This document shows positions 1 to 64,000 of a stretch of DNA of 64,000 nucleotides, one piece after another. The position numbers and the translations under genes are program-made. The notes below the pieces were generated by a model. That model was not told the DNA's origin and did not search any database. It was given only the letters and a program-made list of their open reading frames with translations. Every line of letters begins with the position of its first letter. The first letter of the stretch is position 1. Source of the DNA: Alienimonas californiensis (GTDB lineage Bacteria > Planctomycetota > Planctomycetia > Planctomycetales > Planctomycetaceae); assembly GCF_007743815.1 (NCBI RefSeq), contig NZ_CP036265.1:3490823-3554822 (forward strand), in the 5' to 3' direction.

Positions 1-344
1 TGATTCTCAATCTATACGCCCACGCCGGCGTCGGCCCGAAGGAGGGAATGAAGATGGCGATCATCCTGCACGGTCCGGCGGTCACGGCAGCCCTGTCCGA
101 CGAGGCGACCGCCGCCCGGGCGAAGCCGTACCTGAAGGATAAAGGCGTCTTAACGAACCCGAATCTCGACCTGATGCGGCAATTGAAGAAGGCCGGCGTG
201 GAGATCCTCGTCTGCGGCCAAAATCTGTCGCACCTCGGCATCGCGACGACCGAGGTCGCCGACGCGGTGACGGTGGCGGTGTCCGCCGCGACAGTCAACA
301 TCGGCCTGCAGGCCGACGGGTACAGCGTCATCGGATTCCATTAA
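1..344 (+). CDS. DsrE-family protein, 5' truncated by window edge
   Basis: The open frame begins at base 3 with no start required (ILNLYAHAGV...), and an internal ATG at 48 is probably not the true start, so the gene most likely begins before the window. The visible 114 residues match the C-terminal part of DsrE/DsrF-like proteins: an LNLYAHAGV strand, a MAIILHGPAV strand, a Leu/Lys-rich helix, then VEILVCGQNL, where the single Cys sits at the position used by many family members, and a terminal GYSVIGFH. The family includes small sulfur-relay proteins, but most free-standing members have no assigned reaction. It is followed by a 377-base gap, so it is not clearly part of the metal operon downstream. 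Family call is moderate to good; function is unknown. Confidence 0.75.
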   Translation, partial: ILNLYAHAGVGPKEGMKMAIILHGPAVTAALSDEATAARAKPYLKDKGVLTNPNLDLMRQLKKAGVEILVCGQNLSHLGIATTEVADAVTVAVSAATVNIGLQADGYSVIGFH

Positions 345-721
345 ACCGACGCCGGCGCTGCCTGCAGCCCCCGACCGCCATCAGGATTGATCCCCCCCCC
401 CCCGCCCGAACCCGGCAGGCGTCCACGACCGCTCTTGGAGGCTGTTTCAATACAAACCCGAAGCGTCAGCGAGGGAGGCGGGCGCAGCCCGGCCCCCGCT
501 TCGCCGGCGCCCTCGCTGACGCTTCGGGTTGGTGTTCCGAGCGGTTCTAAAACAGCTTCTTTGCGGATCGAGGGGGTTCAACCGTCGGCGGTCGGGCCAC
601 GGCGGCCGTGGCAGGGGATGCGCTCCGTTGTTGCGAACGAATTCGAGAGCACGGTGCGCCGGGCGACGCCGTCGCGGGGCAACGCCCGTCGACCGGTTGA
701 CGGCGGGGGGGCGGGCGGGGA
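345..721. other. Intergenic region with poly-C run and repeat hairpin
   Basis: No convincing gene is seen here. The stretch contains a run of 12 C residues at about 392-403 and the planctomycete inverted repeat at 455-530, annotated separately. The ORFs across it are Arg/Pro-rich shadows. The last 20 bases are G-rich and probably provide the ribosome binding site of the next gene. Confidence 0.6.
455..530. repeat. Planctomycete NPKRQRG-type inverted repeat (copy 1)
   Basis: A 21-base arm at 455-475 (AACCCGAAGCGTCAGCGAGG plus G) is matched by its exact reverse complement at 510-530, separated by a 34-base G+C-rich spacer. The RNA would fold into a long hairpin on either strand. The same arms recur at 53100-53185. 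One strand read in frame gives NPKRQRG, a peptide often seen in over-predicted planctomycete ORFs. A role as a bidirectional terminator or REP-like element is inference. Confidence 0.85.
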
Positions 722-1210
722 ATGATCGCCGTCGTGAACAGCGACCTGACACGTCGGGCGGCGACGCTCGCTCTGATGCTCGTCACGGTCGGGGCCGGCA
801 GCCCGTCGTTCACGCACGCCCATTCGGCCGCCGGTCATCCGGCGATCGAAACGACCGAGGGGCACAAGGCTCACCCTGGCGAAGAGGCCCACGGTCACGC
901 CCCTCACGGTGACGACGAACGGTCCGGTCACGGGAGCCGTCACCGGCACGTGGCGCTGCTCGGCGTGCTGCAGGTCGAGGTTCCAGCGACGCCGGAACAA
1001 CCGACCGCGGAGCAGGGCGACGACCCCTTCACGCTGCTCGAGAAAGCGCCGCTGCCGAACGCCGACGACGATTCGGCGACGGCGCTGAAGTACGCGGCCG
1101 CGGTCCTCTGCCCGCAGACGGCAGCGCCGACGGCCGAAGAGCGCCGCGGCCGAACGCACCGACCGCCGGCGGTCGGCGGCGCTCCGCGGGGCGCTGTGCT
1201 GCGGGTGTAG
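722..1210 (+). CDS. His-rich exported protein at head of efflux operon
   Basis: The 162-residue product starts with a hydrophobic stretch (ATLALMLVTVGAG, about residues 13-27) ending near an Ala-His-Ala site, consistent with a signal peptide. A histidine-rich segment follows at about residues 32-76, with clusters such as HGHAPHGDD and HGSRHRH. The rest is Ala/Pro-rich and low in recognisable structure, with a single Cys in the C-terminal half. No catalytic family was recognised. Its place directly before a CusB-like adaptor and CusA-like pump suggests periplasmic metal binding or delivery. The ATG at 722 follows a G-rich stretch that can serve as ribosome binding site. The export and metal role are inferred from composition and context. 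Confidence 0.6.
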   Translation: MIAVVNSDLTRRAATLALMLVTVGAGSPSFTHAHSAAGHPAIETTEGHKAHPGEEAHGHAPHGDDERSGHGSRHRHVALLGVLQVEVPATPEQPTAEQGDDPFTLLEKAPLPNADDDSATALKYAAAVLCPQTAAPTAEERRGRTHRPPAVGGAPRGAVLRV

Positions 1211-1356
1211 CGACGGGGGACGGCTGACGGAGCGTTTCGCCGCTGGGGTGAGGCGTCGGTCCGTGCCGTCCGGCGAGTTCTGTTCGGGATTGATCGATCC
1301 GCCCGCCCGGGCGGTCCGCGTCCCGGTTCCCGCTCTTCCCGTCTGCTGCGCGTTCC

Positions 1357-2886
1357 GTGTCCACACCAGCCAGCCCCGCTGCGCCGCCCCGGCGCCGACG
1401 AATCCTCATCTACCTCTCCGGGGCGGTCATTGCCGCGGCTCTCCTTGCCGCGGGCGCCGTCGTGGCGACGCCCGCGGGCCGCGGCCGTCTCGCCGAATGG
1501 CTGTCGTCGGGGCCGTCCTCGCGGGCCGAAGCTCCGGCCGAAGAAGGCGGGTCCGCGACGGAGTCGGAGGGGCCGAAGCTGTTGCAGCTCAGTCGGCAGG
1601 CCCGGGAGAATCTGGGGCTGGCCGTCGCCCCGGTTCGCGTCGGGACTTACACCCGCACGTTGACGGTGCCGGGCGTGCTCACGGACCGCCCCGGCGTGAC
1701 CGACCGCGGGGTCACCTCGCCGGCCGTCGGGACGGTCGTGACGGTGTTCGCCTTCCCGGGCGAGACGGTTCCGCCGGGCGGCAAGCTGTTCTCCGTGCGG
1801 CTGTTCAGCGAGTACCTCCAGCAGTCCCAGAAGGAACTGTTTCAAGCCGTCCGGGACCGGCAGATCAACAAGCCGGCGCTGGAACGGGCCCGGCGGCTCG
1901 AACAGAGCGCCGCCGGCACCCGGGCCCGCACGGAGGAGCTCGAAGGGGTGGAATCTCGGCTGGAAGCGACCATCGCCGCCCAGTACCACGACCTCCTCAC
2001 CCGCGGGCTGACGCCGGAGCAGATCGCCGGGATCGTCCGCGGCCGGTTCGTGTCGACCGTCGACGTCTTCGCCCCGCCTGCCGAGGGCGAGGAGGCGGAG
2101 GACGCCGCGGTCGACGTCGACCCGTTGGCCGCCGTCGTCGCCGCGACCGAGGAGGCCGCCGCCGGTGGGCAAGGCGCCGCGGCCGACGACGAGGGGGAAC
2201 CGGCCGGCGACGGCATCCTGTTCGAGGTGCAGTCGCTGGCGGTCGAGTTGGGCCAGCAGGTCCAGGCCGGGCAGTTGCTGGCGACGCTGGCGGATCACCG
2301 CTCGCTGTTCATCGAGGGGCACGCCTTCAAGCGGGAGGCCGCCGTGCTGGCCCGGGCCGCCGAGCGGAATTGGCCGGTGGAGGTGGAGTTCGCCGAGGAC
2401 GAGGCCGCCGACTGGCCGCCGCTGGACCAGACGTTCCGCATCCGGCACCTCGCCAACATGATCGACCCGGAGAGCCGGACGTTCGACTTCTTCGTCCCGC
2501 TGGAGAACCAGTCGCGGACCTACGAGCGCGACGGCGAGACGTTCACCCTCTGGCGGTTCCGGCCGGGCCAGCGGGTCCGGTTACAGGTCCCCATCGAGGA
2601 GTACGAGGGAGTCGTCACGCTGCCCTCGGAGGCGGTCGTCCGCGAGGGGCCGGAGGCGTTCGTGTTTCAGCAGAACGGCGACCTGTTTCGCCGGCTGGGG
2701 GTGCGGGTGCTGCACGAAGACCGCACCCGGACGGTGATCGCCGACGACGGCAGCGTGCCGAAGACCGCGTATCTGGCCCAGGGGTCGGCGGCGACGCTGA
2801 ATCGAGTTCTGAAAGCCCAGGAAGCCGGCGGCGAGATGCCGGGCGTGCACGTGCACGCCGACGGCACCGTCCACGCCGCCCACTGA
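1357..2886 (+). CDS. cusB: RND heavy-metal efflux periplasmic adaptor (CusB/CzcB-like)
   Basis: The 509-residue protein has a basic N terminus (PRRRR) and one membrane anchor at about residues 16-37, followed by the usual membrane-fusion-protein layout. A first beta-barrel/lipoyl half (VGTYTRTLTVPGVL, SPAVGTVVTVFAFPGETVPPGGKLF) leads into a helical hairpin (EYLQQSQKELFQAV to about residue 230), then the second lipoyl half (EVQSLAVELGQQVQAGQLLATL) and the C-terminal barrel. An acidic Ala/Glu/Asp insert of about 40 residues separates the hairpin from the second half. It would link the inner-membrane pump to an outer-membrane channel. The pump gene starts 12 bases downstream, so the two are co-transcribed. 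The start is GTG at 1357. Metal specificity is not proven; the island points to copper or silver. Confidence 0.88.
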   Translation: MSTPASPAAPPRRRRILIYLSGAVIAAALLAAGAVVATPAGRGRLAEWLSSGPSSRAEAPAEEGGSATESEGPKLLQLSRQARENLGLAVAPVRVGTYTRTLTVPGVLTDRPGVTDRGVTSPAVGTVVTVFAFPGETVPPGGKLFSVRLFSEYLQQSQKELFQAVRDRQINKPALERARRLEQSAAGTRARTEELEGVESRLEATIAAQYHDLLTRGLTPEQIAGIVRGRFVSTVDVFAPPAEGEEAEDAAVDVDPLAAVVAATEEAAAGGQGAAADDEGEPAGDGILFEVQSLAVELGQQVQAGQLLATLADHRSLFIEGHAFKREAAVLARAAERNWPVEVEFAEDEAADWPPLDQTFRIRHLANMIDPESRTFDFFVPLENQSRTYERDGETFTLWRFRPGQRVRLQVPIEEYEGVVTLPSEAVVREGPEAFVFQQNGDLFRRLGVRVLHEDRTRTVIADDGSVPKTAYLAQGSAATLNRVLKAQEAGGEMPGVHVHADGTVHAAH

Positions 2887-2898
2887 CCGGACCCGATC

Positions 2899-5800
2899 AT
2901 GCTCGACGCCGTCATTCGCTTCGCCCTCCGCAACCGCGTGCTGGTGCTCGCCGTGAGCGTCGCCACGCTGGTGTACGGGGCGCTGCTGGCCGCCCAGATG
3001 CCGATCGACGTCTTCCCGGACCTCGACCGCCCGCGGGTGATCCTGCTCACCGAGGCCCGCGGGCTGGCGACCGAGGAGGTGGAAACGCTGGTCACCTATC
3101 CGCTGGAGATCGCCCTGCTGGGCGCCAGCGGCGTGGAGGACGTCCGCAGCCAGTCGACCGCCGGGCTGAGCGTCGTCTACGTGGAGTTCGGCTGGGACAC
3201 GGAAATCAGCGACGCCCGCCGGACCGTGCAGGAGCGGATGGCGACCCTCGCCGGAACGCTGCCGGAGGGCGTCGTGCCGCAGATGACGCCGCCGTCGTCG
3301 ATCATGGGGCAGATCGTCGTCGCCGGGCTCTCCCGGCAGGCGGGCCCGCGGGGCGGGGAGCTGTACTCGATCGAACAGACCGGCCTGCTGCTCGAAGCCC
3401 TGCCGGGGGGGGCTGCGGACCGGTTCGCCGTCTGGGAGCCGGTCGAACGCCGCCGGCCGGAGACGTGGACCCGCGTCGCCGACGCGACCGTCGAACCCGC
3501 CACGGGGCAGCGGGTCGAACTGGAACGACTCGGCTCGATCGGCGGAAGCCCTGTCGAACCAGGCGACGGGGGGGCGAGCGACGAGGCCGCGACGCCGACG
3601 ATCCGCGTCGTCCTCGACGGCCGGGAGCGGCTCGTGCGGCTGGCCTCCGATGCGGAGCGCCGCCGGGACCTGCGGACGATCGCCGACTGGATCGTCCGGC
3701 CGCGGCTCCGCAAGGTGACCGGCGTGGCGGAGGCGTTCATCCTTGGCGGGGACCGCAAGCAGTATCAGGTCCGCATCGACCCGGCGGCGCTGCTGGAGTA
3801 CGGGGTGAGTCTGCAGGACGTGGAGACGGCCCTGCACGAAAGCAACATCAACACCAGCGGCGGGTTCGCCGTGACCGGCGAGACGGAGCGACCGATCCGG
3901 GTGCTCGGCCGGCTCGGCCCGCGGCCGGAGCGGGTCGTCGAGGAACTGAAGGCGGTGCCGGTCGGGGCGAACGATCGCCGCCCGGTGCTGCTCGGACAGG
4001 TCGCCGACGTGGTCGAGGCGGCGGAGTTCAAGCGGGGCGACGGCAGCGTGAACGGACGCCCGGGCGTGGTGTTCACGGTCGTCAAACAGCCGCACGTCGA
4101 CACCCGCGGCCTGACCGACCGGGTGGAAGACGCCCTGACCGACGTGGAAGACACGCTCACCGCCGATCTCGTCGTCACGCCGGACCTGTTTCAGCTGCGG
4201 GGGTTCATCGACCGCGGCGTGTTCAACGTCGGGGAAGCCCTCGTGCTCGGCGCCGGGCTGGTCGTGATCGTGCTGTTCCTGTTCCTGCTCAACGTGCGGA
4301 CGACGTTCATCACCCTGACGGCGATCCCGCTGTCGCTGGTGATCACCACGCTGGTGTTCCGGCTGGTCAGTTGGCTGTCCGGCAGCGAGCTGTCGATCAA
4401 CGTGATGACCCTCGGCGGGCTGGCCGTGGCGATGGGGGAGCTGGTCGACGACGCGATCGTCGACGTGGAGAACATTTTTCGCCGGCTCAAGGAAAACAAC
4501 GCCCGCCAGAAGCCGCATCCGGCGTTGCGAGTCGTCTACGAGGCCAGTCGGGAGATCCGCGGGGCGATCGTGTTCGGCACGGCGGTGGTGATCCTGGTGT
4601 TCCTGCCGCTGTTCGCCCTCGGCGGGGTGGAGGGGCGGCTGTTCGCCCCGCTGGGGGTGGCCTACATCACCTCGATCCTCGCCTCGCTGCTGGTCTCGCT
4701 GACCGTCACGCCGGTCCTGTCCTACTACCTGCTGCCGAACGCCCCGGCGACGCACGGCGAGTCCGACGGCCCGCTGCTCCGGGCGCTCAAGGCCCTGACG
4801 CGGCCGCTGGTCCGGCTGAGCATGGCGGCGCCGTCGCTGATGCTGTTCCTGACGTGGACGGCCGTGGGCGTGGCGGCGTGGCAGGCCGCCGGGCTGGGGC
4901 GGAACTTCCTGCCCGCCTTCGACGAGGGCAGCGTGCAGATCAACGTGACGCTCCCGCCGGGCGCCTCCCTGGACGCCTCCAACGCTGCCGCCGAACTGAT
5001 CGACCGGCAGCTCCGCCGGCGGCAGGTCTCCGCCGCCCAGCCGGACGCGGCGATCCGCAGCTTCGTCCGCCGCACCGGCCGGGCGGAACTGGACGAGCAC
5101 GCCTCGCCGGTGAACGCCAGCGAGTACATCCTCGCCATGAACCCCGACAGCGAACTGGACCGCGAGGAGGTCATCGACGAACTGCTCGAAGTCCTCCGCG
5201 ACGAGGTCCCGGGCGTGGGGATCGAGGTCGAGCAGCCGCTGGCCCACCTGATCAGCCACATGATCTCCGGCGTGTACGCCCAGATCGCGATCAAGGTCTA
5301 CGGGGAGGACCTCGACACGCTCCAGCGGCTGGCCGAGCAGATCGAAGCCACCGTGGCGGAGGTGCCCGGCGTCACGCCGCCGGTGATCGAGCCGATCCAG
5401 ATGACCGAGGAGCTGCACGTCCGCCTGCGGCCGCACGACCTCGCCTTCTACGGCCTGACCCGGGCGGAGGTCGCTTCGCTGGTGCAGACCGCGTTGCAGG
5501 GGCATCTCGTCTCCGAGGTGCTGGAGGGCTCCCGCCGGTTCGACCTGCTCGTGCGGCTGGAGGAGCGCTCGCGGACCGACTACGCCAACCTCGGCCGGCT
5601 CCGCATTGACCTGCCGGGCGGGAAGGGGCAGGTCGAACTGCGGGAGCTGGCGGACGTCGAACGCGGCGTCGGTCCGAACGCCGTGAACCGGGAGAACGCC
5701 CGCCGGCGGATGGTCGTCCGCTGCAACACGCAGGGCCGCGATTTGGCCTCCGCCGTCGAGGAGATTCAGGCCCGGCTGGACGGCACGCTCGACCTGCCGC

Positions 5801-6459
5801 CCGGCTACTTCGTGGAGTACGGCGGGCAGTTCGAGAGCCAGCAGCGGGCCACGCGGACGATCCTGATTCTGGCGGGGGTCTCGACCGTCGGCATCTTCGC
5901 CGTGCTGCTGATCCCGTTCCCCTCGGTGCGGATCGTCCTGCAAATCCTGAACGCCCTGCCGACAGCGTTCATTGGCGGCGTCGCGGCGCTCGTGATCACG
6001 GATCAGACGCTCACGGTGGCCAGCCTCGTCGGGTTCATCTCGCTGGGCGGGATCGCGGTCCGCAACGGCATCCTGCTGGTCAGCCATTACGTGCACCTGA
6101 TGGCCGAGGAGGGCCAGCCGTTCACGCAGGAGACCGTGCTCCGCGGCAGTCTCGAACGACTGGCCCCGGTGCTGATGACGGCCCTGACCGCCGGGATCGC
6201 CCTCATCCCGCTGGTGCTCGGCGGGGACGAACCCGGCCGCGAGATCCTGTATCCGGTCGCCACCGTGATCCTCGGCGGGCTGACGACCTCCACCTTCTGC
6301 GAGTTCCTCGTCCACCCCGGCCTGTTCTGGCGGTTCAGCGGCCGCGACGCCGTCCGTCTGGCAAAGGGCGGAGACGAGGACGACCTGCTCGCCCCGCCGC
6401 CGACCGAGCCCGCGTCCCCCGAGATTCAGCCCGCCGCCGAGGCGCCGGGCCCCGCCTGA
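2899..6459 (+). CDS. cusA: RND heavy-metal efflux pump (CusA/CzcA-like)
   Basis: The 1186-residue inner-membrane pump has the standard HME-RND layout: first membrane helix at about residues 12-32, MPIDVFPDLDRP, a large periplasmic loop, a block of membrane helices from about residue 440, a second periplasmic loop, and a final helix block around residues 990-1140. The fourth-helix region reads LGGLAVAMGELVDDAIVDVEN, holding the Asp and Glu used for proton relay. It resembles CusA more than the DFG-type divalent pumps, so monovalent copper or silver is the favoured cargo. A Gly/Pro-rich stretch around residues 170-235 appears expanded. It follows the adaptor by 12 bases. No outer-membrane channel lies in this operon, so it may share the CusC-like gene at 10358-12142. 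Confidence 0.9.
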   Translation: MLDAVIRFALRNRVLVLAVSVATLVYGALLAAQMPIDVFPDLDRPRVILLTEARGLATEEVETLVTYPLEIALLGASGVEDVRSQSTAGLSVVYVEFGWDTEISDARRTVQERMATLAGTLPEGVVPQMTPPSSIMGQIVVAGLSRQAGPRGGELYSIEQTGLLLEALPGGAADRFAVWEPVERRRPETWTRVADATVEPATGQRVELERLGSIGGSPVEPGDGGASDEAATPTIRVVLDGRERLVRLASDAERRRDLRTIADWIVRPRLRKVTGVAEAFILGGDRKQYQVRIDPAALLEYGVSLQDVETALHESNINTSGGFAVTGETERPIRVLGRLGPRPERVVEELKAVPVGANDRRPVLLGQVADVVEAAEFKRGDGSVNGRPGVVFTVVKQPHVDTRGLTDRVEDALTDVEDTLTADLVVTPDLFQLRGFIDRGVFNVGEALVLGAGLVVIVLFLFLLNVRTTFITLTAIPLSLVITTLVFRLVSWLSGSELSINVMTLGGLAVAMGELVDDAIVDVENIFRRLKENNARQKPHPALRVVYEASREIRGAIVFGTAVVILVFLPLFALGGVEGRLFAPLGVAYITSILASLLVSLTVTPVLSYYLLPNAPATHGESDGPLLRALKALTRPLVRLSMAAPSLMLFLTWTAVGVAAWQAAGLGRNFLPAFDEGSVQINVTLPPGASLDASNAAAELIDRQLRRRQVSAAQPDAAIRSFVRRTGRAELDEHASPVNASEYILAMNPDSELDREEVIDELLEVLRDEVPGVGIEVEQPLAHLISHMISGVYAQIAIKVYGEDLDTLQRLAEQIEATVAEVPGVTPPVIEPIQMTEELHVRLRPHDLAFYGLTRAEVASLVQTALQGHLVSEVLEGSRRFDLLVRLEERSRTDYANLGRLRIDLPGGKGQVELRELADVERGVGPNAVNRENARRRMVVRCNTQGRDLASAVEEIQARLDGTLDLPPGYFVEYGGQFESQQRATRTILILAGVSTVGIFAVLLIPFPSVRIVLQILNALPTAFIGGVAALVITDQTLTVASLVGFISLGGIAVRNGILLVSHYVHLMAEEGQPFTQETVLRGSLERLAPVLMTALTAGIALIPLVLGGDEPGREILYPVATVILGGLTTSTFCEFLVHPGLFWRFSGRDAVRLAKGGDEDDLLAPPPTEPASPEIQPAAEAPGPA

Positions 6460-6531
6460 TTCCCGACCTGTCTCCCGCGGCCGGGACCCTCCCGGCCGCA
6501 CCCTTCGCTGTTCCCCTCAAGGACTGAACCC

Positions 6532-7065
6532 ATGAAGTTCCCCGCCGCCCCCCTGACCGCCCTCGCCCTGTCCGCGGCCCTCGTTGGCTGCAGTTCGAAC
6601 GAGCCCGCGGCCGACGCCGCGCCCGTCGCGGCCGACGACCAGGCCCATGGCGATCACGACCACGCGGCCGAGGGTCGGGACCACTCCGGCGAGCACGGGC
6701 ACGGAGCCGGCCCGCACGACGGCACCGTGACCGACTGGGGCGGCGGCGCCTATCACCCGGAGTTCCTCGTCGACCACGACAAGCAGCAGGCGACGGTCTA
6801 TCTGCACGGCCCGGACGAGAAGACGCCGGCCCCGATCGCCGCGGAGTCGATCCGCCTGACGATCGTGGAGCCGGAAATCGACGTCGAACTCGCCGCCGAC
6901 CCGCAGGAGGGCGACCCGGAGGGGAAGGCGTCGCGGTTCGTCGGGACCGACCCGGGCCTCGGCGTCGTCCGCGAGTACGAGGGCACGATCAGCGGCCTGA
7001 TCGACGGCACGCCCTACACCGGCGACTTCAAAGAGGTCGCCCACGGACACAGCGAGGAGGAATGA
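6532..7065 (+). CDS. His-rich lipoprotein of the efflux operon
   Basis: The 177-residue protein has a lipoprotein signal ending in LVGC, with the lipidated Cys at residue 20. An Ala/Asp-rich linker and a His/Asp-rich segment at about residues 41-64 (HGDHDHAAEGRDH and nearby) follow. The C-terminal half alternates short beta-like strands and charged turns (YHPEFLVDHDKQQATVYLHG) and ends HGHSEEE. It lies 72 bases after the pump gene, and the ATG at 6532 follows AAGGACTG as ribosome binding site. No enzyme family was recognised. The composition suggests a membrane-anchored periplasmic metal buffer or chaperone working with the CusBA-like pump; that role is inference. Confidence 0.75.
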   Translation: MKFPAAPLTALALSAALVGCSSNEPAADAAPVAADDQAHGDHDHAAEGRDHSGEHGHGAGPHDGTVTDWGGGAYHPEFLVDHDKQQATVYLHGPDEKTPAPIAAESIRLTIVEPEIDVELAADPQEGDPEGKASRFVGTDPGLGVVREYEGTISGLIDGTPYTGDFKEVAHGHSEEE

Positions 7066-7082
7066 CCGCCCACGGCCACGGG

Positions 7083-7116
7083 GCCGGGCAGGGCGGGCGT
7101 TGGCCCGCGGCCCGGC
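7083..7116. terminator. Nested hairpin between convergent genes
   Basis: GCCGGGC at 7083-7089 pairs with GCCCGGC at 7110-7116, and inside it GCGGGC at 7093-7098 pairs with GCCCGC at 7103-7108. The hairpin lies between the convergent lipoprotein gene and csoR, where a bidirectional terminator is expected. There is no T-run on either side, so the call is tentative. Confidence 0.35.
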
Positions 7117-7410
7117 TTAGCGGTCGCCGAAATTGCCGTATTGGGCGAAGACGGCCATCAGCTCGCGGACCTTTTCCTTACGGGTCTCGTCGTCCTCGAC
7201 CCTGAAGGCGGCGGAGACGCAGGTGTCCAGGTGATTTTCGAGCACGATGTGCCCCACCTTGCCCAAGGCCGCCATCGCCGCTCGGACCTGCGTCAGCACG
7301 TCCACGCAGTACCGGTCCTCCTCGATCATCCGCCCCACCGCGGCGACCTGGCCCTCGGCTCGGCGGAGCCGCTTGCGGAGGGCTTGCTTCTGTTCGTCGT
7401 TCAGGTTCAC
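7117..7410 (-). CDS. csoR: CsoR-family copper-sensing repressor
   Basis: The 97-residue protein is full length for the CsoR/RcnR (DUF156) family of all-helical metal-responsive repressors. The hallmark N-terminal motif RRAEGQVAAVGRMIEED is present, and the metal ligands Cys35, His60 and Cys64 have the same spacing as Cys36-His61-Cys65 of characterised CsoR proteins, which bind Cu(I). Without metal such proteins bind operator DNA; Cu(I) releases them. Its position between the two efflux clusters, convergent with the first, makes it the likely regulator of the island. No operator was identified with confidence. The Cys-His-Cys triad argues against a nickel/cobalt RcnR or a persulfide sensor lacking the His. 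Confidence 0.9.
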   Translation of the reverse strand: MNLNDEQKQALRKRLRRAEGQVAAVGRMIEEDRYCVDVLTQVRAAMAALGKVGHIVLENHLDTCVSAAFRVEDDETRKEKVRELMAVFAQYGNFGDR

Positions 7411-7570
7411 GAACCGGGAGTGCGGCCGTCAGGCAGGAGATATAGGGAACGCGCCGGCCTTTCGCCGACTCTCCATCGTACCGGTCGGGGGTATCAGCGG
7501 GTAGGGGATCCGCCCGCCCCGCCCGCAGCGGGCCCCGTCCGTCTGAGGAGCGGCACGGCGTCGAGGGTCG

Positions 7571-8023
7571 TCAGCGGTTCGCTTCCAGATCGTCGATATA
7601 ACCCTTCATCTCCGCGATCTCCTCCCGCTGGGTCTTAATGATTCGGTCGGCCAGATCGCGGACGCGCGGGTCGGCGATCTCCGCTCGTTCGCTGGTGAGG
7701 ATCGCGATCGAGTGGTGCGGGATCATCGCCTTCAGCCATGATTCATCCTGCACCGTTTCCTGCGATCGCACGAGCCACAGCGTGAGGACGAAGACCGCGG
7801 CGGCGCCGACGAGGATGCCGACGTTCGCCTTGCGATTCTCGTGCATCTTCCACATGAAACCCATCATGACGACGGCCATCGTCGCCCCCATTAAAAGGGC
7901 CATATAGAGTCGCGTCTCGCTGAAGAAAACGTGATCGAGGGCGTAGGTGTTGAGATACATCAGGCCGAACATCACCGCCGTGGAGGTGGCGATCATCAGG
8001 CCGAAGCGGACGTAGGCGTTCAT
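7571..8023 (-). CDS. DUF305-domain membrane protein
   Basis: The 150-residue protein has three predicted membrane helices (about residues 5-27, 39-58 and 68-86) followed by a soluble tail with WLKAMIPHHSIAI at about 97-109. The Met100/His103/His104 cluster, together with a later helix rich in Arg and Glu (IIKTQREEIAEMKGYI), is the signature of DUF305 proteins, which often sit beside copper-resistance genes. The biochemical role of the family is not settled; Met and His suggest periplasmic copper binding. It lies downstream of the copper-storage-like gene on the same strand, separated by a strong hairpin, so it probably has its own promoter or depends on readthrough. Confidence 0.8.
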   Translation of the reverse strand: MNAYVRFGLMIATSTAVMFGLMYLNTYALDHVFFSETRLYMALLMGATMAVVMMGFMWKMHENRKANVGILVGAAAVFVLTLWLVRSQETVQDESWLKAMIPHHSIAILTSERAEIADPRVRDLADRIIKTQREEIAEMKGYIDDLEANR

Positions 8024-8050
8024 CGGATTCGATCGAGCGGGCGGAGACAG

Positions 8051-8083
8051 GAAAAAGGCCGCCCGGGGGCGTCCGGGCGGCCT
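8051..8083 (-). terminator. Rho-independent terminator after copper-storage-like gene
   Basis: On the minus strand AGGCCGCCCGG (8083-8073) pairs with CCGGGCGGCCT (8066-8056) across a 6-base loop and is followed by TTTTT (8056-8052). It lies 38 bases past the stop of the Cys-rich gene and before the DUF305 gene, which fits intrinsic termination. Confidence 0.75.
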
Positions 8084-8120
8084 CGGGCGGCGGGAGCGGC
8101 GCTCCGGCCGAGAGCGCCGC

Positions 8121-8576
8121 TCAGAGGTAGGTGCGGCACATCTTGGCGCATTCGCGGGAGGACTTCACGCACTCCTTGACGACCGCGGAGGTGTCGGAGG
8201 AGGCCTCCAGCGCCTTCGCCGTCTTCTCGCAGCACTCGGCGGCGGCCCGGTGCATGGACTGCGAGTGCGGGCTCTCGCGGGTCATAAACGCACAGGTCGT
8301 CTGGCAGACGGGCACGCAATCCATCGCGACCTCGTGGTTCTGAGCGTGATCGGGAACCTTCCCCTGCTTCTGCTTGATCTGGGTCATGCAGTGCTCCGTG
8401 ACCCGGTTCAACAGGACGATGTGGTCCATCATCTGCTGAACGTCGGCCTTCTCCTTGCCGGTCAGTTCGTGGCCGTGCTGGCCGCCCTGTTTCTCGTGGT
8501 GATCGGCGCGGGCGGCGGGCAGGACAACAAGTCCGGCAGCGCCGGCGGCGGCGGACAGGACGTGGCGGCGGTTCAT
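8121..8576 (-). CDS. Cys-rich four-helix copper-storage-like protein (Csp1/DUF326 type)
   Basis: Starting at the ATG at 8576 the product is 151 residues. It opens with a twin-arginine-like signal (MNRRHVLSAAAGAAGLVVLPAARA), followed by a short His-rich stretch and a helical body with nine cysteines (63, 87, 91, 95, 115, 116, 136, 143, 147). Their spacing, with CxxxC repeats along helices, matches the Csp family of four-helix bundles that load many Cu(I) ions inside the bundle. The Tat-like leader points to a periplasmic Csp1-type protein. The open frame extends upstream, but that extension is Arg/Pro-rich and precedes the signal, so it was rejected. Its place in the metal island supports periplasmic copper sequestration. 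Confidence 0.85.
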   Translation of the reverse strand: MNRRHVLSAAAGAAGLVVLPAARADHHEKQGGQHGHELTGKEKADVQQMMDHIVLLNRVTEHCMTQIKQKQGKVPDHAQNHEVAMDCVPVCQTTCAFMTRESPHSQSMHRAAAECCEKTAKALEASSDTSAVVKECVKSSRECAKMCRTYL

Positions 8577-8830
8577 GGGGTTCTCCGTGAGAGCGGGGGG
8601 AGAACGAGGGGACGACGGTCCCGCTCGTTTTGAGCCAACCACACTGGCGACGCCGACGCGTGATCGGGACGGGGGCGACTTCCCTCTGCTCATAGGGATA
8701 CGGCCCGGGGGTATCTTCGATCCCCGCTCAAGGGGATGCGCCGGTCCCCCGCCGGCCGGGCGCGCGTTGTGGTCATGGCTCCGTTTCATCGCCGACTGCG
8801 GCGACTGCGTTCCCCCCACCGGAGATCCAC

Positions 8831-10300
8831 GTGCTCAAGCTTTCTCACGCGGCGTCGTCCTTAGCGCTCGCCGGCTTCACCCTCGCCCAGGCGGCCGCCG
8901 CGGCCCCGCCGGAGCCCGATCCGGCCGCCGCGGAAGTGCCGGAGGGCTACCGCGTCGAGGTCTTCGCCGACGGTTTAGACTTTCCCACCAGCGTGGAACC
9001 GGACGGCGCCGGCGGGCTGTTCGTCGCGCTCTCCGGCGCGGCCCCGGGCGATCCGTCCGCCCGGCCCGCCCTGCTGCACTTCGCAGCCGACGGCGCCCGC
9101 CGCAGCGTGCCCGTCAACGGCCTGGAGGCGCCGGTCAACGACCTGCTGATGCGCGACGGCGAACTGCTGGTTTCGCACCGTACGAAGATTTCCGTCCTCG
9201 ATGACCCGCTCGGCTCCGCCCCGGCGCTGCGAGATCTCGTGACGGGACTGCCGAGTCTCGGGGACCACGAGAACAATCAGCTTACGGTCGGCCCCGACGG
9301 CGGGCTGTACGTCGGGCAGGGCACGGCGACGAACTCCGGCGTCGTCGGCTTGGACAATAAGAAATGGCTCATGGAGCATCCCGACGTCCACGAGATCGCG
9401 CCCGCCCCGCTGCGGACCCGCGGCGCGGTCTTCCAGACGAAGGACCCGCTCTCCGACGGCGAAGCGGACGAGACGGCCCGGACCTCCGCCTACCAGCCGT
9501 TCGACACGGCCACGCCGGACGGGGCGACGATTCCCGGGGCGACCAAGGCGAACGGCACGGTGTTGCGGTTCGACGCCGACGGCTCGAACCCGTCGGTCTA
9601 CGCTTGGGGCCTGCGGAATCCCTACGGCCTGTTGTGGGCCGGCGACACGCTGTACGCGACGGAGAACGGCATGGACGTCCGCGGCAGCCGGCCGGTGGCG
9701 AACGATCTAGAGGACCTGTACGTCGTGAAACGCGGCGCCTTCTACGGCTGGCCGGACTTCGGGTCCGGCGATCCCGTCACCGATCCGCGGTTCAAGCCTG
9801 ACGGCAAACCGCAGCCGACCTTCCTGATGGCGAACCATCCGCCCGTGGAGCGGCCCGCGGCGACATTTCCGAAGCACTCCAGCATCGTCAAGCTGGACGC
9901 GTCCCCGGGCGGGGCGTTCGGGCTCGAGGGGCAACTGTTCATCGCCTTCTTCGGCCACATGACTCCGCGCACCGGCACGCCGCCGGAGGAACACGGCGGC
10001 CACCGCGTGGTGCGGTTCGACCCGGCGACCGGCGAATCAACCACCTTCTTCGGCCCGAAACACCACAGCCACGGCGACGGCGGCCACGGTGACAAGCCAC
10101 AGGCCGGCCGCTCCGACGGCGGTCACGGGCATGGGCCGGGCGGCTCGGCGGGGCCGCGGCGCCCGTTGGACGTGCGCTTCGCCGCGGACGGATCCGCCCT
10201 GTACGTCGCCGACTTCGGTCTGATGCCGATGGACGAGGCCGGCCCGCACGCTCGGCCCGGAACGGGCGTGATCTGGAAGATCACGCCGGTCGCGGACTGA
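8831..10300 (+). CDS. PQQ-dependent sugar dehydrogenase-like exported protein
   Basis: The 489-residue protein begins with a signal peptide (SLALAGFTLAQAAAAAPP). A six-bladed propeller of the glucose/sorbosone dehydrogenase family follows: PEGYRVEVFADGLDFPTSVEPD, NDLLMRDGELLVSHRTKI, NNQLTVGPDGGLYVGQG, WGLRNPYGLLWAGDTLY, YGWPDFGSGDPV and FAADGSALYVADFG are recognisable blade strands. Members oxidise sugars or aldehydes with PQQ in the periplasm, but many are uncharacterised. An unusual His/Gly-rich loop (about residues 400-433) sits between two late blades. The GTG at 8831 follows GGAGAT. It is divergent from the copper-storage-like gene and convergent with the cusC-like gene. The substrate is not predictable. 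Confidence 0.8.
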   Translation: MLKLSHAASSLALAGFTLAQAAAAAPPEPDPAAAEVPEGYRVEVFADGLDFPTSVEPDGAGGLFVALSGAAPGDPSARPALLHFAADGARRSVPVNGLEAPVNDLLMRDGELLVSHRTKISVLDDPLGSAPALRDLVTGLPSLGDHENNQLTVGPDGGLYVGQGTATNSGVVGLDNKKWLMEHPDVHEIAPAPLRTRGAVFQTKDPLSDGEADETARTSAYQPFDTATPDGATIPGATKANGTVLRFDADGSNPSVYAWGLRNPYGLLWAGDTLYATENGMDVRGSRPVANDLEDLYVVKRGAFYGWPDFGSGDPVTDPRFKPDGKPQPTFLMANHPPVERPAATFPKHSSIVKLDASPGGAFGLEGQLFIAFFGHMTPRTGTPPEEHGGHRVVRFDPATGESTTFFGPKHHSHGDGGHGDKPQAGRSDGGHGHGPGGSAGPRRPLDVRFAADGSALYVADFGLMPMDEAGPHARPGTGVIWKITPVAD

Positions 10301-10357
10301 CCCGAACGGCGTCCCGACGCCTCCCGGCCGCTGACGCCGACCCTAGCCGGCTCGACG

Positions 10358-12142
10358 TCAAGGTTCGGAGGGGGCTTCCACGGCGGCCGGCTCGTCGACG
10401 ATCGCTTCGGCCGGAGCGGCCGCGGCCGGGCCGTCGCCTCGTGGTTCCTCCACGGAGGGAATCGGCGGCGGGGCCTGGAGAGTCTCCGGCAACGGCGCCG
10501 GAGCAGGCGCCGGGGAGGGCACCGGACGGGTCGTTGCGAGGTCGCAGCCGACGGCTCGCTCCAACTCCGCCAGCGCAATGCCCACGTCCGCCCGCAGCCG
10601 GGCCCGTTGGACCTCCAGACGCAGGATGTCCGCGTAGCTGCTCGCCGCCTCCGTGAACCCCACGCGTTCGCCCCGGTAGTCCGCGAGGCTCACCTCAAGC
10701 GTGCGTTCGGCCCGGGGGAGGATGCGGGTCTCTAGCAGGTCCAGCTGGTCGGCCAGCGAGTCCAGCCGAATCGCCAGCCGGCGAATCAGCCGGAGGGTTT
10801 CGTCCCGCTCCGCGTCGAGGGAGCGGGCGTCGGCGGCGAGGCGGCGGTCCGCCTCGGCGACCCCCGCCCGAATTTTATCCCCGTAGATCGGCAGCGTCAG
10901 GCCGAACAGCACGGAGACGTTGTCCCGGCCGTTGGCGTTCCCGGCCAGCGCGTCCTCCTCCGTCACCACCGCATAACCGAAGCCGGCGGTGAAGTCCGGC
11001 TTGCCGGCCAGGCAGGCGACCCGCCGCTCGGCCCGGTCGCGGGCGATCTCCCAGCCGATCCGCTGCAGTTCGGGTCGGCAGCGTTGGGCGGCGGCGGACA
11101 GGACGTCGACCTCGGCGGCGGCGTCCAGCGGGGGCAACTCGGTCGTCGCCGTCGGCAGCGCCGCCCCGGGCGGCAGCCGCAGGACCGCGGCGAGGTCCGC
11201 CCGGGCCAGGTCTTCCGCCTGGGTCAGTTGAAGGAGGCGATCGTCGAGCCGGTCGATTTCCAACTGCGTCCGCAGCACGTCCGTCTGGGCGCCGCCCGTG
11301 CGAACGCGGGCCACGGCCACGTCGGAAAGCTGTTCCAGCAGGTCCCGGTTCCGCTCCGTCACCTCGACCGCCCGGCCGGCGTACCAGGCCTCGAACCAGG
11401 CCGTGCGGGCCGCCAGCGCCGCGGCCAACTCGGCGGTCGCCGCCTCGGTCAGGGCGACCTGCGCTTCACGACGGACCACCTCGCCGCGGGCGTCCAGCTT
11501 GGCGAGCCACGGGAACCGCTGGGCCACCTGCACGCCGGTCTGCACACGACCCGCGGCGGTTTGCAGGGCCTGATCGCGGATCGGATAGGAGGTGCTGGTG
11601 AGCGTCGGGTCCTCCAATGCCGTCACCTGCGGGAGGCGGGCGGCGATCGAGTCGGCCCGGCGACGGGCGGCCGCGGCCCGGGGAGAACGGGCCACCGCCA
11701 GCGCCGCCGCCGCCTCAAGCCCGATCGTCGGGGGACCGGCGGCGGCGCCCGCCGTGTGGGACCGCGGCTCGCCGTTGGCGGGGTCGCCGCCGTCGTCCGG
11801 GGCGGGGGCGTCGAGGAGGGGATCGAACGATCCGTTGCCGTCCTGCCGAACGCTGGGATCCTGCGCCGGGGCCCGCTCAGACGGGGCCTTTTCAGTCGGG
11901 ACGTCGAGCAGGGGGTCGTAGAACTCGCCCCGTTCGATGCCGTTCGCCGCGTCCCCGCCGGATTCGTCCTGGAAGGACACGGGACGCACGGCGCCAACCG
12001 CGGACGACGACGGCGGGAGCGGGCGCGGCGACGACGCCGACGATCCGACGACGCAGCCCGCGGCCAGCGAGAGGGCTCCGGCGAGCGTCAGGCGGGCGGC
12101 AGGCCGAAGTCGATCTTGCATCGTCGAGGCGGTCTGCAACAC
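10358..12142 (-). CDS. cusC: TolC-family outer-membrane efflux channel (CusC-like)
   Basis: The protein is 594 residues from the GTG at 12142, or 587 from an ATG at 12121. Both give a lipoprotein signal ending LSLAAGC. The GTG has GGAGAGGG about nine bases upstream. An Asp/Pro/Gly-rich region of about 110 residues precedes the two outer-membrane efflux repeats, which carry the usual long Ala/Arg/Leu coiled helices (IGLEAAAALAVARSPRAAAA; LARADLAAVLRLPPGA; LADYRGERVGFTEAASSYADIL). A low-complexity Pro/Ala tail ends the protein. It would form the outer-membrane exit for one or both CusBA-like pumps. It is divergent from the Cys-rich gene at 12184, about 40 bases away, so the two probably share a control region. 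Confidence 0.85.
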   Translation of the reverse strand: MLQTASTMQDRLRPAARLTLAGALSLAAGCVVGSSASSPRPLPPSSSAVGAVRPVSFQDESGGDAANGIERGEFYDPLLDVPTEKAPSERAPAQDPSVRQDGNGSFDPLLDAPAPDDGGDPANGEPRSHTAGAAAGPPTIGLEAAAALAVARSPRAAAARRRADSIAARLPQVTALEDPTLTSTSYPIRDQALQTAAGRVQTGVQVAQRFPWLAKLDARGEVVRREAQVALTEAATAELAAALAARTAWFEAWYAGRAVEVTERNRDLLEQLSDVAVARVRTGGAQTDVLRTQLEIDRLDDRLLQLTQAEDLARADLAAVLRLPPGAALPTATTELPPLDAAAEVDVLSAAAQRCRPELQRIGWEIARDRAERRVACLAGKPDFTAGFGYAVVTEEDALAGNANGRDNVSVLFGLTLPIYGDKIRAGVAEADRRLAADARSLDAERDETLRLIRRLAIRLDSLADQLDLLETRILPRAERTLEVSLADYRGERVGFTEAASSYADILRLEVQRARLRADVGIALAELERAVGCDLATTRPVPSPAPAPAPLPETLQAPPPIPSVEEPRGDGPAAAAPAEAIVDEPAAVEAPSEP

Positions 12143-12183
12143 TGGGGATACCCTCTCCGGGTAAATCGACCGCAGGAACCGCT

Positions 12184-12645
12184 TTGTTCGCGTCTGTCCG
12201 CACCGCCCTCACACTTTGCCTGACGCTGGCGGTCTGCGCCTCCGGGCCGGGGCCGGTGACGGCGGCGATCGGGTGCCCGGCGATCGACGCGGCCCCCCCG
12301 GCGGCCGAGCGTTCCTGCTGCGATCGAGTCGACCCGGAGAAGGCCAAACCGCTTGCCTGTTGCGGCGAACGATGCCATTGCGGCCTGCCCGACGCGCCCT
12401 TCGGGCCCCACGACGAGACGGACGACCGGCCGAGCGTTTGCCGGTGCGGTTCGCGTCCGCTGCCGCCCGTGGTGCCCGAAGCTCCGTCCCGGCCGGACGT
12501 GAAGCCGGCGACCGCGTCGTGTGCGAATCCGGCCGCGTTTGACACAGACAAGTCGGCGGCGGTTCTCGCCGCCGTCGATCCGGAACTCGCATTTCATCAC
12601 CCGCGTGGCTACGCGCAGCGGGTGCTCGGGGTCTGGCGCACCTAG
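12184..12645 (+). CDS. Cys-rich exported protein next to the second efflux cluster
   Basis: The frame is open far upstream, but the plausible start is TTG at 12184 with CAGGA six bases before it, giving 153 residues. The N terminus (FASVRTALTLCLTLAVCASG) looks like a signal peptide. The mature part is rich in Cys and His: a CC pair, then LACCGERCHCG, a later VCRCG and a single Cys near the middle. The C-terminal end reads AFHHPRGYAQRVLG. No named family was recognised; the Cys clusters suggest metal binding. It heads the rightward cluster carrying the second adaptor and pump. The start codon is uncertain, but the Cys pattern and position support a real gene. Confidence 0.6.
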   Translation: MFASVRTALTLCLTLAVCASGPGPVTAAIGCPAIDAAPPAAERSCCDRVDPEKAKPLACCGERCHCGLPDAPFGPHDETDDRPSVCRCGSRPLPPVVPEAPSRPDVKPATASCANPAAFDTDKSAAVLAAVDPELAFHHPRGYAQRVLGVWRT

Positions 12646-12834
12646 CCGGATTCGCCCGACGCTCCCGGTCCGCGCCGCCCTGTGAGGCCGGCGCCGGCCG
12701 CTCTTTTCGCCCCGTCATGCTCGACGGGAATCCCCTTCTGGTCGCTTCGCGCTTCGACGCACGGCGACCGCCACGGCCGCGCCCGTTCCTCTGGCGCGGC
12801 CGTGCATGCCCCCGCCCCTTTCAAGGACGTCCCC

Positions 12835-13161
12835 ATGAAGATCCGCCCGTTCCTCGCCCTGCCCGCCGCCGGTCTGTTCGCCCTGGCCGCCGGCTGTGCC
12901 GTCGAAACCGAACCGGTCCCCCCGGCCGACGCCGAGGCGCCCGCGACCACCGAGGCCGTCGCGCTCGTAAACGAAACCTGTCCCCTCATGGGCGGGGACG
13001 CCGATCCGGCGGTCACCACCGAGTGGAACGGCCAAACGGTCGGGTTCTGCTGCGCTCAATGCATTCCTGAATGGCAGGAGCTGACCGAGGAGGAGAAGGC
13101 CGAGAAGCTCGCCGCCGCCCAGGCCGGCGAGACGCAGAACGCGATGGACGGCGACGCCTGA
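12835..13161 (+). CDS. Small lipoprotein with YHS/TRASH-like metal-binding motif
   Basis: The start is the ATG at 12835 with AAGGACG as ribosome binding site, giving 108 residues. The signal peptide ends LAAGC with the lipid-anchored Cys at 21, followed by an acidic Pro/Ala linker. The domain reads ETCPLMGG (Cys49), WNGQTVGFCCAQC (Cys72, Cys73, Cys76), then an amphipathic Glu/Lys/Ala helix. This matches YHS/TRASH-like metal-binding folds common beside copper exporters. It lies 46 bases before the adaptor gene and probably carries metal to the pump or senses it. The open frame begins at 12682, but that part lacks a signal and is a shadow. Confidence 0.75.
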   Translation: MKIRPFLALPAAGLFALAAGCAVETEPVPPADAEAPATTEAVALVNETCPLMGGDADPAVTTEWNGQTVGFCCAQCIPEWQELTEEEKAEKLAAAQAGETQNAMDGDA

Positions 13162-13206
13162 TTCGCCCCGCTTTTTGAACTTCGTTCCTCATTGAGGAGC
13201 CGCCCG

Positions 13207-15306
13207 ATGCTGGCCGCCCTCCGCCGCCGACTGTCCCGATCCGCCGCGTCGCCTTCGCCCCCGGGCGGTGCGGCGCAGCATGTCCCCGCGTCCGACACCG
13301 CTCCGCCCAGTTCGTCCGAGACGACGGGGGCGGCGCGGTCCGGCGGGCGGCGGTGGGTCGGCACGGCGGCGCGGACGGCGGCGTTTTGTGCGGCGGTCCT
13401 GGGGCTGCTGGTCGGGCTGGGGTTCGCCCAGCGGGCCGATTGGCTGCCCACGGTCGCGCCGCTGGCGGTCGCCGCCGCTGAGGACGCTCGCTACATCTGC
13501 CCGATGATGTGCACCCCGCCGCTGGCCGAACCGGGCCGGTGTCCGGTCTGCGGGATGGAATTGAAAAAGCTGGAGGACGACGGCGGCGACGGCGTCTCCG
13601 TCACCCTCGATCCCGCCGCCCGGCGCCTCGCGGGCATCGGGACCGCCGAGGTGACGCGGGAGGTTCTCACCCGGGAGATCCGCACGGTCGGGGAGCTGGC
13701 GTTCGACGAGGGCCGCGACGCGACCATCGCCGCCTACGTCGACGGCCGGTTGGAACGGCTGTTCGCCGACTACGTCGGCGTGCCGGTGAAGGAGGGCGAC
13801 GACCTTGCCGTGCTCTACAGCCCGGACCTCTACACCGCCCAGCGGGAATATCTGTCGGCCCGGGGGGCGCTGGCGTCGGGAGCGGCCGCGGACGCGGAAC
13901 TCTCCCGCCAACTCGCCGTCGCGGCCCGCGACAAGCTGATCGAACTGGGGATGACGGCCGACCAGATCGAGGCCCTGCGGGAGCGGGGCACGGCCGAGAC
14001 GCGGCTCCGCATCCGCTCGCCGCTGGGCGGGACGGTGGTGGAGAAGCTCAAAACGGAGGGCCAGTACGTCGCCCGGGGCGAGCCGATTTTGAAGATCGCG
14101 GACCTCTCGGCCGTCTGGCTGATGCTCGAGCTGTTCCCCGAGGACGCCGCCGCGGTCCGGTTCGCGACGAAGGTGCGGGCGACGCTGCGGAGCCTGCCGG
14201 GAGAGGAGTTCGTCGGCCGGGCGGCCTTCATCGACCCCACCGTCGATCCGGAGACCCGCACCGTGGGCGTGCGGGTGGAGATGCTCAACCCCGACGGCCG
14301 CCTCCGCCCCGGCGACCTCGCCGCGGCCGTGGTCGAAACGCTGGCCGTGCCCCCGCCGCCGGGCGAGCCGGTGTACGACCCGGAGCTCGCCATGAAGTAC
14401 GTCAGCCCGATGCACCCGCAGATCGTGCGGGACGAGCCGGGCGAGTGCCCGGTGTGCGGCATGGACCTCGTCCCGGCGAGCGAACTGGGCTTCGCCGAGA
14501 GTCGCACCGCCGACCGCTCGGTCCTCACCGTTCCCCGCGACGCCGTGCTGCGGGCCGGCTCAAACAGCGTCGTCTACGTCGAGACGGACCCCGGTCGGTT
14601 CGAACTGCGAACCGTCGAACTCGGCCCCACCGCGAAGGGCCGCACCGTGGTGGTCAGTGGACTGGAGGCGGGCGAGACGGTCGCGACCGGCGGGAACTTC
14701 CTGATCGACTCCCAGATGCAGCTCGCCGGCAATCCATCGCTGATCGACCCGACCCGGGCGAAGCCCCTCGAAGAGCCGGCCGACGGCCCGATGAGCCTGC
14801 CGAACGGGCCGGCGGTGGTCGTCGCCGACGAGACCGGGGCGGCGCTGGACGCCCTGTTCGCCGCCTACTTTCAGGTGCAGACGGCCCTCGCCGCGGACGA
14901 GCCGCCGCCGGCGGGCGCGATCGCGGCGCTGAGCGACGCCGCCGACCGGCTGGACGCCGCGGACCTCGCCGCCGCGGCCGACCAGGTCGCCGTCGTCGAA
15001 CGGCACGTACCGGAACTGGCGACCGACGACCTCGACGCCGCGCGGGTCGCCTTCAAGCCGCTCAGCCATGCGGTGCTGCGGCTCTCGGCGGCCATGCGGG
15101 GGCCGGAGTCCGCGGGGGCGTTGACGCAGTTCCACTGCCCCATGGGACCCGGCGGGGGCAGCGACTGGCTCGAACCCGGCCGCCTCGCCCGAGACGAGAT
15201 GCGCAATCCCTATATGGGGGCCGCGATGCTGAAGTGCGGTTCGAAGGTCCGCGAGATCGCCGCCGCCGAGAGCCCGGCGGGGCCCGGAAACGCGGGGCCG
15301 AATTGA
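13207..15306 (+). CDS. cusB: CusB-like adaptor with two heavy-metal-binding domains and DUF3347-like tail
   Basis: The ATG at 13207 has GAGGAG seven bases upstream, so it is preferred over the TTG at 13192; the product is 699 residues. After one membrane anchor (about 61-80) there is a heavy-metal-binding domain, YICPMMC...CPVCGMEL (about 96-122), then the adaptor core (GIGTAEVTREVLTREIRTVG; helical hairpin; IRSPLGGTVVEKL; LSAVWLMLELFPED). A second heavy-metal-binding domain is placed late (SPMHPQ...CPVCGMDL, about 398-425). The C-terminal part carries FHCPMG, NPYMG and MLKCG, typical of DUF3347 modules. Multiple Cys/Met/His sites suit Cu(I) capture and handover. Its stop overlaps the pump start by one base (TGATG), indicating translational coupling. 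Confidence 0.88.
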   Translation: MLAALRRRLSRSAASPSPPGGAAQHVPASDTAPPSSSETTGAARSGGRRWVGTAARTAAFCAAVLGLLVGLGFAQRADWLPTVAPLAVAAAEDARYICPMMCTPPLAEPGRCPVCGMELKKLEDDGGDGVSVTLDPAARRLAGIGTAEVTREVLTREIRTVGELAFDEGRDATIAAYVDGRLERLFADYVGVPVKEGDDLAVLYSPDLYTAQREYLSARGALASGAAADAELSRQLAVAARDKLIELGMTADQIEALRERGTAETRLRIRSPLGGTVVEKLKTEGQYVARGEPILKIADLSAVWLMLELFPEDAAAVRFATKVRATLRSLPGEEFVGRAAFIDPTVDPETRTVGVRVEMLNPDGRLRPGDLAAAVVETLAVPPPPGEPVYDPELAMKYVSPMHPQIVRDEPGECPVCGMDLVPASELGFAESRTADRSVLTVPRDAVLRAGSNSVVYVETDPGRFELRTVELGPTAKGRTVVVSGLEAGETVATGGNFLIDSQMQLAGNPSLIDPTRAKPLEEPADGPMSLPNGPAVVVADETGAALDALFAAYFQVQTALAADEPPPAGAIAALSDAADRLDAADLAAAADQVAVVERHVPELATDDLDAARVAFKPLSHAVLRLSAAMRGPESAGALTQFHCPMGPGGGSDWLEPGRLARDEMRNPYMGAAMLKCGSKVREIAAAESPAGPGNAGPN

Positions 15307-18300
15307 TGCTCGCCGCCCTCATCCGGTTCTGCGTTCGGGAGCCGTTGATCGTCCTGCTGCTCACGGCCGGGCTGATCGGGTTCGGGGTCTATAGCGTGAA
15401 CACCGTTCCGATCGACGCGATCCCCGACATCGGGGAGAACCAGGTGATCGTCCTCACCGACTGGCCCGGCCGGTCGCCGAAGGACGTGGAGGACCAGATC
15501 ACCTATCCGCTGAGCGTGAACCTGATGGCGGTGCCGGGAGCGGCGAGCGTCCGCGGCAAAAGCCTGTTCGGCGTCAGCTTCGTGCAGGTGACGTTCGACG
15601 ATTCGGTCGACTTTTACTGGGCCCGCAGCCGGGTCAGCGAGCAGCTCGGCGTCGCCGCGGCGAACCTGCCGGACGGGGTCACGCCCCGCATGGGCCCGGA
15701 CGCCACCGGGCTGGGACAGATTTATTATTACGTCCTCCGCCCGCCGCCTCGTGCGTCCGACGGAACCGGCGGGACGGACCTGGCGGAACTGCGATCGTTG
15801 CAGGATTTCGTCGTCCGGTACGAATTGCAGGCGGTCGAGGGGGTCAGCGAGGTGGCCTCGATCGGCGGCTACGTGCGGCAGTATCAGATCGACGTGGACC
15901 CGGACCGCCTGCGGTTCCACGACCTGCCGCTGGACCGCGTGACGGAAGCCGTCCAGACCGCCGGCCGCGACGTGGGGGCCAAAACCGTCGAGAGCGGCGG
16001 GATGGAATACATCGTCCGCGGCCGCGGATTCGTCGGGGGCGGGGACGACGCGGACGCCGTGCGCGATCTGGAAGAAACTGTCGTTGCCGAGCGGGGCGGA
16101 ACGCCGGTGCGGATAAAAGATCTCGCCGACGTGCAGCTCGGCCCGGACTTCCGCCGCGGGGCGCTGGACCTCAACGGCGCCGAGGCCGTCGGCGGGGTCG
16201 TCGTGATGCGGCACGGCGAGAACCCCCGGGCCGTCATCGACCGGGTGAAGGCGAAGATTCGCCAGATCGAACCGGCGTTGGGCGGCGTGACGATCCAGGG
16301 AATCTACGACCGCAGCGGGCTGATCGACGAAACGGTCTCCACCCTCACGACGGCCCTGTGGCAGGAGATCGCGATCACCGCCGCGGTGATCCTGTTATTC
16401 CTGCTGCATATTCGCAGCAGCCTGACCGTCGCCGCCACGCTGCCGGTCGCCGTGCTGCTGGCGTTCGGGGCGATGCGGGTCGGCGGGGTGGACGCGAACA
16501 TCATGTCGCTCGCGGGGATCGCGATCGCGATCGGCACGATGGTCGATATGGGGATTATCGTCTCGGAGAATATCTATCAGCACCTCGCGTCGTGGACGGC
16601 GAAGCCTGACGATCGGACCCGCGTTGAGGTGATCGAGGAGGCGGCCGGCGAGGTGGCCCCGGCGGTCTTCACGGCGGTGACGACGACGGTGGTGAGCTTC
16701 CTGCCGGTGTTCTTCCTCACCGGCCGCGATTATAAGTTGTTCGCCCCCCTGGCGTGGACGAAGACCTTCAGCATCGTGGCGGCGTTGCTCGTCGCCGTTT
16801 GCCTCGTCCCGCCGATCTGTCGGCTGCTGCTCGGCGACCGACGGCGGTCGCGATGGGCGGCGGCGTGGGCCGGGTTGGCCGGGGCGGCGGTCTTCGGGGG
16901 GAGCGCCCTCGTCTGGGGCGACCGGGCCGCGGCGGGGCTCACCGCCGAACTGTTTCCCGGCGGCGGGTACGCCGTCTTTCCGGTTCATGTCGCCCTCGCC
17001 GCGGCGGCGAGCGGCTTCGCAGTCGGCTACCTGATGACCCGCGAACGCCTGCGGCCGGTGGAGGAGAACCCCGTCAGCCGGCTCGTCGTCGGGATTTACG
17101 AGCCCACGCTGAGGTTCTTCCTGCGGCACAAGCTCGGCTTCATGACGGTCCCGGCCCTGATCGTCCTGCTGGGCCTGGGGGCGTGGTTCGGACTGGGCAC
17201 GGTCTTAAAGCCCGTGGAGCGGACCGCGTCCGCCCTCGGCGCCGACCTCAACGCCGTCCCCGGCTATCTCGACGCGAAAAGCACGTTCATGGGCCTGCCC
17301 AGCGACGACTGGATCGCCCTGGACGAGGGGAGCTGGTTCTATATGCCCACGCTGTACCCGGCCGCCAGCTTCAGCGAGGCGATGCGTGTGCTCCAGACGC
17401 AGGACGCGTTGATCCGGCAGATCCCGGAGGTGCGGGACGTGCTCGGCAAGATCGGCCGCGTGGAGAGCGCGCTCGACCCCGCCCCCGCCGCGATGATCGA
17501 GACCTACGTGATGCTCAAGCCCCGCGACCAGTGGCGGCCGGGCGTGACGGGGAAGGACGTGTGGGAGGAAATCAACGCCGTCGCCACGCTGCCCGGCGTC
17601 ACCCCCGCTTCCCCCCTGCAACCGATCGAGGGGCGCGTCGTCATGCTCCAGAGCGGCATCAAGGCCTCGACGGCGGTCCGCATTTACGGCGACGACCTCG
17701 GCGAATTGGCGACCGCCGCCCGGGACGTCGCGGATCGGCTCCGCGACAGCCCCTATATTAAGCCGGGCACGGTGAACCCGGACATCGTGCTCGGCAAGCC
17801 GTACATTGAGTTCGTCGTCGACCGCGAGGCCGCCGCCCGCTACGGCATGAGCGTCGAGGAGGTGAACCGGCTCATCGAAACCGCCCTGGGCGGGATGAAC
17901 GTCGATCGCACCGTCGAGGGCCGGGAGCGCTATCCGATCCGCGTCCGCTACCGCCGCGACCTGCGGGAAGGCGTCGACGGCCTGCCGGATCTGCCGGTCG
18001 TCACGCCCAGCGGGCAGACCGTCCCACTGTCGGAATTGGCAACGCTGACGACGACCTGGGGCCCGGGGGCGATCTCCAGCGAGAACGCCCGGCTGGTCGC
18101 TCATGTGGCCTTCGCGGTGAGCGAATCCGTCGGCGACCTGGAGGCCGTCGCCGCGATCGAAGAATCGCTCCGCACCGCCGCGGCGCTGCCGGCGGACGCC
18201 CCGGAGCGGCTGGACCTGCCGGCGGGTTATTCGTTCGAACTGGTCGGCAGCTTTCGGAATCAGATCGAGGCGAACCGACGGCTGATGTGGCTCGTTCCGC

Positions 18301-18836
18301 TGGTGATCGGCATTAATCTGCTGCTCATTTATTTCCAGTTCCGGGCGATCCCGCTCACGCTCGCGGTGTTCGCCAGCATCCCGGTCGCGTTCGGCGGGGG
18401 GATGATCTGCCTGGCGTTGGCCGGGACGGAGATGAACACGGCGGTGTGGGTGGGGTTCATCGCCCTGTTCGGCATCGCCGTGGACGACGGGGTGGTGATC
18501 GCGACCTATCTCGATCAGGTGTTCACCCGCCGCCGGCTCAAAACCGTGGCGGACATCCGGGCCGCGACCGTCGCCGCCGGCGCCCGCCGCATCCGACCCT
18601 GCCTGATGACCACCGCGACCACCGTGCTCGCCCTCGTTCCGGTGCTGTTGGCCAACGGCCGCGGGGCCGACGTGGCCCGGGCGATGGCCCTGCCGGTGTT
18701 CGGCGGGATGACCGTCGAACTGGTGACGCTGTTCGTCGTCCCGGTCCTGTTCTGCGGATATAAGGAGTTTAAGCTGAACGCCGGCCTCCACGACCGCCAC
18801 TGGGCCGGCACGGAAGAGGTGCCCGCCTCGCTCTGA
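15306..18836 (+). CDS. cusA: RND heavy-metal efflux pump, second copy (CusA-like)
   Basis: Start at the ATG at 15306 overlaps the adaptor stop by one base. The 1176-residue pump opens MLAALIRFCVREPLIVLLL and has VPIDAIPDIGENQVIV, DWPGRSPKDVEDQITYPL and a fourth-helix motif AIAIGTMVDMGIIVSEN, all typical of CusA-type proteins. An extra hydrophobic segment sits between the first helix block and the second half (AAWAGLAGAAVFGGSALVWG and a following helix, about residues 515-580), as in other CusA proteins with two added helices. The second helix block ends near residue 1160. Together with 13207-15306 and the channel gene at 10358 it makes a full three-part exporter. It shares only family-level similarity with the pump at 2899, so the two are not a recent duplication. 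Confidence 0.92.
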   Translation: MLAALIRFCVREPLIVLLLTAGLIGFGVYSVNTVPIDAIPDIGENQVIVLTDWPGRSPKDVEDQITYPLSVNLMAVPGAASVRGKSLFGVSFVQVTFDDSVDFYWARSRVSEQLGVAAANLPDGVTPRMGPDATGLGQIYYYVLRPPPRASDGTGGTDLAELRSLQDFVVRYELQAVEGVSEVASIGGYVRQYQIDVDPDRLRFHDLPLDRVTEAVQTAGRDVGAKTVESGGMEYIVRGRGFVGGGDDADAVRDLEETVVAERGGTPVRIKDLADVQLGPDFRRGALDLNGAEAVGGVVVMRHGENPRAVIDRVKAKIRQIEPALGGVTIQGIYDRSGLIDETVSTLTTALWQEIAITAAVILLFLLHIRSSLTVAATLPVAVLLAFGAMRVGGVDANIMSLAGIAIAIGTMVDMGIIVSENIYQHLASWTAKPDDRTRVEVIEEAAGEVAPAVFTAVTTTVVSFLPVFFLTGRDYKLFAPLAWTKTFSIVAALLVAVCLVPPICRLLLGDRRRSRWAAAWAGLAGAAVFGGSALVWGDRAAAGLTAELFPGGGYAVFPVHVALAAAASGFAVGYLMTRERLRPVEENPVSRLVVGIYEPTLRFFLRHKLGFMTVPALIVLLGLGAWFGLGTVLKPVERTASALGADLNAVPGYLDAKSTFMGLPSDDWIALDEGSWFYMPTLYPAASFSEAMRVLQTQDALIRQIPEVRDVLGKIGRVESALDPAPAAMIETYVMLKPRDQWRPGVTGKDVWEEINAVATLPGVTPASPLQPIEGRVVMLQSGIKASTAVRIYGDDLGELATAARDVADRLRDSPYIKPGTVNPDIVLGKPYIEFVVDREAAARYGMSVEEVNRLIETALGGMNVDRTVEGRERYPIRVRYRRDLREGVDGLPDLPVVTPSGQTVPLSELATLTTTWGPGAISSENARLVAHVAFAVSESVGDLEAVAAIEESLRTAAALPADAPERLDLPAGYSFELVGSFRNQIEANRRLMWLVPLVIGINLLLIYFQFRAIPLTLAVFASIPVAFGGGMICLALAGTEMNTAVWVGFIALFGIAVDDGVVIATYLDQVFTRRRLKTVADIRAATVAAGARRIRPCLMTTATTVLALVPVLLANGRGADVARAMALPVFGGMTVELVTLFVVPVLFCGYKEFKLNAGLHDRHWAGTEEVPASL

Positions 18837-19658
18837 AGAGGCTGTCTAACTCAATGGCTTCGCGGCACCCCTACGGCGCCGCCTCCGGAGACGCCGTCAC
18901 GTCCCGAACCGCTGGTCTCCATGACTCAGACCGATTTCGGGTCGGCCGCCGGGGAAGATGTGCGGACTACGCCCACTGACGCCGCCGGGGCGGCTTCCAC
19001 AAGCCGGACCTCCACCCGGTCGGGGAGCTTCTTCCGCGGTCGCTCGACTGCCAAGGACGCGGGGCTCGGCGGGGGAACGGGCGTCGTCGTCGCCTGCCAA
19101 TCGGCGGGCCGTCGCCTGATTCGCAGGACCGGCGCGGATCGCCGCTTTCGCGGGGGCGGGCCGCGGAGTATCGTTCCCGCGTGAACCTGCTGCTGCTCCT
19201 CCTCGCCGGACCGCTGACGATCGCGGCGGCGCTGCCGAACGTGCAAACGTTCGGCGACGAGGACGGCCGGTCGCAACCCGCCCACGTCGCGGATGCAGTC
19301 GAGTACGACGGGGCCGGGGAAGCGGAATCGAATCCGACCCCGGGCTCGGGCGTGGCTGCGGGACTCCGTCACGTCGCGGCTCAGACGGGCTGCGGCCTGT
19401 CGACGGCGACGGTCGATGCGGGGCGTTTGGGAAGAGAACGCGGCGTCGGTCCGGCCGCTCCTCGCGGGCCGCCCGTTCGGAACTAAATCGGAGCCGGGCT
19501 CCGGTTATCTGAAATCGACGACGCGGGACGAACCGCGCGCCGCTGCGTTTTGAGCGTTCTGAAGTCGCCCTGCGGCGGCTTCGCGTCCCCTCTTATTCCC
19601 AAGCCCCCGGGCGCTTGGCCGGTTCGGCCCGCGCCCCCTCTGAAACCGTTCTCCCCTC
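18837..19658. other. Intergenic region without a convincing gene
   Basis: This 822-base stretch separates the metal island from the SulP gene. The best candidate is a rightward ORF at 19181-19486 (101 residues, GTG start) whose first 18 residues, MNLLLLLLAGPLTIAAAL, resemble a signal peptide. The remainder is low-complexity and ends PRGPPVRN, with no recognisable domain and no clear ribosome binding site. A leftward frame at 18926-19372 is equally unconvincing. No repeat, RNA or terminator stood out. Confidence 0.5.
19181..19486 (+). CDS. Doubtful small exported protein
   Basis: The 101-residue ORF from the GTG at 19181 has a very hydrophobic N terminus (six consecutive Leu, then AGPLTIAAALP) that could be a signal peptide. 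The remainder (FGDEDGRSQPAHVADAVEYD and a Gly/Ala/Arg-rich tail) has no known domain. A weak CGGAG lies about 12 bases upstream. It stands alone between unrelated genes, so it may be a chance ORF. Confidence 0.25.
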   Translation: MNLLLLLLAGPLTIAAALPNVQTFGDEDGRSQPAHVADAVEYDGAGEAESNPTPGSGVAAGLRHVAAQTGCGLSTATVDAGRLGRERGVGPAAPRGPPVRN

Positions 19659-21521
19659 ATGTCTACATTTCGTCGGCTCCCGCGCGCCACCGGGCTCACC
19701 GCGGCCAAATTGAAAACCTATTTGGCCGAATTCAGTCCCGTGGAGAACCTGCGGTCGTTCGGCACGAACATCGTTCCCGATCTCGTCAGCGGCCTGACCG
19801 TCGCGGTGATCGCGCTGCCGCTGGCCTTGGCGTTCGGGGCGATGGTGCCGGAACTGGGGCCGGCGGCGGGCATCTGGGCGGCGATCGTGGGCGGGGTGGT
19901 GGTGGGAATCTTCGGCGGCTGCCGGACCGGCGTCTCCGGGCCGACGGGGCCGAAAGTCGTGCAGCTCGCGGCGCTGGCCGCGACGATCAAGGCGGTCGAC
20001 GGCACGGTGGACGTCGGGTTTATCTTCTCGGTGGTGTTTCTCTCCGGCCTCATCTGCGTCGCCCTGGCGCTGCTGCGGGTGGGGCGGTTCATATATTTCA
20101 CGCCGTACTCGGTGGTCTCCGGGTTTATGTGCGGGATCGGGGCCATCATCCTGATCACGCAAATTCCGCCGCTGTTGGGCTTTCCGGCGCCGTCCGGGGT
20201 GTGGGCGGCGCTGCGGGAGATCCCCCGCGACCTGTCGCACGCGCATGTGAACGCGTTGGTCGTCGCCGGGTCGACGTTCGGCGCGATTCTGGCCTGGCCG
20301 CGGATCGTCGCCGGGCTGGCGACGCTGTCCGCCCCGCTCGGGGGGCTGCGGCGCCTGCCGGGGCCGCTGGTCGGGCTGTTGGTCGGGACCGCGGTGGCGA
20401 ACCTCGCGGGGCTGGAGGTGGCCTTTATCGCCGATATTCCGGTCGGTCTGCCGGAGATCCACCTGCCCTCGTTCAGCCGCTTTGACGAGATGATCGGGCC
20501 GGCCGCGGCGCTGGCGGGGCTGGCAGTGTTCGACTCGCTGCTGACCTGCCTGGTCTGCGATACGATGACCGGCTCCCGGCATAGCAGCGACCGCGAAATC
20601 TTCGGCCAGGGATTGGCGAACATGGCCTGCGGGCTGGTCGGCGGGGTGACGACTGCCACCGCGACGATCCGCAGCGTGGCGAACATTAAGTGCGGTGCCC
20701 GGACGGGTCTGGCCGCGGTCGTGCACGGGCTGGTGTTGCTCGCGTTAATGCTGGGCCTGGCCCCGCTGGCGAAACTGGTGCCGATGGCCTGTCTGGCGGG
20801 GATTCTGGTGAAGGTCGGGATCGATATTCTCGATTATCGGGTCCTGCCCGTGTTGCATCGCATGCCGCTGACGGACGCCGTCTGCTTCTGGGCAGTGCTG
20901 TTGTTAACGATTTCCGTCGACCTGCTGGTCGCGATGGGCGTGGGCATCACGATCGCCTTCGTCCGCACGGTGCAGGAGCTGGGCACGCTGTACGAGCCGG
21001 AGTTGGCGTCGGGGGACGCCGACGCCGGTCGTCAGAAGGTCGCGCTGCCGGAACCGCTGCGGGGGCGGGTGCTCAAGTTGCGGCTCGAAGGCCCGCTGTT
21101 CTTCGGCGTCGCCGACACGGTCTATCGGGCGGCGGCGAAGATGAAGGACTACGACTACCTGCTGATTCGCCTGGAGGACGTGCCGATGGCCGACCTCTCC
21201 GGCGCCTACCTGCTGGACGACATCCTCGAGCAGGCCGAACGGCAGGGCGCCCGGGCGCTACTCTCCGGCGTGCGGCCGCGGGTCGGGGAGTTGCTGGATC
21301 GCCTCGGAATCCTGGCGAAGTTCGAGGAGGAGGATGTGTGCGATACAGTCGACGACGCCCTGCTGCGGATCGCCGCGCTGCACGGCGTCCCGCCGATCCG
21401 GAATCTCGACGGCCGCCTGGCGGACGACCCGGCCGGCTCCGTGGACGCGGCCGATGCGGTCGGCGAAGCCGGCGACGGTCGCATCCTCGGTTGGGAACCG
21501 GCCACCGTCGCGGTGGGCTGA
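19659..21521 (+). CDS. SulP-family anion transporter with STAS domain
   Basis: The 620-residue protein has the SulP signature DLVSGLTVAVIALPLALAFG at about residues 41-60, then the GVSGPTGPKVVQ segment and about ten more membrane helices to residue 440. A cytoplasmic STAS domain (LKLRLEGPLFFGVADTVYRA, PMADLSGAYLLDDILEQA, ALLSGVRPRVGELLDRLGI) covers about 465-570. Family members move sulfate, bicarbonate or other anions across the inner membrane, often with Na+ or H+; the substrate cannot be read from sequence. No carbonic anhydrase or sulfate-reduction gene lies nearby. The STAS position that is Ser in regulated anti-sigma antagonists falls in ADLSGAYLL. It stands alone, and an acidic tail of about 40 residues ends the protein. 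Confidence 0.92.
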   Translation: MSTFRRLPRATGLTAAKLKTYLAEFSPVENLRSFGTNIVPDLVSGLTVAVIALPLALAFGAMVPELGPAAGIWAAIVGGVVVGIFGGCRTGVSGPTGPKVVQLAALAATIKAVDGTVDVGFIFSVVFLSGLICVALALLRVGRFIYFTPYSVVSGFMCGIGAIILITQIPPLLGFPAPSGVWAALREIPRDLSHAHVNALVVAGSTFGAILAWPRIVAGLATLSAPLGGLRRLPGPLVGLLVGTAVANLAGLEVAFIADIPVGLPEIHLPSFSRFDEMIGPAAALAGLAVFDSLLTCLVCDTMTGSRHSSDREIFGQGLANMACGLVGGVTTATATIRSVANIKCGARTGLAAVVHGLVLLALMLGLAPLAKLVPMACLAGILVKVGIDILDYRVLPVLHRMPLTDAVCFWAVLLLTISVDLLVAMGVGITIAFVRTVQELGTLYEPELASGDADAGRQKVALPEPLRGRVLKLRLEGPLFFGVADTVYRAAAKMKDYDYLLIRLEDVPMADLSGAYLLDDILEQAERQGARALLSGVRPRVGELLDRLGILAKFEEEDVCDTVDDALLRIAALHGVPPIRNLDGRLADDPAGSVDAADAVGEAGDGRILGWEPATVAVG

Positions 21522-21746
21522 GCGGACGCGGCCCCCATCCACGCCCACGCCGTCCCGCGGAACGACGGACCTCAGATCGCGCCGGCCCGGCCGCGGCGCG
21601 GGGTGCTTCCGGGGTTCGGTCGGGAGAAAGCGCCGCCGCGGAGGCGAGACGACTGATCCTTCGCGCGGCAAGCGCCGAGAGAAGGGGGAGACGTGCGTCG
21701 CCCGGGCGGATCCCGACCGACGCGGTTCTCAATGGAGTGTTTGGAC

Positions 21747-24167
21747 ATGGACGTCCCCCCGCGCATCCGCCGAACCGTCGGCTCGCTGGCCGGGGGAGCG
21801 TGGGCGCTGGGGATCTGTTTGGCCGCTCCCTCCGCCGCACCGGCGCAGGACGAGACGGTTGTGAACGGTCAGACGCGGATCGTCTCCGCGACCGAGACGA
21901 GGGACGATTTCGTCATCGACCCCGGAGGAACCGCCGCGATCGCAGGGACCGGCTTCCTGACCGTGGAGGACCTCCTCGCTCAGGGTCTGACGACCGTCGC
22001 CGACGGCGGCCGGCTGGACGCGGCGACGTTCAATCTGATCAACACCGGACAGTTGCAGAGCGCCGGCGACGTGAACGTGGTCGGGGACGCGATCGTCGGC
22101 GGGGCGGGCAGCGGGCTGAACGCGACCGGCGGCACGTTCGACGCCTCTTCGCTGTACCTGAACGCCGCTGCCGTCTCCGCCGTCGGCGCCGACGCGGTCG
22201 TGACGGTCACGAGTCTCACCAGACTCAACGCCGCCGCGTTGACCGTCGCCGGAGCCGTCCGGGCCGGCGCCGACGTGGAGTTCCTTACCGCCTCCGCCGG
22301 CGTCGTGCAGGACGGCGGCACATTGACGAGCGGCGGCCGGATCAGGCTCGCCGGCGGCTCCACCCTGACGATCGACGCCGGCGGACGCGCGGTCACCGGC
22401 GGGGCGTTGGAACTGGGCGGCGGCGGGCTGCTCGTCAACGGCGTCGCCGAGGTCGGCGCCGGACTCGACTACGCCAACGCGACCGTCACCGTTGGCGACG
22501 GCGGCCTGCTGAGCTCCTCCGGGGCGGTCGAGGGCGCTGGCGGAGCGATCGATCTGCAATCCGGCGGAACGTTCCGCCTCAACGGCACCTGGACCACGGA
22601 CCGTTTCGAACTGACCCAGGGCGCCCGCCTGACCGGGAACGCGACGCTCAACACGGCGAATGGGGTTCTGGTCGAGGGGACTCTCGCCCCCGGCACCAGC
22701 CCGGGAACGATGACGGTGAACGGCCCGTTCGCCACCGGCTCCACGGCCGTGCTGGACATCGAACTGAACCCCGTCGCGGCGAGCGTCGTGCCGCAGCCGG
22801 GCGTGGACTTCGACCAGATCGCGGTGAACGGCGACGCCGTGATCGACGGCGGCACGTTGCGGGCGTCGCAGTTCGCCTCCGGCTCGCTGGTCCGCGGCAC
22901 GCGGTACGACTTCCTCGTCGCCGACCGCCTCACCGTGCTGGATCCGCTGACGCTTCAGAATCAGACCAGCCTCCGGCTGATTTCCGTTTACGACGCGACG
23001 ACCTACTCGCTGATCGTCGGCCGGGACGGGCCGTACGCCGGTTTGGGCGTGGGCTTCAACCAGCGGGCCGTGGGCGGCGCGTTGGACGCGGCCGTCACGA
23101 ACCCGGCGCTGGCCGGGCTGCTGGACGCCCTGGACACCCTGCCCAGCGACGCCGCGACCGCCGCGAGCCTCAATGCCCTCTCCGGCGAGATCTACGGCAC
23201 GCACCTGACGGCCTTGAATCGCAGTTCGTTGCAGTTCCTGGACGCGGTGGGCGGCCGCGATGTCGGCTTCCCGCTGGTCTGCGGAACCTGTGGCGTGACC
23301 CGCCCCGGGCAATCCGGCCTGCAGGGGTGGATCGAAAGCTACGGCGCCGGCGGCCACGTCGACGGCGACGGCAACGCCGCTCCGGCCGATCTGGGCACGG
23401 CGGGCGTGGCCGTGGGGCTGTCGCGGATCTTCGGCGGCCCCGGCGGCTGCGTGGAGGTCGGGGCGTTCTACGGGTACGAGTCGATGACCGTCCGCGTGCC
23501 GGAGGTCGATTCCACCGTCACGGACGAGATCCACCGCGTCGGCGGCTCCGTGCGGGCCTCCGCGGGCCGGACCTACGCCCGGCTGTCCGGCTTCGCCGGG
23601 GCCAGTGCCGGCGAGGCGCTGCGGTCGTTCCAGGTCGACAGCCCGCTGTTTCCGCTGTCCGACCGGACCCGGGGCGAGTTCGACGGCACGCTCGCCGCCG
23701 GCGACGCGGAGGCCGGCCTCTTGCACGGTTCGAGCAGCGCCTACCTGATGCCGGTCGCCGGGCTGCGGTACGTGCGGGTCGACCGCGACGCCTTCGCCGA
23801 GAGCGGCGGCGTGAGCGCGTTGGCGGTGGAGGAGTCCTCTCTCGACGAGTTGCGGGCGCGGGTCGGTCTGCGGGCCGGGCGCCGATTGGCGCTGTGGTCG
23901 AACCTGCCGGCGAACGGGACCTTCGAGGCGTTTTACAGCCGCGACCTGACCGCCGGCACGGTCGGCGACTTTCGGGCGAACCTGGTCGCCGACCCGACGG
24001 CCGCCTTCACCGCCCGCGGGACGGACTTCGACGCCGACCGCTTCGTCCTGGGGCCGGGGCTGACGCTGGGCGACGGTCCGGTGCGGCTGTCCGGCCAGTA
24101 CCGGGCGGGGTTCGGCGACGCGGCCGTCCTGCACGCCGGCGACGTGCGGCTGGAAGTCTGCTTCTGA
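21747..24167 (+). CDS. Autotransporter-like outer-membrane protein
   Basis: From the ATG at 21747 (TGGAG nine bases upstream; other ATGs at 21693 and 21732) the protein is 806 residues. A signal peptide ending APAQ is followed by a Gly/Ala/Thr/Val-rich passenger of about 400 residues with short strand-turn repeats (for example GNATLNTANGVLVEGTLAPG), typical of right-handed beta-helix autotransporters. A junction helix (LDALDTLPSDAATAASLNALSGEIYG) precedes an approximately 300-residue C-terminal region of alternating strands ending in Phe (DVRLEVCF), as in outer-membrane barrels. The passenger's role is unknown; adhesion is a common guess for the family but is unsupported here. It lies 225 bases after the SulP gene. 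Confidence 0.8.
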   Translation: MDVPPRIRRTVGSLAGGAWALGICLAAPSAAPAQDETVVNGQTRIVSATETRDDFVIDPGGTAAIAGTGFLTVEDLLAQGLTTVADGGRLDAATFNLINTGQLQSAGDVNVVGDAIVGGAGSGLNATGGTFDASSLYLNAAAVSAVGADAVVTVTSLTRLNAAALTVAGAVRAGADVEFLTASAGVVQDGGTLTSGGRIRLAGGSTLTIDAGGRAVTGGALELGGGGLLVNGVAEVGAGLDYANATVTVGDGGLLSSSGAVEGAGGAIDLQSGGTFRLNGTWTTDRFELTQGARLTGNATLNTANGVLVEGTLAPGTSPGTMTVNGPFATGSTAVLDIELNPVAASVVPQPGVDFDQIAVNGDAVIDGGTLRASQFASGSLVRGTRYDFLVADRLTVLDPLTLQNQTSLRLISVYDATTYSLIVGRDGPYAGLGVGFNQRAVGGALDAAVTNPALAGLLDALDTLPSDAATAASLNALSGEIYGTHLTALNRSSLQFLDAVGGRDVGFPLVCGTCGVTRPGQSGLQGWIESYGAGGHVDGDGNAAPADLGTAGVAVGLSRIFGGPGGCVEVGAFYGYESMTVRVPEVDSTVTDEIHRVGGSVRASAGRTYARLSGFAGASAGEALRSFQVDSPLFPLSDRTRGEFDGTLAAGDAEAGLLHGSSSAYLMPVAGLRYVRVDRDAFAESGGVSALAVEESSLDELRARVGLRAGRRLALWSNLPANGTFEAFYSRDLTAGTVGDFRANLVADPTAAFTARGTDFDADRFVLGPGLTLGDGPVRLSGQYRAGFGDAAVLHAGDVRLEVCF

Positions 24168-24223
24168 ACCGCGACGCGGGGAGACGCGGGGCGGCGCCGA
24201 CGGACGCTCGGTAGGCTGCGGCG

Positions 24224-25627
24224 ATGGCTCGCACCGCCCCCGCCGTCCCGTCGCCGGAGGCCCCCGGTCGCCTGCGGTCCGTCCCTGCCGCGGCGGCGCT
24301 GCTCACGGCGCTGGGGGCGCTCGCGGGCCTCGGGTGCGGCGGCCTGCTTCCGAGTGGCGGTCCGCCGCCGCCCGCGGGGCCGCGGTTCGCGCCGCCCCCG
24401 GAGCGGCCGCCGATCGCCGCCCCGACCGTCGTGCGGGCCGACGAGTCGGTCCCCGCGGTCGACGGGACCGCCGCCCCGGTCGTCGAATGGGCCGAGCCGG
24501 CGGACCCGCTGCCGGTCGAGACCGTCGCGACGTTGGAGTTCGAGGCGGAGTACGCCATGACCCGCATCGAGGCCCTCGCCTGGAGCCCGGACGGGTCGCG
24601 GCTGGCGGTCGGCGGGGAGGTGCAGGACAGCGGCAAGGAGTTGTTCCGCTGCCCGACCCGCATCTATCTCCGCGAGGGAACGACGTTCGCCCCAGTCGGC
24701 GAGGCCGCGTCCGGCCTGATTCACGGGAGCGGCGCCAACACGAACGTGGCCGACCTCGCCTGGAGCCCGGACGGCGGCACGCTCGCCCTGGCGGGGGCGC
24801 AGAACTTCGCGACCTCTCTGTTCGACCCGGACGGAACGCTGCGGGCCGATCTGGAAACGCCGGCCGACGCCGTCTTCGCCCTCGCCTGGCGCCCGGCCGG
24901 CGATCTGCTGGCGGTCGCCACGGCGGGGCCGAACCTGCGGGCTTACGCCGCCGACGGCCGGGCGCTCCAGACGGTCGGCCCGGCCGGCCCCACGCTCGCC
25001 TTCAGTCCGTCGGGCGACAGGCTCGTCTCCACCGCTCCGGGCGGAGCCGTCCTGTGGACCGTGCCGGCTGCCGGGGGGGCAGGGGAAGCCGGGCCGCTGA
25101 CCGCGACGGCCCGGCTTGAACTGCCGACCCTGCCGCGGGAGATCTGGCCGCACGGCGTCGGGTGGAGCCCGGGCGGCGGCACGCTGGCCGTCAGCCAGTT
25201 CGGCGACGGGACGGTCTGGCTGTTCGACGCCGACGGCGCCCCGAAGTCCCGGTTGCAGGGCCATGAGGGAAGCGTCTGGTTCACGCACTACTCCGCCGAC
25301 GGCGTGCTGGCGACCGGCGGGTCGGACGTGACGGTCCGGCTCTGGAACCCGGACGGCTCCCCGCGGGCGACGCTGCGCAGCGGCGGGCAGGAGGACCGGC
25401 AACCAATGATCGACCTCGCCGCCTGGAGCCCCGACGGATCGCTGCTGGCGGTCGTCTCCCCCAACCGGACGATCCGCCTGTGGAACGCCGACGGCGAACC
25501 CCGGGCGACGCTCTCCGGCCACGTCGGCATCATCTCGGCGCTGGCCTGGAGCCCCGACGGCCGGCTGCTCGCCACGGCCGACGACGACGCGACGACCCGC
25601 GTCTGGGCCGTGCCCGCCGCGCGCTGA
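24224..25627 (+). CDS. WD40-repeat lipoprotein
   Basis: The 467-residue protein has a signal that ends LAGLGC, suggesting lipidation, then a Pro-rich linker to about residue 100. At least six WD40-type repeats follow, each carrying an AWSPDG-like turn (at about 117, 179, 222, 311, 405 and 443) and a W/L-rich strand such as VRLWNPDG or IRLWNADG. The repeats form a propeller, probably facing the periplasm and acting in protein binding. No catalytic site is seen. It lies 57 bases after the autotransporter-like gene on the same strand, so co-transcription is possible, and 199 bases before the V-ATPase operon. Confidence 0.85.
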   Translation: MARTAPAVPSPEAPGRLRSVPAAAALLTALGALAGLGCGGLLPSGGPPPPAGPRFAPPPERPPIAAPTVVRADESVPAVDGTAAPVVEWAEPADPLPVETVATLEFEAEYAMTRIEALAWSPDGSRLAVGGEVQDSGKELFRCPTRIYLREGTTFAPVGEAASGLIHGSGANTNVADLAWSPDGGTLALAGAQNFATSLFDPDGTLRADLETPADAVFALAWRPAGDLLAVATAGPNLRAYAADGRALQTVGPAGPTLAFSPSGDRLVSTAPGGAVLWTVPAAGGAGEAGPLTATARLELPTLPREIWPHGVGWSPGGGTLAVSQFGDGTVWLFDADGAPKSRLQGHEGSVWFTHYSADGVLATGGSDVTVRLWNPDGSPRATLRSGGQEDRQPMIDLAAWSPDGSLLAVVSPNRTIRLWNADGEPRATLSGHVGIISALAWSPDGRLLATADDDATTRVWAVPAAR

Positions 25628-25825
25628 CCCCGGAGAACCGCGTCCCTTCGGCGGGACGCGCCGCGCGAACCGCCCACCGCAACGCAGCGGCCCCGCGCGA
25701 TGCGATGTTTGCCGCAGGCCAAGGCTTGCGGCTGTTTCGCGCGGCCGCTACCGTCCCGCCCACGAGCGCCCCCGCCCGTACGCGGCACGTTTTCTCCCCC
25801 CGGGTCGCCGCGTGTTGGCGGACGA

Positions 25826-27196
25826 ATGATCGAGGACCTCACCTACTTCACCCGCGTCCTGGCCATCAACGGCGACGTGTTGACGGTGCGGGCGAACGGC
25901 GTCGGGCTGAACGATCTCGCCTTGGTGGAAAACGGCGAGGACGAACCCTCGCTGGCCCAGGTGGTTAAAATCACCGGCGACGAAGTTTCGCTGCAGGTGT
26001 TCGCCGGCGGGAAGGGGCTGTCCACCGGCGCCCGCGTGCGATTCACGGGGCGGGGGTCGGAGGTGGTGTACTCGGAGAATATTCTCGGGCGGGTGTTCGA
26101 CGGCGCCGGCCGACCGATCGACGGCGGGCCGTCGCTGCGGGGCGACCGCCGCGTCGAGATCGGCGGGCCGTCGGTGAATCCGGTCAAGCGGGTCGTCCCC
26201 AGCCGGATGATCGAGACCGGCATTCCGATGATCGACGTCTTTAATTGCCTCGTCGAGAGCCAGAAGATCCCGATCTTCTCGGTCGCCGGCGAGCTTTATA
26301 ACCCGCTGCTCGCCCGCATCGGCATTCAGGCGGACGCCGAGATCGTGGTGTTCGGCGGGATGGGGCTGGTCTTTGACGACTACCACTTCTTCCGCACGAC
26401 CTTCGAAGACGAGGGCGTTTTCTCGCGGACGGTGATGTTCGTGAATCAGGCGTCCGATCCGATCGTGGAGCGGATGCTGGTGCCGGATATGGCGCTGAAG
26501 GTCGCGGAGCGGTTCGCCGTGGAGCAGAACAAGCGCGTCCTGGTGCTGCTGACGGACATGACGGCCTACGCCGACGCGCTCAAGGAGGTCGGCACGTCGA
26601 TGGAGCGGGTTCCGGCCACCCGCGGCTATATGGGCGACCTCTACAGTCAGCTCGCCGTCCGTTACGAGCGGGCCTGCGACTACGCCGGCGCCGGGTCCGT
26701 CACGACGTTGACCGTCACGACGATGCCGGGCGACGACGTCACCCACCCCGTGCCGGACAACACCGGCTATATCACCGAGGGGCAGTTCTATCTGCACGAC
26801 GGCGTCCTCGACCCGTTCGGGTCGCTGTCCCGCCTGAAGCAGATGGTCGTCGGGAAGACGACGCGGGAAGATCACGGCCAGTTGATGAACACGATGATCC
26901 GCCTGTACTCCGGGGCGAAGGACGCCCAGCAGAAGCAGGCGATGGCCTTCGAGCTGTCCGCCCGCGATTATAAGCTCCTGAAGTTCGGCGACCTGTTCAG
27001 GAAGCGGTTCATGGACGTCAGCGTGTCCGTGCCGTTCGCCGAGGCGCTCGATCTCTGCTGGACGACGCTTGCGGAGTGTTTCGAGCCGGAGGAACTGCTG
27101 ATGAAGCAGGAACTCGTCGATAAATACTACCCGGCCGCCGCCGCGGCCCCCGCGACGGCTCCGGCCGACGCCCCGACGAACGGGGCCGCGGCGTGA
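25826..27196 (+). CDS. atpB: V-type ATPase subunit B
   Basis: The 456-residue protein from the ATG at 25826 begins MIEDLTYFTRVLAINGDVLTV and is full length for the non-catalytic B subunit of bacterial V/A-type ATPases. Landmarks are ENILGRVFDGAGRPIDGGP, ETGIPMIDVFNCLVESQKIPIFS, GMGLVFDDYHFF and TTLTVTTMPGDDVTHPVPDNTGYITEGQ. It alternates with A subunits in the V1 head and contributes to the nucleotide interface. The open frame continues upstream to 25700, but that part is unrelated sequence. It opens the operon, which is unusual because B normally follows A. Its last codons overlap the D gene by four bases (GTGA). Confidence 0.95.
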   Translation: MIEDLTYFTRVLAINGDVLTVRANGVGLNDLALVENGEDEPSLAQVVKITGDEVSLQVFAGGKGLSTGARVRFTGRGSEVVYSENILGRVFDGAGRPIDGGPSLRGDRRVEIGGPSVNPVKRVVPSRMIETGIPMIDVFNCLVESQKIPIFSVAGELYNPLLARIGIQADAEIVVFGGMGLVFDDYHFFRTTFEDEGVFSRTVMFVNQASDPIVERMLVPDMALKVAERFAVEQNKRVLVLLTDMTAYADALKEVGTSMERVPATRGYMGDLYSQLAVRYERACDYAGAGSVTTLTVTTMPGDDVTHPVPDNTGYITEGQFYLHDGVLDPFGSLSRLKQMVVGKTTREDHGQLMNTMIRLYSGAKDAQQKQAMAFELSARDYKLLKFGDLFRKRFMDVSVSVPFAEALDLCWTTLAECFEPEELLMKQELVDKYYPAAAAAPATAPADAPTNGAAA

Positions 27197-27789
27197 AGGT
27201 CGCCCTGAACAAAAACTCGCTCAAGCAGCAGCGGGACAAGCTGGCCCTCTATCGCCGCTATTTGCCGTCGCTGGAACTCAAGCGGCAGCAACTCCTGGCG
27301 GCGTGGCGGACGGCGCAGCGGGAACTGGCCGAGGCGGACGCGGAGATCGCGACCTTCGAGGCGAAGTCGGAACCCCTGTTCTCGCTGCTCGGCGGGTCGA
27401 CAATCCCCACGCGGGACCTCGCCCGGCTCGTCCGCGTGCGGGAGGTGTCGCTGGGCGAGGAGAACGTCGTGGGCGTCCGCGTGCCGACCCTGCAGGCGAT
27501 GGCGTTCGAGCGGGTCGCCTACTCCACGCTGGCGCTCCCCTTCTGGGTCGACGCCGTCGTCGATAACTTGGAGAACCTGTCCCGCCTGCGGGTGCGGCGT
27601 CAGGTGGCCGCGGCCCGGGAGCGCGCCTTAGAGGCGGCGGCCCGTAAGATCGCGCAGCGGGTGAACCTGTTCGAGAAGGTGCTGATCCCGACCGCCGCGG
27701 AGAACATCGGCCGCATCCGCATCGCCCTGTCCGACCAGGACCGGGCGGCGGTCGTGCGGTCGAAGTTGGCCAAGCGGAAACGGAGCTGA
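27193..27789 (+). CDS. atpD: V-type ATPase subunit D
   Basis: The 198-residue protein is the central-stalk D subunit, equivalent to F1 gamma. It opens KVALNKNSLKQQRDKLALYRRYLPSLELKRQQL, the conserved N-terminal helix, and ends in a long second helix (RINLFEK-like: AQRVNLFEKVLIPTAAENIGRIRIALSD) followed by a basic tail. The two helices form the coiled rotor shaft inside the A3B3 head. The start is GTG at 27193, overlapping the stop of the B gene, so translation is coupled. It lies 21 bases before the I subunit gene. Confidence 0.93.
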   Translation: MKVALNKNSLKQQRDKLALYRRYLPSLELKRQQLLAAWRTAQRELAEADAEIATFEAKSEPLFSLLGGSTIPTRDLARLVRVREVSLGEENVVGVRVPTLQAMAFERVAYSTLALPFWVDAVVDNLENLSRLRVRRQVAAARERALEAAARKIAQRVNLFEKVLIPTAAENIGRIRIALSDQDRAAVVRSKLAKRKRS

Positions 27790-27810
27790 GGGGCCTCGCC
27801 CCCGTACGCC

Positions 27811-29607
27811 ATGGCCATCGTCGCCCTCGATAAACTGACCGTGTTCGGTCCCGCTTCGCAGAAGTTCGAGACGATTCTCGGGCTGCAGGAGTTGGGCTGC
27901 CTGCATCTGATCCCGCTGGGCGAGGCGCCGGGGCGCACCTCGCCGCCGGTCAGTCAGGAGACCCGCGAGGCCCTCCGCTACCTGGACGCCTGCGCGGTGC
28001 ACCGGGCGCCCTCCCCGGGGGAGGCCCCGTTCGATCGGGAGGCGGTCACGGCAGAGGTCCTGGCGACGAAGCACGCCGAGGAGGCGCTGGCCGACGAGCG
28101 GGACGAACTGCAGGAGAAGATCGCCGCCCTGGAACCGTGGGGCGATTTCGAGCGGCCGCCGGAGGGCGCCCTCGGGAGGAACCGGCTCTGGTTTTATCTC
28201 ATCCCGATCAAGCGGTTGTCGGAACTGCCCGGGGACGTCGTCTGGGAGGTCGTCCGCCGCGACCGCCAGTTCGCGTACGTCGTCGCCGTCGCTGAGTCTC
28301 CCGCGGCGATCCCCTTACGCAATGTGGAACTCGATCCGCGTTCGCTCTCGGAGCTGCGGGCGCGACTGGCGACCGTGGAGCGGGAACTGGACGACGCCCA
28401 CTGGCGGCGGGTGACGCAAACCCGTTGGCGGGACCCGCTGCGGCTGGAGTTGGACCGAGCCGACGACGCGGTCGCCCAGGCGGCGGCGGCGGCGGCGGCG
28501 TGGGGCGACGAGAACGTCTTTGCCCTGCGGGGCTGGTCACCGCGCGTCGCCGTGGACGACGTGCGGGCCTTCTGCGACCGCCGCGGACTCGCCCTGACGG
28601 TCGAGGTGCCCGCCCCAACCGACGCCCCGCCGACGCTGTTGCAGAATCCCGACCGCGTCGCCGGCGCCGAGGGCTGCGTGACCTTCTATATCACCCCCGG
28701 CTATCGCGCCTGGGACCCGACCGGCGTGGTCTACCTGTCGTTCGCGCTGTTCTTCGGGATGATCGTTTCGGACGCCGCCTACGGGCTCGTCCTCGTCGTC
28801 GGGCTGCTGCTGTTCTGGGGCCGGCTGGGGCAATCGCGGTCGGCCCGGCAGTTCCGCTATCTGGCCGTCGGCCTGGTGAGCTTCACCGTGGCGTACGGCG
28901 TGGCGGCGGGCAGCTACTTCGGACTGGAACCGCCCGCCGGGTCGCTGCTGGATCGGCTGCGGGTCTATTACGACGGTCAGCCGATGACCGAGAACCGCAA
29001 CGCGATGATGGCGGTCTCCGTCATGATCGGCGTGGCGCACCTGACGCTGGCGAACCTGATCGCGGCGTGGAACAGTCGACGCTCCTCCCGCCTGCTCGGT
29101 CATCTGGGCTGGGCCGTGGTGATCGTCAGCGGATTTCTCTGGGGCGCCGGGGCGATGACGAAGGCCCCCGCGCTCGTCGAGTTCGGCATGCCCGCGACGA
29201 TCGCCGGGGCCGTCCTCGTAATCCTTTTCAGCAGCGCTCAGCCGCTTTTGACGGCCAGCCCGAAGGCCCACGCCCTGCGGCTGTTCGACGGGGCCATGCA
29301 GATCCCCAACCTGACGAAAGCCTTCGGCGACGTCCTGAGCTACCTGCGGCTGTTCGCCCTGGGGCTCGCGAGCGCCCAATTAGCGATCACGTTCAACGAT
29401 TTGGCGTCGCAGTCCTTCCGGGCGGGCGGGGCCGGCGTGGCGCTGGCCCTGGTGATCCTGGTGGCGGGGCACGCCGTCAATATCCTGCTGGGCCTGATGG
29501 GCGGGGTCGTGCACGGCCTGCGGCTGAACTGCATCGAGTTTTTTAACTGGAGTCTGAACGACGAGGGTTACCCGTTCCGACCCTTCACCAAGAAAGCGAC
29601 GAGCTGA
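27811..29607 (+). CDS. atpI: V-type ATPase subunit I (a-type stator subunit)
   Basis: The 598-residue protein has the two-part architecture of the I subunit. A soluble N-terminal half (residues 1-290) carries long helices (for example EERDELQEKIAALE-like at 90-106), and a membrane half with about seven helices begins at WDPTGVVYLSFALFFGMIVSDAAYG. The conserved proton/sodium-channel segment near the end reads FGDVLSYLRLFALGLASAQLA, with the essential Arg in YLRLFALG at about residue 515. It forms the ion half-channels against the K ring and links stator stalks. It sits 21 bases after D and three bases before K. Length is normal for bacterial forms. Confidence 0.94.
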   Translation: MAIVALDKLTVFGPASQKFETILGLQELGCLHLIPLGEAPGRTSPPVSQETREALRYLDACAVHRAPSPGEAPFDREAVTAEVLATKHAEEALADERDELQEKIAALEPWGDFERPPEGALGRNRLWFYLIPIKRLSELPGDVVWEVVRRDRQFAYVVAVAESPAAIPLRNVELDPRSLSELRARLATVERELDDAHWRRVTQTRWRDPLRLELDRADDAVAQAAAAAAAWGDENVFALRGWSPRVAVDDVRAFCDRRGLALTVEVPAPTDAPPTLLQNPDRVAGAEGCVTFYITPGYRAWDPTGVVYLSFALFFGMIVSDAAYGLVLVVGLLLFWGRLGQSRSARQFRYLAVGLVSFTVAYGVAAGSYFGLEPPAGSLLDRLRVYYDGQPMTENRNAMMAVSVMIGVAHLTLANLIAAWNSRRSSRLLGHLGWAVVIVSGFLWGAGAMTKAPALVEFGMPATIAGAVLVILFSSAQPLLTASPKAHALRLFDGAMQIPNLTKAFGDVLSYLRLFALGLASAQLAITFNDLASQSFRAGGAGVALALVILVAGHAVNILLGLMGGVVHGLRLNCIEFFNWSLNDEGYPFRPFTKKATS

Positions 29608-29610
29608 TTT

Positions 29611-30195
29611 ATGGATAGTTTTTGGATCATGCTGGGTTGGGCGGGCATCTACGGCCCGACCGCGTTGGGGGCGATCGGCAGCGTGATCGGCTGCGCCCGC
29701 GCCGGTCAGGCCGCCTGCGGCGCCATGCTGGATGTGGAAAGCGGCTACGGCCGGCTCGTGGGGCTCTCCGCCCTGCCGTCCTCGCAGATCATCTACGGCA
29801 TCGTCGTGATGTTCTCGCTGAACCGCGTCGTGACCGTCGAGGCGGCCGGCGGACTGTTCGCTGTGGGCGTGCTCTGCGGCACGGTGTTGCTGTTCAGCGC
29901 CATCTATCAGGGCCTGTGCTGCGCCTCGGCGATTGTGGCCAGCAAAAGCAAACCGGAGATCTTCGGCCTTTCCGCGGCGCCGGCGGCGATCGTGGAGGGG
30001 TTCGCCGTGTTCGCCTTCATCTTCGCGCTGGTGGTGTCCGCCGGCATCCCCGGCGGCGCCGAGGCCGGCGACGCCGGAACCGGGACCGGCGCCGGCCCCG
30101 TCGCGGTCGAGGCCCGTGGCGTCGACACCTACGAGGGGGCGCTCGAGGATAACGCTCCCCTCGAAGTCGATCCCGACGCCGTCCTCCCGGACTGA
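29611..30195 (+). CDS. atpK: V-type ATPase proteolipid subunit K with Na+-binding signature
   Basis: The 194-residue protein has two fused hairpins (four membrane helices to about residue 142), as in NtpK of Enterococcus hirae, and an added acidic C-terminal tail of about 50 residues. Aligned by eye with NtpK, the sodium ligands are kept: Leu55, Ser58 (Thr64 in NtpK), Gln59, Gln100 and Glu129, and the gating Tyr62. The 29-residue spacing from the second Gln to the Glu is identical. The first hairpin has Gln and not Glu in the carrier position, so there is one ion site per four-helix unit. Sodium coupling is therefore predicted. The Gly/Ala-rich acidic tail is unusual, and its role is unknown. 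Confidence 0.9.
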   Translation: MDSFWIMLGWAGIYGPTALGAIGSVIGCARAGQAACGAMLDVESGYGRLVGLSALPSSQIIYGIVVMFSLNRVVTVEAAGGLFAVGVLCGTVLLFSAIYQGLCCASAIVASKSKPEIFGLSAAPAAIVEGFAVFAFIFALVVSAGIPGGAEAGDAGTGTGAGPVAVEARGVDTYEGALEDNAPLEVDPDAVLPD

Positions 30196-30288
30196 CCGCC
30201 GCTCCGCTTTGCCCCGGACGAATCCCGCCCCGAACGCTGGGCGGGCCCGGGACCCCGCTTTCACCGGCTTCATCACTTCGCACAGGCC

Positions 30289-30930
30289 ATGGCAGACCAG
30301 ACCACCACGGAAGCCTCCGGCGTCCAGCAGCTGATCGACCGACTGCGCCGGGAAGGCGTTGACAAGGGACAGACCGAGGCGGACGCCGTCCTGGAGGCGG
30401 CCCGTCGGCAGGCGATGGAGTTGCTCGACGACGCCCAAACGCGGGCCGACGCGATGCTCAAGGCGGCCCAAACCGAAGCGGACCGCACCCGGGCGGCCGG
30501 CGAGGAGGCCATTCGATTGGCCGGCCGCGACTCCATTCTGGAACTCACCGAGGAGTTGCGGGACAACTGCACGCAGACCTTGCAGCGGCTCGTTTCGCAC
30601 TCTCTCAAAGATGACGAGTTCCTGCGGCGGCTCATTCTTGAGATCGCCCGGCGGGCCGTTCCGGACGACGCCGACGCACGGTTGAACTTCCAACTGCTCG
30701 ACGACGGGTCGTCCCCGGAGAGCGACGTCGCGCTGCGGGAGTTCGCCGAGTCGTTGGCCGGCCAGTCGCTGCGGGACGGGTTCACCTTCGAGGTGGTGGA
30801 CAGCGACGTGCCGGGCGTGCGCGTGCAGGTCGTGGACGGCGATCTGGAAGTCGATCTGACCGACGAGACGTTGACCCACGTGCTGCTCAAGCATCTCTCG
30901 CCGCGGTTCCGCGCGATCCTGGACGTCTGA
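30289..30930 (+). CDS. atpE: V-type ATPase subunit E (peripheral stalk)
   Basis: The 213-residue protein starts with a long charged helix with Ala heptads (about residues 10-85: VLEAARRQAMELLDDAQTRA and the following segment) and has a mixed alpha/beta C-terminal domain (LILEIARRAVPDD, GVRVQVVDGDLEVDLTDETLTHVLL). This is the layout of the E peripheral-stalk subunit that braces the head against the I subunit. Sequence identity within this family is low, so the call leans on architecture and on the operon. It begins 94 bases after K, a wider gap than elsewhere in the operon, and sits 15 bases before the DUF2764 gene. Confidence 0.85.
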   Translation: MADQTTTEASGVQQLIDRLRREGVDKGQTEADAVLEAARRQAMELLDDAQTRADAMLKAAQTEADRTRAAGEEAIRLAGRDSILELTEELRDNCTQTLQRLVSHSLKDDEFLRRLILEIARRAVPDDADARLNFQLLDDGSSPESDVALREFAESLAGQSLRDGFTFEVVDSDVPGVRVQVVDGDLEVDLTDETLTHVLLKHLSPRFRAILDV

Positions 30931-30944
30931 CCGAGGCTGCGCCG

Positions 30945-31601
30945 GTGACGAACTACTACACGCTGATCGCCAGTCTGCCGCCGCTGCCGACGCACTTCGA
31001 CGTGGAGCGCCCGCCGATCTCCCGGCGGCAACTGGCCGAACGTCTGAGCCAGCTCAGCGAGGAGGACGCGGAGACGGTGCGGCAACTCGCCGACTTCTTC
31101 GACTGGGACCGCCAGCCGCTGGACCGCACCGACGCCGAGATCGCCCGCGAACTGACGAACCTGCAAACGGTTCAGCATCCCCTCGTGCTGCGGATCATCC
31201 AGCATCGGTTGGACGTGCGGATCGTCGTCAGCGCCCTGCGCCGGCGGCGGGACGGGCTGTCGCAGCCGGTGCCGATCGGGGAACTCAGCGAAACGATCCG
31301 CCGCCACTGGTCCGACCCGACCTTCGGGCTGGGGGGCCGGCAACCGTGGATCGAACCGTTCGCGAAGTTCATGACCGAGGGGCGGGTCGTGGAGGCCCAA
31401 CGGACGCTTTTTGAACACACCTGGCGGCAATGGCGCCGGCTCGCCACGGAGTTCACGTTCTCGCTGGAGGCCGTGATCCTCTACCTGGCGCGGTGGGAGA
31501 TCATCTACCGCTGGACCAGCCGGAACGCGGAGGCCGGCCGGACACGTTTCGACACCATGATTCAGGACACGCTCGGTGACTACGCCCATCTCCGCCTCTG
31601 A
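30945..31601 (+). CDS. DUF2764 V-ATPase-associated protein (probable C-like subunit)
   Basis: The 218-residue, mostly helical protein opens TNYYTLIASLPPLP, the hallmark of DUF2764, a family found in V-ATPase operons of chlamydiae, spirochaetes, Bacteroidetes and planctomycetes. Conserved-looking segments include PPISRRQLAERLSQL, RHWSDPTFGLGGRQPWI and FTFSLEAVILYLARWEIIYRW. Those operons lack a recognisable C (d) subunit, so DUF2764 is thought to take that place as the socket between rotor shaft and K ring. That is inference. The GTG start at 30945 lies 15 bases after the E stop, and its 3' end overlaps the A gene by 26 bases. Confidence 0.85.
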   Translation: MTNYYTLIASLPPLPTHFDVERPPISRRQLAERLSQLSEEDAETVRQLADFFDWDRQPLDRTDAEIARELTNLQTVQHPLVLRIIQHRLDVRIVVSALRRRRDGLSQPVPIGELSETIRRHWSDPTFGLGGRQPWIEPFAKFMTEGRVVEAQRTLFEHTWRQWRRLATEFTFSLEAVILYLARWEIIYRWTSRNAEAGRTRFDTMIQDTLGDYAHLRL

Positions 31602-33429
31602 GACCCCCGCCGCCGAGGCTCCCGCCGTCGGTTCCACGGCGCCCCGCCGCTCCGGGGGCGAGGCCCGCGTGATCGGCGTGTCCGGCAACGTGGTTACCAT
31701 CGAGACCGACGCCCCGCTGATGAAGAACGAGGTCGCCCTCGTGCACGTCGGCGGGGAGGCGCTGAAGTCCGAGGTGCTGCGGATCTACGGCAAGACCGCG
31801 GACATGCAGGTGTTCGAGGAGACCGGCGGCGTGCAGGTCGGCGACCGCGTCGAACTCACCAAGGAACTGCTCCCCGCCGCCCTCGGCCCGGGCCTGCTGG
31901 GGTCGGTGTTCGACGGCCTGCAGAACCCGCTGAACGTCCTCGCGGAGCGGGACGGCTTCTTCCTGCGCCGCGGCAGTTCGGCCCCGGCCCTGCCGGGCGA
32001 GGACGTGTGGGACTTCCGTCCATCGGTTCAGGTCGGCGACACGGTCCGCGGCGGCGACGTGCTGGGCACGGTCCCGGAACGCAACATCGCCCATAAGATC
32101 ATGGCCCCGTTCGATCTGACGGGGACGGCGGAGGTCCTCTGGGTCGCCCGGGGACCGCAGCGGGCCGACGCGCCGGTCGTCCGCGTCCGCACGGCCCGCG
32201 GGCGGGAGCGTGAATGGACGATGCAGCACTCCTGGCCCGTCCGCAGCCCGCTGCCGACGAAATTACTGCGGCAACGGCACTCGGAGCGCCTGTTCCCCTC
32301 GCAGGTGCTCACGACCACGATCCGGCTGATCGACACGTTCTTTCCGATCGCCCTCGGCGGAACGGCCTGCATCCCCGGGCCGTTCGGGGCGGGGAAGACG
32401 GTGTTGCAGGGGTTGGTCTCCCGCTATTCGGCCGCCGACATCGTCGTCGTGGTGGCCTGCGGCGAACGGGCGGGGGAGGTCGTGGAGACCCTCGTCGACT
32501 TCGCCGAGATGGACGACCCGCGCAGCGACGGCAAATTGATGGACCGGACGGTCGTTATTTGCAATACGTCCTCCATGCCCGTCGCCGCCCGCGAGGCTTC
32601 GATTTATATGGGCATCACAATCGGCGAGTATTACCGCCAGATGGGGCTGAACGTCCTGCTGATCGCCGACTCCACCTCCCGCTGGGCCCAGGCCATGCGG
32701 GAGACCTCCGGCCGGTTGGAGGAGATCCCCGGCGAGGAGGCCTTCCCGGCCTACCTCGACTCCTCCATCAAGGGCCTGTACGAGCGGGCCGGCGTCGTCC
32801 GGGCGAACGACGGCGTCGTCGGCAGCCTGACGATGATCGGCACCGTCTCCCCCGCGGGCGGGAACTTTGAGGAGCCGGTCACCCAGTCGACGCTGGGGGC
32901 GGTGAAATGCTTCCTCGGCCTGTCGTCGGCGCGGGCCTATAAACGGTTCTATCCGGCGATCGACCCGCTGATGTCCTGGTCGCGATACCTGGACCAGCTC
33001 AAGCCGCAGCTTGCGGCGACGATGGACCCGACCTGGACGGAGTCCGTCAAGGAGACCACGGAGCTGCTGCACCGCGGCGACGCCGTGCATCAGATGATGC
33101 AGGTGACCGGCGAGGAAGGCGTGACGGTCGACGATTATCTGGATTATCAGCGGGCGACGTTCGTCGATATGGTCTTCCTGCAGCAGGACGCCTTCGATCC
33201 GGTGGACGTGACGATCCCGTTGGAGCGGCAAAAGGAGTCGTTCCAATTAATCCGCCGCCTCGTCACCCGCGATTTTCAATTCACGAGCAACGACGAGGTC
33301 CGCAATTACTTCACCAAGCTGACCGGGCTGTTCAAAAACCTGAACTACAGCGAGTGGCGCTCCGCCCGCTATCGGGAACTGCTCGCGGAGATCGACGCGC
33401 TCGAGGCGCAGGCCGTCTCGCAGAAGTAA
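31576..33429 (+). CDS. atpA: V-type ATPase catalytic subunit A
   Basis: The 617-residue protein carries the P-loop GPFGAGKT at residues 268-275 and VVACGERAGEVVETLVDF downstream, as expected for the catalytic A subunit. The non-homologous region unique to V/A-type A chains (about 120-200) includes WDFRPSVQVGDTVRGGDVLGTV. Also recognisable are NTSSMPVAAREASIYMGITIGEYYRQMG and IADSTSRWAQAMRE. A leader of about 28 Ala/Pro-rich residues precedes the usual N terminus. The GTG at 31576 lies 26 bases inside the DUF2764 gene. It is the last gene of the operon; canonical operons place A before B, so here the order is rotated. A gap of 276 bases without a gene follows. Confidence 0.95.
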   Translation: MTTPISASETPAAEAPAVGSTAPRRSGGEARVIGVSGNVVTIETDAPLMKNEVALVHVGGEALKSEVLRIYGKTADMQVFEETGGVQVGDRVELTKELLPAALGPGLLGSVFDGLQNPLNVLAERDGFFLRRGSSAPALPGEDVWDFRPSVQVGDTVRGGDVLGTVPERNIAHKIMAPFDLTGTAEVLWVARGPQRADAPVVRVRTARGREREWTMQHSWPVRSPLPTKLLRQRHSERLFPSQVLTTTIRLIDTFFPIALGGTACIPGPFGAGKTVLQGLVSRYSAADIVVVVACGERAGEVVETLVDFAEMDDPRSDGKLMDRTVVICNTSSMPVAAREASIYMGITIGEYYRQMGLNVLLIADSTSRWAQAMRETSGRLEEIPGEEAFPAYLDSSIKGLYERAGVVRANDGVVGSLTMIGTVSPAGGNFEEPVTQSTLGAVKCFLGLSSARAYKRFYPAIDPLMSWSRYLDQLKPQLAATMDPTWTESVKETTELLHRGDAVHQMMQVTGEEGVTVDDYLDYQRATFVDMVFLQQDAFDPVDVTIPLERQKESFQLIRRLVTRDFQFTSNDEVRNYFTKLTGLFKNLNYSEWRSARYRELLAEIDALEAQAVSQK

Positions 33430-33705
33430 GCGGCCTTTTCAGGGCAGGCTGAGGAGCGCTTGGCGTCTCTCCATGAGTTCCGAGCGCGGGAGGATTTGCG
33501 TTGAGCCCACGGTTGGGCGGCGCCGCGGCGTCTGACGGTCCCGCAGTGTCGGGGGCGCCCAGGAAGACGGGCGACCGGCACGGCCGCCGGCCGCCGGGAC
33601 ACCGCGGAAAGACGCAGTACGCCCGGCGGCAGGCGCTTACGTCGGCCCATGCCGAACCACCGGAATCTTCTCGCCGACGCGTCACCCGACGCCAGAGGGG
33701 ACTGC

Positions 33706-34893
33706 CTAACCCGCGTCGAATTCGTCGGGGCGTCCCGTAGCCCGCGCATCGTCCTCGTCCCGTCGCACGGCGTCGGGACCGGGGTGATGCGGCGGGTGGG
33801 GCGGGGGCTCGGCTGCGGGGGACGGCTCGCCGAACGTCGCCTCGAAGGTCGATCCCTCGCCCGCCGTGGACCGCACCGTCATGCTTCCGCCGTACCGCTG
33901 CACGATCCGTCGGCACAGCGCTAGGCCCACGCCGGTGCCGGGCACGTCCTCCGCCGGGTCCGCCCGGTAAAAGACGTCGAACAGTTTCGGGAGGTGTTTC
34001 TCCGCGACGCCGATGCCGTTATCGGAGACGACGACGCCCGGCAGATCCGCCTCGGCCGGGGCGATGCGGATGCGCAAATCGCGTTCGGGGCTGCGGTACT
34101 TGATCGCGTTGGCGATGAGGTTTTGGAACAGCAGGCTGAGCTGCGCCCAGTGGGAGGTGACGGTGGGCAGCGGGACGCGTTCGACCGTGCCGCCCACGGC
34201 GGTCAGTTCCTTCTCGAATCGGGCGAGGACGTGATCGAGCACGCGGTCCATCTCGATCGGCTTGGGGGGGGCCGACGCGTTTTCGATCTCGGCGAAATTC
34301 AGCAATTCCCGCACGAGGTCGGAGAGGGTCCGCAGGGACTCCTCCGCCAAACCGACCATCTCCTCGCCCTGCTCGGAGAGCGGCTCCATGCGGACGCACC
34401 CCAGCGCCAGCAGCGCCGCCGCCGCGGGGTGACGCACCTCGTGGGCGACCGTGTGGGCGAAGTTCCGCAGCTCCTGGTTCGTCTTCTCCAGCCCCAGCGA
34501 CTTCTGTTTGCGCTCGATCGCGTACCGCAGCGACCGCACCACGCGGTCCTGCGAAAGCTGAGATTTGACCAGGAAGTCCTGGGCCCCGTGGGAGACCGCC
34601 TCGGCGGCGAAGTCCAGGTCGTCCAGGGAGGTCAGCACGACCACGGGAAGCTCGGGCCGGGCCCGCTTGAACCGGCCGAGGGTATCGGTGACGGCGCTGT
34701 CCGGCAGGCCGAGGTCGAGCAGGACCGCGTCGATCGCCTGCGAGTCCAGGCAGGCCAGGCCCTCCGTCAGGCTGGACCTGCGGTGGAGCTCGACGCCGGA
34801 CCGACCGTCCGCCCCGATTCGTTTCCGCAGGAGCTCGTAGTGGTCGTCCGAATCTTCGACGACCAGCACACGCATCAGGTGCGAGGAAGGCAT
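33706..34893 (-). CDS. Hybrid response regulator/histidine kinase
   Basis: The 395-residue soluble protein starts with a receiver domain (acidic pocket VEDSDD at 12-17, phosphoacceptor Asp60 in LLDLGLPDS, Lys110 in FLVKSQ). A short coiled linker leads to a histidine kinase core with the H-box FAHTVAHEVRHP (His151). The ATPase part has NLIANAIKY, DNGIGV and GTGVGLALCRRIV. A Pro/His-rich tail of about 35 residues ends it. No sensor or membrane segment is present, so it probably receives phosphate from, or pairs with, the phytochrome system upstream. It lies 156 bases after the response regulator gene on the same strand. ATGs at 34893 or 34875 could be the start. Confidence 0.87.
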   Translation of the reverse strand: MPSSHLMRVLVVEDSDDHYELLRKRIGADGRSGVELHRRSSLTEGLACLDSQAIDAVLLDLGLPDSAVTDTLGRFKRARPELPVVVLTSLDDLDFAAEAVSHGAQDFLVKSQLSQDRVVRSLRYAIERKQKSLGLEKTNQELRNFAHTVAHEVRHPAAAALLALGCVRMEPLSEQGEEMVGLAEESLRTLSDLVRELLNFAEIENASAPPKPIEMDRVLDHVLARFEKELTAVGGTVERVPLPTVTSHWAQLSLLFQNLIANAIKYRSPERDLRIRIAPAEADLPGVVVSDNGIGVAEKHLPKLFDVFYRADPAEDVPGTGVGLALCRRIVQRYGGSMTVRSTAGEGSTFEATFGEPSPAAEPPPHPPHHPGPDAVRRDEDDARATGRPDEFDAG

Positions 34894-35049
34894 GAACCGC
34901 AGCGGAGCGGGGTCATTGTGAATGGGCGAACCCGTCGCGTCGGTTAGCGGGGCCGAAGAACGCGGCCCCGTTCGGCGACCAGTCTAACGCGAGGGCGAAC
35001 CCTTCGCTCGCGCCGGGTTGGTGGGTCGGCCGCGCGGCGCGGCATTCCG

Positions 35050-35505
35050 TCAGGCGGACGGGGCCGTCGGCAGGTGGGAGTCCCAGCCGCCCCAGTAATC
35101 GCAGAGGTCGCGGATCAGTTGTTGAAATTGGAGAAAGTTGAGCGGCTTCACGACGTAGCTGTTGGCGTGGCGCTGGTACGCCCGACGGCGGTCGCCGCCG
35201 TCCTCGGAGGAGGTCAACACGACCACGGGGATCAGACGCAGCTCCTCGTCCGCCTTCATCGCGGCGAGCACCTCGTGCCCGGACAGCCGCGGGAGATTGA
35301 GGTCCAGTAGCACGACCTCCGGCCGCTCCGCCTGCTCGTAGGGGGACTGCCGGGTCAGGAATCGCAGCGCCGCCTCGCCGTCGTTGACGCGATCCAGCCG
35401 GTGGGCCGGCTCCTTGCGGGCGAAGGTCCGCGTGACCAGCTCCGCGTGGTCGTCGTCGTCTTCGGCGAGCAGAAAGCGCGTCGGCCGAACGGTGTGCGGG
35501 GGCAT
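35050..35505 (-). CDS. Single-domain response regulator (Rcp1-like)
   Basis: The 151-residue protein is a stand-alone receiver domain: acidic pocket AEDDDDH (14-20), phosphoacceptor Asp68 in VVLLDLNLPRLSG, Thr98 in VVVLTSSED and Lys120 in YVVKPLNF. The extended loop and the C-terminal FQQLIRDLCDYW resemble Rcp1-type regulators that partner phytochromes in cyanobacteria and other bacteria. It has no output domain, so it likely passes phosphate on or binds a target protein. It starts 81 bases after the phytochrome stop on the same strand, which supports BphP as its kinase. Confidence 0.88.
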   Translation of the reverse strand: MPPHTVRPTRFLLAEDDDDHAELVTRTFARKEPAHRLDRVNDGEAALRFLTRQSPYEQAERPEVVLLDLNLPRLSGHEVLAAMKADEELRLIPVVVLTSSEDGGDRRRAYQRHANSYVVKPLNFLQFQQLIRDLCDYWGGWDSHLPTAPSA

Positions 35506-35585
35506 GGGGGCGGAGGGGGACGGACGGGAGGGACGAAAACGAACTGCGGGAGCGGTCGGGCGGACCGCTCGCGGGAGGGCCTGCC

Positions 35586-37877
35586 TCAGGACGCATCGGG
35601 GAAGTCGCGGGGTAGCGCCATGCGGACGGCGAGACCGCCGTCGGGCGGACTCTCCAGCCAGACGCGGCCGCCGATCAATTCGACGATCTTAGCGACGCTG
35701 GCCAGCCCGATCCCAGTGCCTTCCTTCTGGGTGTGAACCCGCTGGAACAGTTGCATCGCCTTGGCGTGGTATTCCGGCGGGATGCCGCCGCCCCAGTCGC
35801 GGACCGTCACGACGTGCTCCACGGGTTGCGACCGGCAGCCGATCTCGATGCGGCGGACTTCCCCCTCGCAGGCGTATTTCAGGGAATTGCGGAGGAGATT
35901 GTCGAACACCCGGAACACGTCCTGCGGGCGGCAGAGCAGCGTCGGCAGGCGATCGACGACCTCCACCGTCGCCTCCCGCGCCGCAATCTGCGGGGCCAGC
36001 CCCTCGATCACCTCCGCGGCCACCTCGTTCCAATCGACGAGGCTCGGCTCCTCCCCGCCGGCCCGGCCGATCTGGCTGAAGGCGAGCAGGTCGCGGATGA
36101 ACGACCCCATCGTCTCCGTGGCGCGCTCGATCCGCCCGATCGAGTCCGTCAGTTCGTCGTACCGGCCCGCGGCGATGTCCTCCCGGAGCACCCCCAGGAA
36201 CCCCTGGGCAGTGACCAACGGCGATTTCAGATCGTGCGAGGCCGAGTAGACGAACTGTTCGATCTCGTCCGTCTTCTGCCGCAGGCGCCGGTTGAGCTCC
36301 TTCAACTCCCGCGTTCGGCGGAGGACGAAGACCGCCAGCGCCTTCTGGAAGTCGTCCGCGGTCCGGCGGTCCACCTCGGTCCACGGCCGCGAGAGCCCCT
36401 CCACCTGTTCCACCCACTCCGCGAAGGAGGCCCGCGGCCGCAGCCGGCCGGCCGCGTCGCGGGAGACGGCCTTGTGCGGATCGCCGCCCCAGCGGATCGA
36501 ACGGGCCTGCTCCTCCCGGAAGAAGACGATGAAGTCCCGCTCCCGGAACTGCATCGCCGCCGCCCCCGCGATACCGGCGTCGGCGATCGCCACGTCGGGC
36601 AGGTCGTGGCGGAGCGACTCCGTGAAGTACAGCCCGTCCCGGCTGCGGTCGCCGAAGCGGTCCATCAGGCGGTCCACCTCCTCCCGCTCCGGCGCCAGCC
36701 CGCTGGTCCAGACGTCGTCGCCGAACCGCACCGCCAGCCCGTCGGCCCGCATCATCTCCGTCAGTCTCTCCGCCGACTGGGCCAGTTCGGCGACCAGATC
36801 GTCCGCGGAGTGCAGCCGGTCGAGAATCGCGTTGCGGCTGGCGAAGCGGGCGGTCAGCCGCCGCCTCAGACGCGCCTCCTCAAGCATCTGCACGCGGATG
36901 GAGATCATCTCGCTGACTAACGCCATCGATTGGACCGCGTCCAGCGAAAGGGCCCGCGGCGTCGCGTGGTGACAGGCAATCAATCCCCACAGACGGTCGT
37001 CGCAGACGATCGACAGCACCAGGCTGGCGGAGACCCTCATGTTCCGCAGGTAGGCCCGGTGGATCGGCGACATGCTCCGCAGCCGGCAGCCCGACATGTC
37101 CAGCGGGGGGCGGTCCGTCCCGTCAGGGAGCCGGTCGGCGAGCAGGTCCACCGGCTCGTAGCTCACGTCGGCCATCGCCCGGACCTGGGTCGTCAGGTAC
37201 AGCGCCCGGGCCTGCTCCGGAATGTCGCTGGCGGGATACCGCAGGCCGAGGTACGGCCCCAGGGCGCCGCCGCGGCTCTCGGCGACGACCTCGCCGTTGA
37301 ACTCCTCGTCGAACCGATAGGCCATCACGTGATCGAAGCCGATCTGCGCCCGCACCACCTCCGTGGCGATTTCGCAGAGGGTCTCGACCTCGGTCACGCC
37401 GCGGGTGCGTTCCATTAGATGCCCGGCGAGGCCGTACGACTCGTCCCAACGGCCGCCGTCCGCCGACTCGGAGCGGGGTTCGCCGGCGGGGGCGAACTCC
37501 AAAATCGTCTCCTCGCCGGCCCGGTGCAGGGCGGTCCGCAGCGGCCGATCGTCGCCCCCCCGCGGGCGGGCGACAATTACCGTCGCTCCCCGCCGCGGCT
37601 GAGTCGGGTCGAAGCGATAGCCCTCCGGCAGACGAAGGACCGCGTCCAGCGGCTGGCCGACGGCCGCCTCCGCCGCCACCCCCGTGAACTCCGCCAGGTT
37701 GCGGCTGGCCCGGGTGATCCGCAGGGCGTCGTCCACCGCCAGCAGGGCCCCGTGCGGCTGGATCGAGCCGGGCGTGCGGATCGGTTCGGAGGCGCACTCC
37801 CGCATCATCGCCTCCAGTTCGGCCTCCCCGGGGAACCTGCCCGGCGGACGGGCGGCGAGTTCGTCGATGTCGTTCAA
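35586..37877 (-). CDS. bphP: Bacteriophytochrome histidine kinase
   Basis: From a TTG at 37877 the protein is 763 residues. It has the N-terminal Cys28 in ECASEPIRTPGSIQPHG, the thioether site for biliverdin in bacterial phytochromes, then the PAS, GAF (RYPASDIP at about 214-220, HHATPRALSL) and PHY domains (tongue motif PRASF at about 481-485). A histidine kinase follows with H-box YSASHDLKSPLV (His548) and ATPase motifs NLLRNSLKY, DWGGGIPPEY and GTGIGLASVAKIV. It is a cytoplasmic red/far-red photoreceptor kinase. The start codon overlaps the heme oxygenase stop (TTGA), coupling chromophore supply to apoprotein synthesis. The open frame extends upstream, but that sequence belongs to the heme oxygenase in another frame. 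Confidence 0.94.
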   Translation of the reverse strand: MNDIDELAARPPGRFPGEAELEAMMRECASEPIRTPGSIQPHGALLAVDDALRITRASRNLAEFTGVAAEAAVGQPLDAVLRLPEGYRFDPTQPRRGATVIVARPRGGDDRPLRTALHRAGEETILEFAPAGEPRSESADGGRWDESYGLAGHLMERTRGVTEVETLCEIATEVVRAQIGFDHVMAYRFDEEFNGEVVAESRGGALGPYLGLRYPASDIPEQARALYLTTQVRAMADVSYEPVDLLADRLPDGTDRPPLDMSGCRLRSMSPIHRAYLRNMRVSASLVLSIVCDDRLWGLIACHHATPRALSLDAVQSMALVSEMISIRVQMLEEARLRRRLTARFASRNAILDRLHSADDLVAELAQSAERLTEMMRADGLAVRFGDDVWTSGLAPEREEVDRLMDRFGDRSRDGLYFTESLRHDLPDVAIADAGIAGAAAMQFRERDFIVFFREEQARSIRWGGDPHKAVSRDAAGRLRPRASFAEWVEQVEGLSRPWTEVDRRTADDFQKALAVFVLRRTRELKELNRRLRQKTDEIEQFVYSASHDLKSPLVTAQGFLGVLREDIAAGRYDELTDSIGRIERATETMGSFIRDLLAFSQIGRAGGEEPSLVDWNEVAAEVIEGLAPQIAAREATVEVVDRLPTLLCRPQDVFRVFDNLLRNSLKYACEGEVRRIEIGCRSQPVEHVVTVRDWGGGIPPEYHAKAMQLFQRVHTQKEGTGIGLASVAKIVELIGGRVWLESPPDGGLAVRMALPRDFPDAS

Positions 37878-38554
37878 GGCCGGGACGCGTGCGGGGGGGG
37901 CGAAGTCGTGACGGGCGGGCCGGCGGCGGGCGCCGGCTGGCGCAGGAACTGATCGAACGCGGCCCGGGCGGCGTCCACCGCGGCGGCCCGCTGTTCCGAC
38001 GACCGCACCCGGGCGTCGAGGCGCTGTTTGAACCGGGTCCACGGCCCGAGCGGGTCGCCGGCGTTCCGGAGGAAGAAGGACGCCCCGGTCTCCGCGGTCA
38101 CCCCCAGCGCCCGTCGGGCCTGCTTGGCGATCGTCAGACCGCCCAGGGCGGACCCCTCCACGACGTACAACACGCCCAGCAGGTGGGCCTCCGACGGGCC
38201 GGCCAGATTGAACGCGGCGACCGGGCCGGCCGGCTCCGCCGCGACGCCGAGGGCCCGCAGATCCTCCCGCAACAGGGGCAGGCCTCGCCGGCGCCCGTCG
38301 GGCAGGGCGGCGGCGTGCGGGTGGGCGTCGATCCAGGCTTCCACCGGCGCCAGGGAAGCCGCGAAGTAGCCCAGCAGCGCCGCGTAACCCGCCCGCGACC
38401 GGAGCAGTTCGCCCAGATCGAGCCGCGCCTCGACGGCGCGGTGCCGTTCGTCGGTCGCGGCCCGCAGCAGCGCGGCGGTGCCGTCGGACGGGACGCCGTC
38501 AGGCAGGGCGCCGTCGGACGGGGCAGTGGACGACGCGGGCTCCTTCGGCGTCAA
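37874..38554 (-). CDS. bphO: Heme oxygenase (biliverdin-forming, BphO-type)
   Basis: The protein is 226 residues if the TTG at 38554 is used. Recognisable segments are [15 protein letters not shown], with the proximal heme-ligand His, [44 protein letters not shown] (distal-helix Gly-rich segment) and [16 protein letters not shown]. These mark bacterial heme oxygenases, which open heme to biliverdin, CO and iron. Its stop overlaps the phytochrome start, so biliverdin supply for BphP is the likely job. A Pro/Asp/Gly-rich repeat (PSDG, LPDG, PSDG) precedes the domain, making the exact start uncertain. The open frame reaches 38911, but that stretch is low-complexity and antisense to the nqrA start. 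Confidence 0.87.
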
Positions 38555-38864
38555 CGGGCGGCAGCAGCTTGGGGTCGGGGCAGCTTGGAGGCGGGGCGGG
38601 GCGAATCCTACCGCGGCCCGCGGCCCTGTCCGACCTCCTGCTCCGCCCGATCCTCCGCTGGGGGATCGACCCGGGACGCGAAAGTGCGACGAGCGGACGC
38701 GGGGATTTCCGGGTGTGGGGGCGTTCACCGGCGGCGCCGGGGTTGCGGCGTTCGGGGCGACCGTCACAATCACGCCGCCCCACGCCCCTCTCGCGCGTCC
38801 CCGTCTCGCTATCCGCGCCCGGGGTCCGTTCGCGACCGGCGCCGACGCCCCGACCTGCCCCCGT
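38555..38864. other. Divergent intergenic region between bphO and nqrA
   Basis: These 310 bases separate the leftward phytochrome operon from the rightward nqr operon and should hold both promoters. The sequence is strongly G+C-rich; no clear -35/-10 pair, operator repeat or RNA fold was recognised. ORFs across it are Arg/Pro-rich shadows. Confidence 0.5.
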
Positions 38865-40262
38865 ATGATTCGCTCCGCACACCAGACGTCCGGCGACCGT
38901 GGACGGCTCATTCAGGTCCCTCGCGGGCTGGATCTGCCGATTGCCGGCGCCCCGGATCAATCGCGGATCGACGCCAAGCCCGCCGCCCGCGTCGCCCTGC
39001 TGGGCGACGACTACGTCGGGATGAAGCCGACGATGCTGGTCGCCGAGGGCGACCGCGTGAAGCGCGGCCAGCCGGTGTTCGAGGATAAGAAGACCGAGGG
39101 CGTCCTCTTCACTGCTCCGGCCTCCGGCACGGTCTCCGCGATCAACCGGGGAGCGAAGCGGAAGTTTCTGTCGCTGGTGATCGACGCCGAGGGCGACGAG
39201 GCGCAGGAGTTCACGGCCCACACCGGCGATCTGTCGACGCTGACGCGGGATCAGGTCCGCGACGGGCTGGTGCAGTCCGGGCTGTGGCCGGCGTTCCGGG
39301 CGCGGCCGTTCGGGAAGACGCCGCCGCCGCTCTCGGCGCCGCACAGTATCTTCGTCACCGCGATCGACACCAATCCGCTCGCCCCGGATCCGGTGATCGC
39401 CATCGGCGAGAAGGCGGACTTCTTCCGCTTCGGCCTCCAGTTGCTCCCGCATCTGACCGCCGGCCCGGTGTTCCTCTGCACCGCGCCCGGGGCGAACCTG
39501 CCGGGCGGGGATCTGCCGAAGATCGAAGTGCGCGAGTTCGCCGGCCCGCACCCCGCCGGGCTGGCCGGCACGCATATCCACGTGCTCGACCCGGTCCACC
39601 GCGGGAAGACGGTGTGGCACGTCGGCTATCAGGACGTGATCGCCTTCGGCGAGCTGTTCGTCACGGGGCGGGTCTCCGGCGAGCGGGTCGTGTCGCTGGC
39701 CGGTCCGCAGGTGAAAGAGCCCCGGCTGATTCGCACCACCGCCGGCGCCGACCTGGCGGCGCTGGCCGAGGGCGAGTTGAAGGCGGGCATCAATCGGGTG
39801 ATTTCCGGCAGCGTGTTCGCCGGCCACACGGCGCTGGGTCTGCACGCCCGGGAGCATGTCGGGTTCCTGTCGCGGTACGCCAATCAGATCAGCGTGCTGC
39901 TGGAGGGGAACGAGCGGGAGTTCCTCGGCTGGCAGAAGCCCGGCTTCGACAAGTACAGCGTTCGGCGGATCTTCGCCTCCGCGGTCACGCCGGGGCGGAG
40001 CATGAACTTCACCACCTCCACCGGCGGTTCCCGGCGGGCGATGGTGCCGCTGGGGATGTACGAGCAGGTCATGCCGCTGGACATCGAGCCGACCTTCCTG
40101 CTGCGGGCTCTCGTCACCGACGACACTGAGAACGCCCAGTTGCTCGGGGCGCTGGAGTTGATCGAAGAGGACATCGCCCTGTGCACGTTCGTCTGCCCCG
40201 GCAAGACGGACTACGGCCCGATCCTGCGGGATCAGCTCGACACCATTGAGGAGGAGGGGTGA
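38865..40262 (+). CDS. nqrA: Na+-translocating NADH:quinone reductase subunit A
   Basis: The ATG at 38865 gives 465 residues, close to the usual 445-450. After a short extra N-terminal stretch the conserved opening [13 protein letters not shown] appears, followed by [37 protein letters not shown]. Later landmarks are [38 protein letters not shown] and [12 protein letters not shown]. NqrA is the large peripheral cytoplasmic subunit of the complex. It heads nqrABCDEF-apbE, all rightward with gaps of 69-145 bases. The gene starts on the strand opposite the heme oxygenase leader region; both are probably driven from the shared spacer. Confidence 0.95.
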
Positions 40263-40407
40263 TTTCGAGGCGGGCGGGGGAGGGCGGACGGCGGGAGGTC
40301 TCTCGCGATCTTGCCGCCGCCGCGATTCGCCCCGCCTGTCCGGCGTTCTCCGCGCCGCCGTCGCCCGTCCCTTTCGCCCTCCGCCTTCTGCCCTTCCGCT
40401 CTCCTCG

Positions 40408-42081
40408 ATGAAGCTGCTCCGAAGCTCCCTGGATAAGTTCGCCCCCCTGTTTGAGAAGGGCGGCAAGCTGGAGAAGATGTACCCCGCCTACGAGGCGGCG
40501 GACACGTTCCTGTACACCCCGGGCGAGGTGACGGAGGGGCCCAGCCACGTCCGCGACGGCATGGACCTGAAGCGGATGATGACGCTGGTCATCGTCGCGC
40601 TGATCCCCGCCATTTTTATGGCGTGCTACAACACTGGCTACCAGGCGAACCGGGCGCTGACCGAGGTGCTCGCCGCGGACGCCGTCGAGAGTCGTCAGGC
40701 CTACGCCGTCGAGGCGGAGCGGACCCTCGACGCCCTCCCCGCCGGCACGCTGGCGGATCTGGGGGCCGAGGACTTCGCGGCGCTGTCCGCCGCGCCCCTC
40801 GTGCAGCAGCCGGCTGAAGAGATCGAGGCTGCCGCCGCCCCAATTCTGGCCGTCAAGACGGAGGAGTTGGAGGCCGCGATCCTTGGCGACGGCGAGCCGA
40901 CCGCGGAGCAGGAGGCCGAACTGGAGACCGCGCTCGCCGCCCGGGCCGCCGTCGACAAGCTCGTGCAGGCCCGCGTGCTGGAAGTCCCGCACGTCGAGGG
41001 CTGGCGGGGCTGGGTGATGGAGGGCCTGGGGCTGGGGCCGGACCCGGACAGCTTCCTCGCCAACTTCCTGCACGGGCTGCTCTGGTTCCTGCCGTTGTAT
41101 CTGGTCACGGTGGTCGTGGGCGGCACGGCGGAGGCCATCTTCAGCACGATCCGCGGGCACGAGATCAACGAGGGCTTCCTCGTCACCAGCATGCTGTTCC
41201 CGCTCACGCTGCCGGCGACGACCCCGCTGTGGCAGGCGGCGCTGGGCATCCTGTTCGGCGTGGTGATCGGCAAGGAAGTGTTCGGCGGGACCGGCAAGAA
41301 CTTCCTCAACCCCGCGATGACCAGCCGGGCTTTCCTGTACTTCGCCTACCCGGCGCAGATCACGGGCGACAAGGTCTGGAACGCGGCCACCGGCACCAGC
41401 GAGGCGGCCTACGACGCCTACTCCAGCGCCACGACGCTCAACACGATGTCGACCATGCCGCGCGGCAGCAGCATGGCGGACCTGATCGCGGACAAGACGC
41501 ACGTCGACTGGTGGGACGCGTTCCTCGGCTTCATTGAGGGCTCGATGGGCGAAACCAGCGCCCTGGCGGCGCTGATCGGCGCCGCGATCCTGATCGGCGT
41601 GGGCGTGGGTGCCTGGCGGATCATGGCCGGCTGCGTCGTCGGCCTGTTGGCCTTCGACACGCTGCTCTGGCTGATCGTCGGCGACGGGCTGGCCTGGCTG
41701 GGCATCCGCGAGGTCGCCGGGGTCGGCGACCCGACGGCGATGTATCCGATGTACAATATCCCGCCCTGGTATCACCTCGTCGTCGGCGGTTTCGCCTTCG
41801 GGGCGGTGTTCATGGCGACTGACCCGGTCAGCTCCACCTGGACCAAGGCCGGGCACTGGTGGTACGGCATCCTCGTCGGCGTGGTGACGGTGCTGATTCG
41901 CGTGGTGAACCCGGCGTACCCGGAGGGCATCATGCTGGCGGTGCTGTTCGGCAACGTGTTCGCCCCGCTGATCGACCACTTCGTCGTCCAGCGGAACATC
42001 AACCGCCGGCTGGCCCGGGCGAAGGCGACCACCGCCCGGCCGTCCGAGGATTACAACGTCCCGGCGCCCGCCCACGCCTAG
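40408..42081 (+). CDS. nqrB: Na+-NQR subunit B with large acidic insertion
   Basis: From the ATG at 40408 the protein is 557 residues, against about 410 in Vibrio cholerae. The N-terminal part is canonical ([48 protein letters not shown]). An Ala/Glu-rich segment follows at about residues 85-195 that has no counterpart of this length in the Vibrio protein. The rest is again canonical: [43 protein letters not shown] and [12 protein letters not shown]. The covalent FMN motif reads DAYSSATTL with Thr342 as the expected attachment site. NqrB carries FMN and part of the Na+ path in the inner membrane. The insertion lies between the first and second membrane segments. Confidence 0.95.
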
Positions 42082-42156
42082 GCGCGCCGTCCGCTGCGGG
42101 CTCCTCCCGGTCCCGCCCCGTCCCCGCTTCCTCACCTCCCGTCAAACGATCGCCCC

Positions 42157-43053
42157 GTGGCCTTCAAGCCGAAAAATAAAGACTCGCTGGCCAACGTGCT
42201 GACGGTCTCGGTGCTGCTCTGCCTGGTGTGCAGCGCGGTGGTCAGCGTGGCGGCGGTGTCGCTGCGGGACCTGCAGAACGAGAACGAGAAGCTCGCCAAG
42301 CAGCGGAACCGTCTGATCGCCGCCGGACTGATCGAGGTCGACGCCTCCAACGAGGCGGTCGACGAGGTTTACGCCGCCCGCATCCGCGAGCAGTGGATCG
42401 ATCTGTCCGACGGGGAGCCGACCCTCGCCCCGGAGCCCGGCACGAAGGCCTTCGACTTCGAGGCCGCCGCCGACGACGAGGACTTCTCGGCGCCGATCCC
42501 CTCCGGCTACGGCGTGCCCGGCCGGCGGCCGAACGTGGCGCCGGTTTACCAGGTGCTCTCCGAAGACGGATCGACCGTCGAAAAGGTTGTGCTGCCGGTC
42601 TCTGGCAAGGGGCTGTGGAGCACGCTGCGGGCCTACCTCGCCCTGGACGTGAACTTCGACGAGGACGTTCCCCGGGATCGCTTCCCGATCGCCGGCGTGA
42701 CCTTCTACGAGCAGGCCGAAACCGCCGGGCTGGGGGCGGAGGTGGAGAACCCGATCTGGCAGGAGGACTGGCAGGGCCAGTTCGCCTTCGACGAGGAATG
42801 GAGCCCGCAGTTTGAGGTCGCCAAGGTGCCCGCCGCCGAGGGGACCGACGCCGCCGCCTATCAGGTGGACGCGCTCGCCGGCGCCACGATCACCGGGAAC
42901 GGCGTGGAGGCGATGGTGAACTACTGGCTCTCCGAGGACGCCTTCGGGGCCTACCTCCGCAAGGTCACGCCGGAGTTTCTGGAACTGAACCGCGTCGACC
43001 CCGCCACCGCCGAGCAGCAGCTCGAAGAAGAGGCCGAACGCACCGCGAGCTGA
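42157..43053 (+). CDS. nqrC: Na+-NQR subunit C (covalent-FMN subunit)
   Basis: The 298-residue protein has one N-terminal membrane helix (VLTVSVLLCLVCSAVVSVAAVSL, about 13-35) and a periplasmic FMN-binding domain. The sequence KDSLANVLTVSVLLCLVCS is typical of NqrC. The flavinylation motif DALAGATITGNG holds Thr244, the expected ApbE target; the usual Ser of SGAT is Ala here. WSTLRAYLALD and ITFYEQAETAGLGAEV-like segments precede it. The C terminus has an extra acidic stretch. The GTG start at 42157 lies 76 bases after nqrB. Confidence 0.94.
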   Translation: MAFKPKNKDSLANVLTVSVLLCLVCSAVVSVAAVSLRDLQNENEKLAKQRNRLIAAGLIEVDASNEAVDEVYAARIREQWIDLSDGEPTLAPEPGTKAFDFEAAADDEDFSAPIPSGYGVPGRRPNVAPVYQVLSEDGSTVEKVVLPVSGKGLWSTLRAYLALDVNFDEDVPRDRFPIAGVTFYEQAETAGLGAEVENPIWQEDWQGQFAFDEEWSPQFEVAKVPAAEGTDAAAYQVDALAGATITGNGVEAMVNYWLSEDAFGAYLRKVTPEFLELNRVDPATAEQQLEEEAERTAS

Positions 43054-43122
43054 TCGCTCCGGTCGCCCCGCCGCGTCTCCCCCGCCCGTCCGCCGCCCGC
43101 ACCCCTCCCCGCCCGGCACCCT

Positions 43123-43737
43123 ATGGCCGCCCCCAAACCGACCTCGGTCCTCTTCGACCCCGTTTTCAATAACAACCCGATCGGGTTGCAGATTCTGGGG
43201 ATTTGCAGCGCGCTCGCGGTGACCAGCCAGCTCAAGCCCAGCATCGTGATGAGCCTGTGCGTGATCGCCGTCACCGCGTGCAGCGGAGCGGCGATCGCGT
43301 TGATCCGGGACTTCATACCCAGCTCGATCCGCATCATCGTGCAGATGACGGTGATCGCCTCGCTGGTGATCGTGGTCGACCAGATCCTGAAGGCGTTCGT
43401 CCCGGACGTCGCCCGGGAGCTGAGCGTGTTCGTCGGCCTCATCATCACCAACTGCATCGTGATGGGCCGGGCCGAGGGTTTCGCGATGAAGAACAGCGTG
43501 GGCCTGTCCTTCTTGGACGGTATCGGCAACGGGCTCGGCTACGGCCTGGTGCTCGTGCTGGTGGGCTTCTTCCGGGAACTGTTCGGCGCCGGCAGCCTGT
43601 TCGGCTATCAGGTGCTGCCGGACAGCTACAACGCCAACGGCCTGATGCTGTTGCCGCCGAGCGCGTTCTTCCTGATCGGGTTCTTTATCTGGATCGTCCG
43701 CACCTGGAAGCCGGAGCAGGTCGAGGAAGGGCACTGA
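43123..43737 (+). CDS. nqrD: Na+-NQR subunit D
   Basis: The 204-residue integral membrane protein matches NqrD over its whole length: [32 protein letters not shown], then six membrane helices with [25 protein letters not shown] and [17 protein letters not shown]. The Cys in ICSALAVT and the Cys in TNCIVMGR correspond to the pair of Cys shared with NqrE that bind the intramembrane iron or 2Fe-2S centre. ATG at 43123, 70 bases after nqrC. Confidence 0.95.
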
Positions 43738-43811
43738 TCCCGCCCCGGGCGTTCGCCGCGCCCGAAAACCTCGTCCCCTGACCGCATCCCGCCGCACCCC
43801 GCTCCGCCGCC

Positions 43812-44462
<651 letters not shown>

Positions 44463-44541
44463 TCGCGGACCGCGAGGTCGCAGTTCAGAGTCCCGCCGGA
44501 CGGCGGTTCGTCGTACAAGCCACCGTTTTCCAAAGAGTCCG

Positions 44542-45774
44542 ATGGACGCGTATTACCCGATCCTGCTCGGCATCACTTTCTTCACGATCATCGTGATGGG
44601 GCTGGTGACGGTCATCCTGCTGGCCCGCAAGCAGCTCGTCGCCAGCGGCGACGTGGAGATCAACGTCAACGATCAGAAGACCCTGCACGTGCCCGCCGGC
44701 GGCAAGCTGCTGGGGGCGTTGGCGAACAACGGCATCTTCGTGTCCAGCGCCTGCGGCGGCGGCGGCACCTGCGCCCAGTGCAAGGTGCGGGTGCTGGAGG
44801 GCGGCGGCGACCTGCTGCCCACCGAGGCCGGCCACATCAACAAGAAGCAGGCCCGCGAGGGCGAACGGCTCTCCTGCCAGGTCGCCGTCAAGCAGGACAT
44901 GAAAATCGAGGTCCCGCCGGAGGTCTTCGAGACTAAGAAGTGGGAATGCACCGTCCGCAGCAACGAGAACGTCGCCACCTTCATTAAGGACCTCATCTTG
45001 GAGGTCCCCGAGGGCGAGCAGGTGAAGTTCAGGTCCGGCGGCTTTATCCAGATTGAAGTCCCGCCGCACGAGGTGAACTACAAGGACTTCGACGTCGAGG
45101 AACATTTCCGCGGCGACTGGGACAAGTTCGACCTGTGGCGGTACCGGTCCGTCGTCGAGGAGCCGGTGTTCCGGGCCTATTCGATGGCCAACTGGCCCGG
45201 CGAGGAAGGCATCATTCGCCTGAACGTCCGCATCGCCAGCCCGCCGCCGCGGGCGCCGGAGGGCACGCCGCCGGGGAAGGTGTCCAGCTACATCTTCAAC
45301 CTGAAGCCGGGCGATAAGTGCACGATCTCCGGCCCCTACGGCGAGTTCTTCATCCGGGACACCAAGGCCGAGATGGTCTATATCGGCGGCGGCGCCGGCA
45401 TGGCCCCGCTCCGCAGTCATATCTTCCAGCTGTTTAAGGGGCTGAAGACGGACCGCAAGGTCTCCTACTGGTACGGCGGTCGCAGCAAACGGGAGCTGTT
45501 TTATATTGACGAGTTCCGGCAGATCGAACGCGACTTCCCGAACTTCCAGTTCAATATCGCCCTGTCGGACCCGCTGCCCGAGGACAACTGGGACGGGTAC
45601 AAGGGCTTCATCCACCAGGTGCTCCTCGATAACTACCTCAAGGACCACCCGGCGCCGGAAGATATTGAGTATTACATCTGCGGCCCGCCGATGATGTTGC
45701 AGGCCGTCTTGAAGACGTTGGACGACCTCGGCGTGGAGCCGGAGAACATCATGTTCGACGACTTCGGGGGATGA
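44542..45774 (+). CDS. nqrF: Na+-NQR subunit F (NADH dehydrogenase, FAD and 2Fe-2S)
   Basis: The 410-residue protein has one N-terminal membrane helix (about 6-28) and a ferredoxin-like domain with Cys71, Cys77, Cys80 and Cys112 ligating 2Fe-2S, the same spacing as in Vibrio NqrF. A ferredoxin-reductase module follows: FRAYSMAN binds [11 protein letters not shown] and [15 protein letters not shown] bind FAD/NADH, and YYICGPPMM lies near the NADH site. It takes electrons from NADH and passes them into the membrane subunits. Its stop overlaps the apbE start by four bases (ATGA). Confidence 0.96.
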
Positions 45775-46862
45775 CCGTTCTTCCCCGCGATAACGCCGAG
45801 GCCCCGCGGGGCCTCGGCGTTACGTTGTTCTTGGCCCTCGCGATTTGCGGCTGCGCCTCGGCATCCGCCCCCACCCCCGTTCGCTGGAGCGGGCAGACGA
45901 TGGGCACGACCTACTCCGTCGCGGTGACGGCTCTGCCGGAGGGGGCGACGAAGGAGGCGCTGGCCGCCGCGGTGGAGGAGGAGCTCGCCGCGGTGAATCG
46001 GCAGATGTCGACCTGGGACCCGGACAGCGAGCTGAGCCGGTTCAACGCCTCCGCGTCGACCGACTGGTTCCCCGTCTCGCCGGAGACCGCGGCGGTGACG
46101 GCGCTGGCCTTGGAGATCGCGGCCGAAAGCGGCGGGGCGTTCGACCCGACCGTCGGTCCGCTGGTCGACCTCTGGGGCTTCGGCGACGACGCCCGTCCCA
46201 GCCGCGTGCCCTCGGACGAGGCACTGGACGCCGCCCGAGAGCTGGTCGGCTTCGACAAGCTGGAAGTCCGCCTCGACCCGCCGGCGTTGAAGAAGGCGTT
46301 GCCGGGGGTGCGGGTGAACCTGTCCGCGATCGCCAAGGGGCACGGCGTGGACCGCGTTGCGGAGCGGTTGGCGGCGGCCGGCGTGACAGACTCCCTTGTC
46401 GAGGTCGGCGGGGAAGTGCGGGCGGCGGGGACGAAGGCCGGCGGCGAGCCATGGACGGTAGGCGTCGAGAGGCCCATTCAGGACCCGACCGGGCACCGGC
46501 GGGCGGTACAGCGGGGGATTGCCTTGCACGGCGGCCCCGACGTTCGGGCGCTGGCGACCAGCGGGAACTACCGGAGTTTTTACGAACTGGACGGCGAGAC
46601 GGTCGTGCACACGCTCGACCCCCGCACCGGGCGGCCGGTGTTGGTGGCGTCGGACGGGCCGAACCTCGACAGCGCCACCGTGCTCGCCGCCGACTGCGCC
46701 ACGGCGGACGCCCTCGCCACCGCCGCAATGGTTCTCGGACCGGCCGACGGGCTGGCGCTGCTCGAACGTCGTGGGATTGCCGGACTGCTGATCGTGCGGG
46801 TGGGGGACCGGTTTGAAGAGGTTCCGACCGCCGCATTCCAACGTCAGTTCGGCGACAAATAG
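45771..46862 (+). CDS. apbE: FAD:protein FMN transferase (ApbE), lipoprotein
   Basis: The 363-residue protein contains [59 protein letters not shown] and [11 protein letters not shown], the standard ApbE motifs. The enzyme moves FMN from FAD onto the Thr of DxxSxAT-type motifs in NqrB and NqrC, so its place right after nqrF fits. The N terminus is odd: 18 residues including Asp, Glu and Arg precede a short hydrophobic core [10 protein letters not shown] with a lipobox. Those residues are partly encoded by a 32-bp perfect palindrome at 45791-45822. A TTG at 45825 is an alternative start but would leave a very short signal. Confidence 0.93.
45791..45822. repeat. Perfect 32-bp palindrome at nqrF-apbE junction
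   Basis: TAACGCCGAGGCCCCG at 45791-45806 is followed directly by its exact reverse complement at 45807-45822. It begins 17 bases after the nqrF stop and encodes part of the ApbE leader. An RNA hairpin of 16 pairs would form with no free loop other than what fold strain opens. The downstream sequence (CGTTGTTCTTGG) is only weakly T-rich, so it is not a standard terminator. It may attenuate apbE or protect the nqr transcript; this is inference. Confidence 0.85.
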
Positions 46863-47027
46863 CTGCCGCCGCACAGGCGAATCTGCTCAGCGGCGAGGCG
46901 GGCGCCGCGTTCTCCCGGGCGGGGAACCGGGGGCGGTCCCGGCGGTTCGGCGGCGGATTGTCTGGGGGCGCGATCGACGGTCGGTTGGAGGATGGGGGAC
47001 GCGCCTCACCCCATCGCTTGCGCCGTC

Positions 47028-48401
47028 ATGTCCGCCTTCCGCCTGCGTCCAACCGTCGAACGCCGCGACGCCGAATCGATTCGCGAGGCTCTCGACGCCT
47101 GCGCCACGCCGTTGCCGTCCGTGTACGGGGCGACGGACGAGGCCGACGCGGCTCTCGAACCGTTGATGGACCGCATCGGTGACGCCTCCTTCATCCTGCT
47201 GGGCGAGGCGTCACACGGCACCAGCGAGTACTACCTCTGGCGGCGCCGGATCACGGAACGGCTGATCCGCGAGCGGGGCTTCGACTTCGTCGCCGTTGAG
47301 GGCGACTGGCCGGATTGCATGCGGGTGAATCGGTTCGTCCGGGACGAGATCGACGGCGCGCCGGAGGAGGTGTTGAAGACGTTTCGCCGCTGGCCGACCT
47401 GGATGTGGGCCAATGAGGAGATCGCCGGGCTGATGACGGCCCTGCGGGAGATCAACGCCGACCGGCCGAAGCGGCGACGGGTGGGCTTCTACGGGCTGGA
47501 CGTCTACAGCCTGTGGGACTCGCTGGCCCGCATCCGCGAGTATCTGAAGGAGTACGCCCCGGAATCGCTGGGCACGGCCGAAGACGCCTTCGCCTGCTTC
47601 GGTTCGGAGTTCGGCGACGAACAGGGCTACGCCCGCCGGACCCGCTGGGTACCCGATTCCTGCGAGCAGGCGGTTCTCGATCTGCTCGCGAAGACCCGCG
47701 AGGCGACCCTGCGGGACGGGGAGCACGCCTTCGACGCCGTGCAGAACGCCCTCGCGGCCCGGCACGCGGAGGAGTACTACCGCACGATGACCAGCCCCGG
47801 CCCGGAGAGCTGGAACGTCCGCGACCGGCACATGACGGAGACCCTCGCCCGCCTGCTGGACCGCCATTCCGACCCCGCCCCCGGCGGCCGGCGTGCAAAG
47901 GCGATCGTCTGGGAGCACAACACCCACATCGGCGACGCCCGCGCCACGGACATGGCCAGAGCCGGGATGGTCAACGTCGGCCAGCTCTCCCGGGATCGCT
48001 TCGGGGCGGGCGACTGCGTGCTGGTCGGTTTCGGCTCCCGCCGGGGCTCGGTGATCGCCGGTCGCAAATGGGGCGGCCCGATGGAGCGGATGCCCCTGCC
48101 GGAGGCCCGGGAGGAGTCCTGGGAGGACCTGATGCACGAAGCCTTCGACGGCGAGGACCGCCTGCTGATCTTCCCGGACGACGACGAAACCGCCGCCCCG
48201 CTGCACGATCGCCGCGGGCACCGGGCCGTCGGCGTGGTCTACCGGCCGGAGTCGGAGCGGGGGAACTACGTCCCCTCCGACCTCGCCGCCCGCTACGACG
48301 CCTTCGTCTACGTCGACCGCACCCACGCCCTCCGCCCCCTGCACGAGGAACCCGTCGGCAAGCCGGATGACGTCCCGGAGACCTACCCCAGCGGCGTCTG
48401 A
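47028..48401 (+). CDS. Erythromycin-esterase-family protein
   Basis: From the ATG at 47028 the protein is 457 residues; an earlier ATG at 46992 has GGAGG directly against it, too close to be ideal. The family motifs are all present: FILLGEASHGTSEYYLWR, FVAVEGDWPDCMRVNRF, GFYGLDVYSLW and IVWEHNTHIGDARATDM, with the Glu and His residues expected for metal-free or metal-assisted hydrolysis. Only a minority of family members hydrolyse macrolides; most chromosomal ones, often fused or adjacent to phosphoribosyltransferases, have unknown substrates. No such neighbour lies here. No signal peptide is visible, so it is probably cytoplasmic. Confidence 0.88.
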   Translation: MSAFRLRPTVERRDAESIREALDACATPLPSVYGATDEADAALEPLMDRIGDASFILLGEASHGTSEYYLWRRRITERLIRERGFDFVAVEGDWPDCMRVNRFVRDEIDGAPEEVLKTFRRWPTWMWANEEIAGLMTALREINADRPKRRRVGFYGLDVYSLWDSLARIREYLKEYAPESLGTAEDAFACFGSEFGDEQGYARRTRWVPDSCEQAVLDLLAKTREATLRDGEHAFDAVQNALAARHAEEYYRTMTSPGPESWNVRDRHMTETLARLLDRHSDPAPGGRRAKAIVWEHNTHIGDARATDMARAGMVNVGQLSRDRFGAGDCVLVGFGSRRGSVIAGRKWGGPMERMPLPEAREESWEDLMHEAFDGEDRLLIFPDDDETAAPLHDRRGHRAVGVVYRPESERGNYVPSDLAARYDAFVYVDRTHALRPLHEEPVGKPDDVPETYPSGV

Positions 48402-48467
48402 ACCGTCCGCTCGGAAACCTGCCCGCGAGCGGTCGGCGAATGGAGCGAGCCCGCTAGACTGGCGGCA

Positions 48468-49316
48468 ATGGAAGCCGCTCCCGTTCGCCCCTCCTACCGC
48501 CGCGTCTGGTCGACGTTTCTGCGGAACAGTCTCGTCCGCGAGATGACGTTCCGCGGGAACTTCCTGATCACGCTGCTGACCCGGGCCTTTTACTTCGCCG
48601 CCCAGGTCACGCTGTTCGAGATCATCTACGGCTCCGTCGATCAGGTGGGCGACTGGAACCGGGCGGAATACTTCGGCTTCATGGCGACCGGGCTGCTGGT
48701 GAACGCCCTGGTCGAGACGTTCTTCATGCCGAATCTCAGCGCGTTCAGCGAACTGATCCGCACCGGCAAGCTGGACTTCGCCCTGCTCAAACCGATCGAC
48801 ACGCAGTTCCTAGTATCGTTTGAGAAGGTCGAGGTCGCCCAGCTCGGCCAGGTGGCGCTGGCCCTCGGGCTGCTGGGCTATTCCATCGAATCGCTGGACC
48901 TCTGGAGCGAGCTGTTCCTCACCGCGCACGGTCTGGGGCGGGTGGCGCTGTACGCGCTGCTGGTCGGCTGCGCGACGGCCTTCTTCTACAGCCTGATGAT
49001 CTGTCTGGCCGCGGCGAGCGTCTCGATGGGCCGCAACACCGGGCTGTACGACTTCTGGTTCTACGTGACCGTCTTCGCCCGCTACCCGCGGGACATTTAC
49101 CAGACGGGCGGGCCGGCGGCGGCGCTGCTGTCGGCGGCGTTCACCTACGCCGTGCCGATCCTGCTGGTCATCACCACGCCGGCCCGGGTGGCGGTGAAGG
49201 GGGCGTTCGAATGGCCGTTCGTGCTCGGCAGCGTGCTGGCCGCAGTCGGCGGGCTGGTCGTCAGCCGCTGGGTCTTCCGCCGCAGCCTGCGGGGCTACCG
49301 CAGCGCCAGTAGCTGA
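48468..49316 (+). CDS. ABC-2 family transporter permease
   Basis: The 282-residue protein has about six membrane helices and the opening [38 protein letters not shown], typical of ABC-2-type permeases of the DUF990/PF06182 kind. Later helices read [40 protein letters not shown] and [21 protein letters not shown]. Such proteins normally act with a second permease and an ATPase, but neither is adjacent; the ATPase at 61953-62882 is 12 kb away on the other strand. The substrate is unknown. It lies 66 bases after the esterase-like gene. Confidence 0.85.
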
Positions 49317-49363
49317 CGCGGGCCGCGAGCGGGCGGCCCTCGCGGTCGGCCAGCTTCTGAGAC

Positions 49364-49966
49364 CTACTTCTGCGACGGCTGGTCGAAGAAGCTGTCGTGG
49401 TCGCCGTCGTTGTCGTCCGCGTCGTCGTCGAAGTCGGAGAAGGAATCTTCGTCCTCCGCGTCGAACTCGGCACTGCCGGCTTCGACGAACTCCGCGCTGT
49501 CGCCGAACGCGTCGTCGTCGTCGAACTCGTCGATGCCGGATTCCCCCTCGTCGTCGACGAGGATCTCGTTGGACGTCCCCGCGGCGGCGAGAATCGCGGA
49601 GGACTCCGCCGCGCCCAGTTCGTCGCTGCTGCCCTCGGCGACGTACACCTCGCCGCTCCCCCCCATCGGCAGCGGTCCCCCGACGGCCCGGGCCTGGGCC
49701 GGCTTCCCGCCGCGGAAGAAGATCACGATCGGCGCCAGCGTGACGATCACGCCGCAGATCAGGGCGACGATCAGCGACGCCGCCAGCGGGATCGAGGCGA
49801 AGATCTCGCCGGAGTGCTCGAGGATCGCCATCACGATAAACGTGGCGACCGCCGCCCCAGGGATCGCGGCGACCAGCGAACTCAGGGCGAAACTGCGGGA
49901 GGTCACGGAGCGGGCGGGGCGAGGGGAGCGGGGCGATGCGTTACGGCGCCGGCGACGGCCCCCCAT
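49364..49966 (-). CDS. Two-helix membrane protein with highly acidic tail
   Basis: The 200-residue protein has a basic, Arg/Ser-rich N terminus, two membrane helices (about 28-50 and 58-84), and a tail of more than 100 residues dominated by Asp, Glu, Ser and Gly, ending FDQPSQK. No family was recognised. The Asp/Glu content of the last 60 residues is extreme. It lies 123 bases downstream of atpC on the same strand and might be the last gene of the ATP synthase transcript, although a functional link is only positional. The acidic tail is consistent with a cation-rich periplasmic setting or with binding a basic partner. Confidence 0.6.
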   Translation of the reverse strand: MGGRRRRRNASPRSPRPARSVTSRSFALSSLVAAIPGAAVATFIVMAILEHSGEIFASIPLAASLIVALICGVIVTLAPIVIFFRGGKPAQARAVGGPLPMGGSGEVYVAEGSSDELGAAESSAILAAAGTSNEILVDDEGESGIDEFDDDDAFGDSAEFVEAGSAEFDAEDEDSFSDFDDDADDNDGDHDSFFDQPSQK

Positions 49967-50089
49967 TGTGCGACCGATGCAGGCGCCGGGGCAACGAGCC
50001 GCGCGCGAAGCGGCCAGTCGGGCCGAATCAACGCGCCGGTCGTGCCGGTCCGCCGACGAACGACGGCGTCCCCCGCCGACGCGGGGGGC

Positions 50090-50512
50090 CTACGCGGCGG
50101 AGGCGATCATCGCCCGCAGTCGGGCCTGATCGCGGTCCTTCTGCGTGCGGGCTTCCGGCGTGGCGGGCACCCGGGCGTTCACTTCGGTCAGCTCCGCCCG
50201 GGCGGCGGCGACGTCGATCTCCGCCGGGGGCATCGCCCGGTTCGTCAACACGGCGACGGTCCCGCCGTCCGCGGCGTCCCCGGGCTTCGAGGGCGAGACC
50301 TGCACGAACCCGCCGGCGACGAACCAGGTCTTCTCGCCGGACTCGCCGGCCAATCCCCGCACCGTCAGCGGGCCGTAACCGAGCCGCGCGACCATCGGCG
50401 CCCGCCCCGGCAGGATGCCGGCCATCCCGTCGGCGAGCGGCAACCGCAGCCCGTCCACCGCCGCGGTCAGCAGCGTCTTTTCCGGCGTGACGAGGGAGAG
50501 CGTGAGGGGCAC
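50090..50512 (-). CDS. atpC: F-type ATP synthase subunit epsilon
   Basis: From the GTG at 50512 the protein is 140 residues. The N-terminal beta-sandwich is clear: LTLSLVTPEKTLLTAAVDGLRLPLADGMAGILPGRAPMVARLGYGPLTV, then FVAGGFVQVSPS and VAVLTNRA. The C-terminal helical hairpin is short and Ala/Arg-rich. Epsilon connects the central stalk to the c ring and can inhibit ATP hydrolysis. The open frame continues upstream into an Arg/Pro/Ser-rich stretch that overlaps the atpD-atpC spacer and is not part of the protein. It closes the F-ATPase gene set. Confidence 0.9.
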   Translation of the reverse strand: MPLTLSLVTPEKTLLTAAVDGLRLPLADGMAGILPGRAPMVARLGYGPLTVRGLAGESGEKTWFVAGGFVQVSPSKPGDAADGGTVAVLTNRAMPPAEIDVAAARAELTEVNARVPATPEARTQKDRDQARLRAMIASAA

Positions 50513-50632
50513 GGGCGGGCGGTTCTGGAGGAAGTTGGGCTGGGAACGAGACGAGGGAGGGGGGAGGAGGGAGGGGGAGGGCGGACGACCGGGCGTTCCC
50601 CTCCCTCCTCGCTCCTCACCCCTCCCCAAGCG

Positions 50633-52186
<1,554 letters not shown>

Positions 52187-53080
52187 CTATTCCAGCGCCG
52201 CGGCGCCGCCGATGACTTCGGCGAGTTCGTTGGTGATCTGGGCCTGGCGGGCCCGATTATATTTCTGCGAGAGGTCGCCGATCATCTCGTCGGCGTTCTC
52301 CGTGGCGCCCTTCATGGCGACCATCCGAGCGATCTGCTCGCTGACGGCGCTGTCTAGGAAGCACTTAAACAGCCGGGCCTTGAACGCCGCGGGGACGATC
52401 TCGTCGAGAATGTCGTTCGGGTTCGGCAGAAACTCGTAGTTCACCTTCCGGCCGCCGGCCGACGGGGCGGCCTGCTGGCCGGCGGCGTCGGCCAGACCGG
52501 TGAGCGGCAGCAGCGTTTCGACGACCGGCTCCTGCCGGCCGCTGGAGACGTACTTCTGGTAGGCCACGTCCAGCCGGTCCAGGTTGCCGTTGAGGAACTC
52601 GCGAACGTAGCGGTCCGCGATGGCGTCCACGTCGGCGTAGGCCGGCTGGTCTTCGAACTGCGTGTACTTCTCCGCGGGCGTGACGCCCTGGAACTTCATA
52701 TAGCTGATCCCGCGTTTGCCGGAGACTTCGATCTCCAGCCCCACGCCGGCCTGAGCGCGGACCTCGCGGATACGGCCCATCGCCTTCCGCAGCACGCCGG
52801 CGTTGAAGCCGCCGCACAGCCCGCGGTTGCTGGTCAGCACCAGCACGGTGACGTGGGCTTCGTTCTCCGGCTCTTTGAGCAGCGGATGCGAGATCTCCCC
52901 GCCGGCGGCCGCCAAGTCGGCGACCACTTCGCCGATTTTGCGGGTGTACGCCGCCGCCTCGGTGGCCCGGTCCTGGGCCTTTTTGAACCGGGCGGTGGCG
53001 ATCAATTCCATCGTCCGCGTGATCTTGCGGATGTTCTTGACGGACTTGAGCCGCTTGACGATCGCGCGGGCGTTGGCCAT
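52187..53080 (-). CDS. atpG: F-type ATP synthase subunit gamma
   Basis: The 297-residue protein has the conserved N-terminal rotor helix NARAIVKRLKSVKNIRKITRTMELIATARFKKAQ, the Rossmann-like middle (VTVLVLTSNRGLCGGFNAGVLR) and the C-terminal helix (MVAMKGATENADEMIGDLSQKYNRARQAQITNELAEVIGGA). It is slightly longer than the common 285-290 residues because of a loop of about 20 residues before residue 220. It rotates inside the alpha3beta3 ring. It is separated from atpA by 131 bases holding a planctomycete repeat hairpin. Confidence 0.96.
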   Translation of the reverse strand: MANARAIVKRLKSVKNIRKITRTMELIATARFKKAQDRATEAAAYTRKIGEVVADLAAAGGEISHPLLKEPENEAHVTVLVLTSNRGLCGGFNAGVLRKAMGRIREVRAQAGVGLEIEVSGKRGISYMKFQGVTPAEKYTQFEDQPAYADVDAIADRYVREFLNGNLDRLDVAYQKYVSSGRQEPVVETLLPLTGLADAAGQQAAPSAGGRKVNYEFLPNPNDILDEIVPAAFKARLFKCFLDSAVSEQIARMVAMKGATENADEMIGDLSQKYNRARQAQITNELAEVIGGAAALE

Positions 53081-53099
53081 GTCGGTTGGATTCGTAACT

Positions 53100-53185
53100 A
53101 ACCCGAAGCGTCAGCGAGGGCTGCGTTCGGCGGTTCGATTCGTTCCCGCCGCGTTGCGGCGGGGCCCTCGCTGACGCTTCGGGTT
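53100..53185. repeat. Planctomycete NPKRQRG-type inverted repeat (copy 2) inside the atp operon
   Basis: The 21-base arm at 53100-53120 is identical to the arm at 455-475, and its reverse complement at 53165-53185 is identical to 510-530. The 44-base spacer differs from that of copy 1. It occupies most of the atpA-atpG gap. On the atp mRNA it would fold into a strong stem and could change the ratio of the subunits encoded on either side. Conservation of the arms with a diverged spacer suggests selection on, or mobility of, the hairpin. Confidence 0.88.
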
Positions 53186-53211
53186 GGTGGGGACGGGAAA
53201 GCGCTCGACGA

Positions 53212-54795
<1,584 letters not shown>

Positions 54796-55463
54796 GGGTC
54801 GCTTTGGCTTTGAGACGCCCGCGGAGCTGCCGCAACCGGGCCTTGAGGGAGGAATCGTAGACGGTGTCGCCCACGCGGATCACCATGCCGCCGAGGATCG
54901 CCGGGTCCACTTCCGGGATCACGACCGGCGTGTAGCTCGTCGCCGCGGCCAGGGCGGACTCGACCCCCGCCAGGTCTTCGGCGGAGAGCGGCCGGGCGGT
55001 GGTGACGATCACCCGTTGCTTGCCGAGCTCCGCCTCCCGGGCGACGTGGGCTTCGCCGAGGATCTGGGGGAGCAGTTCCAACCGTCCGTGCCGCGCCAGC
55101 ACCCGCAGGAAGTTGGCGAACGTCTGCGAGGCCCGCGGGACGACGACGCGTTCGATCAGGCCGAGCTTCTCGTCCGTGCTGGTCGAGGCGCCGAGCAGCA
55201 TCCGCTCGAACTCCGGGTTCGGCGTCAGCACGTCGTCCTGGAAGCTGGTGAACTCCTCCAGCACGCCGTCCACGCCCTCTTCGGAGGCCGGGGCGCCGCT
55301 GGCCCGCAGGAAGGCGTCCGCGTAGGTGCGGGCGATGGCCGTGGAGGACGGGTCCTCCATCACGCTGTGGGTGCGGGCGGCCTGCGCCAGTTCTGCGGTC
55401 GTGTCGTCGATCACGGGGGCGGAGTTCGTCAGGCGTCCCGAACGGCTGGGGGAAGGGGGAGAA

Positions 55464-56117
55464 CTAGGCGCGAGAGCCGCGGAAGCCGGCGATCGACTGG
55501 TCGATCAGCCGCTTCTGGGTCTCGTCCGTCAGGTTGTCCCGGCCGAGCACCTGCTCCGTGGCGGCGGCGAGTTGATCGTTGAAGCCGGCGAACAGTTCCG
55601 CCAGCGCCTGATCCTTGGCCTGCTCGATGTCGTGCAGGGCCCGCTCCCGCTCCGTCCTCGCGGCGGCCTGAGCCTCGGCGAGGATGTTCGCCTTGGCGAC
55701 CTCCGCGTCGCGGCGGGCCTCGGCGAGGATCTCCTTGACCTGATCCTGAGCCTTCGCCATCTCGGCGGAGTGCTGCGACATCAGCCGCTCGCTCTCCACC
55801 CGATGCTTCTCCGCGGCGGCCAGGTCGTTCCGAATCCGCTCCTCCCGCCGGTCCAGACCCGCGGCCGCCGGCTTCCAGGCCATGGCGGACAGCACGCCCA
55901 CGAACAGCAGGAAGACGATCCCGCTCCAGAGGGCGAGGTCCGCCCGCGGCTCGACCGGCAGCCCTTCCGGGTGGGCCGCATGGTCGTCGCCGGCGTGCAC
56001 CACTTCCCCCTCCATGTTCTCCGCTTCAAAACGCTCCGCCTCGGCAAGCACGTCCTGCGCCAGCAGGGGGCTGGCGCAGAGGGCGAGGGCGAGGCAGGCG
56101 GAGAGGCGAACGGCCAT
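55464..56117 (-). CDS. atpF: F-type ATP synthase subunit b with signal-like leader
   Basis: The 217-residue protein has a leader (RLSACLALALCASPLLAQ) that looks like a cleavable signal peptide, an acidic/His segment of about 40 residues, the membrane anchor LALWSGIVFLLFVGVLSAMAWKP (about 62-84) and a long charged helix with Ala spacing to residue 200. Typical b subunits are about 160 residues and lack the leader. It forms the peripheral stalk from the membrane to delta. It lies 69 bases after the c-subunit gene. Confidence 0.92.
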   Translation of the reverse strand: MAVRLSACLALALCASPLLAQDVLAEAERFEAENMEGEVVHAGDDHAAHPEGLPVEPRADLALWSGIVFLLFVGVLSAMAWKPAAAGLDRREERIRNDLAAAEKHRVESERLMSQHSAEMAKAQDQVKEILAEARRDAEVAKANILAEAQAAARTERERALHDIEQAKDQALAELFAGFNDQLAAATEQVLGRDNLTDETQKRLIDQSIAGFRGSRA

Positions 56118-56186
56118 CGAGGGAGGCGGTGCGGGACGATGCGAGGGGAACGGGACGGACGCGGCCGGCGCGAGCCGGCCGCGGCG

Positions 56187-56549
56187 TCAAACGATCAGGC
56201 AGAACACCAGGCCGATGATCGTGGCGCCTTCGATCAGCACCGCGGCGATGATCATCGCGGTCTGGATCTGGCCGGCGACGTCCGGCTGACGGGCCATCGC
56301 GCCGGTGGCGGCGAAGCCGATCAGGCCGATGCCGATGCCGCCGCCGATCACCGCCAGGCCGATGCCGACGGCGGGGAGCTGCACGCGGGTGGCGCCGGCG
56401 ACTTCGGCGGCTTCCTCCGCGGTCGCCGCCTCGTACACCACCGGGCCCGGGACCACTTGGGCCGGGGCGGCGGCCGGGGCGGCGACGAACGCGAACGCGG
56501 CCAGGGCGAAGGCCTTGAGGAGGGTGGCGGGCCGGATGGTCCGAAGCAC
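56187..56549 (-). CDS. atpE: F-type ATP synthase subunit c with signal-like leader
   Basis: The 120-residue protein is longer than the usual 70-90 because of an N-terminal leader (KAFALAAFAFVAAPAAAPAQ) and a short acidic linker to about residue 55. The hairpin follows: helix 1 GIGLAVIGGGIGIGLIGFAATG, loop ARQPD, helix 2 with carboxylate Glu107 in AVLIEGATIIG. The position of Gln32 in the Na+-type c ring of Ilyobacter is Ile, and Glu is followed by Gly in place of Ser/Thr, so the ring should bind H+, not Na+. It lies between atpB and atpF. Confidence 0.93.
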   Translation of the reverse strand: MLRTIRPATLLKAFALAAFAFVAAPAAAPAQVVPGPVVYEAATAEEAAEVAGATRVQLPAVGIGLAVIGGGIGIGLIGFAATGAMARQPDVAGQIQTAMIIAAVLIEGATIIGLVFCLIV

Positions 56550-56746
56550 GGCGGGGGTCTCGTCGGGGGAGAGGCCCGGACGAACCGGGCGGGGTAAGGT
56601 GAGCGATGGCCCGCCGACTTCGTCTCCCGGGGTAGGGGGACGGAGAACCCGGGCGGGGCGGGAAAGGTGCGGGGGACGGGGTCGGATTGCAACCGACCCC
56701 GCTGCGGTTCTTCGCCCCTCCGACTGATTCGGGGAGGGGCCGCGCG

Positions 56747-57964
56747 TTAGTGCGGGTGGACCGCCCCCGCGATGAACAGGGTGGCCAGGAAGGCGAACAC
56801 ATAAGCCTGCATGAACGCCACGAACAGCTCCAGCAGGCCCACGAAAACCTGCCCCAGCAGGCTGCCGCCGATGATGGTGTAACCGAGCAGCGAGGAGCCT
56901 TCCTCCGGCCAGACGAAGTCGGAGAACGCCACCCCGATGAAGCCCAGCATCAGGCCCAGCACCACGTGCCCGGCCATCAGGTTGGCGAACAACCGGACCG
57001 CCAACACGCAGTGCTTAATGAGCAGCCCCATCGCCTCGATGAGCCAGATCATCGGGAACAGGATCGGCTTCAGCGCCGACGGCACGTCCATGCCGGGGAT
57101 CAGGCTTTTCAGGTAGCCGACCGGGCCGTTCTGCTTGATGCCGCAGTACAGCACGGAGGCGAACACCACCAGCGCCAGCACGGCGGTGACGTTGATGTTG
57201 CCCGACGGCGTACCGAGCCAGGGGATGGACCCCAGCAGGTTGCAGAACAGGATGTAGATGAATAGCGACCAGATCAGCGGCAGGAACTTGTCCGCCGGGT
57301 GCCCGGCCGCGGGGCCGGGGGTGACGCTGGTGCCGGCGGTGTCGAGGTCGAAATTCGCCTCTTTGAGCGGGTCGGCGCTGCCGGGGTTGTAGTGGCCCTC
57401 GGCATGCTGCCCCATGTCCGTGCTGTGATCGTTGGCGTCGCCCCCGTGGCCGTGCGCGTCGTGATCGCCGATCGTCGGCCGCACCACTTCGTCGCGGATG
57501 AAGACGAGCACCGTCTCCCAGAAGTTCCAGAACCGCCCGCGGATCGGGTCGCCGTTCCGAATCTTGATCGCCAGCGGGATGAAGATCAGCGCCGCCAGCG
57601 TCGCGGCGACGACCTGGAGGACCATGAACTTCGTCAACTGGAAGCCCATCACGCTCTCCCCGGCGGGGAGCGTGTCGTTGAGCTTCATCAGGATCTTCTC
57701 CGGCGACGGCAGCCAGTCGAGTTCCGGCAGGTGGAGCTTGTTCTGTTCGCCTTGGTCGGTCAGGCCCGGCAGTTCGAAGTAGGTCGCGTCCCGGACGTGG
57801 TGGAACGGATCGGCGGAGTGGTCGCCGTGCTCCGCCCCGTGCTCGGATCCATGCCCGTCGCCGTGGTCGGCGTGCTCGCCGAGCGCCTGTGCGGCGGCGA
57901 CGGTCTCCGGTTCGGCGGGGTCGGCGACCGCGAGGGCGGCGAGAATGAGGGCGACGGCGGCCAT
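56747..57964 (-). CDS. atpB: F-type ATP synthase subunit a with His-rich extensions
   Basis: The 405-residue protein is much longer than a typical a subunit (about 240-290). A leader (AVALILAALAVADPAEPE) is followed by a His/Gly/Asp-rich stretch (about 28-56), and a second His/Asp-rich insert (about 165-195, GDHDAHGHGGDANDH) lies before the second membrane helix. The core is canonical: FLPLIWSLFIYILFCNLLGSIPW and the essential Arg in CVLAVRLFANLMAGHVVLG. The C-terminal helices end ATLFIAGAVHPH. It forms the half-channels against the c ring. The His-rich parts are predicted to face the periplasm. Confidence 0.94.
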   Translation of the reverse strand: MAAVALILAALAVADPAEPETVAAAQALGEHADHGDGHGSEHGAEHGDHSADPFHHVRDATYFELPGLTDQGEQNKLHLPELDWLPSPEKILMKLNDTLPAGESVMGFQLTKFMVLQVVAATLAALIFIPLAIKIRNGDPIRGRFWNFWETVLVFIRDEVVRPTIGDHDAHGHGGDANDHSTDMGQHAEGHYNPGSADPLKEANFDLDTAGTSVTPGPAAGHPADKFLPLIWSLFIYILFCNLLGSIPWLGTPSGNINVTAVLALVVFASVLYCGIKQNGPVGYLKSLIPGMDVPSALKPILFPMIWLIEAMGLLIKHCVLAVRLFANLMAGHVVLGLMLGFIGVAFSDFVWPEEGSSLLGYTIIGGSLLGQVFVGLLELFVAFMQAYVFAFLATLFIAGAVHPH

Positions 57965-58067
57965 CCGCGGGGCGGGTGAGAGCTGAGATTCGGGCGGGCG
58001 GGGCCGGGACGGTACTGGCGAGCCGCCCGCGACGCCAACGACCTGACGGTCGTACCCCGCCGTTACG

Positions 58068-58478
58068 TTACCAGGTCCGCCGCGGGGGCCGCAGAATCAT
58101 CAATCCCTCCGCCGAGAACCCCGCCAGCAAGCCAGCCAGTCCGATCAGCAACGCCGTGCGCACGTTCGCGGCGTTCTGCCACAGCACCGCCGCGGGAAAC
58201 GCCACGGCCACGAACAGTCGCAATCCGAATCCGACGACGACTGCGATCAGCACGGCGAAATTCGTGCGTAGCCAGTACCCGCACGTCAACGCGGCGGCCC
58301 CCGGCGGACCGCATACGAACGCGGCCGGGATCACGCCGACCATCGTCACTTCGTCACGAGCCCACCATGGGGCGGTGAACTCGGCCGTCGCGAGCGCTCC
58401 GGCGACCGCTGCTCCGTGCAGCCACTGGGCGAGGGCAAACTTCGCCCAGCGCGATTCGAGAATGCCGCCTGCCGTCAT
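58068..58478 (-). CDS. Small membrane protein between atpZ and atpB
   Basis: The 136-residue protein has about four hydrophobic helices (FALAQWLHGAAVAGALATAEF; VTMVGVIPAAFVCGPPGAAAL; FAVLIAVVVGFGLRLFVAVAFPAAVL; ALLIGLAGLLAGFSAEGLMIL). It starts with an ATG that overlaps the atpZ stop (ATGA), so it is certainly read with the operon. Position and topology match the AtpI/UncI-type assembly or accessory proteins that precede atpB in many operons, but no clear sequence signature was seen. Gly-Leu-Arg-Leu in helix 3 places a charged residue in the membrane. Confidence 0.75.
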   Translation of the reverse strand: MTAGGILESRWAKFALAQWLHGAAVAGALATAEFTAPWWARDEVTMVGVIPAAFVCGPPGAAALTCGYWLRTNFAVLIAVVVGFGLRLFVAVAFPAAVLWQNAANVRTALLIGLAGLLAGFSAEGLMILRPPRRTW

Positions 58479-58810
58479 CGCCGCGGCCCGCGCATCCCGC
58501 CGCTGGGGCCCTGGCCTGCGCTCGCTTTATTCGCGGCGGCGATCAGTTGGCTGACCCCCAGCCAGAAGCCGACTGCCGTAAACGCCAGCGTGCCCCAGGG
58601 GAACCAGCCGGTGAGGTAGTCCACGCCGTACCCGATCAGCGGGGCGCCGGCCATTTCCATGGCGATCGTCGTGCCGACGCTCGCCCACTGGACGCCCTTG
58701 GAGATTGAGGAGCGATCGTCCCGGGCCTGCCGCGGCCCGGCGGCTGGTCCGTGGCCCGAGGCGTCGTCGGTCTGACGCGGGGGGGGCGGATCGGGCGGTG
58801 CGGCGGTCAC
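58475..58810 (-). CDS. atpZ: AtpZ/AtpI-family protein of the F-ATPase operon
   Basis: The 111-residue protein has a Pro/Asp/Arg-rich N-terminal tail of about 38 residues, then two membrane helices: VQWASVGTTIAMEMAGAPLIGYGVDYLTG and WGTLAFTAVGFWLGVSQLI. The GVQWASVG...GAPLIGYGVDYLTG pattern is that of the PF09527 family (AtpZ/AtpI), placed at the head of many atp operons and linked to c-ring assembly or Mg2+ uptake. It is the first gene of the operon here and overlaps the next gene by four bases. Confidence 0.85.
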   Translation of the reverse strand: MTAAPPDPPPPRQTDDASGHGPAAGPRQARDDRSSISKGVQWASVGTTIAMEMAGAPLIGYGVDYLTGWFPWGTLAFTAVGFWLGVSQLIAAANKASAGQGPSGGMRGPRR

Positions 58811-59425
58811 AGGGGCAGCGTGCGGCGACGGCGCCGCTCCGTCAACCTGTCGGTCGATCAGTGGGTTCCAATGTTTGTAACGTGTTAATATGCAGCGGCT
58901 TACGTCGTTCTGTCGTCCGTCCGTGCCTCGGCGGGCTTGCGGGGTGGGGGATCGTCCCGTAATGTGTCACCCGATCGGCACGCAGGTTCGTCTCGCAGTC
59001 GCAACGGCGACACGGCAGGCGGACAGCGTTGTGTTGTCGATCTGATGTCGGGCGGGACGCCCGTCGAGTCTGCGGCTTGACGCATTGTCGGGCCCCGGCC
59101 GGGACGGCCGCCATGCGATTCCGGGCGGTCGCACCGTGACGCGATCGGACCCCGGCGTGCAGGACCCGTCCGCCATGCGGCCGTTCGCCCTCCTCCGCCA
59201 GACGCCGGCCCCGACACCGCCCACCGTCTCCCCCGCAGTTCCGCGGGCCGTCTTTCTTCCCGGCCCGGCGTCCCTCCGCGACGCACACCGTCGACCCGAC
59301 CTCCACGGCGACCGCTCCCCGCGGCCGCCGTTTTTTCGTGCCCGCCCCTGAGTCCCGCCCCCGGCGGCGGGGTTGGTCCCCGTCGATCGGTTTCCCCTCC
59401 GCCCGTTTGTACGAGGAATAAGCCC
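58811..59425. other. Divergent intergenic region upstream of atp operon
   Basis: These 615 bases separate the leftward atp operon from the rightward DUF4912 gene. A short A+T-rich island at about 58866-58905 (containing GTAACGTGTTAATATGC) stands out from the G+C-rich surroundings and is the best place for an atp promoter. No exact -35/-10 pair was assigned. No convincing ORF or RNA fold was found in the rest. Confidence 0.5.
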
Positions 59426-60613
59426 GTGTCTGTCGAGACCCTGCGTTCCAGCACCCGCAAAGATCTGGCCGCGATGGCCAAGGAGCACCAAGTCAGCGGC
59501 TGGCACGGGATGAGGAAAGAGGAACTGATCGAGGCGCTGATGGACGTATTCCGCACCTCCGCCCGAAATCGTTTGCCGGTCAAGAAATCAGGCTCCGCCG
59601 CCTCCGCGGACGTCGCCCGGACCTCGCCCAAGCCGCCCGCCTCCGCGGGTCGCGGTCCCGCCGCCGCTCCGGCGCCGTCCGCGGCGGATTCCTCGAACCC
59701 GCGGGGGGCGACCGCCTCCTCCGGGGGCACCTGCGGCTCCCGGATGGCGAAGCCCGCCCCGGCGGCGATGCACGACCCGATCAAGGACCCGCGGAAGGAC
59801 ATCTCCACCGTCGGCAGCGGGACCCCGGCGACGGAGGAACTCGACGCCGTCGCTCACGACCCGCAGTGGATTCACGTCCGCTGGGTGCTGAAGCGCTGCA
59901 CCGTGCAGCGGGCCGCCGCCGGCCTCGGCAGCGACTGGCACCGGGCCAAGCCGGTGCTCCGCCTGATGAGGGTTCACACCCACGAAACGAAAAGCACCAG
60001 TGAAACGGTCCTCGCCGACGTGCCCATCCACGGCGAGACCGATCACTGGTTCCTGCCCGTCGAGGAATCGCCGGCGACCTTCCGCGTACAGATCGGCTTC
60101 CTGGCCGAGAGCGGCGCCTTCTTCCCGCTGGCGAAAAGCCGGCGGGTGACGACCCCGCGGCCGGGCTCCAAGGCGGCCGAGCGGGTGCAGTTCGCTCGCA
60201 CCGGCGGGCTGGGCCCGCAGGTCTCCGCCGCCCCGACGGACCGCGGCCTGGGCGCCCCCAGCCGGCCGGCGTCGGTTGATCCGATGTTCGAGAAGTTCAA
60301 GTCGCTGCGGGCCGACTACGCCGGCGCCGCCTACGGCGTGGGCGAGGACGGCTCCGCCCGGCCGTTCACGGTCGAGACCGAGCTGCTGATCCGCGGCACC
60401 GCCGATCCGGACGCCCACGTCTCCCTCGGCGGCGACGCCGTGCGGGTCGGCCCGGACGGCCGCTTCGCCGTGAAGATGCGGCTGGGTGACGGCCGGCACG
60501 TCATCCCGGCGGTCTGCGTCTCCCCGGACCGCACCACGGAGCAGACGGTCGCCCTCGGCATCGCCCGCCAGAAGAAGGTGATGGAGCCCAAGCCCGCCGC
60601 CGTCGGCGTCTGA
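59426..60613 (+). CDS. Rho-N/SAP-like and DUF4912 domain protein
   Basis: The GTG at 59426 has GAGGA eight bases upstream; the product is 395 residues. Residues 1-45 form a Rho N-terminal (SAP-like) helical module (STRKDLAAMAKEHQVSGWHGMRKEELIEAL). A Pro/Ala/Ser-rich linker of about 80 residues follows, then a DUF4912 domain (DPQWIHVRWVL, LRLMRVHTHETKSTSETVLADVPIHGETDHWFLPV, YRVQIGFLAESGAFFPLAKS-like) at about 145-235. The C-terminal 85 residues resemble a small beta domain (VETELLIRGTADPDAHVSLGG). The Rho-N part suggests nucleic acid binding. DUF4912 has no known activity. It lies about 100 bases before a structured RNA gene. Confidence 0.85.
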   Translation: MSVETLRSSTRKDLAAMAKEHQVSGWHGMRKEELIEALMDVFRTSARNRLPVKKSGSAASADVARTSPKPPASAGRGPAAAPAPSAADSSNPRGATASSGGTCGSRMAKPAPAAMHDPIKDPRKDISTVGSGTPATEELDAVAHDPQWIHVRWVLKRCTVQRAAAGLGSDWHRAKPVLRLMRVHTHETKSTSETVLADVPIHGETDHWFLPVEESPATFRVQIGFLAESGAFFPLAKSRRVTTPRPGSKAAERVQFARTGGLGPQVSAAPTDRGLGAPSRPASVDPMFEKFKSLRADYAGAAYGVGEDGSARPFTVETELLIRGTADPDAHVSLGGDAVRVGPDGRFAVKMRLGDGRHVIPAVCVSPDRTTEQTVALGIARQKKVMEPKPAAVGV

Positions 60614-60715
60614 ATGGGCCGGGAAGAACGGATGGGGAATGAGGAGTGACGAAAGTGATCCCCCTGGGATTCTCGTCCTTCGGCATTCCTCATCCGACAT
60701 TCTCCGGAACTCGCG

Positions 60716-60744
60716 TTGGGTCCGGCGGCGGTCTGCGGTAAGCT
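60716..60744 (+). promoter_or_regulatory. Sigma70-like promoter for the structured RNA
   Basis: TTGGGT at 60716-60721 and TAAGCT at 60739-60744 are separated by 17 bases. A start seven bases downstream (60751) would coincide with the 5' arm of the closing stem of the RNA. The match to TTGACA/TATAAT is partial (three of six at each box), so the call depends on agreement with the RNA fold. Confidence 0.45.
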
Positions 60745-60750
60745 GCGTGT

Positions 60751-60950
60751 GATCTCCCGCGTGCCAGGTCGGTTCCTTTTGCCGACCCTACAGGTACTGA
60801 CAGAGGGAGCCTCGAGTCCCCGGCCGCGCGTATAGCCGCCCTTGCTTCCCTAGGAGGCTCGGCAGCGGATCACGCAACCCGGGGCCGCGGCGCCCACGTG
60901 GTTTCCACGGGTCAGTGCACTAGGCCCGACCAGCCGCGGGGGGTCTTTTT
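60751..60950 (+). ncRNA. Structured small RNA, 6S RNA-like architecture
   Basis: The ends pair: GATCTCCCGCG at 60751-60761 with CGCGGGGGGTC at 60935-60945 (11 pairs, two G-U), followed by seven T. Further in, GGTCGG (60767-60772) pairs with CCGACC (60926-60931), GTACTGAC (60794-60801) with GTCAGTGC (60911-60918), and GAGCCTC (60807-60813) with GAGGCTC (60854-60860). The result is a rod of about 195 nt with internal bulges, as in 6S RNA, which binds RNA polymerase. GGTCGG can also pair locally with CCGACC at 60782-60787, a possible switch. No SRP, tmRNA or RNase P signature motif is seen. Assignment to 6S is inference from shape and length. Confidence 0.55.
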
Positions 60951-60966
60951 TTATGCGCCTCACGAA

Positions 60967-61002
60967 ACACGCCGGGGATCGGCCGCTCCCCGGCGTGTTT
61001 TT
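60967..61002 (+). terminator. Strong rho-independent terminator
   Basis: ACACGCCGGGGA at 60967-60978 pairs perfectly with TCCCCGGCGTGT at 60987-60998 over an 8-base loop and is followed by TTTTT. It lies 16 bases after the T-run of the structured RNA and probably stops both that transcript and readthrough from the DUF4912 gene. An ORF that starts at 60953 and crosses this stem was rejected. Confidence 0.88.
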
Positions 61003-61108
61003 CGTTCGTGAGAGGGAGGCGACCGTCGGGTCGGGGGATTGCGATGCGTCGCCCGTCCCTCTCCCGAGACTCCCGAAGACGCTCCTCCGCGACGACGCCT
61101 ACGAAGAG

Positions 61109-61353
61109 ATGGTGATGGCGTTTCAGGCCATGCAGGTGGACGCGCCGGACGACGCCCTCCTCGAGCACGGCATCAAGGATGACGCGACGCGAAGCGCCGT
61201 CGAATCTGCGGCACGTTCACCCTCGCCCTCGGCAACTTCCTCGATCAGTACTGGCTCAAGGCCGACGGGGAGCGGGTCTATCCGCTGCTCTGCTTTTCCA
61301 AGACGTTCTGTGACGTGAACGTGGAACCGGCCGACCTGGGCGAGGTGTACTAA
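61109..61353 (+). pseudogene. Frameshifted small protein gene
   Basis: One frame encodes MVMAFQAMQVDAPDDALLEHGIKDD and reads to about 61204. The next frame (shifted by -1) continues as ICGTFTLALGNFLDQYWLKADGERVYPLLCFSKTFCDVNVEPADLGEVY and stops at 61353. Both parts have protein-like composition, and the join would make one protein of about 80 residues. No slippery heptamer is present at the join, so a one-base deletion or a sequencing error is more likely than programmed shifting. No family was recognised. The true start is uncertain; the upstream region runs through a terminator. Confidence 0.5.
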
Positions 61354-61663
61354 CCGTCAAGGAGTTGGGCGTGGCGCGAATACGCCCTCGGCACCGTCGC
61401 CAGCCATTTTTGCCGGCGAAGCGGAACCGGTGGTCGTCGGCTGCGTCGGCGACGAGGAAGAGTGAGCCGACGGCAGCGGGGCGTCGTTCGCGACGCCCTC
61501 GCTCCACCGGTTCCCGTCACCGGGCCGCGGCAAAGGGCCATCGACGGGACGACGACCGCTAATTCTTCCCCGACGCCTGTTACGCAACGACGGGGGCGGA
61601 CGTTTCCACGGACACGGGGGGCTGACGCCCCCCGCTCGCCTCTCGCTGGGAGACGCGCCGGCC
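61354..61663. other. Intergenic region with a short palindrome
   Basis: No convincing ORF is seen in these 310 bases; the available frames are Arg/Pro-rich. A perfect stem CGGGGGGC/GCCCCCCG with a TGAC loop lies at 61615-61634, 30 bases past the end of the leftward gene that follows. It may end that transcript, although it lacks a T-run. Confidence 0.45.
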
Positions 61664-61858
61664 TCAGGCCGCGGCGGCTTCGCGCTCGCGAAAGGCGAGC
61701 AGGTCGCTCAGCGCCTGGGCCGTGCGGCGGTGGGCGCGGGCGCGGTGCTCGAACTGGCGACGCTTCGTGACGCTGCCCGCGGTGCGGGCTTTGCGGACGT
61801 ACTTCTCGGCCAGTTCCGTTTTGACGGACACGAGGTGGAGGGCTTTGGCGTCGGTCAT
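61664..61858 (-). CDS. Small basic helical protein
   Basis: The 64-residue ORF starts at an ATG and is rich in Ala, Arg, Lys and Glu (TELAEKYVRKARTAGSVTKRRQFEHRARAHRRTAQALSDLLAF), compatible with two amphipathic helices. No family was recognised. It lies 94 bases downstream of the ABC ATPase gene on the same strand. Amino acid use is unlike the Arg/Pro/Gly bias of shadow ORFs, which supports a real gene. Confidence 0.45.
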   Translation of the reverse strand: MTDAKALHLVSVKTELAEKYVRKARTAGSVTKRRQFEHRARAHRRTAQALSDLLAFREREAAAA

Positions 61859-61952
61859 AACAGAACGGGGGCGGCGCAGAACGGTATCGACGGGAACGCG
61901 GGACGATAGCGACCGGACGACCGCCCGGCTAGCTCGCCGGCTCTCGCGAAGA

Positions 61953-62882
61953 CTATTGCTGCACGCCCTTCGTCAGTTCCATGAAGGCGGTTTCGAGGTT
62001 CACTTCTTCCTCACGGAACAGCGTGGGGGCGAAACCGGCTTCCAACAGGCTCTGGGGGATGGCGGTGTAGTCCTCCACGCCGGGCTTCAGGGAGACGTTG
62101 ATCGTCCCTTCGCCGTCGACCGTAACGGACCGCGCCTCGTCGGCCTGCTCCAGCAGTTGGGCGGCGGCTTCGGTGCGGTCCTTCACGCGGATTTGCAGCG
62201 TGATGCTCTCGCGGGCCTTGCGCATCACCTCGCGGACGTCGCCGTCCACCAGCAAGTTGCCTTTCTCGATCATCCCCACCCGCGTGCAGACGTCCGCCAG
62301 CTCCGGCAGGATGTGCGAAGAGACGATCACCGTCTTCTTCAGCTCGCCCAACCGGCGGAGCAGCCGGCGAATTTCGATCCGGGCCCGCGGGTCCAAGCCG
62401 CTCGCCGGTTCGTCCAGCAACAACACCTCCGGCTCGTGGAGCAGGGTGCGGGCCAGGCCGATCCGCTGCGTCTGGCCGCGGGAGAGCTGGTCGACGTAGG
62501 CGTCCCGTTTGAAGGTCATGTCGACCAGTTCGAGGCACTCCTCGCAGCGCTTGCGGCGGGCCGGGCCGTCGATGCGGAAGGCGGCGGCGAAGAACTCCAG
62601 GTACTCCGTAACGGTCATGTCCTCGTACACGCCGAAGGCGTCCGGCATGTAGCCGATCAGCCGGCGGACCTCCCGGCTGTTCCCGTAGATGCTTTTCCCG
62701 CAGACATAGGCCTCGCCGTAGTCCGGGTCCAGCAGGGTGGCGATCATCCGCATCGTCGTGGTCTTGCCGGACCCGTTGGGGCCGATGAACCCGAACACGT
62801 CGCCGGCCGCCAGCGACAAGTCGATCTCGTTCACGGCGATCAGGTCGCCGTAACGCTTCGTGAGTTTTTTGGTCTCGATCAC
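61953..62882 (-). CDS. ABC transporter ATP-binding protein
   Basis: The 309-residue ATPase has Walker A GPNGSGKT (34-41), the signature LSRGQ (133-137), Walker B VLLLDEP (153-159) and the switch His in SSHI. LSRGQ in place of LSGGQ and the 90-residue C-terminal extension are usual for ABC-2-type exporters of the CcmA/NatA/Gld kind. It would energise a membrane permease. The gene just upstream on the same strand (62953-64000, partial) encodes an uncharacterised protein that may belong to the same transporter; the permease is presumably beyond the window. Confidence 0.93.
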   Translation of the reverse strand: MIETKKLTKRYGDLIAVNEIDLSLAAGDVFGFIGPNGSGKTTTMRMIATLLDPDYGEAYVCGKSIYGNSREVRRLIGYMPDAFGVYEDMTVTEYLEFFAAAFRIDGPARRKRCEECLELVDMTFKRDAYVDQLSRGQTQRIGLARTLLHEPEVLLLDEPASGLDPRARIEIRRLLRRLGELKKTVIVSSHILPELADVCTRVGMIEKGNLLVDGDVREVMRKARESITLQIRVKDRTEAAAQLLEQADEARSVTVDGEGTINVSLKPGVEDYTAIPQSLLEAGFAPTLFREEEVNLETAFMELTKGVQQ

Positions 62883-62952
62883 CGGGGAACGATCAGCGGG
62901 CGGAGTGGAATGCGGGGGGAACGGGCGGACCCGGGATCAATGGACGACGCGG

Positions 62953-64000
62953 TCAGTCGGCTGCGGGGCCGAGCGGCCGGCGGCGGGGCAGGGCGGGGGC
63001 TTCGGCGTCGGAATCGAGCCGCACCGGACCGACGCTCGGCCCGGCGGGGGCGGCATCGGCGCTGCGCTCCGTCACGGGGAGGACTGCCCTGACGTACGTC
63101 ACCGTCGGCCCATCCGCGGGGAAGGGGTCGCCGAAGGTCACCTCCAGGTCCGTCAGCGGGGCGTCCAGCCGGCCGAACAGCAGCGCCCGCCCGCTGCCGG
63201 CGAGGGCGGAGAGGTCCAGCCCCTCCAACTCGGCGTTGGAAAGCCCCGTAAACGCCGCCCCGCCGGACTGGGCGTACAGCGACAGGGCCGGCAGGATCAC
63301 GCCGAAGTCCCGGCTGCGGGCGGCGTAGCGGGTGTAGACCAGCCGCTGGGTCTCGTCGAATTTCAGCGGGTCGTCGCCCCCGCCGCGCAGCGTCGACGGC
63401 CCCTCGCGGACCTCCCGCACCTGCGTGAGGAACCCCCGCAGGTCCCGCCGCAGCACGCCCGGCCCGTCCGGCCGCCACTCTGCCCCCGACGGCATTGACC
63501 CGTCCTCCCACAACTCCTCAGCGCCCGAATAGGGGTCGCCGGCCCGCTCCGGGTCCGGGCGATAGACGCGGCCGTTATGGATGAGGAAGAAGTCCGACAG
63601 CGCCCCCGGCAGCGTGTGCGAGACCGTGCCGGTGAGGAGCCCGTTCTCGGTGGCCAGTTGCCCCGCGACGGCCCCGTCGCCCGGTCCGGTCCAGTCGAGG
63701 CGAAACCGTTTGGCGGAGCGTTCCGGCAGCGGCACGCCGACGGCTTCCGTCCCCGCGACCGCGTATTCGCCCGGCGTCAGCCCCATGCCGCCGCCGCGGT
63801 AGAGCCCGCCGAACGTCGCGCCCGGCTCCGCGGCGTAGCCCAAGCGGCTCTCGTCGGGCTCCCCGGAGAACCGCTCCGTCGGCGTGACCCGCACGGTCAG
63901 GCGGCCCGCCTCCGGCGCCGGCACGGTCGCCCAGGCGGCGCCGCGGACGCGGTTCGCGGCGACGTCCACGTCCACCAGTTCCAGCCGACGCGGCGTGGCG
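62953..64000 (-). CDS. Uncharacterised protein, 5' end beyond the window
   Basis: The frame is open to the last base of the window and ends at 62953, giving at least 348 residues of the C-terminal part. It has alternating beta-rich and loop segments (LTVRVTPTERFSG, GTVSHTLPGALSDFFLIHNGRVYRPD, LTDLEVTFGDPFPADGPTVTYVRAVLPVTER) and no predicted membrane helix in the visible part. Its tail is Pro/Arg-rich. It lies 70 bases upstream of the ABC ATPase on the same strand. In other planctomycetes large extracytoplasmic proteins are found next to ABC-2 ATPases; similarity to those is a guess. Confidence 0.65.
   Translation of the reverse strand, partial: ATPRRLELVDVDVAANRVRGAAWATVPAPEAGRLTVRVTPTERFSGEPDESRLGYAAEPGATFGGLYRGGGMGLTPGEYAVAGTEAVGVPLPERSAKRFRLDWTGPGDGAVAGQLATENGLLTGTVSHTLPGALSDFFLIHNGRVYRPDPERAGDPYSGAEELWEDGSMPSGAEWRPDGPGVLRRDLRGFLTQVREVREGPSTLRGGGDDPLKFDETQRLVYTRYAARSRDFGVILPALSLYAQSGGAAFTGLSNAELEGLDLSALAGSGRALLFGRLDAPLTDLEVTFGDPFPADGPTVTYVRAVLPVTERSADAAPAGPSVGPVRLDSDAEAPALPRRRPLGPAAD

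Follow-up and report, generated by a model that had tools for sequence, protein, structure and literature searches.

A very probable 6S RNA gene in Alienimonas, with a predicted bubble-collapse route to polymerase release

6S RNA, a global regulator of the bacterial polymerase, is a small RNA that mimics an open promoter; in a bacterium that has stopped growing, it keeps RNA polymerase parked. Here we ask whether a structured, GC-rich locus of Alienimonas californiensis encodes such an RNA and, if so, by what refolding the RNA might let its polymerase go. On comparative sequence grounds we conclude, with a probability of about 0.95, that 60748-60949 (+) is the 6S RNA gene of Alienimonas (Planctomycetaceae). 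The initial annotation had read the locus as 6S-like, and that reading is borne out by its match to the Rfam family RF00013, by a lineage model from which the window was left out, by covariation, and by the placement of a promoter across the family. By analogy with known systems, we further infer expression of the RNA, its binding to polymerase, the start of a product RNA (pRNA) and release. The features of the locus are as follows, where ‘the window’ is the whole 64-kb stretch of DNA that was analysed and the alignments A1 and A3 and the model R2 are as defined below.

59426-60613 (+): upstream neighbour gene, with Rho_N (PF07498) and DUF4912 (PF16258) domains
60716-60721 (+): -35-like TTGGGT, with a 17-nt spacer to TAAGCT, following the family pattern
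60739-60744 (+): -10-like TAAGCT, 3 nt ahead of the modelled 6S body; predicted start near 60751
60748-60949 (+): 6S RNA body; RF00013 35.5 bits over the full model, leave-out model R2 85.9 bits
60751-60761 (+): 5' strand of the closing stem P1, partner 60935-60945; in A3, both-side changes in 7 of the 9 pairs of helix 1
60767-60772 (+): GGTCGG; in the free ensemble its partner is the distal 60926-60931 with a probability of about 0.97 and the local 60782-60787 with one of about 0.03
60778-60791 (+): presumed template of a 14-nt pRNA, start opposite C60791; predicted pRNA 5'-GUAGGGUC...
60784-60788 (+): 5' strand of P2, GACCC, partner GGGTC at 60909-60913; part of the presumed pRNA template; 95.8% of P2 cells paired in A3
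60789-60804 (+): central bubble, 5' side, from the RF00013 alignment and the A1 structure
60794-60801 (+): 5' strand of the predicted bubble-collapse helix, which excludes P2; duplex -13.2 kcal/mol, equalled by 0 of 300 bubble shuffles
60805-60811 (+): 5' strand of P3, partner 60889-60895; in A3, both-side changes in 5 of the 7 pairs of helix 5
60896-60908 (+): central bubble, 3' side, with a small local hairpin GTGG-TTT-CCAC, from folding
60911-60918 (+): 3' strand of the predicted bubble-collapse helix, partner 60794-60801
60935-60952 (+): 3' strand of P1, then the T-run 60946-60952, a terminator-like end, from the letters and the fold
60959-61012 (+): separate strong hairpin downstream of the T-run, -34.5 kcal/mol (60955-61012), absent from a generic terminator scan

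The architecture first described for this stretch stands up to a letter-by-letter check: the closing stem 60751-60761/60935-60945 has 11 pairs (as folding also confirms), the T-run lies at 60946-60952, the rod 60751-60945 measures 195 nt, and GGTCGG at 60767-60772 has both a distal CCGACC (60926-60931) and a local copy (60782-60787). The whole has the form of a 6S rod, of about 180-200 nt with a closing stem, internal loop, P2, central bubble, P3 and apical arm, and the transcript is likely to run from about 60751 to 60952. As RNA, 60750-60952 folds to -104.8 kcal/mol (z -4.1; equalled by 0 of 200 dinucleotide shuffles); the opposite strand also folds strongly (z -3.2; 0 of 200). Because a long rod folds well on both strands, folding alone does not fix the direction of the gene, which is set by the promoter, the T-run and the RF00013 match.

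In a lax scan of 501 bases (60600-61100), RF00013 (6S) gave a sub-threshold but full-length match, aligning to 60748-60949 (+) over model positions 1-187 of 187 with 35.5 bits (E = 1.2e-5). This is 10.9 bits under the gathering score of 46.4 bits, which is an annotation threshold and not a biological trait. At gathering score the 64-kb window holds no Rfam family at all, and the locus would probably be missed by routine annotation, since a genome-wide RF00013 search of the same genome (G000) yields no match at E <= 10. SRP RNA, tmRNA and RNase P were rejected as identities, as none of the three gave a hit at E <= 10 in 60600-61100 and the window holds no tmRNA; the initial annotation had named a clear match to a different family as grounds for giving up the 6S reading, and the only bacterial family at E <= 10 in that interval is 6S itself. 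Ten other matches from the lax scan (eight microRNA models, one snoRNA and one lncRNA), all of them confined to 60615-60712 and 60948-61015, two stretches of plain hairpin, were far below their gathering scores and were set aside. A search of plasmid DNA with the locus returned short matches only, covering at most 13% of the query.

The nearest relative by DNA is a locus of a congener (L002, on G001:C3, taken as Alienimonas chondri), 84% identical over query positions 13-259 and carrying at the equivalent place an RF00013 match of 44.1 bits, also under the gathering score. To avoid circularity, 40 family relatives, with the window and the congener both kept out, went into a lineage model (R2); 37 of the 40 exceed the RF00013 gathering score. 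R2 aligns to the window locus from end to end (model 1-198 of 198) with 85.9 bits, E = 1.7e-25 over 76,587 bases, and across the 5.48-Mb genome the locus is its sole match at E <= 10 (E = 1.2e-23). Two further loci, L003 and L004, which were first found by their DNA similarity to the window and lie outside R2, score 113.3 and 95.3 with it. For the window, only the R2 scores are independent, because a second lineage model (R1) and the alignments A1, A3 and A4 all include it.

Set beside the RF00013 model (SsrS), the window locus agrees in length, end-to-end alignment, central-bubble rod, the position of P2 beside the template and the T-rich 3' end, but differs in being GC-rich (68% GC within the matched stretch) and in having an extra helix, GGTCGG/CCGACC, where the model has an internal loop. 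The overall fold and the bubble are likewise those of the E. coli 6S RNA.

Do the helices covary among relatives, as a conserved RNA should? Alignment A1 (MAFFT) holds 42 of 53 family sequences, near-copies having been removed. RNAalifold found 28 pairs in it and missed P2; a 40-pair structure was therefore written by hand from inspected stacks and tested by slides and shuffles. In A1, 94.5% of cells are paired and both-side changes occur in 26 of the 40 pairs, against 10.7 in shuffles and 9-13 in slid structures. In A3, which comprises 99 of the 151 family matches of R2, drawn from 115 family loci (16 of the 115 left out as near-copies, some judged by genus with no measured identity; 9 further R2 loci lie outside the 115), the count rises to 32 of 40 (18.7; 12-19), with at least two such pairs in each of the eight helices, and in A4, 59 sequences from many families of the class, it is 29 of 40 (15.3; 11-16). 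One P2 pair in A4 occurs as C-G in 25 sequences, G-C in 15 and A-U in 12, and is unpaired in seven. The slid and shuffled controls outweigh the raw percentages, because A3 and A4 were fitted to the model structure; the helices covary by this measure in all three sets. The window itself departs from standard pairing at three of the 40 model pairs.

These comparisons bear directly on whether the rod could have arisen by chance folding in GC-rich intergenic DNA, or as a bidirectional terminator there. The well-folding reverse strand, the 68% GC and the second strong hairpin just downstream would all suit such an origin, but none of 500 shuffles of A1, A3 or A4 reaches any of five covariation measures, and the leave-out model finds one place only in 5.48 Mb and one match each in 151 of 170 family genomes; we regard this explanation as having a negligible chance of being right. 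It is also very improbable, if somewhat less so, that the RNA has the 6S shape but a different partner, as in Ms1-type RNAs of Actinobacteria; Ms1 is structurally related to 6S and binds the polymerase core (PMC9130861). Shape alone cannot tell the two apart, but the end-to-end match is to 6S, with no other bacterial family listed at E <= 10 in 60600-61100, P2 and the bubble are placed as in template-type 6S RNAs, and GACCCTAC is strongly conserved in the family at the position of the template.

The template and its start at C60791 are presumed from that conserved GACCCTAC and from the pRNA and start described for B. subtilis 6S-1 (PMC12005410, PMC8876501). There the template was derived from the pRNA 5'-GUUCGGUC..., starting at nt 40, a C, and the two RNAs (bsrA and the window's) share the arrangement GACC-N3-C with the start, presumed in the case of the window, at C. 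The predicted pRNA, 5'-GUAGGG, whose start is placed by position, would begin with a purine and carry GG at positions 4/5 and 5/6; GG at 4/5 or 5/6 is called conserved in PMC8414754.

The start at 60751 predicted in the initial annotation fits the placement of TTGGGT-17-TAAGCT. These elements are a weak match to the promoter consensus, and a generic scan of 60600-61100 reported no promoter-like and no terminator-like site, its terminator part accepting loops of 3-8 only. We consider the promoter credible because 93 of the 99 relatives share the pattern, TTGNNN-(15-18)-TANNNT within 80 nt upstream, with a spacer of 17 in 89 of the 93; in mononucleotide shuffles, 5.0 of 99 have it on average and 14 at most. 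The congener has TTGGTG-17-TAGAAT in the same layout, 5 nt ahead of its 6S body. The gap between the -10 element and the body is 20-34 nt in 83 of the 93 and under 10 nt in eight, among them the window and L002, which are for this reason without a leader. Of the 84 leaders that are 20 nt or longer, 68 have a hairpin between promoter and body at p <= 0.05 (e.g. L042, L057 and L071). At the other end, the hairpin 60959-61012 is a possible back-up terminator.

Synthesising these observations with what is described for other 6S RNAs, we propose the following model. From the promoter at 60716-60744, a rod of about 195-202 nt would be made and ended by its own closing stem and T-run; its bubble (60789-60804/60896-60908) would, by analogy, mimic an open promoter such that holoenzyme is bound and kept off DNA in slow growth. 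On the return of nucleotides, polymerase would copy the 5' bubble strand leftward from C60791, making a pRNA 5'-GUAGGGUCGG..., and this synthesis would open P2 (60784-60788/60909-60913). The freed 3' strand of P2 could then pair with the 5' side of the bubble (60794-60801/60911-60918, 8 to 10 pairs), generating a ‘collapse’ helix that closes the bubble and releases the enzyme. Once the pRNA is lost, the local hairpin 60767-60772/60782-60787 could keep the template closed. Two modes of refolding are described in PMC8876501: E. coli 6S uses a 9-bp hairpin in the 3' bubble, and B. subtilis 6S-1 a collapse helix joining the 3' P2 strand to the 5' bubble, a mode given for Aquifex too (PMC4227106). 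The window's 6S resembles B. subtilis 6S-1 in both its small 3' bubble hairpin in the free state and its predicted 5' bubble/3' P2 helix.

We somewhat favour release through the collapse helix 60794-60801/60911-60918, on the strength of modelling. Its duplex is equalled by none of 300 shuffles in L002 and L004 also, and has p 0.003 in L003; folding the whole RNA with this helix in place costs 1.6 kcal/mol over the minimum, which is within folding error. When 9, 13 or 14 template bases are masked in the fold as a mimic of bound pRNA, the helix forms and the distal GGTCGG pairing persists. The compensatory support, seen by eye, amounts to one change on both sides: at 60798/60914, L004 has C-G in place of U-A, a substitution that could also lengthen P2 there. 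In several A3 rows (L195, L076 and L211 among them), the 5' bubble holds a second copy of (G)ACCC past the template; it could pair with the same GGGU(C) strand and offer a simple route to a collapse helix.

The initial annotation had suggested a different switch, in which GGTCGG exchanges its distal CCGACC for the local one, and the main release could be imagined to work in this way, with the closing arm pulled apart. The local hairpin itself exists: at -12.3 kcal/mol it is equalled by none of 400 shuffles, it is kept in L002 (-12.1 kcal/mol; 0 of 400), whose distal partner, CCGCCC, has by eye one mismatch to GGTCGG, and together with the collapse helix it lies 1.9 kcal/mol above the minimum; a local hairpin that is also strong, though not the same one, occurs in L004 (G013; -9.7, p 0.03). 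It is not, however, a family-wide feature, not being found in L003 and reaching p <= 0.05 in only 6 of the 99 relatives, about the level of chance, and a family-wide role for it was dropped: the hairpin is real in the genus and no device of the family. Nor can it form with pRNA bound, because its 3' half is the presumed template, and with 9-14 template bases masked it is the distal pairing that stays and the collapse helix that appears. An exchange of GGTCGG partners as the main release step thus strikes us as improbable, and the bubble helix 60794-60801/60911-60918 is, as far as the modelling goes, the better-supported alternative pairing.

Between relatives, the predicted mode of refolding appears to vary. 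Among the 99, at p <= 0.05, the collapse helix is favoured in 29, the E. coli-like 3' bubble hairpin in 22 (the window not being one of them), both in none and neither in 48; a rerun gave 30, 23, 0 and 46 (Fisher p 7e-5, kinship ignored). In a set of 44 sequences, 30 of the free folds have the template as partner of the 3' strand of P2; under a 14-nt mask that strand moves to the 5' bubble in 19, to the 3' bubble in 15 and elsewhere or nowhere in 10. On a tree of the 6S RNAs, made by a quick method with the bubble columns excluded and with 45 of its 96 inner branches left open, 99% support unites the window with L002, L003 and L004, all four of them collapse-type; the two labels need six changes by parsimony on this weakly supported tree, of which the well-supported branches force one. 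We tentatively speculate that the 6S RNA of Planctomycetaceae has switched several times between the two known release modes, and that Alienimonas has gained, as a third element, a hairpin to shut the template once the pRNA has gone; we hold this combined scenario to be somewhat less likely than its opposite. The family would be one where two release mechanisms could be compared between near relatives.

The genes around the locus were compared by tblastn on 73 loci of at least 2 kb (flanks 1.5-2 kb, shorter at contig ends). A RarA-like AAA ATPase lies downstream of 6S, in the same direction, at 41 of 55 family loci and 2 of 18 others, and a homologue of the Rho_N-DUF4912 gene lies upstream, on the same strand, at 8 of the 55 (window, L002, L003 and L004 included) and 1 of the 18. 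L003 and L004 have the order Rho_N/DUF4912 gene, 6S RNA, rarA-like gene; the window and L002 have the upstream neighbour only. RarA is reported to adjoin 6S in lactic acid bacteria and at B. subtilis 6S-1 (PMC8414754); unlike the latter, the window's 6S has no adjoining rarA, and the best RarA match in its genome is far away (C1:2547125-2547568). The congener is like the window in its leaderless promoter, local hairpin, predicted collapse helix and Rho_N-DUF4912 neighbour, and differs in the distal partner. Between the Rho_N-DUF4912 gene and the 6S promoter sits a long imperfect inverted repeat (60615-60711; -51.4 kcal/mol over 60612-60714), perhaps the terminator of that gene.

That planctomycete 6S RNAs are poorly described, as the initial annotation remarked, is fair for the literature searched: in the portions of the papers retrieved, presence is addressed only by PMC5673643, which reports absence. 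Its authors found no 6S gene in Thermogutta terrifontis and, for the lack of 6S in Pirellula staleyi and Rhodopirellula baltica, refer to Wehner et al. 2014. In the retrieved part of PMC8567305, 6S RNA appears solely as a target of RNase Rbn; PMC2864571 places the details of its added 6S RNAs in Additional File 1, which may hold an earlier notice of a planctomycete 6S; and no further papers on presence in planctomycetes were among the matches listed.

6S RNA, which PMC5673643 reports as missing, is yet found here across much of the class and family. Of the 297 genomes of the class, 182 have an RF00013 match at E <= 0.1, with 128 above the gathering score, and R1 matches 232 at E <= 0.01. R2 matches 151 of 170 family genomes, with one match each (124 of the 130 of good quality), and has no match in the other 19. 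A class-wide model (R3) matches 114 of 294 genomes of the phylum at E <= 0.001. When R3 was applied to 23 genomes, 22 of them preselected as missed by R1 or R2 (11 of these 22 belonging to family f5), 19 were without a match at E <= 0.1. Genomes without such a match include G040, G049, G054, G057, G064, G068, G083, G086, G105, G112 and G118 of f5, along with G027, G026 and G312. The genomes just named, listed as 96-99% complete, are possible true losses; 6S is not absent from f5 overall, because G072, G176, G210 and G283 of that family match R1. For budding planctomycetes, the finding provides a testable stationary-phase switch.

A candidate was also found in G045, which is probably Thermogutta terrifontis, at C1:768874-769080 (-) (L251:1501-1707). 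It has no Rfam match at E <= 0.1; R3, which was built without G045, scores it at 40.9 bits (E = 1.4e-7). The candidate carries TTGCCG-17-TAGGAT upstream, 52 nt ahead of its body, and a T-run at its end.
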